Assembly (NCBI GenBank): GCA_011176535.1 | Contig: DUEP01000052.1 | Span: 1-36,894, forward strand | Length of the DNA stretch: 36,894 nt | Direction of reading: 5' to 3' | From: Anaerolineae bacterium | Lineage (GTDB): Bacteria > Chloroflexota > Anaerolineae > Anaerolineales > DRMV01 | Shown here: in pieces, positions 1-36,894 of the stretch | How the letters are laid out: the number at the start of each line of letters is the position of its first letter | Position numbering within the stretch: the stretch's first letter is position 1 | Made by a program: the position numbers and the translations under genes | The notes under the pieces: generated by a model | What the model was told of the DNA's origin: nothing | The model's database searches: none | The model's input: only the letters and a program-made list of their open reading frames with translations

Positions 1-127
1 CGGCAACTGCGTAACTCCTACCTATGTTGAGCAAGCCCCAGCCACCGATCCACCACAACATCATCAACATGAGCCAGAGGGAAAAAGATAACAAGGAGCC
101 TGAACGGAACAACCAATATATATACAT
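1..127 (-). CDS. Partial membrane protein gene at left edge (N-terminus only)
   Basis: An open frame of 42 codons runs off the left edge without a stop. It starts at an ATG at 127-125 and is preceded by a strong purine-rich Shine-Dalgarno stretch (GAGGGGAG). The visible residues are very hydrophobic (MYIYWLFRSG, then a Leu/Met/Trp-rich stretch), as in a signal anchor or first membrane helix. It begins 10 bases after the stop of the sugar epimerase gene on the same strand, so it is probably the next gene of the surface-polysaccharide operon. The family cannot be told from this fragment. Confidence 0.5.
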   Translation of the reverse strand, partial: MYIYWLFRSGSLLSFSLWLMLMMLWWIGGWGLLNIGRSYAVA

Positions 128-137
128 AACTCCCCTC

Positions 138-1115
138 TCATACTGTCATAATTTCGCAAGCCCACTCACGCTCCTGCATATACCACGCTACCGTGCGGCG
201 AATACCCTCAGCCAGATCGACTTGCGGCGCCCATCCCAACACGCGCCGAGCTTTCTCGATGCTCGCCCAGGTGACCTGAACATCAGCCGGATGCCGTGGT
301 TCGTAAACAATATGAGCACGACGGCCCACCGCCTCCTCAATCAGGGCGATAAGTTCACGCACAGTGTGCGGTTCATCGTTCCCCAAGTTGATCACTTCAT
401 AGCCCAATGGCTTCAAGCCCAACACCGTCCCCCGGGCAATATCGTCAACGTAGGTAAAATCACGGGATTGGGAACCATCGCCGAAAAGACGCAACGGGCG
501 GCCTTCGGCAATCCATTGGATGAACCGGAAGGGGGCCATATCTGGCCGTCCGGCTGGGCCATACACTGTGAAGTAGCGAAATACGGTCACATCAAGGCCA
601 TAAAGACGATGATAGGTATAACACAAGGCCTCGGCAGCCTTTTTACTGGCTGCATAAGGGGAAAGCGGATGATCTGTATCCGCATCCTCGCGATAGGGTA
701 CCGGATTACCTTCCCCATAAAGGCTCGAAGTCGATGCCAGTATAAATTTTGGGATGTCTTTCTCCCGACAAAGCTCTAACAAATTCAATGTTCCGGTGAT
801 ATTGGTATCGAGATACACCCAAGGGTTCACCACGCTATACCTCACCCCAGCGCGGGCGGCCAGGTTAATCACAGCTTCGATGTGTGGCAAACGTTGCGCC
901 AATACCGCGACTTCTTCGCTCTGGCTGATGTCGGCACGGAAAAAAGTGAAATCCGAGCGCCCCTGAAGCCGCCCGAGGCGGTACTCCTTTAGACGCACAT
1001 CATAGGCGTCGTTTAGATTGTCCACGCCAACCACCTGGTGGCCAGCCTCCAACAATAACTCCGCCACTCGTGATGCGATGAAACCAGCCACACCGGCGAT
1101 TAGATAGATAGACAT
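138..1115 (-). CDS. NAD-dependent sugar epimerase, UDP-glucuronate 4-epimerase-like
   Basis: This 325-residue protein is a short-chain dehydrogenase/reductase of the extended type. The Rossmann nucleotide loop near the N-terminus reads AGVAGFIAS, so the third Gly of GxxGxxG is Ala. The catalytic Ser/Tyr/Lys set is visible as STSSLYG followed by YAASK. The middle (RYFTVYGP, then GDGSQSRDFTYVDDIA) is typical of UDP-glucuronate/UDP-glucose 4-epimerases, which supply galacturonate or galactose units for cell-surface polysaccharides in the cytoplasm. The exact substrate is inferred. It starts 10 bases after the gmd stop, with an AGGGG Shine-Dalgarno, and is probably co-transcribed with gmd. Length is normal for the family. 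Confidence 0.88.
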   Translation of the reverse strand: MSIYLIAGVAGFIASRVAELLLEAGHQVVGVDNLNDAYDVRLKEYRLGRLQGRSDFTFFRADISQSEEVAVLAQRLPHIEAVINLAARAGVRYSVVNPWVYLDTNITGTLNLLELCREKDIPKFILASTSSLYGEGNPVPYREDADTDHPLSPYAASKKAAEALCYTYHRLYGLDVTVFRYFTVYGPAGRPDMAPFRFIQWIAEGRPLRLFGDGSQSRDFTYVDDIARGTVLGLKPLGYEVINLGNDEPHTVRELIALIEEAVGRRAHIVYEPRHPADVQVTWASIEKARRVLGWAPQVDLAEGIRRTVAWYMQEREWACEIMTV

Positions 1116-1125
1116 TGTTTACCCC

Positions 1126-2154
<1,029 letters not shown>

Positions 2155-2188
2155 TTATCTCTCGAATTCGTGGTGCAAACGCGCCCGA

Positions 2189-2197
2189 ATTATACCA
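2189..2197 (-). promoter_or_regulatory. Extended -10 promoter for the gmd operon
   Basis: Read on the minus strand this is TGG-TATAAT, a perfect -10 hexamer with the TGn extension and no good -35. It overlaps the TAA stop codon of the dus gene. The predicted transcript would start near 2182 and leave a roughly 40-base leader before gmd. Confidence 0.6.
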
Positions 2198-3293
2198 GCG
2201 CTCCTGGACGAGGAGAGGGATTCGGAGACTTGTGGCCTCCCAACACCTTCTCCGCCAGCCGCAGGAACTCTTGCGGGGCTTCGGTGGTGAGCAACTGGCG
2301 GCGCAGGGTCGAGTCGGGGCGGAAGGGCGCCAGGTATTGCACGGCGAATTTGCGAAAGAGCACCAGGCCGCGCGGGCCGTAAAAGCGCAGGTTGGCCTCC
2401 AGGTGTTCGCGCAGTACCTGGGCCACCTCCTCCGGCGGCACCTGGACGCGGTCGCGGCGGGCGAAAAGCCAGGGGTTGCGCAGGGCGCCCCGGCCAATCA
2501 TCACCCCGGCGCAACCGGTGTGGGCCTTCATACGCTCGATGTCGGCCACGGTGCGCACATCGCCGTTGCCCAGCACGGGGATGCGCACCGTTTGCACCAC
2601 CTCGGCAATGGCGTCCCAATCGGCGCGGCCTTTGTACCCTTGCTCGCGGGTGCGGCCATGCACGGCCAGCAACGCCCCGCCGTTCTCCTCCACAATGCGG
2701 GCGATGAGGCGGTAGTTGCGGCAGTCATCATCCCAACCCAAACGGATCTTAGCCGTGACGGGCACCTCCAGTTGCCGGCTGAGCAGGCGGAAGATGCGGG
2801 CCACCTTGAGGGGTGTGCGCAACAATCCAGCCCCGGCGCCCCGGTTGGCGATGCGGCGATCGGGGCAGCCCATGTTGATGTCAATGGCCGCCGGGCCGAA
2901 CTCCTGCAATCGCAGTGCCGCCTCCAGCAGCATCCGGGGCGTGCTGCCGTAAATCTGCAACACCACCGGCTGCTCGGCAGGCGTGAAAGCCCATAGATGC
3001 CGCACCCGTTCGGGCCGCTCCACCACCGCGACGGCGTGGATGAACTCGGTGTAGACCAGGGCCGCGCCCAGACGACGGCACACCATCCGGAAGGGCTGAT
3101 CCGTGTAGCCGTCCATCGGCGCCAGCACCAGGTCGCCGTACACGGGCGTGGAGCCCAACCAAAAGGACGGCACCTGCTTCAGGGAAACGGCCTCCGCCCC
3201 CTGGGGCTCCGGCCCGGCCCCTGAAGGTCCGGTGGCGGGATACCCAAGGGTGAGTGCATCCGCCCAAGGGCGGGAAACCGTCCGCCTTGTCAT
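2190..3293 (-). CDS. dus: tRNA-dihydrouridine synthase
   Basis: This FMN-dependent TIM-barrel enzyme reduces specific uridines in tRNA to dihydrouridine using NADPH. The frame encodes 367 residues. The conserved core begins near residue 54 with LVLAPMDGYTD. The catalytic Cys143 lies in INMGCPDRRI (the usual Lys two residues after CP is Arg), followed by GAGAGLL. TAKIRLGWDD, VHGRTREQGYKG, GNGDV and MIGRGALRNPW are the FMN/substrate motifs. It most resembles the DusB branch. The chosen ATG overlaps the radA stop as ATGA, and a GAGGAGG sits directly before it. The first ~40 residues are Pro/Gly-rich and not family-like, so a GTG at residue 41 is an alternative start. Confidence 0.9.
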   Translation of the reverse strand: MTRRTVSRPWADALTLGYPATGPSGAGPEPQGAEAVSLKQVPSFWLGSTPVYGDLVLAPMDGYTDQPFRMVCRRLGAALVYTEFIHAVAVVERPERVRHLWAFTPAEQPVVLQIYGSTPRMLLEAALRLQEFGPAAIDINMGCPDRRIANRGAGAGLLRTPLKVARIFRLLSRQLEVPVTAKIRLGWDDDCRNYRLIARIVEENGGALLAVHGRTREQGYKGRADWDAIAEVVQTVRIPVLGNGDVRTVADIERMKAHTGCAGVMIGRGALRNPWLFARRDRVQVPPEEVAQVLREHLEANLRFYGPRGLVLFRKFAVQYLAPFRPDSTLRRQLLTTEAPQEFLRLAEKVLGGHKSPNPSPRPGALV

Positions 3294-4687
3294 CCTCCTC
3301 CCTCGCCCAAAGCCGCGTCCAGAGCCTGGCGCAGCGAGCGGGCTTCGATGACCCGGATGCCCTCGGGCCAGGGGTCGCCTCGATGGCCCAGACGCTTAGG
3401 CACGATGGCCGTGGTGAAGCCCAGTTGGGCGGCCTCACGCAGGCGGGCGTCGGTCTGGCTCACGGTGCGCAGTTCGCCCGAAAGGCCCACCTCGCCGATG
3501 AGCACGGTGTCGGCCCGCACAGGCAGGTCGCGCACCGACGAGGCGATGGCCGTGGCCACGGCCAGGTCAGCAGCGGGTTCGCCCACCTTGAGCCCGCCCA
3601 CCACATTGACGAACACATCCTGGTCACTCAGGCGCAGGCCCACCCGCCGGGTGAGCACGGCGGTCACCAGCAGCAGGCGGTTGAAGTCCACGCCGTTGGC
3701 CGTGCGGCGCGGGTTGCCAAAGGGGGTGGGGCTGGTGAGGCCCTGAATCTCCACCAGCAGGGGGCGGGTGCCTTCCATGGTGACGGCGATGGCCGAGCCG
3801 GGGGCGTTGACCCAACGCTCGGCCAAAAAGGCCTCGGAGGGGTTGGGCACCTCGACCATCCCCCGGTCGCGCATCTCGAACACACCCACCTCGCTGGTGG
3901 TGCCAAAGCGGTTCTTCACCGAGCGCAGCAGGCGGTAGGCCTGAAAGCGGTCGCCCTCCAGGTAGAGCACGGTATCCACAATGTGCTCCAACACCCGTGG
4001 CCCGGCGATGATGCCCTCTTTGGTCACGTGGCCGATGAGGAACACGCTGACACCGGTGCCCTTGGCCAGTTCGCGCAGGCGAGCGGCGCACTCCCGCACC
4101 TGGGTCACCGACCCGGCGGAGGAGGAAAGGTCGGGCAGGTACACCGTCTGAATGGAATCCACGATGAGCAGGCGGGGCCGCACGGCCTCCACATGAGCCA
4201 GGATGGCCTCCAAATCGGTCTCGGTGACCAGGTAGAGGTGCGGCGGGAAGGGGCGGGGGTGCCCGGCTTCGTCGCGCCACAGGCGGCGGGCCCGCATCTT
4301 GATCTGGCGCTCCGACTCCTCGCCCGACACATAGAGCACCGGGCCCTGGGCCGCCATCTCTAAGGCGGTTTGCAGCAAGAGGGTGGACTTGCCGATGCCG
4401 GGGTCGCCGCCGATGAGCACCACGCTGCCGGGCACGATGCCGCCGCCGAGCACGCGGGCGAACTCGCCCAGGGGCAGCGGCAGGCGCTCCTCGCGGTCGC
4501 CTTCGATTTCGTCCAAGCGGCGCGGGGTGCTGCGGGCCGTCGTAGGGCGACGGGCCGCCTTGGGCGATGGCGCGACCACTTCGTCCACATACGCATTCCA
4601 CGCGCCGCACTGGGGGCAGCGGCCCAGGGGCTTGGCCGCCCGCCGACCGCAGTTCTGGCACACATATTCCACGCGAGGCTTGGGCAT
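3290..4687 (-). CDS. radA: DNA repair protein RadA (Sms)
   Basis: RadA is a RecA-like ATPase/helicase that drives branch migration during recombinational repair. The chosen start gives 465 residues, the usual length. Residues 10-27 form a zinc finger (YVCQNCG and RCPQCGAW, Cys10/13/24/27). Walker A is GDPGIGKST at 94-102, Walker B is LLIVDS near 173-178, and the RadA-specific KNRFG is at 258-262. The C-terminal ~150 residues are the Lon-protease-like ring domain (GGLKVGEPAADLAVA). An upstream in-frame ATG at 4759 is rejected because it lies inside a TATAAT box and adds 24 unrelated residues. The gene overlaps dus by ATGA. Confidence 0.95.
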   Translation of the reverse strand: MPKPRVEYVCQNCGRRAAKPLGRCPQCGAWNAYVDEVVAPSPKAARRPTTARSTPRRLDEIEGDREERLPLPLGEFARVLGGGIVPGSVVLIGGDPGIGKSTLLLQTALEMAAQGPVLYVSGEESERQIKMRARRLWRDEAGHPRPFPPHLYLVTETDLEAILAHVEAVRPRLLIVDSIQTVYLPDLSSSAGSVTQVRECAARLRELAKGTGVSVFLIGHVTKEGIIAGPRVLEHIVDTVLYLEGDRFQAYRLLRSVKNRFGTTSEVGVFEMRDRGMVEVPNPSEAFLAERWVNAPGSAIAVTMEGTRPLLVEIQGLTSPTPFGNPRRTANGVDFNRLLLVTAVLTRRVGLRLSDQDVFVNVVGGLKVGEPAADLAVATAIASSVRDLPVRADTVLIGEVGLSGELRTVSQTDARLREAAQLGFTTAIVPKRLGHRGDPWPEGIRVIEARSLRQALDAALGEGGG

Positions 4688-4757
4688 CTCAGGCGTTCCT
4701 TTGTCGATGTGGGGGCAAGACAGGCACTTCCCTAACCCCGGTGTGGCACGTGCTCTC

Positions 4758-4763
4758 ATTATA
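4758..4763 (-). promoter_or_regulatory. -10 box of the radA-dus promoter
   Basis: A perfect TATAAT on the minus strand lies 70 bases upstream of the radA start codon. No convincing -35 element is seen, but an inverted repeat occupies the -20 to -45 area. The expected leader is about 63 bases. Confidence 0.55.
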
Positions 4764-4773
4764 ACCGCAGAAA

Positions 4774-4808
4774 GCCCCCTCTCAGGGAACTCTTTTCCCT
4801 CAGGGGGC
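4774..4808. promoter_or_regulatory. Inverted repeat in the radA/SIMPL divergent region
   Basis: The core is a perfect dyad, AGGGAA-CTCTT-TTCCCT at 4784-4800. It is extended outward by GCCCCCT (4774-4780) and AGGGGGC (4802-4808) with small unequal bulges. It overlaps the -35 region of the radA promoter and precedes the SIMPL gene. It could be an operator or a leader hairpin. Neither strand has a proper U-tract for a terminator of a known gene. Confidence 0.4.
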
Positions 4809-4844
4809 GTCTAAGAAGCAAAACCACTCCCCAGGAGGAAAACC

Positions 4845-5630
4845 ATGTTCAAAACCCATCCGAACCCCCTCTGGCTCTTCCTCGCGGCCGCGTGGTTGAG
4901 CCTGCTGACCGGCTGCGGCCCACGGATCTCAGCCATCGTGGGCCCCGCCGCGGAGGACCTCGCAGCCCCGGTTCAGCCCGCCGCCAGGAGCGAGAGCAAC
5001 GGAACGCCCCTGCGCACCCTGACGGTGACCGGCACCGGTGAAGTCGCCCTCACCCCCGACTTAGCCCGTGTCACCTTAGCCGTGGAAACCCGCAACCGCG
5101 ATCTGGGCAAAGCGGTGGCCGAAAACAACCGGCGCACCGCCCAGGTCATTCAAACCCTCCAGCAGGGAGGCGTCGCCGAAAAAGACATCCATACCCGCAA
5201 CTTTTCGGTGAATCAGGAGCGCCGTTACGATGATCAGAGGAACCTCATCCTGGGGCCCTACACAGTGACCAACACCCTGGTGGTCACCGTACGGGATCTG
5301 GAGAAACTGGGCGCCCTGCTGGATGCCGCCCTGCAGGCCGGAGCCAACCGCATGGACAACCTGACCTTTGGCTCTTCCCGGGCCAGGGAGGCCCAACTGC
5401 AGGCCAAACTGGCCGCCGTCGAAGACGCCCAAAAACAGGCCGAGGCCATCGCCCAACAGGCCGGCGTCACCCTAGAGGCCGTGCAGACCATCACCTTCAG
5501 TTACGCTGTCCCCGTGCGCGAAACGACTTACAAGGCCGAAATGCTGGCCGCCGCCCCGGCGCAGGTCCCCGTTTCCCCGGGCGAGATGAAAGTGACCGCC
5601 ACCGTGACCATGGTCTTCCTCATCCGCTAA
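4845..5630 (+). CDS. SIMPL (DUF541) domain lipoprotein
   Basis: This 261-residue exported protein has a type II signal peptide whose lipobox LLTGC puts the lipidated Cys at residue 24. The body, from about residue 55, is a SIMPL/DUF541 domain (LTVTGTGEVALTPDLARVTLAVET, given here only in part: TVTGTGEVALTPD). The predicted site is the outer face of the cytoplasmic membrane. SIMPL proteins are linked to envelope and oxidative stress tolerance, but their biochemical activity is not established. An ideal AGGAGG lies 6 bases before the ATG. It is divergent from radA. The next gene has its own promoter 97 bases downstream. Confidence 0.88.
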   Translation: MFKTHPNPLWLFLAAAWLSLLTGCGPRISAIVGPAAEDLAAPVQPAARSESNGTPLRTLTVTGTGEVALTPDLARVTLAVETRNRDLGKAVAENNRRTAQVIQTLQQGGVAEKDIHTRNFSVNQERRYDDQRNLILGPYTVTNTLVVTVRDLEKLGALLDAALQAGANRMDNLTFGSSRAREAQLQAKLAAVEDAQKQAEAIAQQAGVTLEAVQTITFSYAVPVRETTYKAEMLAAAPAQVPVSPGEMKVTATVTMVFLIR

Positions 5631-5685
5631 CGGCCTCCGCCCTGGAGCAGCAGGGGCGCCCGGCGCGCTTAAAAGCGTCGCCTTA

Positions 5686-5720
5686 TCGACGGTTTCCAAG
5701 GGCGGCGATTATGCTAAAAT
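5686..5720 (+). promoter_or_regulatory. Promoter for the VWA/FHA protein gene, possibly leaderless
   Basis: Two overlapping readings are possible. TCGACG (5686-5691) with 18 bases to TATGCT (5710-5715) is one. TAAAAT at 5715-5720 is the other, and it lies exactly 6 bases before the ATG at 5727. With either choice the mRNA has almost no leader, and there is no Shine-Dalgarno before this ATG. Confidence 0.5.
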
Positions 5721-5726
5721 GGGACT

Positions 5727-7607
5727 ATGAAAACCTTACGGCCCCTGCTGCTCCTTTGCAGCCTGCTTTTTGGGCTGCGAGGCGTGGTTTTTGCTCAGGG
5801 AGGAGCCGAGGTCATCCTCTTCCCCCCCAACACCGATGCGTTCCCCAAAATCACAGGATACACCGCCGTATACGATGCGGCGGGGCAGCCCATCCACGGC
5901 CTCACCGCGGACAAAGTGGCCCTTTGGGAAAACGAACAGCCCGTGGCCCTGACTTCCTGGGAGGAAATCCACCCCGGCGTCCAGGTGGTGCTGGCGGTCA
6001 ACCCCGGCCCTCCGTTAGGCGTTCGGGATGTGTTGGGCGTCTCACGCTACGAATATGTGTACCTGCAATGGCAATCCTGGATTCAAAGCCACGGCGGCAC
6101 CACCCTTTACGACCTCAGCCTGACCACGGGCGAAGGCGTGTACCTGCGCCACAGCGCAGACTTCACCACGCTGAGCGAGGCCCTGGCTGCCTATAAGCCC
6201 GATTTCCGCCAGAGCCAGCCTTCGCTGGCCCCCCTGGAAACCGCCCTGCAACTGAGCAGCGACCCCACCCCTCGCCCCGCCATGGGGCGGGCCGTACTCT
6301 TTCTGACCCCCCCGCTGCCCGACAACACCCTGAAGGCCTTGGCCCGTTACGCCGACCTGGCCCGTCAGCAGCACATCCGCATTTTCGTCTGGCTGGTGGC
6401 CGCGCCGGAGCAGGCCAATAGCCCTTCGGCTCAGGCGCTCACCCAACTGGCTCAGGCTACCGGCGGCACGCTTACCTTCTTCTCGGGGCAGGAAACCCTC
6501 CCCGTGCTGGAAGACCTCTTCGCCCCCCTGGGTTACGCGTATCGCTTCACCTATCTCTCACGCATCCGGCAGGGCGAGCAACACACCCTGCAAATGGAGG
6601 TTCACCCACCGCGGGGCGGAAACCTCACCGGGGAAGGCACCTTCGCTTTGCAAATCCTGCCGCCCAACCCCGTGTTGGTGGACCCGCCGGCCCAGATTGT
6701 GCGCGCCTTTCCCCCGGATGTGGACGACCCTGCCTATCTGGAACCCCGCCAGCAAACCCTCACCATCACCGTAGAGTTTCCCGACGGCCACCCCCGCGGC
6801 ATCACCCGCCTCAGCCTGCTGGTGGACGGCCATCCGGTGGCCCAACGCCGCGAGCCGCCTTTCGACACCCTGGTGTGGGACCTCACCTCCTACACCACCA
6901 GCGAGAGCCACAGCCTGAGCGTGGAAGTGGAAGACGTCCTGGGCCTAGTGGGCCGCAGCGTGGATCTGCGGGTGCAAATCACCGTGCCCCAGCCGCCCAA
7001 TCCGCTCATCCGCGCGGCCAGGCATTACGGCGATTACCTCACCTGGGGTGCCGCGGCCCTGGCCGGGCTGGTGTTGCTTTGGGTCATCCTCGGCCCTCTG
7101 CCGCGCCGACAACCCGCCGGGGAACCCGTCGCCCGACCGCGGCCCTCGTGGCGCAACCTGACCCAGTGGGCCCCAACCTTCGCCCGTCGTCCCGGCAAGG
7201 CCCCGCCTCGGGGGAAGCCGCTGGCCACCCTGCACCCTCTGCCCCCCGAGGAGAACGGCGAACAGCCCGCTCCCATCGTGCCCGAATTGCCCCTCTATGG
7301 CGAAGAGGTCCTCATCGGCAGCGATCCGGCCCAGGCCCAACTGGTGCTGCGGGATCCTTCGGTCGCGCCGATTCACGCCCGGTTGTGGCGCGATGAGCAA
7401 GGCCAATTCTTCATCGCCGACCGTGACTCCACCGCCGGAACCTGGGTCAATTACGCCCCGGTTTCTCCCTATGGGGCCCGTCTGGAAGAAGGCGACATCG
7501 TGCACATCGGGCGGGTGGGGTTCCGTTTCCATGTGGTCGGCGCGCCCGACCTCACGCCCGTGGTCATGCCGCTCACCGGCGACGACCAATCCCCCTCAGA
7601 AACCTGA
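5727..7607 (+). CDS. Membrane protein with VWA-like ectodomain and C-terminal FHA domain
   Basis: This 626-residue protein has a Sec signal peptide (residues 1-23, cut near VFAQ) and an extracytoplasmic part resembling a von Willebrand A fold. The position of the metal-binding DxSxS motif reads NPGPP, so metal binding is doubtful. An Ig-like/Pro-rich region with SLLVDGHPV follows, then a membrane helix at about 435-453 and a basic Arg/Pro linker. The cytoplasmic FHA domain spans about 526-615 (LIGSDPAQAQLVLRDPSVAPIHA given in part: IHARLWRDEQGQ, and DSTAGTWVNY). FHA domains bind phosphothreonine. The PP2C phosphatase gene follows after 10 bases, which suggests a phospho-signalling pair across the membrane. 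The ligand is unknown. Confidence 0.78.
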   Translation: MKTLRPLLLLCSLLFGLRGVVFAQGGAEVILFPPNTDAFPKITGYTAVYDAAGQPIHGLTADKVALWENEQPVALTSWEEIHPGVQVVLAVNPGPPLGVRDVLGVSRYEYVYLQWQSWIQSHGGTTLYDLSLTTGEGVYLRHSADFTTLSEALAAYKPDFRQSQPSLAPLETALQLSSDPTPRPAMGRAVLFLTPPLPDNTLKALARYADLARQQHIRIFVWLVAAPEQANSPSAQALTQLAQATGGTLTFFSGQETLPVLEDLFAPLGYAYRFTYLSRIRQGEQHTLQMEVHPPRGGNLTGEGTFALQILPPNPVLVDPPAQIVRAFPPDVDDPAYLEPRQQTLTITVEFPDGHPRGITRLSLLVDGHPVAQRREPPFDTLVWDLTSYTTSESHSLSVEVEDVLGLVGRSVDLRVQITVPQPPNPLIRAARHYGDYLTWGAAALAGLVLLWVILGPLPRRQPAGEPVARPRPSWRNLTQWAPTFARRPGKAPPRGKPLATLHPLPPEENGEQPAPIVPELPLYGEEVLIGSDPAQAQLVLRDPSVAPIHARLWRDEQGQFFIADRDSTAGTWVNYAPVSPYGARLEEGDIVHIGRVGFRFHVVGAPDLTPVVMPLTGDDQSPSET

Positions 7608-7617
7608 CCTTCACATC

Positions 7618-8430
7618 ATGATCCCCGCCTCAAAGGCTCACCTCCCGGTGGCCGCCCGCACCCACCCGGGCCTGAAACGGGCCCACAACGAAGACCGCTT
7701 CAGTGTGGCGGCTTACTGGACACCGAACAAGGGCACCCCTTCCCTGCTGGCCGTGGTGGCCGACGGCATGGGGGGGCACCGCGCGGGAGAAGTGGCCGCC
7801 GAAATCGCCGTGGAAACCGTCCATCGCCATGTGGCCGCCAGCGATGGACGCCACCCGGCGGCCATTTTGGAGCAGGCCCTGCGCCTGGCCAACGAGGCGG
7901 TCCGCCGCGAGGGCACCGATGACGACCGCCGCCAGGGTCTGGGCACCACCTGTGTGGCCGCCTGGGTGCTGGGCGACCGCCTGTACATCGCCTCGGTGGG
8001 CGATTCCCGCATCTACCTCTTGCGGGAGCAGACGCTGCACCAATTGACCACCGACCACAGTTGGGTCCAGGAAGCCGTGGAAAAAGGCGCCCTCACCCCC
8101 AAACAGGCCCGTCGCCACCCCAAGGCCCACCTCATTCGGCGCTATCTGGGCGCCCCCAAGGGCGTGCGACCCGACCTACGCCTAAAACTGCGCTGGGGGG
8201 AAAGCGACACGCAGGCCCGCCGCAACCAGGGCTTACCCCTGCGACCTGGCGACCGACTGCTGCTCTGCACCGATGGGCTGACCGATCTGGTGGCCGATGA
8301 GGAAATCCGCGAGGTCCTGCAAACCCCCTCCTTAGAAGAGGCCCTGGATCAACTGATCGCCCTGGCCCTGGAACGCGGGGGGAAAGACAACATCACCGTG
8401 GTGGGGATCAGCGTCCCATCCAGGGGGTGA
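7618..8430 (+). CDS. PP2C-family Ser/Thr protein phosphatase
   Basis: This 270-residue cytosolic phosphatase of the Stp/PrpC type removes phosphate from Ser/Thr residues using two metal ions. Visible motifs are HPGLKRAHNEDRF at the N-terminus (Glu25, Asp26), VADGMGGH (Asp49), IASVGDSRIYLL, TTDHSWVQ, LLLCTDGLTDLV and GGKDNITVV, in the normal order. The ATG is 10 bases after the FHA gene. No strong Shine-Dalgarno is visible, so translation is probably coupled. The TGA stop is followed in the same frame by 38 more sense codons encoding a basic/Trp linker and a membrane helix, as in membrane-tethered PP2Cs (see the entry at 8431). No Ser/Thr kinase gene is in the window. Confidence 0.9.
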   Translation: MIPASKAHLPVAARTHPGLKRAHNEDRFSVAAYWTPNKGTPSLLAVVADGMGGHRAGEVAAEIAVETVHRHVAASDGRHPAAILEQALRLANEAVRREGTDDDRRQGLGTTCVAAWVLGDRLYIASVGDSRIYLLREQTLHQLTTDHSWVQEAVEKGALTPKQARRHPKAHLIRRYLGAPKGVRPDLRLKLRWGESDTQARRNQGLPLRPGDRLLLCTDGLTDLVADEEIREVLQTPSLEEALDQLIALALERGGKDNITVVGISVPSRG

Positions 8431-8547
8431 GGATTCCCAAAGGGCGGGGCCGGTTCCTGGATCCGGTGGTCGGGCCCCTTCCTGGGGGCAGGATTGCGCA
8501 CGCTGGGGGTGTTGCTCCTCCTGGGATGGTGGCTGTTCCTCCGGTAG
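8431..8547 (+). other. In-frame continuation of the PP2C gene after TGA: putative lost membrane tail
   Basis: Directly after the PP2C TGA, in the same frame, 38 GC3-rich sense codons end at TAG. They encode GFPKGGAGSWIRW, then a hydrophobic stretch (GVLLLLGWWLFL) ending in Arg. This looks like a C-terminal membrane anchor separated from its enzyme by one stop codon. It may be a nonsense mutation, a sequencing error, TGA readthrough or chance. No ribosome-binding site for an independent start is seen. Confidence 0.4.
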
Positions 8548-8562
8548 TCCCTTGCTCCACCA

Positions 8563-8571
8563 TGGTATACT
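8563..8571 (+). promoter_or_regulatory. Extended -10 promoter for the small basic membrane protein
   Basis: The sequence is TGG-TATACT. No clear -35 is present. It lies about 35 bases upstream of the start codon at 8607. Confidence 0.55.
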
Positions 8572-8606
8572 TTGGGCACATCCATTCCCGGAACAGAGGT
8601 GAAGTC

Positions 8607-8771
8607 ATGGCCAAAAAACGACGCTCCACCCCCCGGCGCAGTGCCCGGCGCGGCGGTCGGGTCGAGTTCAACCCCGATTATTCCTATGTCAAGTCCGATT
8701 TGCGCCGCATCGCCACGCTGGCAGGGAGTTTCATCTTCCTGATGGTGGTGCTTTCCTTCTTCTTCCGCTAA
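8607..8771 (+). CDS. Small basic single-pass membrane protein, unknown function
   Basis: This 54-residue protein starts at an ATG preceded by GAGGTGA. The first 17 residues are strongly basic (MAKKRRSTPRRSARRGGR). A polar segment with NPDYSYVKSDLRR follows. The last ~17 residues are a single hydrophobic helix (AGSFIFLMVVLSFFF) ending in Arg at the stop. The layout suggests a cytoplasmic N-terminus that could touch nucleic acid, ribosomes or acidic lipids. The gene has its own promoter and its own strong terminator, so it is probably a real monocistronic gene. I do not recognise a named family. Confidence 0.75.
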   Translation: MAKKRRSTPRRSARRGGRVEFNPDYSYVKSDLRRIATLAGSFIFLMVVLSFFFR

Positions 8772-8783
8772 TTTCCTCCCCCG

Positions 8784-8809
8784 TCGGGCGGCGCGACCGC
8801 CCGATTTTT
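8784..8809 (+). terminator. Rho-independent terminator of the small membrane protein gene
   Basis: A perfect 8-bp stem, TCGGGCGG/CCGCCCGA, has a 5-base loop (CGCGA) and is followed directly by five T. It starts 13 bases after the stop codon. Confidence 0.85.
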
Positions 8810-8825
8810 GTCGTCGAAAGGCGTC

Positions 8826-10388
8826 ATGATCCCCCCACTTTACGGCAAGCGCGTGCTCCTGGGCGTGACGGGCTCAGTGGCCGCCTACAAGTCGGCCCAC
8901 CTGGCCTCGCGGCTGCGGCAGGCGGGAGCGCAGGTGACCGTGGTGCTCACGCCAGCGGCCGAGCGCTTCGTCTCACCGCTGACCTTCCGCGCCGTGGCCG
9001 GTGGGCGCGTGTACACCGACGCCGACCTGTGGGGCACCGAGGGGCATATCCTCCACATTGGCCTGGCCCAGCAGGTTGATGTGTTGCTCATCGCCCCCTG
9101 CACGGCCAACACGCTGGCCAAACTGGCCCACGGCCAGGCCGACAACCTACTCACCGTCACCGCGCTGGCCGCCACCTGCCCGGTCCTCGTGGCCCCGGCC
9201 ATGGACGGCGACATGTGGACGCATCCCGCCACCCAGGCCAATGTAGCCCGGTTGGAAGAGCGGGGCGTTCAGGTGCTGGGCCCGGACGAAGGCCACCTGG
9301 CTTCGGGCCTGCAGGGCATCGGGCGCATGCTGGAGCCCGAGGAGATCCTGGCCCGCGTGCGCTATCTGCTCACCCGGAAACGCCCCTTGCAAGGGCGCCG
9401 GGTGCTCGTCACCGCGGGGGGGACGCAAGAGCCGTTGGACCCAGTGCGGCTGCTGACCAACCGCTCTACCGGCAAGCAGGGCTTTGCTCTGGCCCAGGCG
9501 GCCCTGGACTGGGGAGCCGAGGTGACACTCATCGCCGCGCCCACCTCTCTGCCCACGCCCCACGGCGCCCAACGGGTGGATGTGCGCACGGCCCTGGAGA
9601 TGCGTGACGCCGTGTTCGCCCATCTCAACGAAGCCGAGATGCTGTTCATGAGCGCCGCCGTGGCCGATTACCGCCCGGCTCACCCGTCCCCCCACAAAAT
9701 CAAAAAAAGCACCGCCGACCTGACCCTCACCCTGACGCGCAACCCGGACATCCTAACCGAGGTGGCCTCCTATCGCCGCCAAAAGGGACACCCCCCCATT
9801 GTGGTGGGTTTCGCCGCCGAAAGCCAGGACCTGCTCGCCAACGCCCGCGAAAAACTCGCCCGCAAGGCGCTGGATTTGATCGTGGCCAACGACATCTCAG
9901 CCGCCGACGCCGGGTTTGCCGTGGACACCAACCGGGCGACCCTGCTCTACGCCGACGGGCGGCAGGAAGCCCTCCCGCGTTTGAGCAAGGCCGAAATGGG
10001 CCAGGCGGTGGTGGTGCGTGCGCTGCATCTGTGGCAGGGAGGCTGGCTGGCTCATCTGGTCTCGCCCACCGCCTGGGAGGCGGCCCAGGCCCAGGACGTC
10101 TATCGCCCGCCCTCGCTGGATGAGGTGGGTTTCATCCACTTCTCGCGGCCCGATCAGGTGCCCCGCGTGGCCCAGACCTTCTTCGCCAACCGCCCTCTGC
10201 TCCTGCTTTGGGTTCAGGGGGCCCAACTGGGTACGGCGCTACGCTGGGAAGAGGCGGACGGGGACCTCTTCCCCCATCTTTACGCCCCTCTGCCGGTGGA
10301 AGCCGTAGCCGCCGTGACCCCCTACGGCCCGGACGAGACGGGCCATTACGCGCCCCCAAAGCCGCCGGAACAACCGCCAAACACCTGA
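8826..10388 (+). CDS. coaBC: CoaBC (phosphopantothenoylcysteine synthetase/decarboxylase) fused to a DUF952-like domain
   Basis: This 520-residue bifunctional coenzyme A biosynthesis enzyme couples Cys to 4'-phosphopantothenate (CoaB) and then decarboxylates it (CoaC, FMN). CoaC is residues 1-180: LLGVTGSVAAYK, catalytic His77 in HIGLAQQVD, PAMDGDMW with Asp127 at the usual Asn, and LASGLQGIGRM with Ser at the usual catalytic Cys. CoaB is about 190-400 (TAGGTQEPLDPVR, NRSTGKQG, AAVADYRP, KIKK, LIVANDIS). Residues ~405-515 match DUF952 (AWEAAQ, YRPPSL, GFIHFSRPDQV, LRWEEADGDLFPHLYAPLP), an unusual fusion. The start is the ATG at 8826 with AAAGG. An earlier in-frame TTG lies in the preceding terminator. 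Confidence 0.92.
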   Translation: MIPPLYGKRVLLGVTGSVAAYKSAHLASRLRQAGAQVTVVLTPAAERFVSPLTFRAVAGGRVYTDADLWGTEGHILHIGLAQQVDVLLIAPCTANTLAKLAHGQADNLLTVTALAATCPVLVAPAMDGDMWTHPATQANVARLEERGVQVLGPDEGHLASGLQGIGRMLEPEEILARVRYLLTRKRPLQGRRVLVTAGGTQEPLDPVRLLTNRSTGKQGFALAQAALDWGAEVTLIAAPTSLPTPHGAQRVDVRTALEMRDAVFAHLNEAEMLFMSAAVADYRPAHPSPHKIKKSTADLTLTLTRNPDILTEVASYRRQKGHPPIVVGFAAESQDLLANAREKLARKALDLIVANDISAADAGFAVDTNRATLLYADGRQEALPRLSKAEMGQAVVVRALHLWQGGWLAHLVSPTAWEAAQAQDVYRPPSLDEVGFIHFSRPDQVPRVAQTFFANRPLLLLWVQGAQLGTALRWEEADGDLFPHLYAPLPVEAVAAVTPYGPDETGHYAPPKPPEQPPNT

Positions 10389-10417
10389 GCCATGGGGAAC
10401 CTTACGGCAACACCGAG

Positions 10418-10449
10418 AAAAAACCGGGAGGCCTCAAAGCCTCCCGGTT
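10418..10449 (-). terminator. Rho-independent terminator of the eight-gene minus-strand operon
   Basis: A perfect 11-bp stem (AACCGGGAGGC/GCCTCCCGGTT) has a 6-base loop. On the minus strand it is followed by TTTTTT (10423-10418). On the plus strand no T-run follows. It sits about 150 bases past the LPXTG protein gene. Confidence 0.8.
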
Positions 10450-10469
10450 CGTTGTCTCCAACCACCTGC

Positions 10470-10504
10470 GCCCCGGCGAGTACCACCATCGTCCGGGGCG
10501 TTTT
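10470..10504 (+). terminator. Probable terminator of coaBC
   Basis: The stem GCCCCGG/CCGGGGC is extended inward by CGA/TCG with one bulged T, and then comes G plus TTTT. It lies 80 bases past the coaBC stop. The plus-strand transcript first passes through the minus-strand terminator. The remaining bases up to 10596 show nothing recognisable. Confidence 0.5.
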
Positions 10505-10596
10505 CGCCCCCGCACCCGATGGAACGACCCATAGCGCTCCCTCTCCGGCCACGCGTCAGCCAAAGCGCAGGCCGTCAGGGTCCCATCCGCCCGGGT

Positions 10597-11214
10597 TTAC
10601 GACACACCGCGGCTCAACCGCAACCGCCGGACGACCACAATGAGCAGCAACAACCCCAAAGCCAACGCCACCAGGGTGGGGAGGCCGGTCTGGTCGGCGA
10701 AGCCGGTCGTGGGCAGTTGGGAAGGCGTCGCCATGGGCGTCAGGTTCGCCGCCGCCACCTGGGTCAGGTACACGGCTGTAGCCGTGGCGCCCAGGGCCGC
10801 CACATCGACCGTAGGCGCTGACGGGGGCGGGGTGGTGGCCGCAGCGGCCACCACGGGCGTTGGGGTAGGCTGCGGCAAGGGGGTCGCCGTGGGGGCCGGC
10901 GTGTTGGTGACGGTAGGCGTCGGCGTCCAGGCCTGCGCCTGGGCAGTCTGGGTGATGGCCAGGGCGATTTGCGTGTTCTGGGCGTTGATGGCCGCGGCCT
11001 GGGTGGCCCGCGCCGCCCGCTGCCGGGGCAACACCAGCATGGCATATGCCCCCATGGCCAGCAAGGCAATGAGCATAAAGGCCACCAACGCGCCTACGGC
11101 ATACAAAAAGGTGCGGTTGTCGGCGGCCGCTTCCGTGGGCTGCCCTTCCGCCTCTGTCTCGTCCAGAAAACCCAGGTCGTCATCGGGCATCAAGGGGGGA
11201 ATATTCTCGGCCAT
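10597..11214 (-). CDS. Membrane protein with Thr/Pro-rich linker and C-terminal LPXTG sorting signal
   Basis: This 205-residue protein has an acidic N-terminus (MPDDDLGFLDETEAEG) and a membrane helix at about 36-63. An Ala/Gln/Thr segment rich in Q and T follows, then a Thr/Pro linker (TPTPTVTNTPAPTATP). The C-terminus is a textbook cell-wall sorting signal: LPTTG at 167-171, a hydrophobic helix at 178-195 and a basic tail RRLRLSR. Sortases cut such motifs between Thr and Gly, but no sortase gene is in the window. It is the last gene of the operon, 10 bases after its neighbour, with a TAGGAG ribosome site. Start choice: an upstream extension is the neighbour's antisense-like, Trp/Cys-rich frame and is rejected. 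Confidence 0.75.
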   Translation of the reverse strand: MAENIPPLMPDDDLGFLDETEAEGQPTEAAADNRTFLYAVGALVAFMLIALLAMGAYAMLVLPRQRAARATQAAAINAQNTQIALAITQTAQAQAWTPTPTVTNTPAPTATPLPQPTPTPVVAAAATTPPPSAPTVDVAALGATATAVYLTQVAAANLTPMATPSQLPTTGFADQTGLPTLVALALGLLLLIVVVRRLRLSRGVS

Positions 11215-11224
11215 CGGTCTACTC

Positions 11225-12283
11225 CTATGCCAGGATTTCCAGGTTGGATAAGGGTACCACAATGTGGGTGCCGTCGTCCAGACGCACATCCGCCGCCCGC
11301 ACCCGCAGGCCGTTGGGCAACAGGGTGTTCTCGCCGGGCACGGCCACCACCGTGCCCACCAGCCCCAGGTAAGGCTGCCGCACCACGCGCACCTTCCGGC
11401 CCACCTGCACTTCGTCCACGGGCAACGGCTCCGGGGCATCGGGGATGTCCAGGGGGATGATCACCTGGGGGCGGGTGCCCTCCTCGCGGTCCCAGGGGTC
11501 GGCGACCACCGCCGCCTCCCGGCCCGCATGGGTTTTCAGCAGGCGAAACGCCGCCTCGTTCATGGGAAACGCGCCAAAGCCGTCCAGCACCACCACGGGG
11601 ATGTCCATGCTCAAGGCCACGGGGATGAGCCGCGCGCGCAGGCTGCCCAGCACCAAAGCCCGCAAGGGAAGTTCGTTGGCCAGTTCCAGCGCCTGGGGGT
11701 CGTCACACGAGCCCCCCACGACCACCATGCCTCGCATCTCGACCCTCAGTTTTTCCGCGCTCAACCGCTCGCCCGGGCTTTCTGCCGCCATTTGCAGCAA
11801 ACCGTAATCTGCTTTGCCGTTGCCCCAGACGCCGTCCACCACCGCCCCGCGCACCAAAATGTCCACGCCCAGGTCCTCCACCACTTGGACCACTTTGCCC
11901 GGCACACCAGCCGTGAGCGCATAGCGCGGCGAGCGCAAGCGCAACAAAATCTGCCCATCGCCCACCAGGACCACCTCGCCCTCCACAGGCGCGGTCACGG
12001 TGCGGCGAAACAGCCCCTTGCGCTCGGCCAGCACATCCCCGGTCTGAACGCGGTCGCCCGGCTTGACCACGATCAACGCGTCGGCCTTCTGCGGCGGCAC
12101 TTCCAACTGGCGGGCCACATCCAGCAACTTGTAGCGCGGCTCGGTGATGGTGACGGCCACCTCGGTGGCCGGCTTGACCTCTTGCCCTTCGCGCACCAGC
12201 ACCCGGCCCGGCAGCGGCAAGCGGCGCCGCTTCCGTAAGGTGGCCATGGGCAGAAGATGATTCACTGGTCGATAGACGCTCAT
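11225..12283 (-). CDS. Protein with barrel-sandwich (RnfC/biotinyl-like) and KOW-like domains, unknown function
   Basis: This 352-residue protein has no signal peptide and no membrane helix. Residues ~70-125 show a barrel-sandwich pattern (VVKPGDRVQTGDVLAERKG, then TAPVEGEVVLVGDGQ), as in lipoyl/biotinyl and RnfC N-terminal domains. The lipoylated Lys-type motif is absent. A middle alpha/beta region with GMVVVGGS and VVVLDGFGAFP follows. The C-terminal ~60 residues look like a KOW/SH3 barrel (VGRKVRVVRQPYLGLVGTVV). Its gene lies 43 bases after the MutL-like ATPase gene and 10 before the LPXTG gene. It is likely a cytoplasmic partner of the operon's membrane complex, which is inference. I do not know a named family for the whole protein. 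Confidence 0.8.
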   Translation of the reverse strand: MSVYRPVNHLLPMATLRKRRRLPLPGRVLVREGQEVKPATEVAVTITEPRYKLLDVARQLEVPPQKADALIVVKPGDRVQTGDVLAERKGLFRRTVTAPVEGEVVLVGDGQILLRLRSPRYALTAGVPGKVVQVVEDLGVDILVRGAVVDGVWGNGKADYGLLQMAAESPGERLSAEKLRVEMRGMVVVGGSCDDPQALELANELPLRALVLGSLRARLIPVALSMDIPVVVLDGFGAFPMNEAAFRLLKTHAGREAAVVADPWDREEGTRPQVIIPLDIPDAPEPLPVDEVQVGRKVRVVRQPYLGLVGTVVAVPGENTLLPNGLRVRAADVRLDDGTHIVVPLSNLEILA

Positions 12284-12326
12284 CCTGTAACCTCAGCGCA
12301 AGGAAGAAATGCAAGAACCGTGCCGC

Positions 12327-14078
12327 TCAGTCCCGAATTTTGCTCCACCAGAGGCGATACAGTTGATGGCGCCGCTCTCGGTCGGCGGGCAAACGCAAGG
12401 GGCGCCCCCGACCATCCAGCACCAGCCCTAGGTGGGTGCCCGCCGCCTGGAAAGTGTACCCGCGTCCGGGGCCACGGCCCACATCCACGCCGCTCGCGGG
12501 GCGCAAAGTCACCCGCGCCTGGGTCCCCAGGGGGATGGGGATCACCTCCAACGCCCCGCCCTTCAATTCCACCTGGCGGGGTTTGCCCTCGCCGGTCTCC
12601 ACCTGCACCCGCAAGACAGGTCGGCCAAACCCACCGCGCCATACCGGGGCGACCACCGTGGCCAGGGGAAGGAAGTGGGGCGATTCCAGCACCTGCACGC
12701 TCAGATAAGGGTTCATCTCAGCCGCCGCGCCCAACATGGGCAAAAGGTGGTTTTGGTCAAGCACCAAAGTGGTGACGCCAATGGGCTGTAATCCATCCAG
12801 GGCCAGCAACACGGTCTGCGCCGGATGCGGGGCGCGGGTGAATAAACTGCCCGAAAGCATCACGGGTTCAAAGAGGGGCAACGCCCGTTGCGGCTGCCAG
12901 AAAGCCTGGGGGAAATCGGCATAGGCCTGCCTCACCGCCAGACGCAACAACTGCCGTCCCAAGGCCTGCTCCACTTGCAACTCCTCTTCGGTCATCGGCA
13001 CGCTTTCGGGGTAAGTCGCCTTGGTGTAGAGGTAGTCCACCACATCGTCGTCGTCCAGGTCGATGGTCAGCCAGCGGGCGATGGATTGCAGCGGGGTGTG
13101 CCGGAGCAGGGAATCCAGGCGCTCGCCCAGGCCCAGGGAGGGGTACACCTTGAGGGTCATCCTCTGTCCTTGCCAGGCGGCAGCCAAGGTAGTTGCCGAA
13201 GCGCCGACATCCACGCCCAGCACCCCCTTCTCGCCGCCGTACAACCGGCTCAGATAGCGCACCATCCGCCCAAAGGCGGTGGCCGTGGGCCACAAGTGGC
13301 CCCGCGCCACCTCCATCAGGTCGTCCAGCCCCCGCATCTGGCCCCGCCGCAGCAGGCGAAAGGCCTCGACCAACTCGTGGTGACCCACCAGCAAGCGTTC
13401 GGTGTCCAAAGTCGGTCGCACATTCGGGGCCACCACCAGGCCGGTGAGCGGCTCCAACAACTCGCGCACCTTGGGCACCAGGGCCTGGTTGCCCACATAG
13501 AAGACCAGCGGCTTGTGCTGTGTGGGCGCAAGGTAGGCCGCCAGGCCCACATTCTCCACCAGGCTCAGGACGCTTTGCACAGCGCCGCCATCGGTTCCCC
13601 CAGCCAGGATGATCAAATCCGGCCGGCTGAGCACCATCTTGTTCAACCGTTCTTCGGGCGTCAACCGATCGTTGAGATGGAAGAGCCGCACCAACTCCGC
13701 ATAGGTGCTCTCGGCCAGACGGCGGGCGCTATCCAACGAGATGCTCTGCAAGGCCCCCACACAAATCACCTGCAGGGGCCGGCCCGCCGAAAGGGTGATC
13801 ACCACCCGGTCCACCCCTTCACCGTCCACCTGAGAACCGGTGAGCAACTCGCCCCCGCCACCCAACAACGCCCGCCCCGTAATCCGCTGCACCTGCTCCA
13901 CGGCCTGCACCACCCCCTCGCGCACATCGTTCCAGGGGGCCTGGGCCGTGGTGGGCGCCACACCCAAGGCCACCACTTCATAGCGGCCTTCCACCACATC
14001 AAACAACACCGCCCGCGTGTGGACGCTGCCGATATCAACGGCCAACAGGGTTTCGGGATCTACAATAGATGTCGCCAT
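12327..14078 (-). CDS. MutL-like ASKHA-fold ATPase (glutamate mutase L family)
   Basis: This 583-residue protein has an actin/Hsp70-type nucleotide fold. The phosphate-1 loop LAVDIGSVHTRAVLFD is at about residues 13-28. A second loop GVLGVDVGASATTLAAA and an adenosine-type LAGGTDGGAVQSV follow. It resembles the glutamate mutase L family, whose members are reactivation-type ATPases of B12 mutases. No glutamate mutase (mutS/mutE) gene is nearby, and the ~130-residue C-terminal extension (VVAPVWRGGFGRPVLRVQV) is beta-rich. A role as the energy-using part of the surrounding membrane operon is more likely than mutase repair, but this is inference. The gene overlaps the preceding membrane protein gene by 19 bases. 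Confidence 0.82.
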   Translation of the reverse strand: MATSIVDPETLLAVDIGSVHTRAVLFDVVEGRYEVVALGVAPTTAQAPWNDVREGVVQAVEQVQRITGRALLGGGGELLTGSQVDGEGVDRVVITLSAGRPLQVICVGALQSISLDSARRLAESTYAELVRLFHLNDRLTPEERLNKMVLSRPDLIILAGGTDGGAVQSVLSLVENVGLAAYLAPTQHKPLVFYVGNQALVPKVRELLEPLTGLVVAPNVRPTLDTERLLVGHHELVEAFRLLRRGQMRGLDDLMEVARGHLWPTATAFGRMVRYLSRLYGGEKGVLGVDVGASATTLAAAWQGQRMTLKVYPSLGLGERLDSLLRHTPLQSIARWLTIDLDDDDVVDYLYTKATYPESVPMTEEELQVEQALGRQLLRLAVRQAYADFPQAFWQPQRALPLFEPVMLSGSLFTRAPHPAQTVLLALDGLQPIGVTTLVLDQNHLLPMLGAAAEMNPYLSVQVLESPHFLPLATVVAPVWRGGFGRPVLRVQVETGEGKPRQVELKGGALEVIPIPLGTQARVTLRPASGVDVGRGPGRGYTFQAAGTHLGLVLDGRGRPLRLPADRERRHQLYRLWWSKIRD

Positions 14079-14743
14079 AGTGCCTCAAGGAAGCGCCACA
14101 AAAAAGTGACCCGTTCGACCAGCGCGGTTAAAGCCGCCATGAACACCCCGGCAAAGAAGACCCCAAACGCCGTGGCGATGAAAATCTGCCCCAACCCGCC
14201 CAGCAACCGCAACCCTTTGCTCTGCCGCGGTGTGCCTTTGTGCTGCCCCTGCGCGCCAAAGTGAAAGTAAGCCAGGGTGGTCACCGTTCCCACCAGCAAC
14301 ACCAGGCCGCTCAACAGCAATTCCCCTCGCACCCAGGGATCTGCGGCGCTGCGCCACGAAGGGAGGTTGATGGTGGCCCAGGTTTGCGGCAACAGAGTGC
14401 CCAACACCGCCCCGCCAATGGCGGCCGCCGCGCCCACCCCCACCAGGAAACCCAGGGACAGGCTGGCTACCCGTCCCCAACGTGCCGAGAGGCGGGCAAA
14501 AAGCAACACAGCCAGGAACAACGGCACCACAGGCCAGAGGGAACGGTCGCTTCCAAAAAGCAGAGGATACACCGCCCGAGGCCAGATCACACTTTGCCAC
14601 GCCACGCCCCCCACATAGCCAGCCGTCACCCCGACGAAAAGATACACCACCAGGCGAAACAGCCGATGGGTGCCGAAAAAGAGATAACTCAGCACCGTGA
14701 CGGTAAGCGCAAAGGCGACCACGCCGCCGATGAAATCAGCCAT
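14060..14743 (-). CDS. Polytopic membrane protein, unknown function
   Basis: This 227-residue protein has about six hydrophobic helices (ADFIGGVVAFALTVTVLSYL, VVYLFVGVTAGYVGGV, VVPLFLAVLLFARL, LGFLVGVGAAAAIGGAVLG, LLLSGLVLLVGTVTTLAYF and a C-terminal one near GQIFIATAFGVFFAGVF). A basic loop QGQHKGTPRQSKG separates the last two. The start ATG at 14743 has GGAGG seven bases upstream and overlaps the zinc-ribbon gene by 8 bases. Its 3' end overlaps the ATPase gene by 19 bases. Such overlaps support coupled translation of complex partners. No transporter motif is recognised. Confidence 0.8.
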   Translation of the reverse strand: MADFIGGVVAFALTVTVLSYLFFGTHRLFRLVVYLFVGVTAGYVGGVAWQSVIWPRAVYPLLFGSDRSLWPVVPLFLAVLLFARLSARWGRVASLSLGFLVGVGAAAAIGGAVLGTLLPQTWATINLPSWRSAADPWVRGELLLSGLVLLVGTVTTLAYFHFGAQGQHKGTPRQSKGLRLLGGLGQIFIATAFGVFFAGVFMAALTALVERVTFLWRFLEALWRHLL

Positions 14744-17096
14744 GTGCCTGCCTCCGGGCCCGCAAACCAAGGATGAGGTTGTACACCCCGCCCAAAAACA
14801 ACAGCAGGATGGCTGCCCAGACGCCCCAGGTGAACCCTCCCCAGTACTGGACGCCCTCGCCCAGACGACCGGTCAGGCGCATATAGGCCAGCCCACCCAT
14901 CAAGCCGGTGACCAGCCCCTGAACCTGGGACGGCTGGCTTTCGTAGTAAGGGCGCACCAGTGGCTCGGCCTGGGCGCTGATCACCAAAATTAGCGGCGTC
15001 GTGGGCAAGCGAGGCTGCACCTGTTCCACCCAGACCCGCGCCACATCGGGATCGTCGCTCACCACCACCACCAGATCAAAGTCGTTCATCTGGCGGATGC
15101 CGGCCAGGGGCGCCGCCTCCCAGGCCGGGTACCCGTTGATGCTCCAGGGCGCGGCATCCACAGGCGACAGGGCCAGGTGTTGCAAGGCCGCCATGCCCCC
15201 CGAAAGGTAACCCAGATTCACATACTGCTGCCCTTCCACATAGCCATGCTCGGCCAGGGGGCCATGGAGAAAATGTTCGGCCAAGGCCGGGCCCATGGGT
15301 TGGGTGGAAATCATGGCCAGCCGGGCGCCACGCACCATCAGATGGTCCACCAGGGGCGCGGCAGCCGATTCCATCTCGGCCCGCCAGGCCGGGTTGTAAT
15401 CCACGGCCAACAACACCACCGGCTGGTCCGGCAACTGGGAGACGATGCGATTGGCGGCCATCACCTCCGGCGGGATGCCTTCAGGCAACGGGGGCACCAG
15501 GCCGCCGAACACCGAGGGCAGCCAGGCCACCAGGAGCAACACCAGCGCCAGGGCGACGCGCAACAGGCGTTGCGGCAACCAGCGCCAGCGCTGGGAGGGC
15601 GGCGTGACCTGCTTTTCCTCGGCCAGCATTGCCCGCAAGATTTCGGCGTAGCGCGCTTCCTCTTCGCGCAGGGTCAACCGTGCCGCGGCCGCCCCGGTCT
15701 TGCGCGGTCTCGGGAGGGTTTCGGCCGGCAGCACCCCACTCAACCCCGCCAGCGGCCCCTTGGTTTCGACGACCTCTGGCTCCTCTTCCTCCACCTCCAG
15801 GGGCAGGCCTTCCAGGGCCACCTCCTCGGGGCGAATGGCCTCCAGCCAGTCGGGCAACTGCCCCGGTGCCAGATCGCCCGCTCCCTCCTCCCCACCGGGG
15901 GAGGCCTCTTCCTCTATCCCCACCAGGGCTTCGGGCGCGAGACTGTCCAGCCAATCGGGCAAGTCGTCCAGGGCAAATTCCTCTTCGCCGGTACCCGGCA
16001 CGGCAGGCAAAGCCGCCTCTTCTTCCGCCGCCTCCCCCGTCCCCAACGCGGGCAACCCTTCCTCTTCGTCCAGGGGCGCCGCGACATCGAAGGGGTTCAC
16101 CGCAGGCAAAGCCGGCGCCTCGCCCTCCTGCTCCACCTCGGCCAGCCAGTCCAGGGTGGCCGACGATTCAGCGGAAGTCGCGGGCTCCGTCGCCGACGGG
16201 GTTTCCGCTTCCACATCGCTCAACCAGTCGGGCAGGGCCTCCCTTTCGGAGGGCTGGGGCTCCGAAGGCTCAGCCCCGGCCTCTACATCGCCCAGCCAGT
16301 CCGGCAGGCCTTCTTCCTCGGTGGACACAGCCGGCGGGACCACGGTCTCGCCGGCCTCCTCAGGTGCCTCCTCCAGGCCCTGCAGCCAGTCCGGCAGGTC
16401 TTCCTCGGACGCCGGGGGGGCTTCTTTTCGGGTCGGCTTGGCCACCGCAGGAGGGGGCTCCTCCGGGCCGCTCAACCAATCGGGTAGGGCTTCCTCTGCC
16501 GTGGGCGGCGCGGCCTCGGCAGATGGGGTGGGCGCTTCCTCCAGGCCGCCCCACCAGTCGGGCAGAGCCTCTTCTTCGGCCTCCGGGGAAAAGGCCTCGG
16601 CGGAGGGGGGCACCGCCGCCTCCGGAACCCCCGGCTCTTCTTCCAGGCCGCCCAACCAGTCCCGCGGCTCCTCGAGGCGCTCGTCCGCGGCCCCCGCCTC
16701 CCCGGCAGCCAAGCCTTCTTCTTCAACGGGAGGCGTGGGGGGAGACTCCTCGGCCTCGCGCAGCCCGGCCAGCCGCCCCAGGATATCCGGCTCCTCCAGC
16801 AACTCCCCGGTCTCCGGCTCCTCTTCCTCCTCGCCGAGGGCCTCTTCGCCAGCCAACTCGCGCAACCACTGGGGCAGATCCTCCTCGGAAGCATCCACCC
16901 AGCCCAAGGGGGAAGCCGCCTCCCCCCCGGAGCGCGGTTCCGGCCTCGGGGATCCCGTTGCCGCCTCCGGTGTGGAGGGCTCCTCCTGGGGGTGCAGGAT
17001 AAGCGGCTTTAGACGGGCCCCACACTCCTGGCATTCCTCCCGGTCTGCCGGATTGGGGGCACCACACATGGAACAGCGAACGGTCTCGCTCATCAT
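14736..17096 (-). CDS. Zinc-ribbon membrane protein with ten LPDWL repeats and an extracytoplasmic domain
   Basis: This 786-residue protein begins with a zinc ribbon (Cys8, Cys11, Cys22, Cys25; CSMCG and CQECG). Residues ~40-460 are a low-complexity acidic Pro/Glu/Ala region. It carries ten short motifs of the form LPDWLxxLEE near 73, 145, 178, 204, 233, 264, 288, 314, 378 and 413. A basic segment, a membrane helix (~512-530), a ~210-residue alpha/beta domain (QLPDQPVVLLAVDY, DFDLVVVVSDDPDVARVW) and a final helix (~755-778) follow. The predicted topology puts ribbon and repeats in the cytoplasm and the domain outside. Repeated Trp motifs in acidic linkers suggest multivalent binding. It overlaps both neighbours by 4 and 8 bases. 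Confidence 0.85.
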   Translation of the reverse strand: MMSETVRCSMCGAPNPADREECQECGARLKPLILHPQEEPSTPEAATGSPRPEPRSGGEAASPLGWVDASEEDLPQWLRELAGEEALGEEEEEPETGELLEEPDILGRLAGLREAEESPPTPPVEEEGLAAGEAGAADERLEEPRDWLGGLEEEPGVPEAAVPPSAEAFSPEAEEEALPDWWGGLEEAPTPSAEAAPPTAEEALPDWLSGPEEPPPAVAKPTRKEAPPASEEDLPDWLQGLEEAPEEAGETVVPPAVSTEEEGLPDWLGDVEAGAEPSEPQPSEREALPDWLSDVEAETPSATEPATSAESSATLDWLAEVEQEGEAPALPAVNPFDVAAPLDEEEGLPALGTGEAAEEEAALPAVPGTGEEEFALDDLPDWLDSLAPEALVGIEEEASPGGEEGAGDLAPGQLPDWLEAIRPEEVALEGLPLEVEEEEPEVVETKGPLAGLSGVLPAETLPRPRKTGAAAARLTLREEEARYAEILRAMLAEEKQVTPPSQRWRWLPQRLLRVALALVLLLVAWLPSVFGGLVPPLPEGIPPEVMAANRIVSQLPDQPVVLLAVDYNPAWRAEMESAAAPLVDHLMVRGARLAMISTQPMGPALAEHFLHGPLAEHGYVEGQQYVNLGYLSGGMAALQHLALSPVDAAPWSINGYPAWEAAPLAGIRQMNDFDLVVVVSDDPDVARVWVEQVQPRLPTTPLILVISAQAEPLVRPYYESQPSQVQGLVTGLMGGLAYMRLTGRLGEGVQYWGGFTWGVWAAILLLFLGGVYNLILGLRARRQAHG
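15834..16880 (-). repeat. Region coding for ten LPDWL-type repeats
   Basis: The DNA encodes imperfect repeats spaced roughly 24-72 codons apart. On the plus strand they show as variants of CAGCCAGTCGGGCAG. The tryptophan is kept in every copy, while linkers differ in length and sequence. This suggests selection on the short motif and not recent tandem duplication. Confidence 0.75.
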
Positions 17097-17737
17097 TGAT
17101 CTCGATAGGGACGGTCTGTGCCCATCAGAATGCGCACACCGGTGGCCAGGACGCCCAACGCCACGCCCAACAAAATGCCCCGCGCCCCAGCCGCCGCAGG
17201 GACCTGAGCGATCCAGGGCCGCAGCGTATCGCCAAGGAAGGGCAGGGTGCCCCAGCCGGGCAACGCGGCCACGCCCAGTAAGGCCAACAGCAGGGAAAAG
17301 AAAAAGACCAGCGAAATCAACCCGCTGCGCCGACGCAGCAGATTGATGCTGGCATAGGCCAGGGTGACGGCCAGCAGGGCCAACAGGCTACCGGCCACCG
17401 GCAAAATCAGGTAATCCACCATCCATCGCGCCGGGGCGCCGCCCAGGCCAAAGACCACCGTGAGGCCAAAGGAGAGCAGCAAGGCCAGGAGCAGCACCAG
17501 GCTTTCGCCTGCGGCCAGGCCCTGAGTGCGCAGATTGCGCCAGTGCACCAGCAACATGTGAAACATCCCGGCCAGCAACGCCGCCGCCGCCAGCACAATG
17601 GCCCACTGCAGGAAAATCGCCCGCACCACGGCCAAGGGTCCCAGCGGGAAAAAGTAGCCCAAGAGGACCAGCAGCCCCATGGCCATGGTGGTCGCGGTGG
17701 CCAAGATACCGCTGCGTTTGCCGATCCCAAAGGTCAT
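17093..17737 (-). CDS. Polytopic membrane protein, unknown function
   Basis: This 214-residue protein has about six membrane helices (GLLVLLGYFFPLGPLAVV, IVLAAAALLAGMFHMLLV, ESLVLLLALLLSFGLTVVFG, ILPVAGSLLALLAVTLAYA, LISLVFFFSLLLALLGV and GILLGVALGVLATGVRIL). The ATG at 17737 is chosen because it overlaps the stop of the DUF6754-like gene as ATGA and has GGGGGTG upstream. A GTG two codons earlier is possible. The stop overlaps the zinc-ribbon gene, again as ATGA. No catalytic motif is seen. It is probably a membrane subunit of the same complex. Confidence 0.8.
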   Translation of the reverse strand: MTFGIGKRSGILATATTMAMGLLVLLGYFFPLGPLAVVRAIFLQWAIVLAAAALLAGMFHMLLVHWRNLRTQGLAAGESLVLLLALLLSFGLTVVFGLGGAPARWMVDYLILPVAGSLLALLAVTLAYASINLLRRRSGLISLVFFFSLLLALLGVAALPGWGTLPFLGDTLRPWIAQVPAAAGARGILLGVALGVLATGVRILMGTDRPYRDQ

Positions 17738-18486
17738 GGCCACACCCCCAGGAATTTCAACAGCCCTCCCGCCACCATCGCCACGATGAGCACCCAGCGC
17801 AGCACATCCTGGGCCTGAAGACTGGCGTTGTGGAAGGGATCGGCCCCCAAATAGGCTCCCGCGGCAAAGAGTTCTTCCCCGATGAGCGGCTCGGCCGCCG
17901 CAGCGTAGAGCACCGCCTGGGTGGGCACATGATCTGTGCCCGCCACCACCAGCCGGCCCTCCGTCTCACCGGCGTCGGCGATGAGCGCCGCTTCGGGGCC
18001 CACGCTGCCCAGGATCACCGTGGCGGCATTGGCCGGGTCGCCGGCCAGCACCATGGTGCCCGCAGCGTAAGCGTAGGGGGTCAACCCGCTGATCTGGGCC
18101 AGGGTGGGGTGGTAGCGTTCTGAAAGGCCGCTTTCGGCAAAGGTGCTGCGCGTCACGCCCTGACTGAGCAGGCCCAGGGGGCCGGTGCCGGAGGTCACCA
18201 CCGGCGGGCGGTCGGCGACCGCAGCCACCTGGCTGATGCGTTCGGCCACCACCAGCCCCATCAACCCGGCCGCGCTCTGCATGTCGGCAATCTTGCCCCG
18301 GCCAATGGTGAGATGGAGCCGCTGCCCGGCTTCCACGGCCTCGCCGAGGGCCCGCTGGAGGCGGGTGTACGCCGCGATGGAGCGCAACTCCCGGCCCGGG
18401 CGGGCGCGCAGGCTGACGCGAAACACAACGAGCAGGGCGAAGAACAAAAGGATCAGCGCCAATCCCAACCAGTGGGCCAAAGTCAT
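17734..18486 (-). CDS. DUF6754-like membrane protein
   Basis: This 250-residue protein has an N-terminal membrane helix (LGLALILLFFALLVVF, about 7-24), a ~190-residue soluble domain and a C-terminal helix (WVLIVAMVAGGLLKFLG). The domain contains LHLTIGRGKIADMQSAAGL, SGTGPLGLLSQG, YAYAAGTMVLAG, GSVGPEAALIAD and VPTQAVLYAAAAEPLIGEE, which I recall as features of proteins labelled DUF6754 (from memory, not searched). No function is known. It overlaps the small upstream gene and the downstream membrane gene as ATGA, so three proteins are made from a coupled message. Confidence 0.75.
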   Translation of the reverse strand: MTLAHWLGLALILLFFALLVVFRVSLRARPGRELRSIAAYTRLQRALGEAVEAGQRLHLTIGRGKIADMQSAAGLMGLVVAERISQVAAVADRPPVVTSGTGPLGLLSQGVTRSTFAESGLSERYHPTLAQISGLTPYAYAAGTMVLAGDPANAATVILGSVGPEAALIADAGETEGRLVVAGTDHVPTQAVLYAAAAEPLIGEELFAAGAYLGADPFHNASLQAQDVLRWVLIVAMVAGGLLKFLGVWP

Positions 18487-18734
18487 GATTCACCTTCCAT
18501 AAGCCGATGGACAAAACGGCGCCGCGCGTCTTCGTGGAGGAGCAGGTAGAGAAAAACATGAGCCGTGGGTGAAGGCCACGCCTCCCGCAGGGTTTCCAGG
18601 AAAGGCAATCCCAGGGCCCACACCGGGTCCCCGGCCTCCAGGGCGGCCCCGACCCAGGGGGCCAGCCCCCATCGGCGCAGCCGCTGCGCCCAGGTTGCCC
18701 AGTACGCTTCGTAGGCCTTCGCCTCGCCCTTCAT
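18483..18734 (-). CDS. Small helical protein, first gene of the cryptic operon
   Basis: This 83-residue soluble protein is rich in Trp, Ala and Arg (YEAYWATWAQRLRRWG, then LGLPFLETLREAW and HVFLYLLLHEDARRRFVHRL). It has no recognised motif. The ATG at 18734 lies exactly 6 bases after a TATACT box, so the mRNA probably begins at or next to the start codon. A longer reading frame upstream would cross the promoter and the carbamate kinase terminator and is rejected. It ends in an ATGA overlap with the DUF6754-like gene. Confidence 0.65.
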   Translation of the reverse strand: MKGEAKAYEAYWATWAQRLRRWGLAPWVGAALEAGDPVWALGLPFLETLREAWPSPTAHVFLYLLLHEDARRRFVHRLMEGES

Positions 18735-18740
18735 CTTTTC

Positions 18741-18770
18741 AGTATAGCACGATTTTACCAATTGTGGCAT
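18741..18770 (-). promoter_or_regulatory. Promoter of the eight-gene operon, leaderless type
   Basis: On the minus strand ATGCCA (18770-18765) is followed after 18 bases by TGC-TATACT (hexamer 18746-18741). Then GAAAAG and the ATG follow. The hexamer-to-ATG distance of 6 bases predicts transcription starting at the start codon. Confidence 0.6.
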
Positions 18771-18810
18771 AAGGAGCCTATGCGAAAGGGAACACGCATT
18801 TGTGAAGCAA

Positions 18811-18836
18811 ATCGGGCGGCGCCTTGGCCGCCCGAT
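18811..18836 (-). terminator. Probable terminator of carbamate kinase
   Basis: A perfect 10-bp stem ATCGGGCGGC/GCCGCCCGAT has a 6-base loop. On the minus strand it is followed by TTTGCTT, a weak U-tract. It separates the carbamate kinase gene from the next operon promoter. The stem core is the same as in the terminator at 8784. Confidence 0.6.
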
Positions 18837-18867
18837 ACGCCGCCTTCTCGCTGTGCCCCCAAGCGCC

Positions 18868-19809
18868 TCACGGCACAAAACGGGTGCCCGTTTTGCCCTC
18901 CAGCGCCAGGGGGATGCGTTCTGGTGAAGTGATGAGCGCCTGCCCTTGAAAGACACGCTTCAAATACCAGAGGATGGCCTCCACCTTGGGCTTCATGCTG
19001 CCCGGCTTGAAGTGGCCTTCGGCCAGGTAACGCTCGGCCTCGGCCACGGTCACCCGATCCAGCCAGCGCTGATTGGGCTGGCCGAAGTTCAGGGCCACCT
19101 TTTCCACCGCCGTGGAGATGAGGAAGAGGTCCGCCTGCAGGGAGACGGCCAGCAGGGCCGAGGCGTAATCCTTGTCGATGACGGCCTCCACCCCTTCCAG
19201 TTCGCCCCGTTCGTTCTCCACCACCGGGATGCCACCGCCGCCCACGGCAATGACCACAAACCCCTGGCCCACTAAGGTGCGAATGGCCTCCAGTTCGATG
19301 ATGCGTTTGGGGATGGGGGAGGGGACCACCCGCCGCCAGCCGCGGCCGGCGTCTTCCATCACATGCCAGCCTTCGGCCATGCGCTGCCTGGCTGTGGCCT
19401 CGTCCATGAAAGAGCCGATGGGCTTGGTGGGGTGCTGGAAAGCCGGGTCGTTGCGGTCCACCAGCACCTGGGTGACCACGGTGGCGGCCAGTTTGTCCAT
19501 CCCACGGCGCTTGAATTCGTTAAAAAGCGCCTTTTGGAACATGTAGCCGATGGCGCCCTGGGTGTCGGCGCCGCAGGAGTCCAGCGGCACAGGGTGCAGC
19601 TCATGGGCGGCCAGTTCCGAGCGCCGCAGGATGAACCCCACCTGGGGGCCGTTGCCGTGGGTGATGACCACATCCCACCCGGCAGCGATCATCTCGGCGA
19701 TGTGCCGCATGGTCTCCCGTGCGGCCTCGTACTGGTCGGGCACGGTCACCCGTTTTGGATCGCGAATCAGCGTGTTCCCGCCAACGGCAACCACAGCAAG
19801 AGGGGTCAT
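18868..19809 (-). CDS. arcC: Carbamate kinase
   Basis: This 313-residue amino-acid-kinase-fold enzyme makes ATP and carbamate from carbamoyl phosphate and ADP in the last step of several anaerobic catabolic routes. Family signatures are VVAVGGNTLI at the N-terminus, THGNGPQVGFI, DSCGADTQGAIGYM, VAVGGGGIPVV, AVIDKDYASALLA, FLISTAVEKVALNFG and HFKPGSMKPKVEA. Length is typical. Start: ATG with GGAGG seven bases upstream. It lies 43 bases after the carbamoyltransferase gene on the same strand, as expected if that enzyme works in the catabolic direction and feeds carbamoyl phosphate to the kinase. The last codons contain an inverted repeat, CAAAACGGG-TG-CCCGTTTTG at 18876-18895. Confidence 0.95.
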   Translation of the reverse strand: MTPLAVVAVGGNTLIRDPKRVTVPDQYEAARETMRHIAEMIAAGWDVVITHGNGPQVGFILRRSELAAHELHPVPLDSCGADTQGAIGYMFQKALFNEFKRRGMDKLAATVVTQVLVDRNDPAFQHPTKPIGSFMDEATARQRMAEGWHVMEDAGRGWRRVVPSPIPKRIIELEAIRTLVGQGFVVIAVGGGGIPVVENERGELEGVEAVIDKDYASALLAVSLQADLFLISTAVEKVALNFGQPNQRWLDRVTVAEAERYLAEGHFKPGSMKPKVEAILWYLKRVFQGQALITSPERIPLALEGKTGTRFVP

Positions 19810-19852
19810 GACGCCTCCAGGGAAGGGGATGGCTGCAACCAGGGCCTCTATT

Positions 19853-20842
19853 TTATCCCATGGTCAGCGCCATGACCGCTTTCTGCACATGGAGCCGGTT
19901 TTCGGCTTCGTCATAGACCACCGACTGCGGGCCGTCCAGCACCGCGCTGGTGACCTCGATGTCCCGGTCGGCGGGCAGGGGGTGCATGTAGATAGCGTCG
20001 GGCTTGGCTAGGGCCATCTTGGCGGCGTCGGTGATCCAGTGCTTGTACTGGTCCTGCAGCCGCTTGCCCTCTTCGGGGTCCGTGGTGGTCAGCAGCGGCC
20101 CCCAGGACTTGGCGTAGATCACATCGGCGTCCTTGAAGGCCTCCTCCATGCCGTTGGGGTCGCTGATGACCTCGAAGCCCACGCGGTACTTCCGGGCCTG
20201 GGCTTTGGCCTCCTCGACGATGTCGGGTATCAGGCCGAACTCCGGTGGGTGGGCCAACACCACATCCATGCCGAAGCGCGGCATTTGCAGGATGAGGGAC
20301 TGGGGCACGGAGATGGGCTTGAGGTACGAGGCGGCATAGGCCCAGGAGACCACGATTTTCTTGCGACGCAGGTCGCGGCCCTTTTTCTCCATGATGGTCA
20401 TCAGGTCGGCCAGGATTTGGAAGGGGTGGTAGATGTCGCACTGCATGTTGAGCACGGGCACCCGGCTGTAGCGGGCCACCTCGTTGATGTATTGGTTGCC
20501 GATGCCCCAATCCACATTGCGGATGGCAATGCCATCGAAGTAGCGCCCATAAATTTCGCCGATTTCCTTGGCCGTGTCGCCATGGTGGATCTGGGTAGTC
20601 TTGGCCTCGATGAAGGCGGCGTGCCCGCCCAGTTGAGCCATGCCGGCCTCAAAGGAACCGCGGGTGCGGGTGCTGGAGTAGAAGAAGAGCATGGCCAGCA
20701 CCTTGTCGCGCAGGTAGGCGTGAGGTTCGCCCAGCGCGCGCTTGCGCTTGAGGTCCCACGCCACTTCGAGGACGGTTTCCACTTCCTCTTTGCTGAAGTC
20801 CAGGTCGCCGATCAGATCGCGACCGCGCAGGTGGGTAATCAT
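19853..20842 (-). CDS. Carbamoyltransferase of the YgeW (knotted) type
   Basis: This 329-residue protein belongs to the aspartate/ornithine carbamoyltransferase superfamily. The carbamoyl-phosphate loop is SSTRTRGSF at 56-64 and HPLPADRD is at 287-294. The middle (NMQCDIYHP, SWAYAASYLKPISVPQ, RFGMDVVLAHP, MEEAFKDADVIYAKSW) is closer to E. coli YgeW than to ArgF or PyrB. YgeW proteins are encoded with carbamate kinase in purine-related catabolic clusters, and their substrate is not firmly known. The ATG at 20842 has GGGAGG five bases upstream. A longer in-frame extension would cover a hairpin and T-run and is rejected. Ornithine or N-acetylornithine as substrate cannot be excluded. Confidence 0.85.
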   Translation of the reverse strand: MITHLRGRDLIGDLDFSKEEVETVLEVAWDLKRKRALGEPHAYLRDKVLAMLFFYSSTRTRGSFEAGMAQLGGHAAFIEAKTTQIHHGDTAKEIGEIYGRYFDGIAIRNVDWGIGNQYINEVARYSRVPVLNMQCDIYHPFQILADLMTIMEKKGRDLRRKKIVVSWAYAASYLKPISVPQSLILQMPRFGMDVVLAHPPEFGLIPDIVEEAKAQARKYRVGFEVISDPNGMEEAFKDADVIYAKSWGPLLTTTDPEEGKRLQDQYKHWITDAAKMALAKPDAIYMHPLPADRDIEVTSAVLDGPQSVVYDEAENRLHVQKAVMALTMG

Positions 20843-20855
20843 CGTGCACCTCCCG

Positions 20856-20882
20856 AAAAAAAAGATCACCACCTTAGCGATC
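20856..20882 (-). terminator. Possible terminator or attenuator between MFS transporter and carbamoyltransferase genes
   Basis: On the minus strand a 6-bp stem (GATCGC/GTGATC, one G-U) encloses the MFS stop codon in its loop and is followed by eight T. The T-run ends just before the carbamoyltransferase ribosome site. No promoter is visible after it, so it may be leaky or conditional. Confidence 0.4.
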
Positions 20883-22106
20883 CGGAGAAACGCCAGGGGC
20901 AGGTTCCGTGTGAAGAGAGGGGACAAAAGCTGGGGTCCGGAACAGCCAGAGGGCGGTCCCTAGCATCAGGGCGAGCAACGCGCCAAAGGAGAGGCTCCAG
21001 AGCGCCTCGGGATAGCGGCCATACAACCATCCTGCCAGCAAAGGGGCGAGGAACAGGGGCAGCCCGTTGGCCGTCTCCATCAAGCCATAGGCCAGACCCA
21101 TGTGGGCCTCGGAGACCAGGGGCCGGGCCAGGGCCGCCGAAAGGGAGCGAATCGTGCCCTGACCGCCCATCAAGAAGAAGGCCAGGGCATACCATACCAT
21201 GCCTTGGCCCTGCCAGACCAGCAGGGCAAAAGAGGCCAGGGCCCCTTGCGCCAAAAGGTATCCCCACCGGGGGTCCAGCCCACCCACGAGCACATTGAGC
21301 ACCACCAGGCCCAAGCGGCTCAGGGCGCCCAGGCGCCCCACCACGGGCAGGGCCACCTGGCGGTGTTCCACCAGAAAATTGGGGGCCAGGGGCTGGGGCA
21401 GATAAGCGGCGAAGACGGTGAGCATGGTCAACCCGATGAGCAGCACAAAGGCCCGGGGCGGACGGGCCCGACGCAACGCCGCCAGCGAATTGCTCTGCGG
21501 GTGCACCGGTTGGGGGCGCAGGAAAAGCACCGTGAGGGTGGAGATAAGGAACAACACGGCCGAAATCAGATACAACCCCCGCATGTGCAGCCAGGAGACC
21601 AGCAAACTGCCAAACACCGGTCCCAGGATGGCACCCAGGTTGAAGGTGGCCGAAAGCAGGGTCAGCGCCCGGCCCACGCTCAACGGCCCCCGGGCCGCGG
21701 TGATGTAACTGTTCATCGGCGCCATGACAAAGCCTGAGGCGTAGTAAAACACCACCCCCAGGGCGAAGACGGTGAGGGAAGGCGCGAGGGCCATCAACCA
21801 GGCGGCCAGCAAACCGGCCCCCCACGAAGCCCACATCAACTGCCGACGGCCCAAACCGTCGGCCAGCCAGCCCGCGGGGAGATGGCTCAGGGTGAGCATC
21901 AGGCCGCCCAGGCCGAGGATGCCGCCGATGGCTTCGGGCGAAGCGCCCCACTGGGCCAAATACAGCGGCTGGTAGTAGAAGAAGATGCCTTCGCCAATCC
22001 CCCAAATCAACAGAGCGCTGGCCAGCAGGCGCAGGTCACGGTTGAGGCGGAACAGGTCCTGAAGGAAATCGCGCAGGGCGTGCGCGACGAAACGGGCAGG
22101 GCTCAA
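20874..22106 (-). CDS. Major facilitator superfamily transporter
   Basis: This 410-residue protein has about twelve membrane helices in two halves. The typical MFS loop after helix 2 reads GWLADGLGRRQLMWAS, close to the GxLaDrxGrkr consensus. The helix 5 region is NLGAILGPVFGSLL, like motif C. The substrate is unknown. Given the esterase upstream and the carbamoyltransferase/carbamate kinase downstream, uptake or efflux of a nitrogen compound is a guess. The start is a TTG at 22106 overlapping the esterase stop as TTGA, with AAGGAGG eight bases upstream. Reading further upstream gives only Arg/Pro-rich sequence inside the esterase gene. Confidence 0.87.
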   Translation of the reverse strand: MSPARFVAHALRDFLQDLFRLNRDLRLLASALLIWGIGEGIFFYYQPLYLAQWGASPEAIGGILGLGGLMLTLSHLPAGWLADGLGRRQLMWASWGAGLLAAWLMALAPSLTVFALGVVFYYASGFVMAPMNSYITAARGPLSVGRALTLLSATFNLGAILGPVFGSLLVSWLHMRGLYLISAVLFLISTLTVLFLRPQPVHPQSNSLAALRRARPPRAFVLLIGLTMLTVFAAYLPQPLAPNFLVEHRQVALPVVGRLGALSRLGLVVLNVLVGGLDPRWGYLLAQGALASFALLVWQGQGMVWYALAFFLMGGQGTIRSLSAALARPLVSEAHMGLAYGLMETANGLPLFLAPLLAGWLYGRYPEALWSLSFGALLALMLGTALWLFRTPAFVPSLHTEPAPGVSPDR

Positions 22107-22894
22107 CGGCTCCCTCCTTGCTCTCCGGTAGTCTGGGTGACGCGACGGGCGAACTGCGCCGCCGCACGAAAGACAGTCTCTCGATCCGGCTCTACGGTGA
22201 TGGGGTGGCCACTGTTGGCCACCCAAAGCAGGGCTTTGTCTTCGCTGCCCAGGGCGTCAAAGAGATGTTCCGCATTCTCCGGCGCCACGGCCTGATCGCC
22301 GCGGGAATGCACCACCAGCACCGGCACCCGCACTTCGGCCAACCGCTGCCGCAACAAGGCCAGCAAGTCCCGCACCTCGGCCACGCCGTGCAGAGGCAGC
22401 GCGGGATAAGCGATGTGCTCTGCCTGCGCTTCCAGGTCCCGGGCGTCGGAAGGTTCCTTGGCCATAGTGCGTATCACCCGGCTCAAAGGGCGCAAAAAAG
22501 GCAACAACGGGTGGGGCGGCAGACGATAAGGGGTGGACATGGCCACCACCCCGGCCACGGGGAAGAAGGTGGCCGAGAGCAGGGCCAGCGCCCCACCCAG
22601 GGACAACCCCATCACCACCACCGGGCCGTACCCTCCGCTGCGCAGCAGATGCCCCCCGTCCTCCACCACGGCCAGCCAGTCCGTCCAGCGCACGCGATAC
22701 AGGTCCTCCATGCGGGTGGCATGCCCAGCCAGGCGCACGCCCAGCACGGTGAAGCCCTCGCGGTGCAAATGTTCGCCCAACCAGCGCATTTCCTTGGGTG
22801 TGCCGGTAAAGCCGTGGACCAACAGGCAGGCTGCCTTCCCGGCCGGGAAGAAAAACGGCTCGGCCCGGGGGATCAACACGGGCAGCGTCCTCAT
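22103..22894 (-). CDS. Alpha/beta-hydrolase, carboxylesterase/monoacylglycerol lipase-like
   Basis: This 263-residue hydrolase has an HGFTGTP oxyanion loop (from residue 28), nucleophile Ser98 in GLSLGG, acid Asp200 in VVHSRGDQAV and base His230 in NSGHPITV. The order and spacing match thermophilic carboxylesterases of the Est30 type. It cleaves short esters or monoacylglycerols, and the natural substrate is unknown. No signal peptide is present. The ATG has GGAGAGA just upstream and lies about 34 bases after a TATAAT box. The stop overlaps the MFS start, so the two are translationally coupled. Confidence 0.9.
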   Translation of the reverse strand: MRTLPVLIPRAEPFFFPAGKAACLLVHGFTGTPKEMRWLGEHLHREGFTVLGVRLAGHATRMEDLYRVRWTDWLAVVEDGGHLLRSGGYGPVVVMGLSLGGALALLSATFFPVAGVVAMSTPYRLPPHPLLPFLRPLSRVIRTMAKEPSDARDLEAQAEHIAYPALPLHGVAEVRDLLALLRQRLAEVRVPVLVVHSRGDQAVAPENAEHLFDALGSEDKALLWVANSGHPITVEPDRETVFRAAAQFARRVTQTTGEQGGSR

Positions 22895-22927
22895 GGACTC
22901 TCTCCAAAGGCCATCGATTCATCCCCC

Positions 22928-22933
22928 ATTATA
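22928..22933 (-). promoter_or_regulatory. -10 box upstream of the esterase operon
   Basis: A perfect TATAAT on the minus strand lies 33 bases upstream of the esterase start codon. No good -35 was found at 16-18 bases. It probably drives esterase, MFS transporter, carbamoyltransferase and carbamate kinase. Confidence 0.55.
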
Positions 22934-22956
22934 CGCCAGCCTGCTCCCCAACAGAG

Positions 22957-23580
22957 CAAAAACAGAAAAACGGGGGCACGCAAGGGCTGTTGGTCAAAGA
23001 GACGGTGTTTTGGGGCAGCATCACGCCAGGCCTGAGCAACCTCGAAGGCCGAGGGTAGCTTTGATGTTCAGAGCCCTGGCTCCGAGGCGAATGCCGACCA
23101 GGGAGCGGCCCATCAAAACGATGCCGGGCCTTTGACGCGGCTTGTAAAAAATAAAAAAAGGTGAGGGCAGGGAGAGCCGCCCTGAGCGACACCCCGTTTC
23201 ACCGCGAAGGGGCATCATCGCAGGGCAGGGGCGGCTCGCCGGGACCGGATCGCGCCCCCTGGGGCTGGCCCCATGATCCCCACCCCGACCGCGGCGCGGA
23301 AACTTTTCAAAAACAATCCATAGAAAGGGCGATTTTCAGAATTCAATAATCAAATTAGTGGCCATTTTCATAAAACTCGCCCATTTCGAGCAAGTTTTCC
23401 CATCTTTCGCCCACACACACCCACGCCCTCTTTAGGGCCGCCTTGCAGACACACCCCGCCCTCTCCCCTATGGCATCAACTTGAATTTTCGCCAAACAAG
23501 ACGTCACACAAGCAAAATTTCACAAAATCATTCGATTTCGCGTCGGTTTCCAGTTAACGCCATCGTAAAACGGTATTTTG
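22957..23580. other. 620-bp intergenic region without a supported gene; structured part and AT-rich part
   Basis: Roughly 22990-23240 is GC-rich and contains nested inverted repeats, for example CCCTGG/CCAGGG at about 23083-23102 and GCCCTG/CAGGGC at 23179-23226. Roughly 23300-23580 is strikingly AT-rich compared with the rest of the window and shows recurring short motifs such as TTTCGCC and CCCATTT. Short open frames exist on both strands, but none has a ribosome site plus a recognisable product. It could be a decayed mobile element, an RNA gene or a long regulatory region. Confidence 0.6.
23173..23237. other. Imperfect hairpin within the intergenic region
   Basis: Nested complementary blocks: GAGCC/GGCTC outside, GCCCTG (23179-23184) with CAGGGC (23221-23226), CGA with TCG, and CCCC with GGGG around a loop containing GTTTCACCGCGAA. 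No T-run follows on either strand. It may be part of a structured RNA or a relic of a mobile element end. Confidence 0.3.
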
Positions 23581-24825
23581 TCAATTTTTCCCCTCTTCTT
23601 GCGGCGGGACGACCGCGGGAAGGGCTATGGTGAACCGTGCGCCCCGACCGGGGCCCTCACTCTCCGCCCAAATGCGTCCCCCGTGCAGGCGCACCAGATT
23701 GCGGGCAATGGACAACCCCAGACCCAATCCCCCATAACGGCGCGTCAGGTGACCCTCCACCTGGTGGAACTCCTCAAAGATGGCCTCCAACTCCTCGGGG
23801 GGAATGCCCACCCCGCTGTCCTCCACGCGGGCGAAAACCTCGCTTCCCTCCCGCCAGGCCAGCACACGCACCCGCCCCCCCTGGGGGGTGAAGCGCAGCG
23901 CGTTGTCCAGCAGATGGGCCAACGCCTGGTGGAGTTTCTCCGGGTCTCCTCGCACCCAGAGGCGCTCCTTCTGCGGCCAGCGCGTCTCCAGCCGCAGTTT
24001 TTTCTCTTGCATCGCCGCGCGCACGGCGTCCACGGCCTGGCGCAACACCTGCTGCAAGGGAAAGACTTCCTGGCAAAAAGCCGCCTTGCCCTGACGCACC
24101 TCGACGAAATGGCGCATCTCGTCCACGATGGCGCGCATCTTCATCGCCGCATCGACCACGGCGCGGGCAAATTCGGCCTGGTCTCCCCGGGCCTCTTGTT
24201 GCAGGATGGCCGCATACCCCAAAATGATCCCCAATGGGGTGCGCAATTCATGGGAAGCCAGGGCCAGCATCTCCTCCTGGACGCGCTTGGCCTGCGCCAA
24301 GGAGGCGTAGGCGCGGCGCATATCCTCCATCACGCGGGCGTTGTGGATGGCCACCCCGGCCTGGGCGGCCAGGATGCGTGCCAGGCGCACCTCCTCCGCG
24401 CCGAAAGCCCCCTGGGTTTTGTTCAGGGCCTCCAGCACGCCCACCTTCCGTCCGCGGGCCATCAAGGGGACCGCCAACAGGGTGCGCACCTGCATCCCCA
24501 CCTGCCGGCCCACGCGGGAAAAGTGGCGCGGGTCGCGCTCGGCATGATGCACCACCAACGGCTCCCCTTTGCGGAAGACCTCACCGGCGATGCTGCGATC
24601 CAGCGGCACGGCCACCCGCTCCAGGGAGTGCGCCCCCGTGGCGGCCACGAAGAACAACTGCCGCTGGCGCTCGTCGTACAACAAAATCGAAGCCCCCTCG
24701 CATTCCAGCACCTCGGTCGCCACGCGTAACAGATAACGCAGCAGCGCCTGCGGGTCCGAAGCGCTGTTCAGCGCGATGCTCGCCTGGACAAGATAAGCCA
24801 GTTTGCGATGGATGCGAGAGGGCAT
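23581..24825 (-). CDS. Soluble GAF-domain sensor histidine kinase
   Basis: This 414-residue protein has no membrane helix or signal peptide. Residues ~10-165 are a GAF domain (EGASILLYDERQRQ, AVPLDRSIAGEVF, LLAVPLMARGRKVGVLEA). The HisKA box is ALASHELRTPL with phosphoacceptor His192. The ATP domain has N box HLLDNALRFTPQGG, DSGVGIPPEELE, EFHQVEG and GLGLGLSIARNLVRLHGG. It should sense a cytoplasmic small molecule or redox state and phosphorylate a response regulator, but none is encoded in the window. The ATG has AGGTGAG upstream. A parS-like palindrome lies 14 bases before the start, between this gene and the lipoprotein gene. Confidence 0.92.
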   Translation of the reverse strand: MPSRIHRKLAYLVQASIALNSASDPQALLRYLLRVATEVLECEGASILLYDERQRQLFFVAATGAHSLERVAVPLDRSIAGEVFRKGEPLVVHHAERDPRHFSRVGRQVGMQVRTLLAVPLMARGRKVGVLEALNKTQGAFGAEEVRLARILAAQAGVAIHNARVMEDMRRAYASLAQAKRVQEEMLALASHELRTPLGIILGYAAILQQEARGDQAEFARAVVDAAMKMRAIVDEMRHFVEVRQGKAAFCQEVFPLQQVLRQAVDAVRAAMQEKKLRLETRWPQKERLWVRGDPEKLHQALAHLLDNALRFTPQGGRVRVLAWREGSEVFARVEDSGVGIPPEELEAIFEEFHQVEGHLTRRYGGLGLGLSIARNLVRLHGGRIWAESEGPGRGARFTIALPAVVPPQEEGKN

Positions 24826-24838
24826 ACCCTCACCTTCA

Positions 24839-24856
24839 ATGTTTCACGTGAAACAT
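24839..24856. promoter_or_regulatory. parS: parS-type ParB-binding palindrome
   Basis: The 18-base perfect palindrome ATGTTTCACGTGAAACAT contains TGTTTCACGTGAAACA, which fits the published Bacillus parS consensus TGTTNCACGTGAAACA exactly. It lies in a 51-bp intergenic space. parS sites usually mark the origin-proximal part of chromosomes. No parA/parB gene is in the window, which is normal for dispersed sites. Confidence 0.85.
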
Positions 24857-24876
24857 CCTCAGGAAGCCCGCCCGGC

Positions 24877-26595
24877 TCAGGAGAACGCACCGAGGAAGTT
24901 AACGCCGTACAGCATCAAGGTCACCAAAGCGTCCACTCCGGCGGACACCAGGAAAAGCAAGGCCCACGAAGTCAACTGCCGGCGGTGCAGCCAGGCCACC
25001 CCCACTCCCAGGCCCAGAAAAGGCACGATGACGGGAACTCCCAGTCGCAGGGCCGTGGCTACCTGTCCGGGCAGGTCAAACCAGGCAGAAAAAGGGGTAT
25101 AGACGAACAGGCCGGGCAGGAAAAACGCCTTGGTCACCTGATACACGACAAAGGCCAAAAGAAAGATCGCCCGACCGCCCCAGGTGGTGAGGTCACCCAC
25201 ATGGAGCAGCGCGCCCAACGCCAACACCAAAGCGCCCGGCAAAAGCCAAAAGAGCGCCAGGGGGAACATCGCCGCACCGACCAAAGCCTCCATGGTTCCC
25301 TGCAGCAACCCTTCGCCCACATCCGCCCAGGTCGTGGCGCGCCAGGCGGCCCGCCAGCGCGGATCGGTGGAGGCCAGGTAGAGCCGATCGCCGGCCGCCC
25401 CTTCGCGCCAGAGCAACCACTGGCCCGTCGCTGTCGTCAAGAGTTGAGGCGCCTGAGAGAAGCCGGGCGTCCGCGCCGCCGCCTGATAACCCATGCCGTG
25501 GGGCGTCCAGTACACCACGGCAATCTGGGCCACGCGGTCCAGCCGTTGCAGGCGAAAAGCGCTCACCGCCAGCATCACCCGACCCTCATCCACCGGAGCC
25601 AGCCAGGGGTCGGCCACGAAGTCGCTGCCCCGGCCAGGCGGGGCCAGCGCCGCCCAACGCGACCAGCCCGCCGGGCCAGCGGTCAGCGGCACATACGCCG
25701 GATGCTCCGCCAAAGGCAGGGCCACCCGCTGGGGCCTCAAGGCACCAAGATCGCGCCAGGGGAAGGCGGCCAGCCACACGGATGAGGTGCCGGCCTGCAA
25801 TCCGCTGGCAAAACGCTGCTCCCAGGCCACGAAAAGGCGCTCTCCAGACGCCACGGCCACCAGTTCGTCCACAAGACCACCGCCGGAGGTCAACCCTTCG
25901 GCCAGATTCACCGGCGAAGTCAGGGCGTCTTCGGGAGCGAGGAGGGCGTGGTTCAACGCGCCTTCAGGGGTCACCCAGAGCAGGGCCACTTCACCCGTAG
26001 GCAAGGGGGCCAACGCCCAGCGCGTCGCCTGCACCGCCAGGGAGTGCGGTCGGCCCTGGGGCCACCGGCGCCACCAAAGGTCTGGACCATCCTTGGTCGT
26101 CCAAAAAGCCACCAGATCGCCCTGCGCCGTCAGGGCGGCCCGATAGGTGCGCACCGCCTGACCGGGAGGACTGAGGGACGCCAGCGCGCCGCGCCATCCG
26201 TCAGGTCCCAGCCGGCCGACGAACAGCCGCGGCCCTTGGGCCGTGACGAGCACCAGGGTCACCAACGCCTCGTCCGCATTGGGCAAGGCGAAAGCCTGCG
26301 GGAGGATGGCCGCCCCTTGGGGAACCGTCACATCCTGGGGGTCCGGCAACCTGGATTGAAAGGCAGACGCTCCGGGGAGAGGTAAGCGCAAGTGGAGCAG
26401 GCGCCCACCTTGGGGGTATAACACTTGCAGGGTGCCCTGTTGTATCCAAGCCGTCACGCCTCCTGTGACCGAACGAGCCAACTCGACGCCCCGGCTGAAA
26501 TCCGCATCAGGTGTCCGGGTATGCACCGGGGTGGCCGAACAGGCCACGGCCAGAAAAACAAGACATAACATGCCACACAAACGCAGGCGGCGCAT
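24877..26595 (-). CDS. Lipoprotein with large ectodomain and C-terminal membrane helices, unknown function
   Basis: This 572-residue protein starts with a type II signal peptide (LVFLAVACSA, lipidated Cys19). Residues ~30-420 consist of repeated short beta segments with Trp-rich turns (LVAFWTTKDGPDLWWRRW, VALLWVTPEGALNHALL, LFVAWEQRF, QWLLWREGAAGDRLYLA), which suggest a beta-propeller. Residues ~430-572 form four or five membrane helices. A lipid anchor plus a polytopic tail is an odd combination, and the signal may instead act as a first helix. The gene has a divergent promoter shared with the M3 peptidase. It precedes the GAF kinase by 51 bases and may be co-transcribed with it. I recognise no family. 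Confidence 0.8.
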   Translation of the reverse strand: MRRLRLCGMLCLVFLAVACSATPVHTRTPDADFSRGVELARSVTGGVTAWIQQGTLQVLYPQGGRLLHLRLPLPGASAFQSRLPDPQDVTVPQGAAILPQAFALPNADEALVTLVLVTAQGPRLFVGRLGPDGWRGALASLSPPGQAVRTYRAALTAQGDLVAFWTTKDGPDLWWRRWPQGRPHSLAVQATRWALAPLPTGEVALLWVTPEGALNHALLAPEDALTSPVNLAEGLTSGGGLVDELVAVASGERLFVAWEQRFASGLQAGTSSVWLAAFPWRDLGALRPQRVALPLAEHPAYVPLTAGPAGWSRWAALAPPGRGSDFVADPWLAPVDEGRVMLAVSAFRLQRLDRVAQIAVVYWTPHGMGYQAAARTPGFSQAPQLLTTATGQWLLWREGAAGDRLYLASTDPRWRAAWRATTWADVGEGLLQGTMEALVGAAMFPLALFWLLPGALVLALGALLHVGDLTTWGGRAIFLLAFVVYQVTKAFFLPGLFVYTPFSAWFDLPGQVATALRLGVPVIVPFLGLGVGVAWLHRRQLTSWALLFLVSAGVDALVTLMLYGVNFLGAFS

Positions 26596-26609
26596 AAGGC
26601 CTCAAAGGA

Positions 26610-26676
26610 GGTTAAGTTTCCCCTATTGTACCATCGCGGCATCCAGCCTCTAAGGTACAATGGGGGAGAACTTACC
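26610..26676. promoter_or_regulatory. Divergent promoters arranged as an inverted repeat
   Basis: On the minus strand TGG-TACAAT (26633-26625) precedes the lipoprotein gene. On the plus strand GG-TACAAT (26654-26661) precedes the M3 peptidase gene. Both -10 boxes sit in nearly identical 23-base units reading GGTACAATnGGGG, then an AACTTA-C-C stretch, in opposite orientation around position 26643. Confidence 0.6.
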
Positions 26677-26697
26677 GCTCATTCAAAAGGAGGCTTT

Positions 26698-28395
26698 ATG
26701 TTTGCCCAATGGCCCCTTTCCGCCGAGGAGTTGGTCTCCTGGCGTTGGTCCGACCTGGAGCCGCACTACCATGACCTGCAGCAGCGGGCCCTCACCGCCT
26801 CAACGGTGAAGGACTGGTTGGAGGACTGGTCCTGGCTGAGCGAAGCGGTGGACGAACTCTCCACCCGGCTCTATCTTGCCACCGCCCAGGACACGACCGA
26901 CGAGGAGGCCAGGCAGCGCTTCCATCGCTTTCTGGAGGAGGACTTCCCACACATCGAGGCCGCCGAACAACGGCTCAAGGAAAAACTGCTGGCCAGCGGG
27001 CTGGAGCCTGAGGGCCTGGCCATCCCGCTGCGCCACATGCGCACCGACGCCGCGCTGTTCCGCGAGGAAAATTTGCCGTTGATGGCCGAGGGACACAAAC
27101 TGAGCAACCGCTACGATGAAATCATCGGCGCCCAGACCGTGGTCTGGGACGGCGAAGAGTGCACCCTGGCACAAATGCGCCCCGTGCTGCAAGAGGCCGA
27201 CCGCTCGCGCCGGGAGCAGGCCTGGCGCCTGATGGCCGAGCGGCAACTGGCCGACCGCGAGGCCCTCAATGCCCTCTGGCAGGAAATGTTTGATTTGCGA
27301 CTGCGCATGGCCCGCAACGCTGGCTTTGCGGACTACCGCGCGTACCGCTGGCAACAATTGCACCGTTTCGACTACACGCCCGAAGACACCAAGGCCTTTC
27401 ACCGGGCCATCGAAGAGGTGGTCGTCCCGGCCGCGGCCCGAGTGTACGAAAAGCGTCGCCGCCTGCTGGGGGTGGACCGCCTGCGGCCCTGGGATCTGGA
27501 AATGGACCCCTTCGGTGAGGCCCCGCTGCGCCCCTTCGCCACGGTGAAGGAGTTGCAGGCAGGCGCTGCAGCCATCTTCCACCGCGTTGATCCGGCGCTG
27601 GGGCGGTATTTCGACACCATGCGCGCCCAGGGGTTGCTGGACCTGGAAAACCGCAAGGGCAAGGCCCCTGGGGCCTTTTGTGCCGGGCTGGCCGTGAGCA
27701 AGCAGCCGTTCATCTTCATGAACGCTGTGGGCACCCATGACGATGTGCAAACGCTGCTCCACGAATCGGGCCACGCCTTCCATGTGTTCGAGGCGGCGAG
27801 TCTGCCCTATCATCCGCAACATGAAGCGCCCATGGAGTTCGCCGAGGTGGCCTCGATGGGCATGGAGTTGCTGGCCGCCCCCTACCTGGAAGAAAAGCAC
27901 GGCGGCTTTTACAGCCCCCGGGACGCGGCCCGCGCCCTCCTGAGCCACCTGGAACGCACCCTGCGCTTCTGGCCCTACATGGCCGTGGTGGACGCCTTCC
28001 AGCATTGGGTCTACGAAAATCCCCAGGCGGCCCATGATCCCCAGGCCTGCGATCGCACTTGGAGCGCCCTCTGGCAGCGCTTCATGGTAGGGGTCGATTG
28101 GGAAGGCTGGGAAGAGGTGCTCGCCACGGGCTGGCACCGGAAACTACATATCTACTATGTGGAATACGGGCTGGCCCAACTGGGCGCGGTGCAGGTCTGG
28201 GCCAACGCGCTGCGAGACCAGGCGGGGGCCGTAGCCGCCTATCGCCGGGCGCTGGCGCTAGGGAACACCCTCCCACTCCCCCAACTTTACGCCACCGCCG
28301 GGGCGCGATTCGCCTTCGATGCCGACACGCTCCAACGGGCCGTCGCCCTCCTCCTGGAAAAGGTAGACGAACTAGAAGCCCGGGCATTGGCCTGA
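26698..28395 (+). CDS. M3-family oligoendopeptidase (PepF-like)
   Basis: This 565-residue zinc metallopeptidase cleaves short peptides in the cytoplasm. The active site is TLLHESGHAFHVFEA with His355, Glu356 and His359, and the third ligand is probably Glu383 in EFAEVASMGMELL. The N-terminal ~180 residues are the helical PepF-type domain. GAFCAGLAVSKQPFIFMN precedes the active site and YVEYGLAQLGAVQVW is the usual C-terminal substrate segment. Length fits the oligoendopeptidase F group. The ATG at 26698 has AAAGGAGG just upstream. An in-frame ATG 24 codons earlier lies upstream of the -10 box and is rejected. No signal peptide is present. Confidence 0.93.
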   Translation: MFAQWPLSAEELVSWRWSDLEPHYHDLQQRALTASTVKDWLEDWSWLSEAVDELSTRLYLATAQDTTDEEARQRFHRFLEEDFPHIEAAEQRLKEKLLASGLEPEGLAIPLRHMRTDAALFREENLPLMAEGHKLSNRYDEIIGAQTVVWDGEECTLAQMRPVLQEADRSRREQAWRLMAERQLADREALNALWQEMFDLRLRMARNAGFADYRAYRWQQLHRFDYTPEDTKAFHRAIEEVVVPAAARVYEKRRRLLGVDRLRPWDLEMDPFGEAPLRPFATVKELQAGAAAIFHRVDPALGRYFDTMRAQGLLDLENRKGKAPGAFCAGLAVSKQPFIFMNAVGTHDDVQTLLHESGHAFHVFEAASLPYHPQHEAPMEFAEVASMGMELLAAPYLEEKHGGFYSPRDAARALLSHLERTLRFWPYMAVVDAFQHWVYENPQAAHDPQACDRTWSALWQRFMVGVDWEGWEEVLATGWHRKLHIYYVEYGLAQLGAVQVWANALRDQAGAVAAYRRALALGNTLPLPQLYATAGARFAFDADTLQRAVALLLEKVDELEARALA

Positions 28396-28435
28396 CCCCC
28401 ACGGGCACCTGCTTCAATCTGTCGGAACTGTAACA

Positions 28436-28471
28436 AAACCCGGACACCCTGAGGATGGATATCCGGGCTTT
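28436..28471. terminator. Bidirectional terminator between convergent M3 peptidase and FHA genes
   Basis: The stem CCCGGA (28439-28444)/TCCGGG (28462-28467) is flanked by AAAA on the left and CTTT on the right, so either strand gives a hairpin followed by a short U-tract (better on the minus strand: TTTTGTT). The loop is 17 bases. Confidence 0.55.
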
Positions 28472-28489
28472 GGATTGGTTTCCCCTCTC

Positions 28490-29086
28490 TCAAGGGCAAC
28501 CCGCCAGGAAGGGGAACACCGTACACCAGAGGTAGTTCGCATCGATGTACCAAAGCACCCCTGCGATGAAACACACCGCGAGCAGGGCCACCACCAGGCA
28601 GCCGATGAGCAGCCAGTTGCGCTTTTTGGGAGGCGCCTCCGCTGCAGCGGCGGGCGGCACCTGACCCACCACCCGGAGATCCGGCCGCGGCGGGGGAGCG
28701 CCGGAGCGCACCGTGGCCGGACGAACCGTCGCCGCCGGCTCCACGGCCACCGTCGCTTCGGCATCGAACACCACCGGCTCGTACACCATCACCGTCTTCG
28801 GCCCCAGCCGGATTTCATCGCCGGGCTGTAACCGTCGCGGCGCGGTGAGCCGCACGCCGTTGACGAAAGTGCCGTTGGTGGAGCCCAGATCCTCCAACAG
28901 ATACCCTCCGCCCTGACGGATAAACCGTGCGTGTTGCCGTGAGAGTTCCGGTTCCTCCACCACCAGGTCGCATCGTTGAGAGCGCCCGATGAGCACCACA
29001 TCCTGATTCAACTCGAACACCCGCCCAGCCGCGACCCCGGCCTTGACCGCCAAGCGAAATTGTGGCGCGTTCGGTAACCCGCTCAT
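28490..29086 (-). CDS. FHA-domain protein with C-terminal membrane helix
   Basis: This 198-residue protein has a canonical FHA phosphothreonine-binding domain at about 20-95: LIGRSQRCDLVVEEPELSRQHA in part (GRSQRCDLV, SRQHARF), then LEDLGSTNGTFVNGV. A Pro/Ala-rich linker, a basic patch PPKKRN and one membrane helix (LLIGCLVVALLAVCFIAGVLWY) follow, with a short outer tail holding two Cys. The FHA domain should face the cytoplasm. The ATG at 29086 has GGAGG six bases upstream. A TTG four codons earlier would leave no ribosome site. The gene has a promoter back-to-back with that of holB. The kinase or partner is unknown. Confidence 0.9.
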   Translation of the reverse strand: MSGLPNAPQFRLAVKAGVAAGRVFELNQDVVLIGRSQRCDLVVEEPELSRQHARFIRQGGGYLLEDLGSTNGTFVNGVRLTAPRRLQPGDEIRLGPKTVMVYEPVVFDAEATVAVEPAATVRPATVRSGAPPPRPDLRVVGQVPPAAAAEAPPKKRNWLLIGCLVVALLAVCFIAGVLWYIDANYLWCTVFPFLAGCP

Positions 29087-29121
29087 GGTTTCCTCCAAAA
29101 TTATTCAAACCTGCTGGGTTT

Positions 29122-29150
29122 AGTGTACAAAAATCCTGCGTCAAAGTCAA
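29122..29150 (-). promoter_or_regulatory. Promoter of the FHA protein gene
   Basis: On the minus strand TTGACT (29150-29145), 17 bases, TACACT (29127-29122). The expected start is near 29115, with a ~30-base leader carrying GGAGG. Confidence 0.65.
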
Positions 29151-29151
29151 C

Positions 29152-29180
29152 TTGCCGAAAGCCCTACTCTGGGCTACAAT
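29152..29180 (+). promoter_or_regulatory. Promoter of holB
   Basis: TTGCCG (29152-29157), 17 bases, TACAAT (29175-29180). The ATG follows after 9 bases, so the leader is at most a few bases. The -35 box is one base away from the -35 box of the divergent FHA promoter. Confidence 0.65.
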
Positions 29181-29189
29181 CGAAACACC

Positions 29190-30203
29190 ATGTCGTGGAA
29201 TCTACTCGGACACCAATGGGCCACGGAACTTCTTCAGGGGCACATCCGCCAGCAGCGGGTGCGCCACGCCTATCTATTCACCGGACCCCAAGGCGTCGGT
29301 CGGCGCACGCTGGCCCTGCGCTTCGCCCAGGCCCTCAACTGCCCGAAACCTACCTCCCCCGGCGTGCCCTGTGGCACCTGCCGGGTATGCCGCCAAATCG
29401 AGAAGCAGCAGCATCCCGATCTCTTCGTGGTGCAGGCCGAAGACGAAGGGGGCGTGCTGAAAGTCGAGCAAATTCGCCAACTCCAGCGCCACCTCAACCT
29501 CACGCCCTATGAAGGGGCCTACCGCGTGGGCCTGCTGCTGCACTTCGAGAAGGCGCACCCCAGCGCGGCCAACGCCTTGCTTAAGATGCTGGAAGAGCCG
29601 CCGCCCCATGTGGTGCTGCTGCTCACCGCCCACAGCGCCGAAGAACTGCTGCCCACCATCACCTCCCGCTGCGAGGTACTCCGCCTGCGCCCCATGCCCC
29701 CGTCCGCTCTGGCCCAGGCCCTGAACGAGGGCTTCGCCGTCCCGCCCGAACGCGCGGCCTTCCTGGCCCACCTCTCCCATGGCCGACCAGGGATGGCCCT
29801 CCGCTGGCACCAAAACCCCGCTTTGCTCGACGAGCGCCAGGAACACCTGCAGGCCCTTGCTCACCTCTTGCAGACCGACCTGCTGGCCCGTTTTGCTTTT
29901 GCCGAGCAGTGGGCCAAAAAGGGCAGCGAAAACCGTCCCAAAATCCGCGCCCTGCTGCACACCTGGCTGGACTTCTGGCGCGATGTGCTCCTCCAGACGG
30001 CCAACCCCTCCCTGCCGGCCGCCCATCAGGATTACCTCCCCTTGATCCAGGCCCTGCGGCAGCATATGACCCTGGCCCAAACCCACGCTTTGGTGAGCCA
30101 ACTGCTGCAAAGTCTGGAAGACCTGGACGCCTATGTCAATCCTCGGCTGATTCTGGAAGCCCTAATGCTTGACCTGCCCCGCCTGCCTGCCTCAAACCCG
30201 TAG
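29190..30203 (+). CDS. holB: DNA polymerase III subunit delta prime
   Basis: This 337-residue clamp-loader subunit belongs to the AAA+ superfamily. It has the zinc module Cys51, Cys61, Cys64 and Cys67 (CGTCRVC), as in E. coli delta prime. The P-loop position reads GPQGVGRRT (32-40), with Arg in place of the catalytic Lys, which fits a subunit that does not hydrolyse ATP. Sensor/SRC region: LLKMLEEPPPHVVLLL and TITSRCEVLRL. The C-terminal helical domain is of normal size. No Shine-Dalgarno precedes the ATG, in line with a near-leaderless transcript. The gene is followed by a separate promoter for the downstream kinase. Confidence 0.93.
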   Translation: MSWNLLGHQWATELLQGHIRQQRVRHAYLFTGPQGVGRRTLALRFAQALNCPKPTSPGVPCGTCRVCRQIEKQQHPDLFVVQAEDEGGVLKVEQIRQLQRHLNLTPYEGAYRVGLLLHFEKAHPSAANALLKMLEEPPPHVVLLLTAHSAEELLPTITSRCEVLRLRPMPPSALAQALNEGFAVPPERAAFLAHLSHGRPGMALRWHQNPALLDERQEHLQALAHLLQTDLLARFAFAEQWAKKGSENRPKIRALLHTWLDFWRDVLLQTANPSLPAAHQDYLPLIQALRQHMTLAQTHALVSQLLQSLEDLDAYVNPRLILEALMLDLPRLPASNP

Positions 30204-30206
30204 GGG

Positions 30207-30215
30207 AATATGCTA
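30207..30215 (+). promoter_or_regulatory. Extended -10 promoter of the kinase-asparaginase operon
   Basis: The sequence is TGC-TATACT, starting 4 bases after the holB stop. The leader to the chosen start at 30340 would be about 118 bases. The leader shows a possible GGGG-TTCG-TCCC hairpin near 30243 but nothing recognisable as a riboswitch. Confidence 0.55.
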
Positions 30216-30339
30216 TACTTCCAACAAGAAACGGCCATCGCTTGACGGGGTTCGTCCCACCGGAGAAACGGTTGGGCACAGCGGCCCCCCTGGCCGGGCC
30301 CTTGCCCGCTATAGGACAGCCTCTGCTTGCGAGGGCACG

Positions 30340-32544
30340 ATGCACTCATCCACCCCGGTTGCACCGGGCAACCGGAAAAATCCAGGCATGGCGCTCTCAA
30401 CCGACCCCTCCCCCACCCAACCGCTCGCCAACGGCTCCGTTGCGCAAGAACACGGAATGCCGGAACTGACGCTTTACCAGGCGTTGACGGGCATTGTGGA
30501 ACAGAACCCCTTCTTTGCGCAGGCGGTCGAGCACCTGGCGCGCCTGATCCCGTTTAACGCCCTGGTGCTGCAAATGCTGGGCGAGGAGGGAGAACCCTTG
30601 ATGGGCTACCAGTGGCGCGAAGGAGCAGGGGAGCGACTACTTTTTGCCCAGCAACACCACCTCCTGACCTGTGTCTTCACCCAGAAGGCGCTGCAACAAA
30701 AAGCCCCCGTGGTGCTCCTCGACACCCGGGAGCATGCCCAATGGGACGCCTGGGTCGAGGCCCTGCCCTCCCTGCAAGGGCTGCGCTCGGCGCTGGTGTT
30801 CCCCATCCTCAGTCGCCAGGGGCTTGTCGGCGTTGGCGTGCTGGCCCGCCGCCCCCCTCACAGCCTTGGACAGGAGGAAACCGAACTGGTGAAGGCGGTG
30901 GGGAGCGTCCTGGGCAACCTGTTCTTAGCCGTGCGCACCGCTTTTGCCTACCGGCAGCAGGCCAAACTAAGCCTGGAACTGGCCCAAAGCATCGAGTTGC
31001 TGGCTCAGACCCTCGACCCCGAGGAAGTGGTCACCCGCATCCTGGCCCGGGTGCAGGCCAGTTTGCATGTCGAGGCGGCCTTGCTCTATCTGTACGAAAA
31101 AGAGAGCCAGACCTGGGTGCTCCGCGATGCCGTGGGCAAAGTGCTTCGCTCGGCCCGCGGCCAACGCTACTCGCCGCCGGCGTCGCTGCTGGAGCGCCTG
31201 TTCCAGCAGAAGGAAACCCTCTGGAGCCCCAACCTGGCCGTCCAGGCTCAAAACCTGCTCAAAGTGCTGCCCATCGCCGGTTTTACCCCACGGACGGGCT
31301 ACGCCGTGCCCATCCACAGCGAAGGGCAACCGTTGGGGGTCATTCTGGTGATCAACCCGGCCCAAGGCGGGGGGCTGCCCTTCGTAGCCAACTTCCTGAA
31401 CGCCCTGGCCTCCGTGGCCGGGGTGAGCCTCACCCACGCCCGCCTGTTTGCCGAACTGGAACAGGCCCACGAAGAATACCGCACCCTCTTCAACGATACG
31501 CTGGATTGGATTATCATTACCAACCTTCAGGGAAACATCGTGGAAGCCAACCAGACCTGCAAAGAAATGCTGGGGCTCCGCTGGGAGACCATCCGCGCTG
31601 GCAGCAAATCCATCACCCAAATCCACCAACCGGACCCCCAGGTGGTTCCCCAGGACTTCAAAGAGATTCCGGCCTCCCCTCCTCTGCGATACGAGTCCCA
31701 GGTGACCCTCCCCAACGGCCAAACCATCCCCGTGGAAGTGTATGTGCGCCGGGTGACCGTCAGCGGCCAGCCGCGGCTGCAATGGATTCTACGCGACACC
31801 TCCGAAGCCAAACAATTGGAGACCTTGCGCGAGGACCTGCTGTCCATGGTGTACCACGACCTGCGCTCGCCCTTGGCCAATATCCTTTCCGGCGTGGATG
31901 TGCTGGAATCCATCCACGGGCGCGACGGCACCTCGGCCACGGTGCTGGAGATCATCCACCGGTCGGCCGAACGCATCCAACGGCTCACCTCCACCATGCT
32001 GGATATCCGCCGCTTGGAAACCGGCCAACCCCTGGCCAAACCCCGCCCCACCCCCCCGCAACAACTCATTCAGGAGGCGGTGGACGCCGTGCTCCCCCTG
32101 ATTCAATCGAAAGGGCACATAATAGAGATGCAATTGCCCGAGGAACCGCTGCCGTTGGTCATGGCCGACGCCGAGATGATTCGGCGGGTGCTTATCAACC
32201 TGCTGGAAAACGCCTGCAAGTACACCCCCAACGGCGAGCACATCTGGATAGGGGCGCAGCAGGAAACCGAGGGCTGGGTACGCTTCTGGGTGCGCGACAC
32301 CGGCCCCGGGATCCCGCCGGAAGAGCAGGACACCCTCTTCGAGAAGTACACCCGGGCGAGCACTTCCAAAGGCGCCGAAGGGCTGGGCCTGGGCCTGGCC
32401 TACTGCCGCCTGGCCGTGGAGGCCCATCACGGTCAAATCGGTGTGTACAGCCGCCCCAACGAAGGGGCGACCTTTTACTTCACCCTGCCGATTGCTCCCA
32501 TACCCGATGAGGAAGAGGAGCAGTCGCCCCAAGCAGGAGGATAG
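30340..32544 (+). CDS. Soluble sensor histidine kinase with two GAF domains and a PAS domain
   Basis: This 734-residue protein has no membrane helix. Domains in order: a short Ser/Pro-rich N-terminus, GAF 1 (about 60-210), GAF 2 (about 215-380, VEAALLYLYEKES), PAS (about 370-490, LDWIIITNLQGNIVEANQ), HisKA with MVYHDLRSPL and phosphoacceptor His506, and the ATP domain (NLLENACKYTPNG, DTGPGIPPEEQ, GLGLGLAYCRLAVEAHHG). It should integrate cytoplasmic signals. No response regulator lies nearby. Start choice: ATG at 30340 has GAGGG nearby. ATGs at 30388 and 30457 are alternatives. The metallo-beta-lactamase-fold gene follows after 4 bases, so the two are surely co-transcribed. Confidence 0.9.
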   Translation: MHSSTPVAPGNRKNPGMALSTDPSPTQPLANGSVAQEHGMPELTLYQALTGIVEQNPFFAQAVEHLARLIPFNALVLQMLGEEGEPLMGYQWREGAGERLLFAQQHHLLTCVFTQKALQQKAPVVLLDTREHAQWDAWVEALPSLQGLRSALVFPILSRQGLVGVGVLARRPPHSLGQEETELVKAVGSVLGNLFLAVRTAFAYRQQAKLSLELAQSIELLAQTLDPEEVVTRILARVQASLHVEAALLYLYEKESQTWVLRDAVGKVLRSARGQRYSPPASLLERLFQQKETLWSPNLAVQAQNLLKVLPIAGFTPRTGYAVPIHSEGQPLGVILVINPAQGGGLPFVANFLNALASVAGVSLTHARLFAELEQAHEEYRTLFNDTLDWIIITNLQGNIVEANQTCKEMLGLRWETIRAGSKSITQIHQPDPQVVPQDFKEIPASPPLRYESQVTLPNGQTIPVEVYVRRVTVSGQPRLQWILRDTSEAKQLETLREDLLSMVYHDLRSPLANILSGVDVLESIHGRDGTSATVLEIIHRSAERIQRLTSTMLDIRRLETGQPLAKPRPTPPQQLIQEAVDAVLPLIQSKGHIIEMQLPEEPLPLVMADAEMIRRVLINLLENACKYTPNGEHIWIGAQQETEGWVRFWVRDTGPGIPPEEQDTLFEKYTRASTSKGAEGLGLGLAYCRLAVEAHHGQIGVYSRPNEGATFYFTLPIAPIPDEEEEQSPQAGG

Positions 32545-32548
32545 CCGC

Positions 32549-33397
32549 ATGCAAGAAATCGCACCTGGCGTGCTCATCGGCACCGAGTACATCGGCGCCA
32601 CCGTAGGCGTGGTGCTCATGCAGCGAGGAACGGTGTATATCGATGCGCCCCCCTGCCCGGACCAGAGTCGCGCCTGGCGCAACACCGTGCGCAGCATGGG
32701 CAACAGCACCCAACGGGCGCTGGTCTATCTGGATCATCATCCCGACCGGGCCTTGGGGGGGCGGCTGATGGACTGCCCCATCCTGGCGCACGAAAAGACG
32801 GCCTACATCTTCCGCTCGCGCTCCGCCATCTTCCGTGCCCACCCCCCCCGGCATGGCGAGGCCTGGGAGACCTGCCCCACCATCAGCAATGTGCGCTGGA
32901 GCCAGATTCACCTCAGTTTTGGCAACGAACTGCACATCCACTGGCAAGAGAAAGAACCGCTCATCCTGCAACACATGCCCGGCCCGGCGCCGGGGGCCTT
33001 GTGGGCCATCCTGCCCGAAACGCGGGTGGCCTTCGTCGGCGACGCCGTCACCCTGCGCGAACCGCCGTTTCTGGCCATGGCCGAGTTGGAACCCTGGCTG
33101 AAGACCCTGGACCACCTGCTCTCGGACGAGTTTAAAGACTTTCTGATCGTCGCCGGTCGTGGGGGACTGGCCCCGCTCAGCGAAATTCGCCACATGCGCC
33201 ACTTCCTGGCCCGGACCCACGACCTGCTCCAGGACCTGACCACGCGTAAGGCGCCCGTGGAGGCCACTAAAGACCTGGTGCCCGAACTGCTGGCCCTCTG
33301 GGAATTTGATCCGGCTTACGACACGCTCTACCAGCAACGCCTGGCCCACGGCCTGCAAGCCTGCTACCGTTCTTCCTACCTCAAAGTTAAATCCTGA
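32549..33397 (+). CDS. Metallo-beta-lactamase-fold protein with degenerate metal motif
   Basis: This 282-residue protein resembles MBL-fold hydrolases. IGTEYIGATVGVVLMQRGTVYIDAPP forms the first strands (shown in part: TVYIDAPP), the metal loop position reads LVYLDHHPDRALGG, and later strands include AFVGDAVTLREPPF and FLIVAGRGG. In active enzymes the loop is HxHxDH. Here residues 62-67 are DHHPDR, so two of the ligands appear replaced and catalysis is doubtful. It could be a sensor or binding protein. It starts 4 bases after the GAF/PAS kinase gene with AGGAGG eight bases upstream, which hints at a role in that kinase's pathway (inference). Confidence 0.75.
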   Translation: MQEIAPGVLIGTEYIGATVGVVLMQRGTVYIDAPPCPDQSRAWRNTVRSMGNSTQRALVYLDHHPDRALGGRLMDCPILAHEKTAYIFRSRSAIFRAHPPRHGEAWETCPTISNVRWSQIHLSFGNELHIHWQEKEPLILQHMPGPAPGALWAILPETRVAFVGDAVTLREPPFLAMAELEPWLKTLDHLLSDEFKDFLIVAGRGGLAPLSEIRHMRHFLARTHDLLQDLTTRKAPVEATKDLVPELLALWEFDPAYDTLYQQRLAHGLQACYRSSYLKVKS

Positions 33398-33410
33398 CCG
33401 GGGAGGCCCC

Positions 33411-34472
33411 ATGCCCGTCACCACCACCGTGCCCGGCTATGTACCCCTGTTCGCCCTCACCCGAGGCGAAACCCTGGAAAGCGTGCATTTCGGTGCCGTC
33501 GCCATAGTGGACGCCCAAGGCCGCCTGCTGGCCTCGGTTGGCGATCCCTGGGCCGTGACCTACCTGCGCTCTACCGCTAAGCCCTTCCAGGCCCTGCCTT
33601 TTGTGGAAGATGGCGGGCCGGATCGCTTTGGCCTTACCGACGAAGAAATCGCCCTGCTGTGCGCCTCGCATTCCGGCACCGACCGCCATGTGGCGGTGGT
33701 GCAGCGCATCCAGCAAAAGGCCGGCGTGAAGGAGCCGCAATTGCTCTGTGGCTCCCACCCGCCCTATGACGCGGCCACGGCCGAGGCCCTCAAAGCCCGC
33801 GGAGAGCAGCCCACCCCCAATCGCCACAACTGTTCGGGCAAACATACCGGCATGCTGGCGCAGGCGGTGCTGCACGGCTGGCCCACCGCCGATTACATCG
33901 ACCGGGAACACCCGGTTCAGCAACGCATCCTGCGCACCTTTGCCGAGATGTGCGGCCTGCCTCCCGAGGCCGTGCAGGTGGGCGTGGATGGCTGCTCCGC
34001 TCCCAACTTCGCCACGCCCCTTTACCATGTGGCCTACGGCTACGCACGGCTGATGGACCCGCGCGACCTGCCGCCGCAACGCGCCGCGGCCGCCCGTGCC
34101 ATCGTGCAAGCCATGACCCGGCACCCGTTCATGGTCGGCGGCCCGGGGCGTTTCGACACCCTGCTCATGGAAGCCACGCAGGGGCGCGTGCTGGCCAAGG
34201 GAGGCGCCGAAGGGTACCAGGGGATCGGCCTACCTCCCGGCGCACTGGGGCCAGGGACGCCCGGCGTGGGCATCGCCTTCAAGATCGCCGATGGTGACGG
34301 ACGCAAAAACCGCGCCCGCCCCGCCGTAGCCTTAGAGATCCTGCGCCAACTGGGCGTGTTGACCGAGATTCCCGCGGCCCTGCGCCCCTTTGGCCCCGAA
34401 GTCACGGTGACCAACTGGCGCGGCCTGACAGTGGGCAAGGGCTTCCCCACCTTTTCCCTGAAACCCGCCTGA
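33411..34472 (+). CDS. L-asparaginase II-family protein
   Basis: This 353-residue protein belongs to the Rhizobium-type asparaginase II family, unrelated in sequence to E. coli AnsA/AnsB. Members hydrolyse asparagine to aspartate and ammonia. Family motifs are YLRSTAKPFQALP (Ser54, Lys57), CASHSGTDRHV, NCSGKHTGML near 140 and GVDGCSAPNFATPL, ending with VTNWRGLTVG. Length is typical and there is no signal peptide, so it is cytoplasmic. GGGGAGG precedes the ATG. It lies 13 bases after the MBL-fold gene and 5 before the endonuclease gene. Confidence 0.9.
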   Translation: MPVTTTVPGYVPLFALTRGETLESVHFGAVAIVDAQGRLLASVGDPWAVTYLRSTAKPFQALPFVEDGGPDRFGLTDEEIALLCASHSGTDRHVAVVQRIQQKAGVKEPQLLCGSHPPYDAATAEALKARGEQPTPNRHNCSGKHTGMLAQAVLHGWPTADYIDREHPVQQRILRTFAEMCGLPPEAVQVGVDGCSAPNFATPLYHVAYGYARLMDPRDLPPQRAAAARAIVQAMTRHPFMVGGPGRFDTLLMEATQGRVLAKGGAEGYQGIGLPPGALGPGTPGVGIAFKIADGDGRKNRARPAVALEILRQLGVLTEIPAALRPFGPEVTVTNWRGLTVGKGFPTFSLKPA

Positions 34473-34477
34473 GCGCC

Positions 34478-35176
34478 ATGGATCCGTGGTCCCCGCAAAG
34501 CCTCCGCCCCAAAGCCCTAGAGGTACACCGTCGCCTGCTGGCGCATTTCGGTGAGCCTCACTGGCGTCATCCTCTGCCGCCCCTGGACGAACTGATCTCC
34601 ACCATCCTCTCGCAGAACACCAACGACACCAACCGCGACCGCGCCTTTGCCGCGCTCAAAGCGCGCTTCCCCACCTGGGAAGCCGTGCGCGACGCCCCCG
34701 TTGAGGAGGTCATCGAGGCCGTTCGCCCGGCCGGGCTGGCCAACCAGAAAGGCCCCCGCATTCAGGAAGTGTTGCGCCAGATCACCGCCGAGCGTGGCAC
34801 CCTTTCCCTAGACTTCCTGGCCGAGTGGCCCACGGAGAAAGCGCGGGCCTGGCTCACCCGCTTCAAGGGCGTCGGCCCGAAAACGGCGGCCATCGTGTTG
34901 CTTTTCTCATTGGGTAAGCCGGCCTTTCCGGTAGACACCCACATCTACCGCGTCACCGAGCGCTTAGGGCTGCGCCCTCCAAAGATGAACGCCGAGCAGG
35001 CCCATGCCTTTTTGGAGCAGGTTTTCCCGCCCGGAACCTACTACGCCGCCCATCTGAACCTCATTCGCCTGGGACGCGAGATTTGCACCGCCCGGCGTCC
35101 CCATTGCGCACGCTGCCCCCTACAGGACCTCTGTCCTTCCGCTGTCTCCCAGGAGACCAGCCGTGAACAAACGTAG
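34478..35176 (+). CDS. nth: Endonuclease III-like DNA glycosylase
   Basis: This 232-residue base-excision repair enzyme removes oxidised pyrimidines and nicks the abasic site. The helix-hairpin-helix is FKGVGPKTAAIV with catalytic Lys135, and catalytic Asp153 lies in FPVDTHIYRV. The 18-residue spacing between them equals that of E. coli Nth (Lys120, Asp138). The iron-sulfur loop is Cys203-x6-Cys210-x2-Cys213-x5-Cys219. The SQNTNDTNRD segment replaces the usual SAQTTD. It is slightly longer than E. coli Nth at both ends. The gene starts 5 bases after the asparaginase stop and overlaps the next small gene by 14 bases. Confidence 0.93.
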   Translation: MDPWSPQSLRPKALEVHRRLLAHFGEPHWRHPLPPLDELISTILSQNTNDTNRDRAFAALKARFPTWEAVRDAPVEEVIEAVRPAGLANQKGPRIQEVLRQITAERGTLSLDFLAEWPTEKARAWLTRFKGVGPKTAAIVLLFSLGKPAFPVDTHIYRVTERLGLRPPKMNAEQAHAFLEQVFPPGTYYAAHLNLIRLGREICTARRPHCARCPLQDLCPSAVSQETSREQT

Positions 35177-35354
35177 CCTTCTTTTCGCCCGCACCCTGGT
35201 GGGTCTGAGCGTTGCGGTAGGATTAGGCAGCGTGGCCGAAAACCTCTACCTCATTCTCTTTTCCGTGCTGGCCCTGGCGGGCCTGATGGTGGTCTCGGGC
35301 CTGGTGCTGGGCTACACCGCCCTGACCCGCGGGATGGGCCGAAACCCCTCCTGA
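35163..35354 (+). CDS. Small two-helix membrane protein, unknown function
   Basis: This 63-residue protein starts at GTG with AGGAG about seven bases upstream, inside the end of nth (14-base overlap). It has two hydrophobic segments (TLVGLSVAVGLGSVA, then YLILFSVLALAGLMVVSGLVLG) separated by ENL, and a basic tail LTRGMGRNPS. It is placed 17 bases before a histidine kinase gene that itself lacks any sensor or membrane segment, so it might act as the kinase's membrane partner. That is speculative. No family is recognised. Confidence 0.65.
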   Translation: MNKRSLLFARTLVGLSVAVGLGSVAENLYLILFSVLALAGLMVVSGLVLGYTALTRGMGRNPS

Positions 35355-35371
35355 ACCATGAGGCAACCCCT

Positions 35372-36373
35372 ATGGATGCATCGTACCCCCTGTTTCAAGT
35401 GCTGACCTGGGAAGGCATTCCCTGGGCCCAGGTGGACGAAACGGCCCAGATTTTGCTGGCCGCCCCCCAGGATTGTGTCACCCTCACTTTGCACACCTTG
35501 CCCCTGGCCTCCCAGGGCGAATGGCCGCCCGCCTTCCCCGCCCAAGGCGGCCCGGCGGAGGTCACCCTGCAGGACGGCAGTCTCTGGCTGGTGTGGGCGC
35601 TGGAAGACGGTTCGTTTCTCGTGGTGCCTAAAGCCTACTGGTCGCGGCGGCTGGAAGAAGAACGGGGCCGCGTGCCCAGGTTCATTTCGGTGGTCACCCA
35701 CGAGTTGCGCCTGCCCCTGACCTCCATCAAGGGCTACACCGACCTGCTCCTCAAGGGCCTGGGCGGGGAAGTCTCCCCTCAACAGGCCCAATTCCTGGAA
35801 GTCATTCGCAACAGTGTCCAGCGGATGGTCACCCTGCTCGACCGCCTTTCGGACATGGGCAAACTGGAGTCCGGCCGTCTGCTGGTGAAGCGCATGCCGC
35901 TGTCGGTCAAAGAAGCCCTCGAACCTGTGGTGCTGAAATATCGCCCACTGTGCGAAGCCAAGGGACAAACCTTCCGCTGGCAGGTGCCTGAGGGCCTCCC
36001 CCCGGCCCAGGGCGACCCCCACCGGCTGCCGCAGGTCGTCGAAGCGCTGGTGGACAACGCCCACCGGTACACGCCCCAGGGAGGGCACATCACCCTGGGG
36101 GTACGCGCCGAAGGCCCGGAGATCCGGATTTGGGTAACGGACACGGGGATCGGCATTCGCCCTGAGGATCAGGCCCGCCTCTTCGAACCCTTCTTCCGCT
36201 CCGAAGAGGAAGCGGTGCGCGACCAGCGCGGTTGGGGGCTCTCGCTACATGTGGCCGGCTTGTTGGTTGAGCGCATGGGCGGGCGCATTGAAGTGGAAAC
36301 GGCTCCCGGCCAGGGCAGCACCTTCACCGTGCATCTCCCCCGCGCCCAGGAGCAACTTGACGAAAAACCTTGA
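35372..36373 (+). CDS. Histidine kinase without recognisable sensor domain
   Basis: This 333-residue cytosolic kinase has a ~95-residue N-terminus (TWEGIPWAQVDETAQILLAA in part: IPWAQVDETAQ) that matches no domain I know. The H box is VVTHELRLPLTS with His110, and Leu replaces the usual Thr of HELRTPL. The ATP domain has ALVDNAHRYTPQGG, DTGIGIRPEDQ, FEPFFRSE and RGWGLSLHVAGLLVERMGG, where the G2 box is GWGLSL in place of GxGLGL. It lies in the same probable operon as the GAF/PAS kinase. No response regulator is nearby. The stop codon overlaps the -35 box of the cold-shock promoter. Confidence 0.9.
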   Translation: MDASYPLFQVLTWEGIPWAQVDETAQILLAAPQDCVTLTLHTLPLASQGEWPPAFPAQGGPAEVTLQDGSLWLVWALEDGSFLVVPKAYWSRRLEEERGRVPRFISVVTHELRLPLTSIKGYTDLLLKGLGGEVSPQQAQFLEVIRNSVQRMVTLLDRLSDMGKLESGRLLVKRMPLSVKEALEPVVLKYRPLCEAKGQTFRWQVPEGLPPAQGDPHRLPQVVEALVDNAHRYTPQGGHITLGVRAEGPEIRIWVTDTGIGIRPEDQARLFEPFFRSEEEAVRDQRGWGLSLHVAGLLVERMGGRIEVETAPGQGSTFTVHLPRAQEQLDEKP

Positions 36374-36398
36374 CGCCCCCTCTGGGGCATGATACCCT
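36370..36398 (+). promoter_or_regulatory. Promoter of the cold-shock gene
   Basis: TTGACG (36370-36375), 17 bases, TACCCT (36393-36398), with TGA just before the -10. The octamer TGGGGCAT occurs at 36383-36390 and again at 36401-36408, on either side of the -10. A GCCCC/GGGGC dyad (36375-36388) lies in the spacer. Confidence 0.5.
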
Positions 36399-36408
36399 TG
36401 TGGGGCAT

Positions 36409-36426
36409 CGTTGACACCAGTCAACG
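36409..36426 (+). promoter_or_regulatory. Perfect dyad at the start of the cold-shock leader
   Basis: CGTTGAC-ACCA-GTCAACG, 7-bp arms and a 4-base loop, lies just after the predicted transcription start. It may be an operator or the 5' hairpin of the mRNA. Confidence 0.5.
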
Positions 36427-36431
36427 CAAAG

Positions 36432-36496
36432 TAAGGGCAAGCCGAACCCTCTCAGTGGGTGGCAAGCGTCGCCCGTTGAGAGGGTTCGGTCCCTTA
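36432..36496 (+). promoter_or_regulatory. Long hairpin in the cold-shock mRNA leader
   Basis: The outer stem TAAGGG/CCCTTA (36432-36437 with 36491-36496) is followed by a bulge and a perfect 13-bp stem CCGAACCCTCTCA (36442-36454)/TGAGAGGGTTCGG (36477-36489). The stem continues inward with G-U and G-C pairs to a 4-base loop AAGC near 36464. It ends 23 bases before the ribosome site. No T-run follows, so it is not a terminator. A thermosensing or RNA-stability element is plausible. Confidence 0.7.
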
Positions 36497-36535
36497 AAAA
36501 CCCAAGTTCACTTTTTTAGAAGGAGTAAGTTGAGC

Positions 36536-36748
36536 ATGTCTGAGCGTTATGTAGGTACCGTCAAATGGTTCAATGCCACCAAGGGCTTCGGCTTCATCGG
36601 CCGCGAGGATGGCGAGGATGTTTTCGTTCACTTTTCGGCCATTCAGATGGACGGCTACCGCAGCCTGGAAGAGGGCCAGCGGGTCGAGTTCTCCATCGAA
36701 CAGGGTCCCAAGGGCTTGCAGGCCGCCAATGTGGTGGTGATCGGGTAG
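36536..36748 (+). CDS. cspA: Cold-shock protein (CspA family)
   Basis: This 70-residue OB-fold RNA/DNA chaperone carries the full signature: [16 protein letters not shown] (RNP1, KGFGFI), then DVFVHFSAI (RNP2) and [20 protein letters not shown]. It melts mRNA structure during cold or growth changes. The ATG at 36536 has AAGGAG ten bases upstream. A longer in-frame start would include the leader hairpin and is rejected. It has its own promoter, a ~130-base structured leader like those of other csp genes, and a strong terminator. Confidence 0.96.
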
Positions 36749-36778
36749 CCCTCTGGGCCACGACGAACCCCCAAAGCC

Positions 36779-36808
36779 AAAAGCCGCTCCTCACGGAGCG
36801 GCTTTTTT
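36779..36808 (+). terminator. Rho-independent terminator of cspA
   Basis: A perfect stem AAAAGCCGCTCC/GGAGCGGCTTTT has loop TCAC and ends in six T. It starts 30 bases after the stop codon. Confidence 0.92.
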
Positions 36809-36830
36809 CCTACCCCTCTCTTGACGCCCT

Positions 36831-36839
36831 TGATACAAT
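36831..36839 (+). promoter_or_regulatory. Extended -10 promoter for the last gene
   Basis: The sequence is TGA-TACAAT. A TTGACG occurs at 36821 but is too close to serve as its -35. The start codon follows at 36873. Confidence 0.5.
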
Positions 36840-36872
36840 AGAAACCAACCCATCCTCCAAGGAGAGAAAAAG

Positions 36873-36894
36873 ATGCACTATCGAAGGTTAGGTC
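36873..36894 (+). CDS. Start of a gene cut by the right edge, possibly aldo/keto reductase
   Basis: An ATG is preceded by AAGGAG at good distance and its own promoter. Only seven codons are visible (MHYRRLG). This opening is typical of aldo/keto reductases (M-x-YRRLG), but seven residues are too few for a firm call. Confidence 0.4.

Follow-up and report, generated by a model that had tools for sequence, protein, structure and literature searches.

The csp gene near the end of the window, as we call the whole 36,894-nt stretch of Anaerolineae DNA analyzed here, is preceded by a near-perfect hairpin of 28 base pairs (P2). Its placement and its folding as sense-strand RNA, unlike its sequence, recur in related species; this suggests that it serves to protect or process the mRNA, and not as a thermometer that melts. 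The region is best explained as the ~131-nt 5' leader of a monocistronic csp mRNA, with a putative transcription start placed by its spacing from the -10 element (Table 1). The gene is the last complete one in the window; the upstream gene encodes a histidine kinase and ends in a stop codon (36371-36373) that the -35 element overlaps. The extended -10 pattern has a single match in the entire window (36.9 kb, both strands; 0.02 expected), and the promoter pattern is also found 5' of most of the Anaerolineales csp genes that were fetched. A generic sigma-70 scan, which applies a stricter hexamer rule, did not have the promoter among its predictions.

Table 1 Features of the csp locus, with coordinates in the window.
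Feature	Position	Strand	Basis
Putative promoter, TTGACG-N17-TACCCT, extended -10 (TGA)	36370-36398	+	Clade pattern match
Predicted transcription start (~36404-36406), 5' end GCAUCG	36405-36408	+	Spacing from -10; alignment A5
Small hairpin P1, 7 bp, CGUUGAC-ACCA-GUCAACG, loop ACCA	36409-36426	+	Sequence, fold
Long hairpin P2, 28 bp, 5 G.U pairs, loop AAGC	36433-36495	+	Fold, shuffles
U6 run, between hairpin and Shine-Dalgarno	36512-36517	+	Sequence; same place in most close relatives
Shine-Dalgarno AAGGAG	36520-36525	+	Sequence
csp, 70-aa cold-shock domain protein	36536-36748	+	Pfam CSD, 108 bits
Intrinsic terminator of csp, AAAGCCGCTCC-TCAC-GGAGCGGCTTT then T-run	36780-36808	+	Sequence; aligns to the terminator of the Rfam cspA model

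Folding and strand bias of the leader

P2 spans 63 nt, with a 4-nt apical loop and a 3-nt bulge (CAA). Its predicted energy of -48.6 kcal/mol (z-score -9.9; no shuffle equally good) was the lowest of 7,366 segments of 68 nt when both strands of the window were scanned. The original prediction of a long structured csp leader, with a hairpin of ~28 bp and a smaller perfect dyad between the predicted promoter and the ribosome site, was thus borne out for both hairpins. P1 begins at about +5 and P2 about 28 nt from the predicted +1. The 28-bp stem itself is known from this genome alone, the one genome that represents the genus. The pentamer AAGCG (36464-36468), in or beside the apical loop of P2, also occurs in or beside the apical loops of seven type-A hairpins (L014, L015, L019, L022, L030, L038 and L128), the stems of which are otherwise unrelated.

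All five non-Watson-Crick pairs of P2 are G.U on the sense strand and would be A.C on the antisense strand, for which the predicted energy of the hairpin is -35.2 kcal/mol. Across the leader stretch, the sense minus antisense difference was -11.3 kcal/mol, compared with +1.6 ± 3.3 kcal/mol in shuffles (0 of 300 matched it). The sense strand also folded better in 34 of 41 Anaerolineales csp leaders, with a mean bias of -2.76 kcal/mol against 0.08 ± 0.42 in shuffles, although the P value of this bias is to be taken loosely because the leaders, nearly all of which have the same promoter, are not independent. A search of the genome for a second copy of the hairpin found none. The strand bias and the single copy together argue for an RNA-level element of the sense transcript, so that P2 would act as part of the csp mRNA and not as a DNA palindrome.

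Csp leaders of related genomes

A set of 151 genomes from this order, together with named records, supplied the csp homologues. We define a type-A leader as the promoter TTGACN-(16-18)-TANNNT with an extended -10 TG, followed by a hairpin near +1, a U-run, a Shine-Dalgarno (SD) sequence and csp; the leader in the window is of this type. The closest homologues have this promoter in common and a short leader, usually with one hairpin and an SD sequence, and in many of them a U-run stands between the two. The main hairpin mostly starts between +2 and +9 and mostly ends 25-31 nt before the AUG. These hairpins mostly have 12-18 pairs, and their folds, taken one sequence at a time, score modestly (median z -1.85, with z below -1.64 in 22 of 41). 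By comparison, the hairpin in the window is longer and lies ~10 nt further from the AUG.

The stem sequences are unrelated between genera (GUGCCCG..CGGGCAU, GUCCCG..CGGGAU, GCGCCGG..CCGGCGC and GUCGUUUCU..AGAAGCGAC). Because MAFFT failed to align them, tests of geometry and strand bias were used. As judged from these sequences, hairpin position and sense-RNA folding are common to related species and sequence turnover is almost complete; the value of the sense-strand test is that it points to a hairpin that persists as RNA despite the changes in its sequence. A literature search found no paper on csp leaders of Chloroflexota, the phylum to which our analysis extends the long-hairpin csp leaders.

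In two sister genera (g4 and g5; L006-L012 and L118-L125), the 5' end of the mRNA is conserved in sequence outside the stems (GCAUCGGAGGC..GCC-AAAGAGCA..ACCC), and this conserved end could be a candidate binding site. A small hairpin at the same place as P1 keeps its pairing there through two double-sided compensatory changes (alignment A5; the structure of helix 3 of this alignment is from RNAalifold). The GCAUCG of the predicted 5' end is identical in the leaders of both genera. Compared by eye with these leaders, the window retains GCAUCG, a hairpin of new sequence, CAAAG..GGCAAG and ACCCAAG, and has a main hairpin roughly double the length of theirs. Two further sister genera (g2 and g3), represented by nine genomes of which two are 94% complete, gave no csp homologue at E ≤ 0.001; they may have lost all their cold-shock proteins. 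The second csp gene of the genome that contains the window (C104; L002:1369-1500) has the same promoter type and another leader (GGCCAGCA..UGCUGGCC).

Function of the long hairpin

The locus resembles the E. coli type of csp leader (Rfam RF01766, cspA) in having a long structured leader followed by csp and a terminator. Unlike that family, however, its leader does not fit the model: the match scored 88 bits with the leader and 96.2 bits for the coding region and terminator alone, and the leader by itself (36340-36540) had no cspA match in Rfam up to E = 10. Membership in the Rfam family, suggested by the above-threshold match, was therefore rejected, since the score comes from the coding region. 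The leader is indeed built differently from the proteobacterial one, as originally predicted, and its single long stem sets it apart in that comparison; as a design, the long stem has a precedent. In Staphylococcus aureus, the cspA leader (113 nt) contains a near-perfect helix of 32 bp, which RNase III cuts; cleavage leaves a short 5' hairpin, raises the half-life from <2.5 to >16 min and improves 30S binding (Lioliou et al, 2012, PMC3386247). The two leaders are alike in length (113 against ~131 nt), in lying upstream of the SD sequence of a csp gene and in carrying a near-perfect helix of more than 20 bp. An RNase III gene is also encoded in the genome studied here (C8:37401-38060; TIGR02191, 263 bits, over the cut-off), for which amino-acid composition gives a rough estimate of the growth optimum of ~47 °C. 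They differ in phylum, in the extra small 5' hairpin of the window and in the absence of any demonstrated sequence relation; cleavage is established for S. aureus cspA, whereas the helix and the RNase III gene of the present system are known from sequence.

By analogy, P2 may set mRNA stability and ribosome access through RNase III processing and 5' protection, a reading that we favor tentatively and rate at somewhat less than an even chance. The 28-bp near-perfect duplex would be a natural RNase III substrate. Its cleavage, or the mere presence of a hairpin near the 5' end, would yield a 5'-structured, decay-resistant csp mRNA with the U-rich ribosome-binding site left free, as in S. aureus cspA. 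The structure, its placement between promoter and SD sequence, the sense-strand constraint, the order-wide architecture and the RNase III gene support this reading; the transcription start, the cleavage and the consequences for stability and translation are what we infer. Most relatives have hairpins of 12-18 pairs, a modest length for an RNase III substrate; cleavage could thus be confined to this species, or not happen at all. If processing by RNase III is real, distant phyla would have arrived at one and the same solution.

Its main rival is plain 5' protection, in which the hairpin, without RNase III, insulates the mRNA by blocking 5'-dependent decay and keeps the U-rich ribosome-binding site single-stranded, any length beyond ~12 bp being incidental. 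The short hairpins of the relatives, of unrelated sequence and constantly right after +1 at their fixed distance from the AUG, fit it well. It leaves the 28 near-perfect pairs of this species unexplained, however, and although P1 is suitably close to +1, P2 is not. We consider plain protection possible, if on the unlikely side; the last steps of both readings are reasoned by inference. Protection also proved the better half of the original proposal that the hairpin could protect the mRNA or switch with temperature, S. aureus cspA being the close precedent.

A more far-reaching reading, in which hairpin, U-run and SD sequence would form a Csp-controlled switch with free sequence and a geometry fixed across the order, strikes us as unlikely. 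The level of Csp, or RNase III, would then decide between a protected, translated csp mRNA and a decaying one, and the system would have evolved independently of those of Staphylococcus and the enterobacteria. A hairpin that is free in sequence and fixed in position makes a simple prediction for reporter tests.

The temperature half of the original proposal found no support for the long stem. RNA thermoswitches are known for the csp genes Listeria cspA and S. aureus cspB and cspC, and in Listeria cspA disruption of a hairpin exposes the SD sequence (PMC8155936). The present leader is likewise a csp 5' UTR with hairpins, but its strong stem excludes both SD sequence and AUG and stays paired in predicted structures from 10 to 75 °C; for these reasons, the long stem is unlikely to be a melting thermometer. 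A temperature-responsive leader could instead use the long hairpin as a scaffold, with the weak pairing of the U-run and flanks to the SD region (36505-36535) shifted by temperature or by Csp. Predicted pairing of the SD sequence does fall gradually (0.93 at 10 °C, 0.29 at 75 °C), and many relatives have a U-run before the SD sequence and an A-rich stretch after it. Simple melting would nevertheless act in the wrong direction for cold induction, the long stem does not change with temperature, and the pairing, at -5.7 kcal/mol (37 °C, ribosome-binding region alone), is of the weak kind expected of any combination of U-rich and SD sequences. The gradual fall is, in these predictions, the generic behavior of such a pair, and we regard a temperature response as quite unlikely.

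Csp proteins prefer U-rich single strands. Autoregulation, in which Csp would bind the U6 run beside the SD sequence while the hairpin keeps the site exposed, could draw on this preference and on the U-run, which many type-A relatives have in a matching position, but a U-rich stretch before an SD sequence may equally be a plain site for the ribosome or S1, and we deem this reading improbable. Still less probable is a transcription attenuator, in which Csp would open an intrinsic terminator made of hairpin and U-run. In many relatives, the hairpin and the U-run after it are 2-4 nt apart, against 15-16 nt in the window. Because the U-run is here not adjacent to the stem and a terminator scan found no sense-strand terminator at the hairpin, the attenuator was rejected for the window, a rejection that does not extend to the relatives, although one of them (L022) was also negative in the scan. 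A DNA-level palindrome with no RNA role, be it a protein site or a mobile-element remnant, is barely credible: a near-perfect inverted repeat in one genome only would suit it, but every mismatch is a G.U pair, and on the sense strand alone, the relatives have hairpins at the homologous place, and the lack of a second copy in the genome led us to reject a mobile-element or repeat origin.

A second type of csp leader in the order

Other csp paralogues of the order have a leader of ~115 nt, which we call type B (e.g., L159, L171, L182, L150 and L166; model R1). It consists of a long articulated hairpin, within which a terminator-like hairpin and U-run are embedded, followed by a hairpin around the SD sequence. 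In an alignment of 15 sequences, 85% of cells pair, and double-sided changes occur in 24 cells, against 9.3 in shuffles and far fewer in slid controls. Of 301 genomes of the order, 131 contained a match to the type-B covariance model, and the genome that contains the window had none; outside the order, a sample of the phylum gave only two weak partial matches. All 20 further matches that were checked are followed by csp (a few are from genomes that also gave fetched sequences). When ten type-B loci were compared with Rfam, no family appeared besides the cspA model, which was driven by csp. From its sequence, type B looks like an undescribed csp leader RNA that is absent from Rfam, and it is possibly a csp attenuator. 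A second version of type B with the same overall plan (UGCAUGCAAGUUCUGUCUGGAAGUCG...CGACCGCCGGGAACGAGACAAGC) is present at L146, L148, L152, L154, L167, L181, L184 and L138 (alignment A7).
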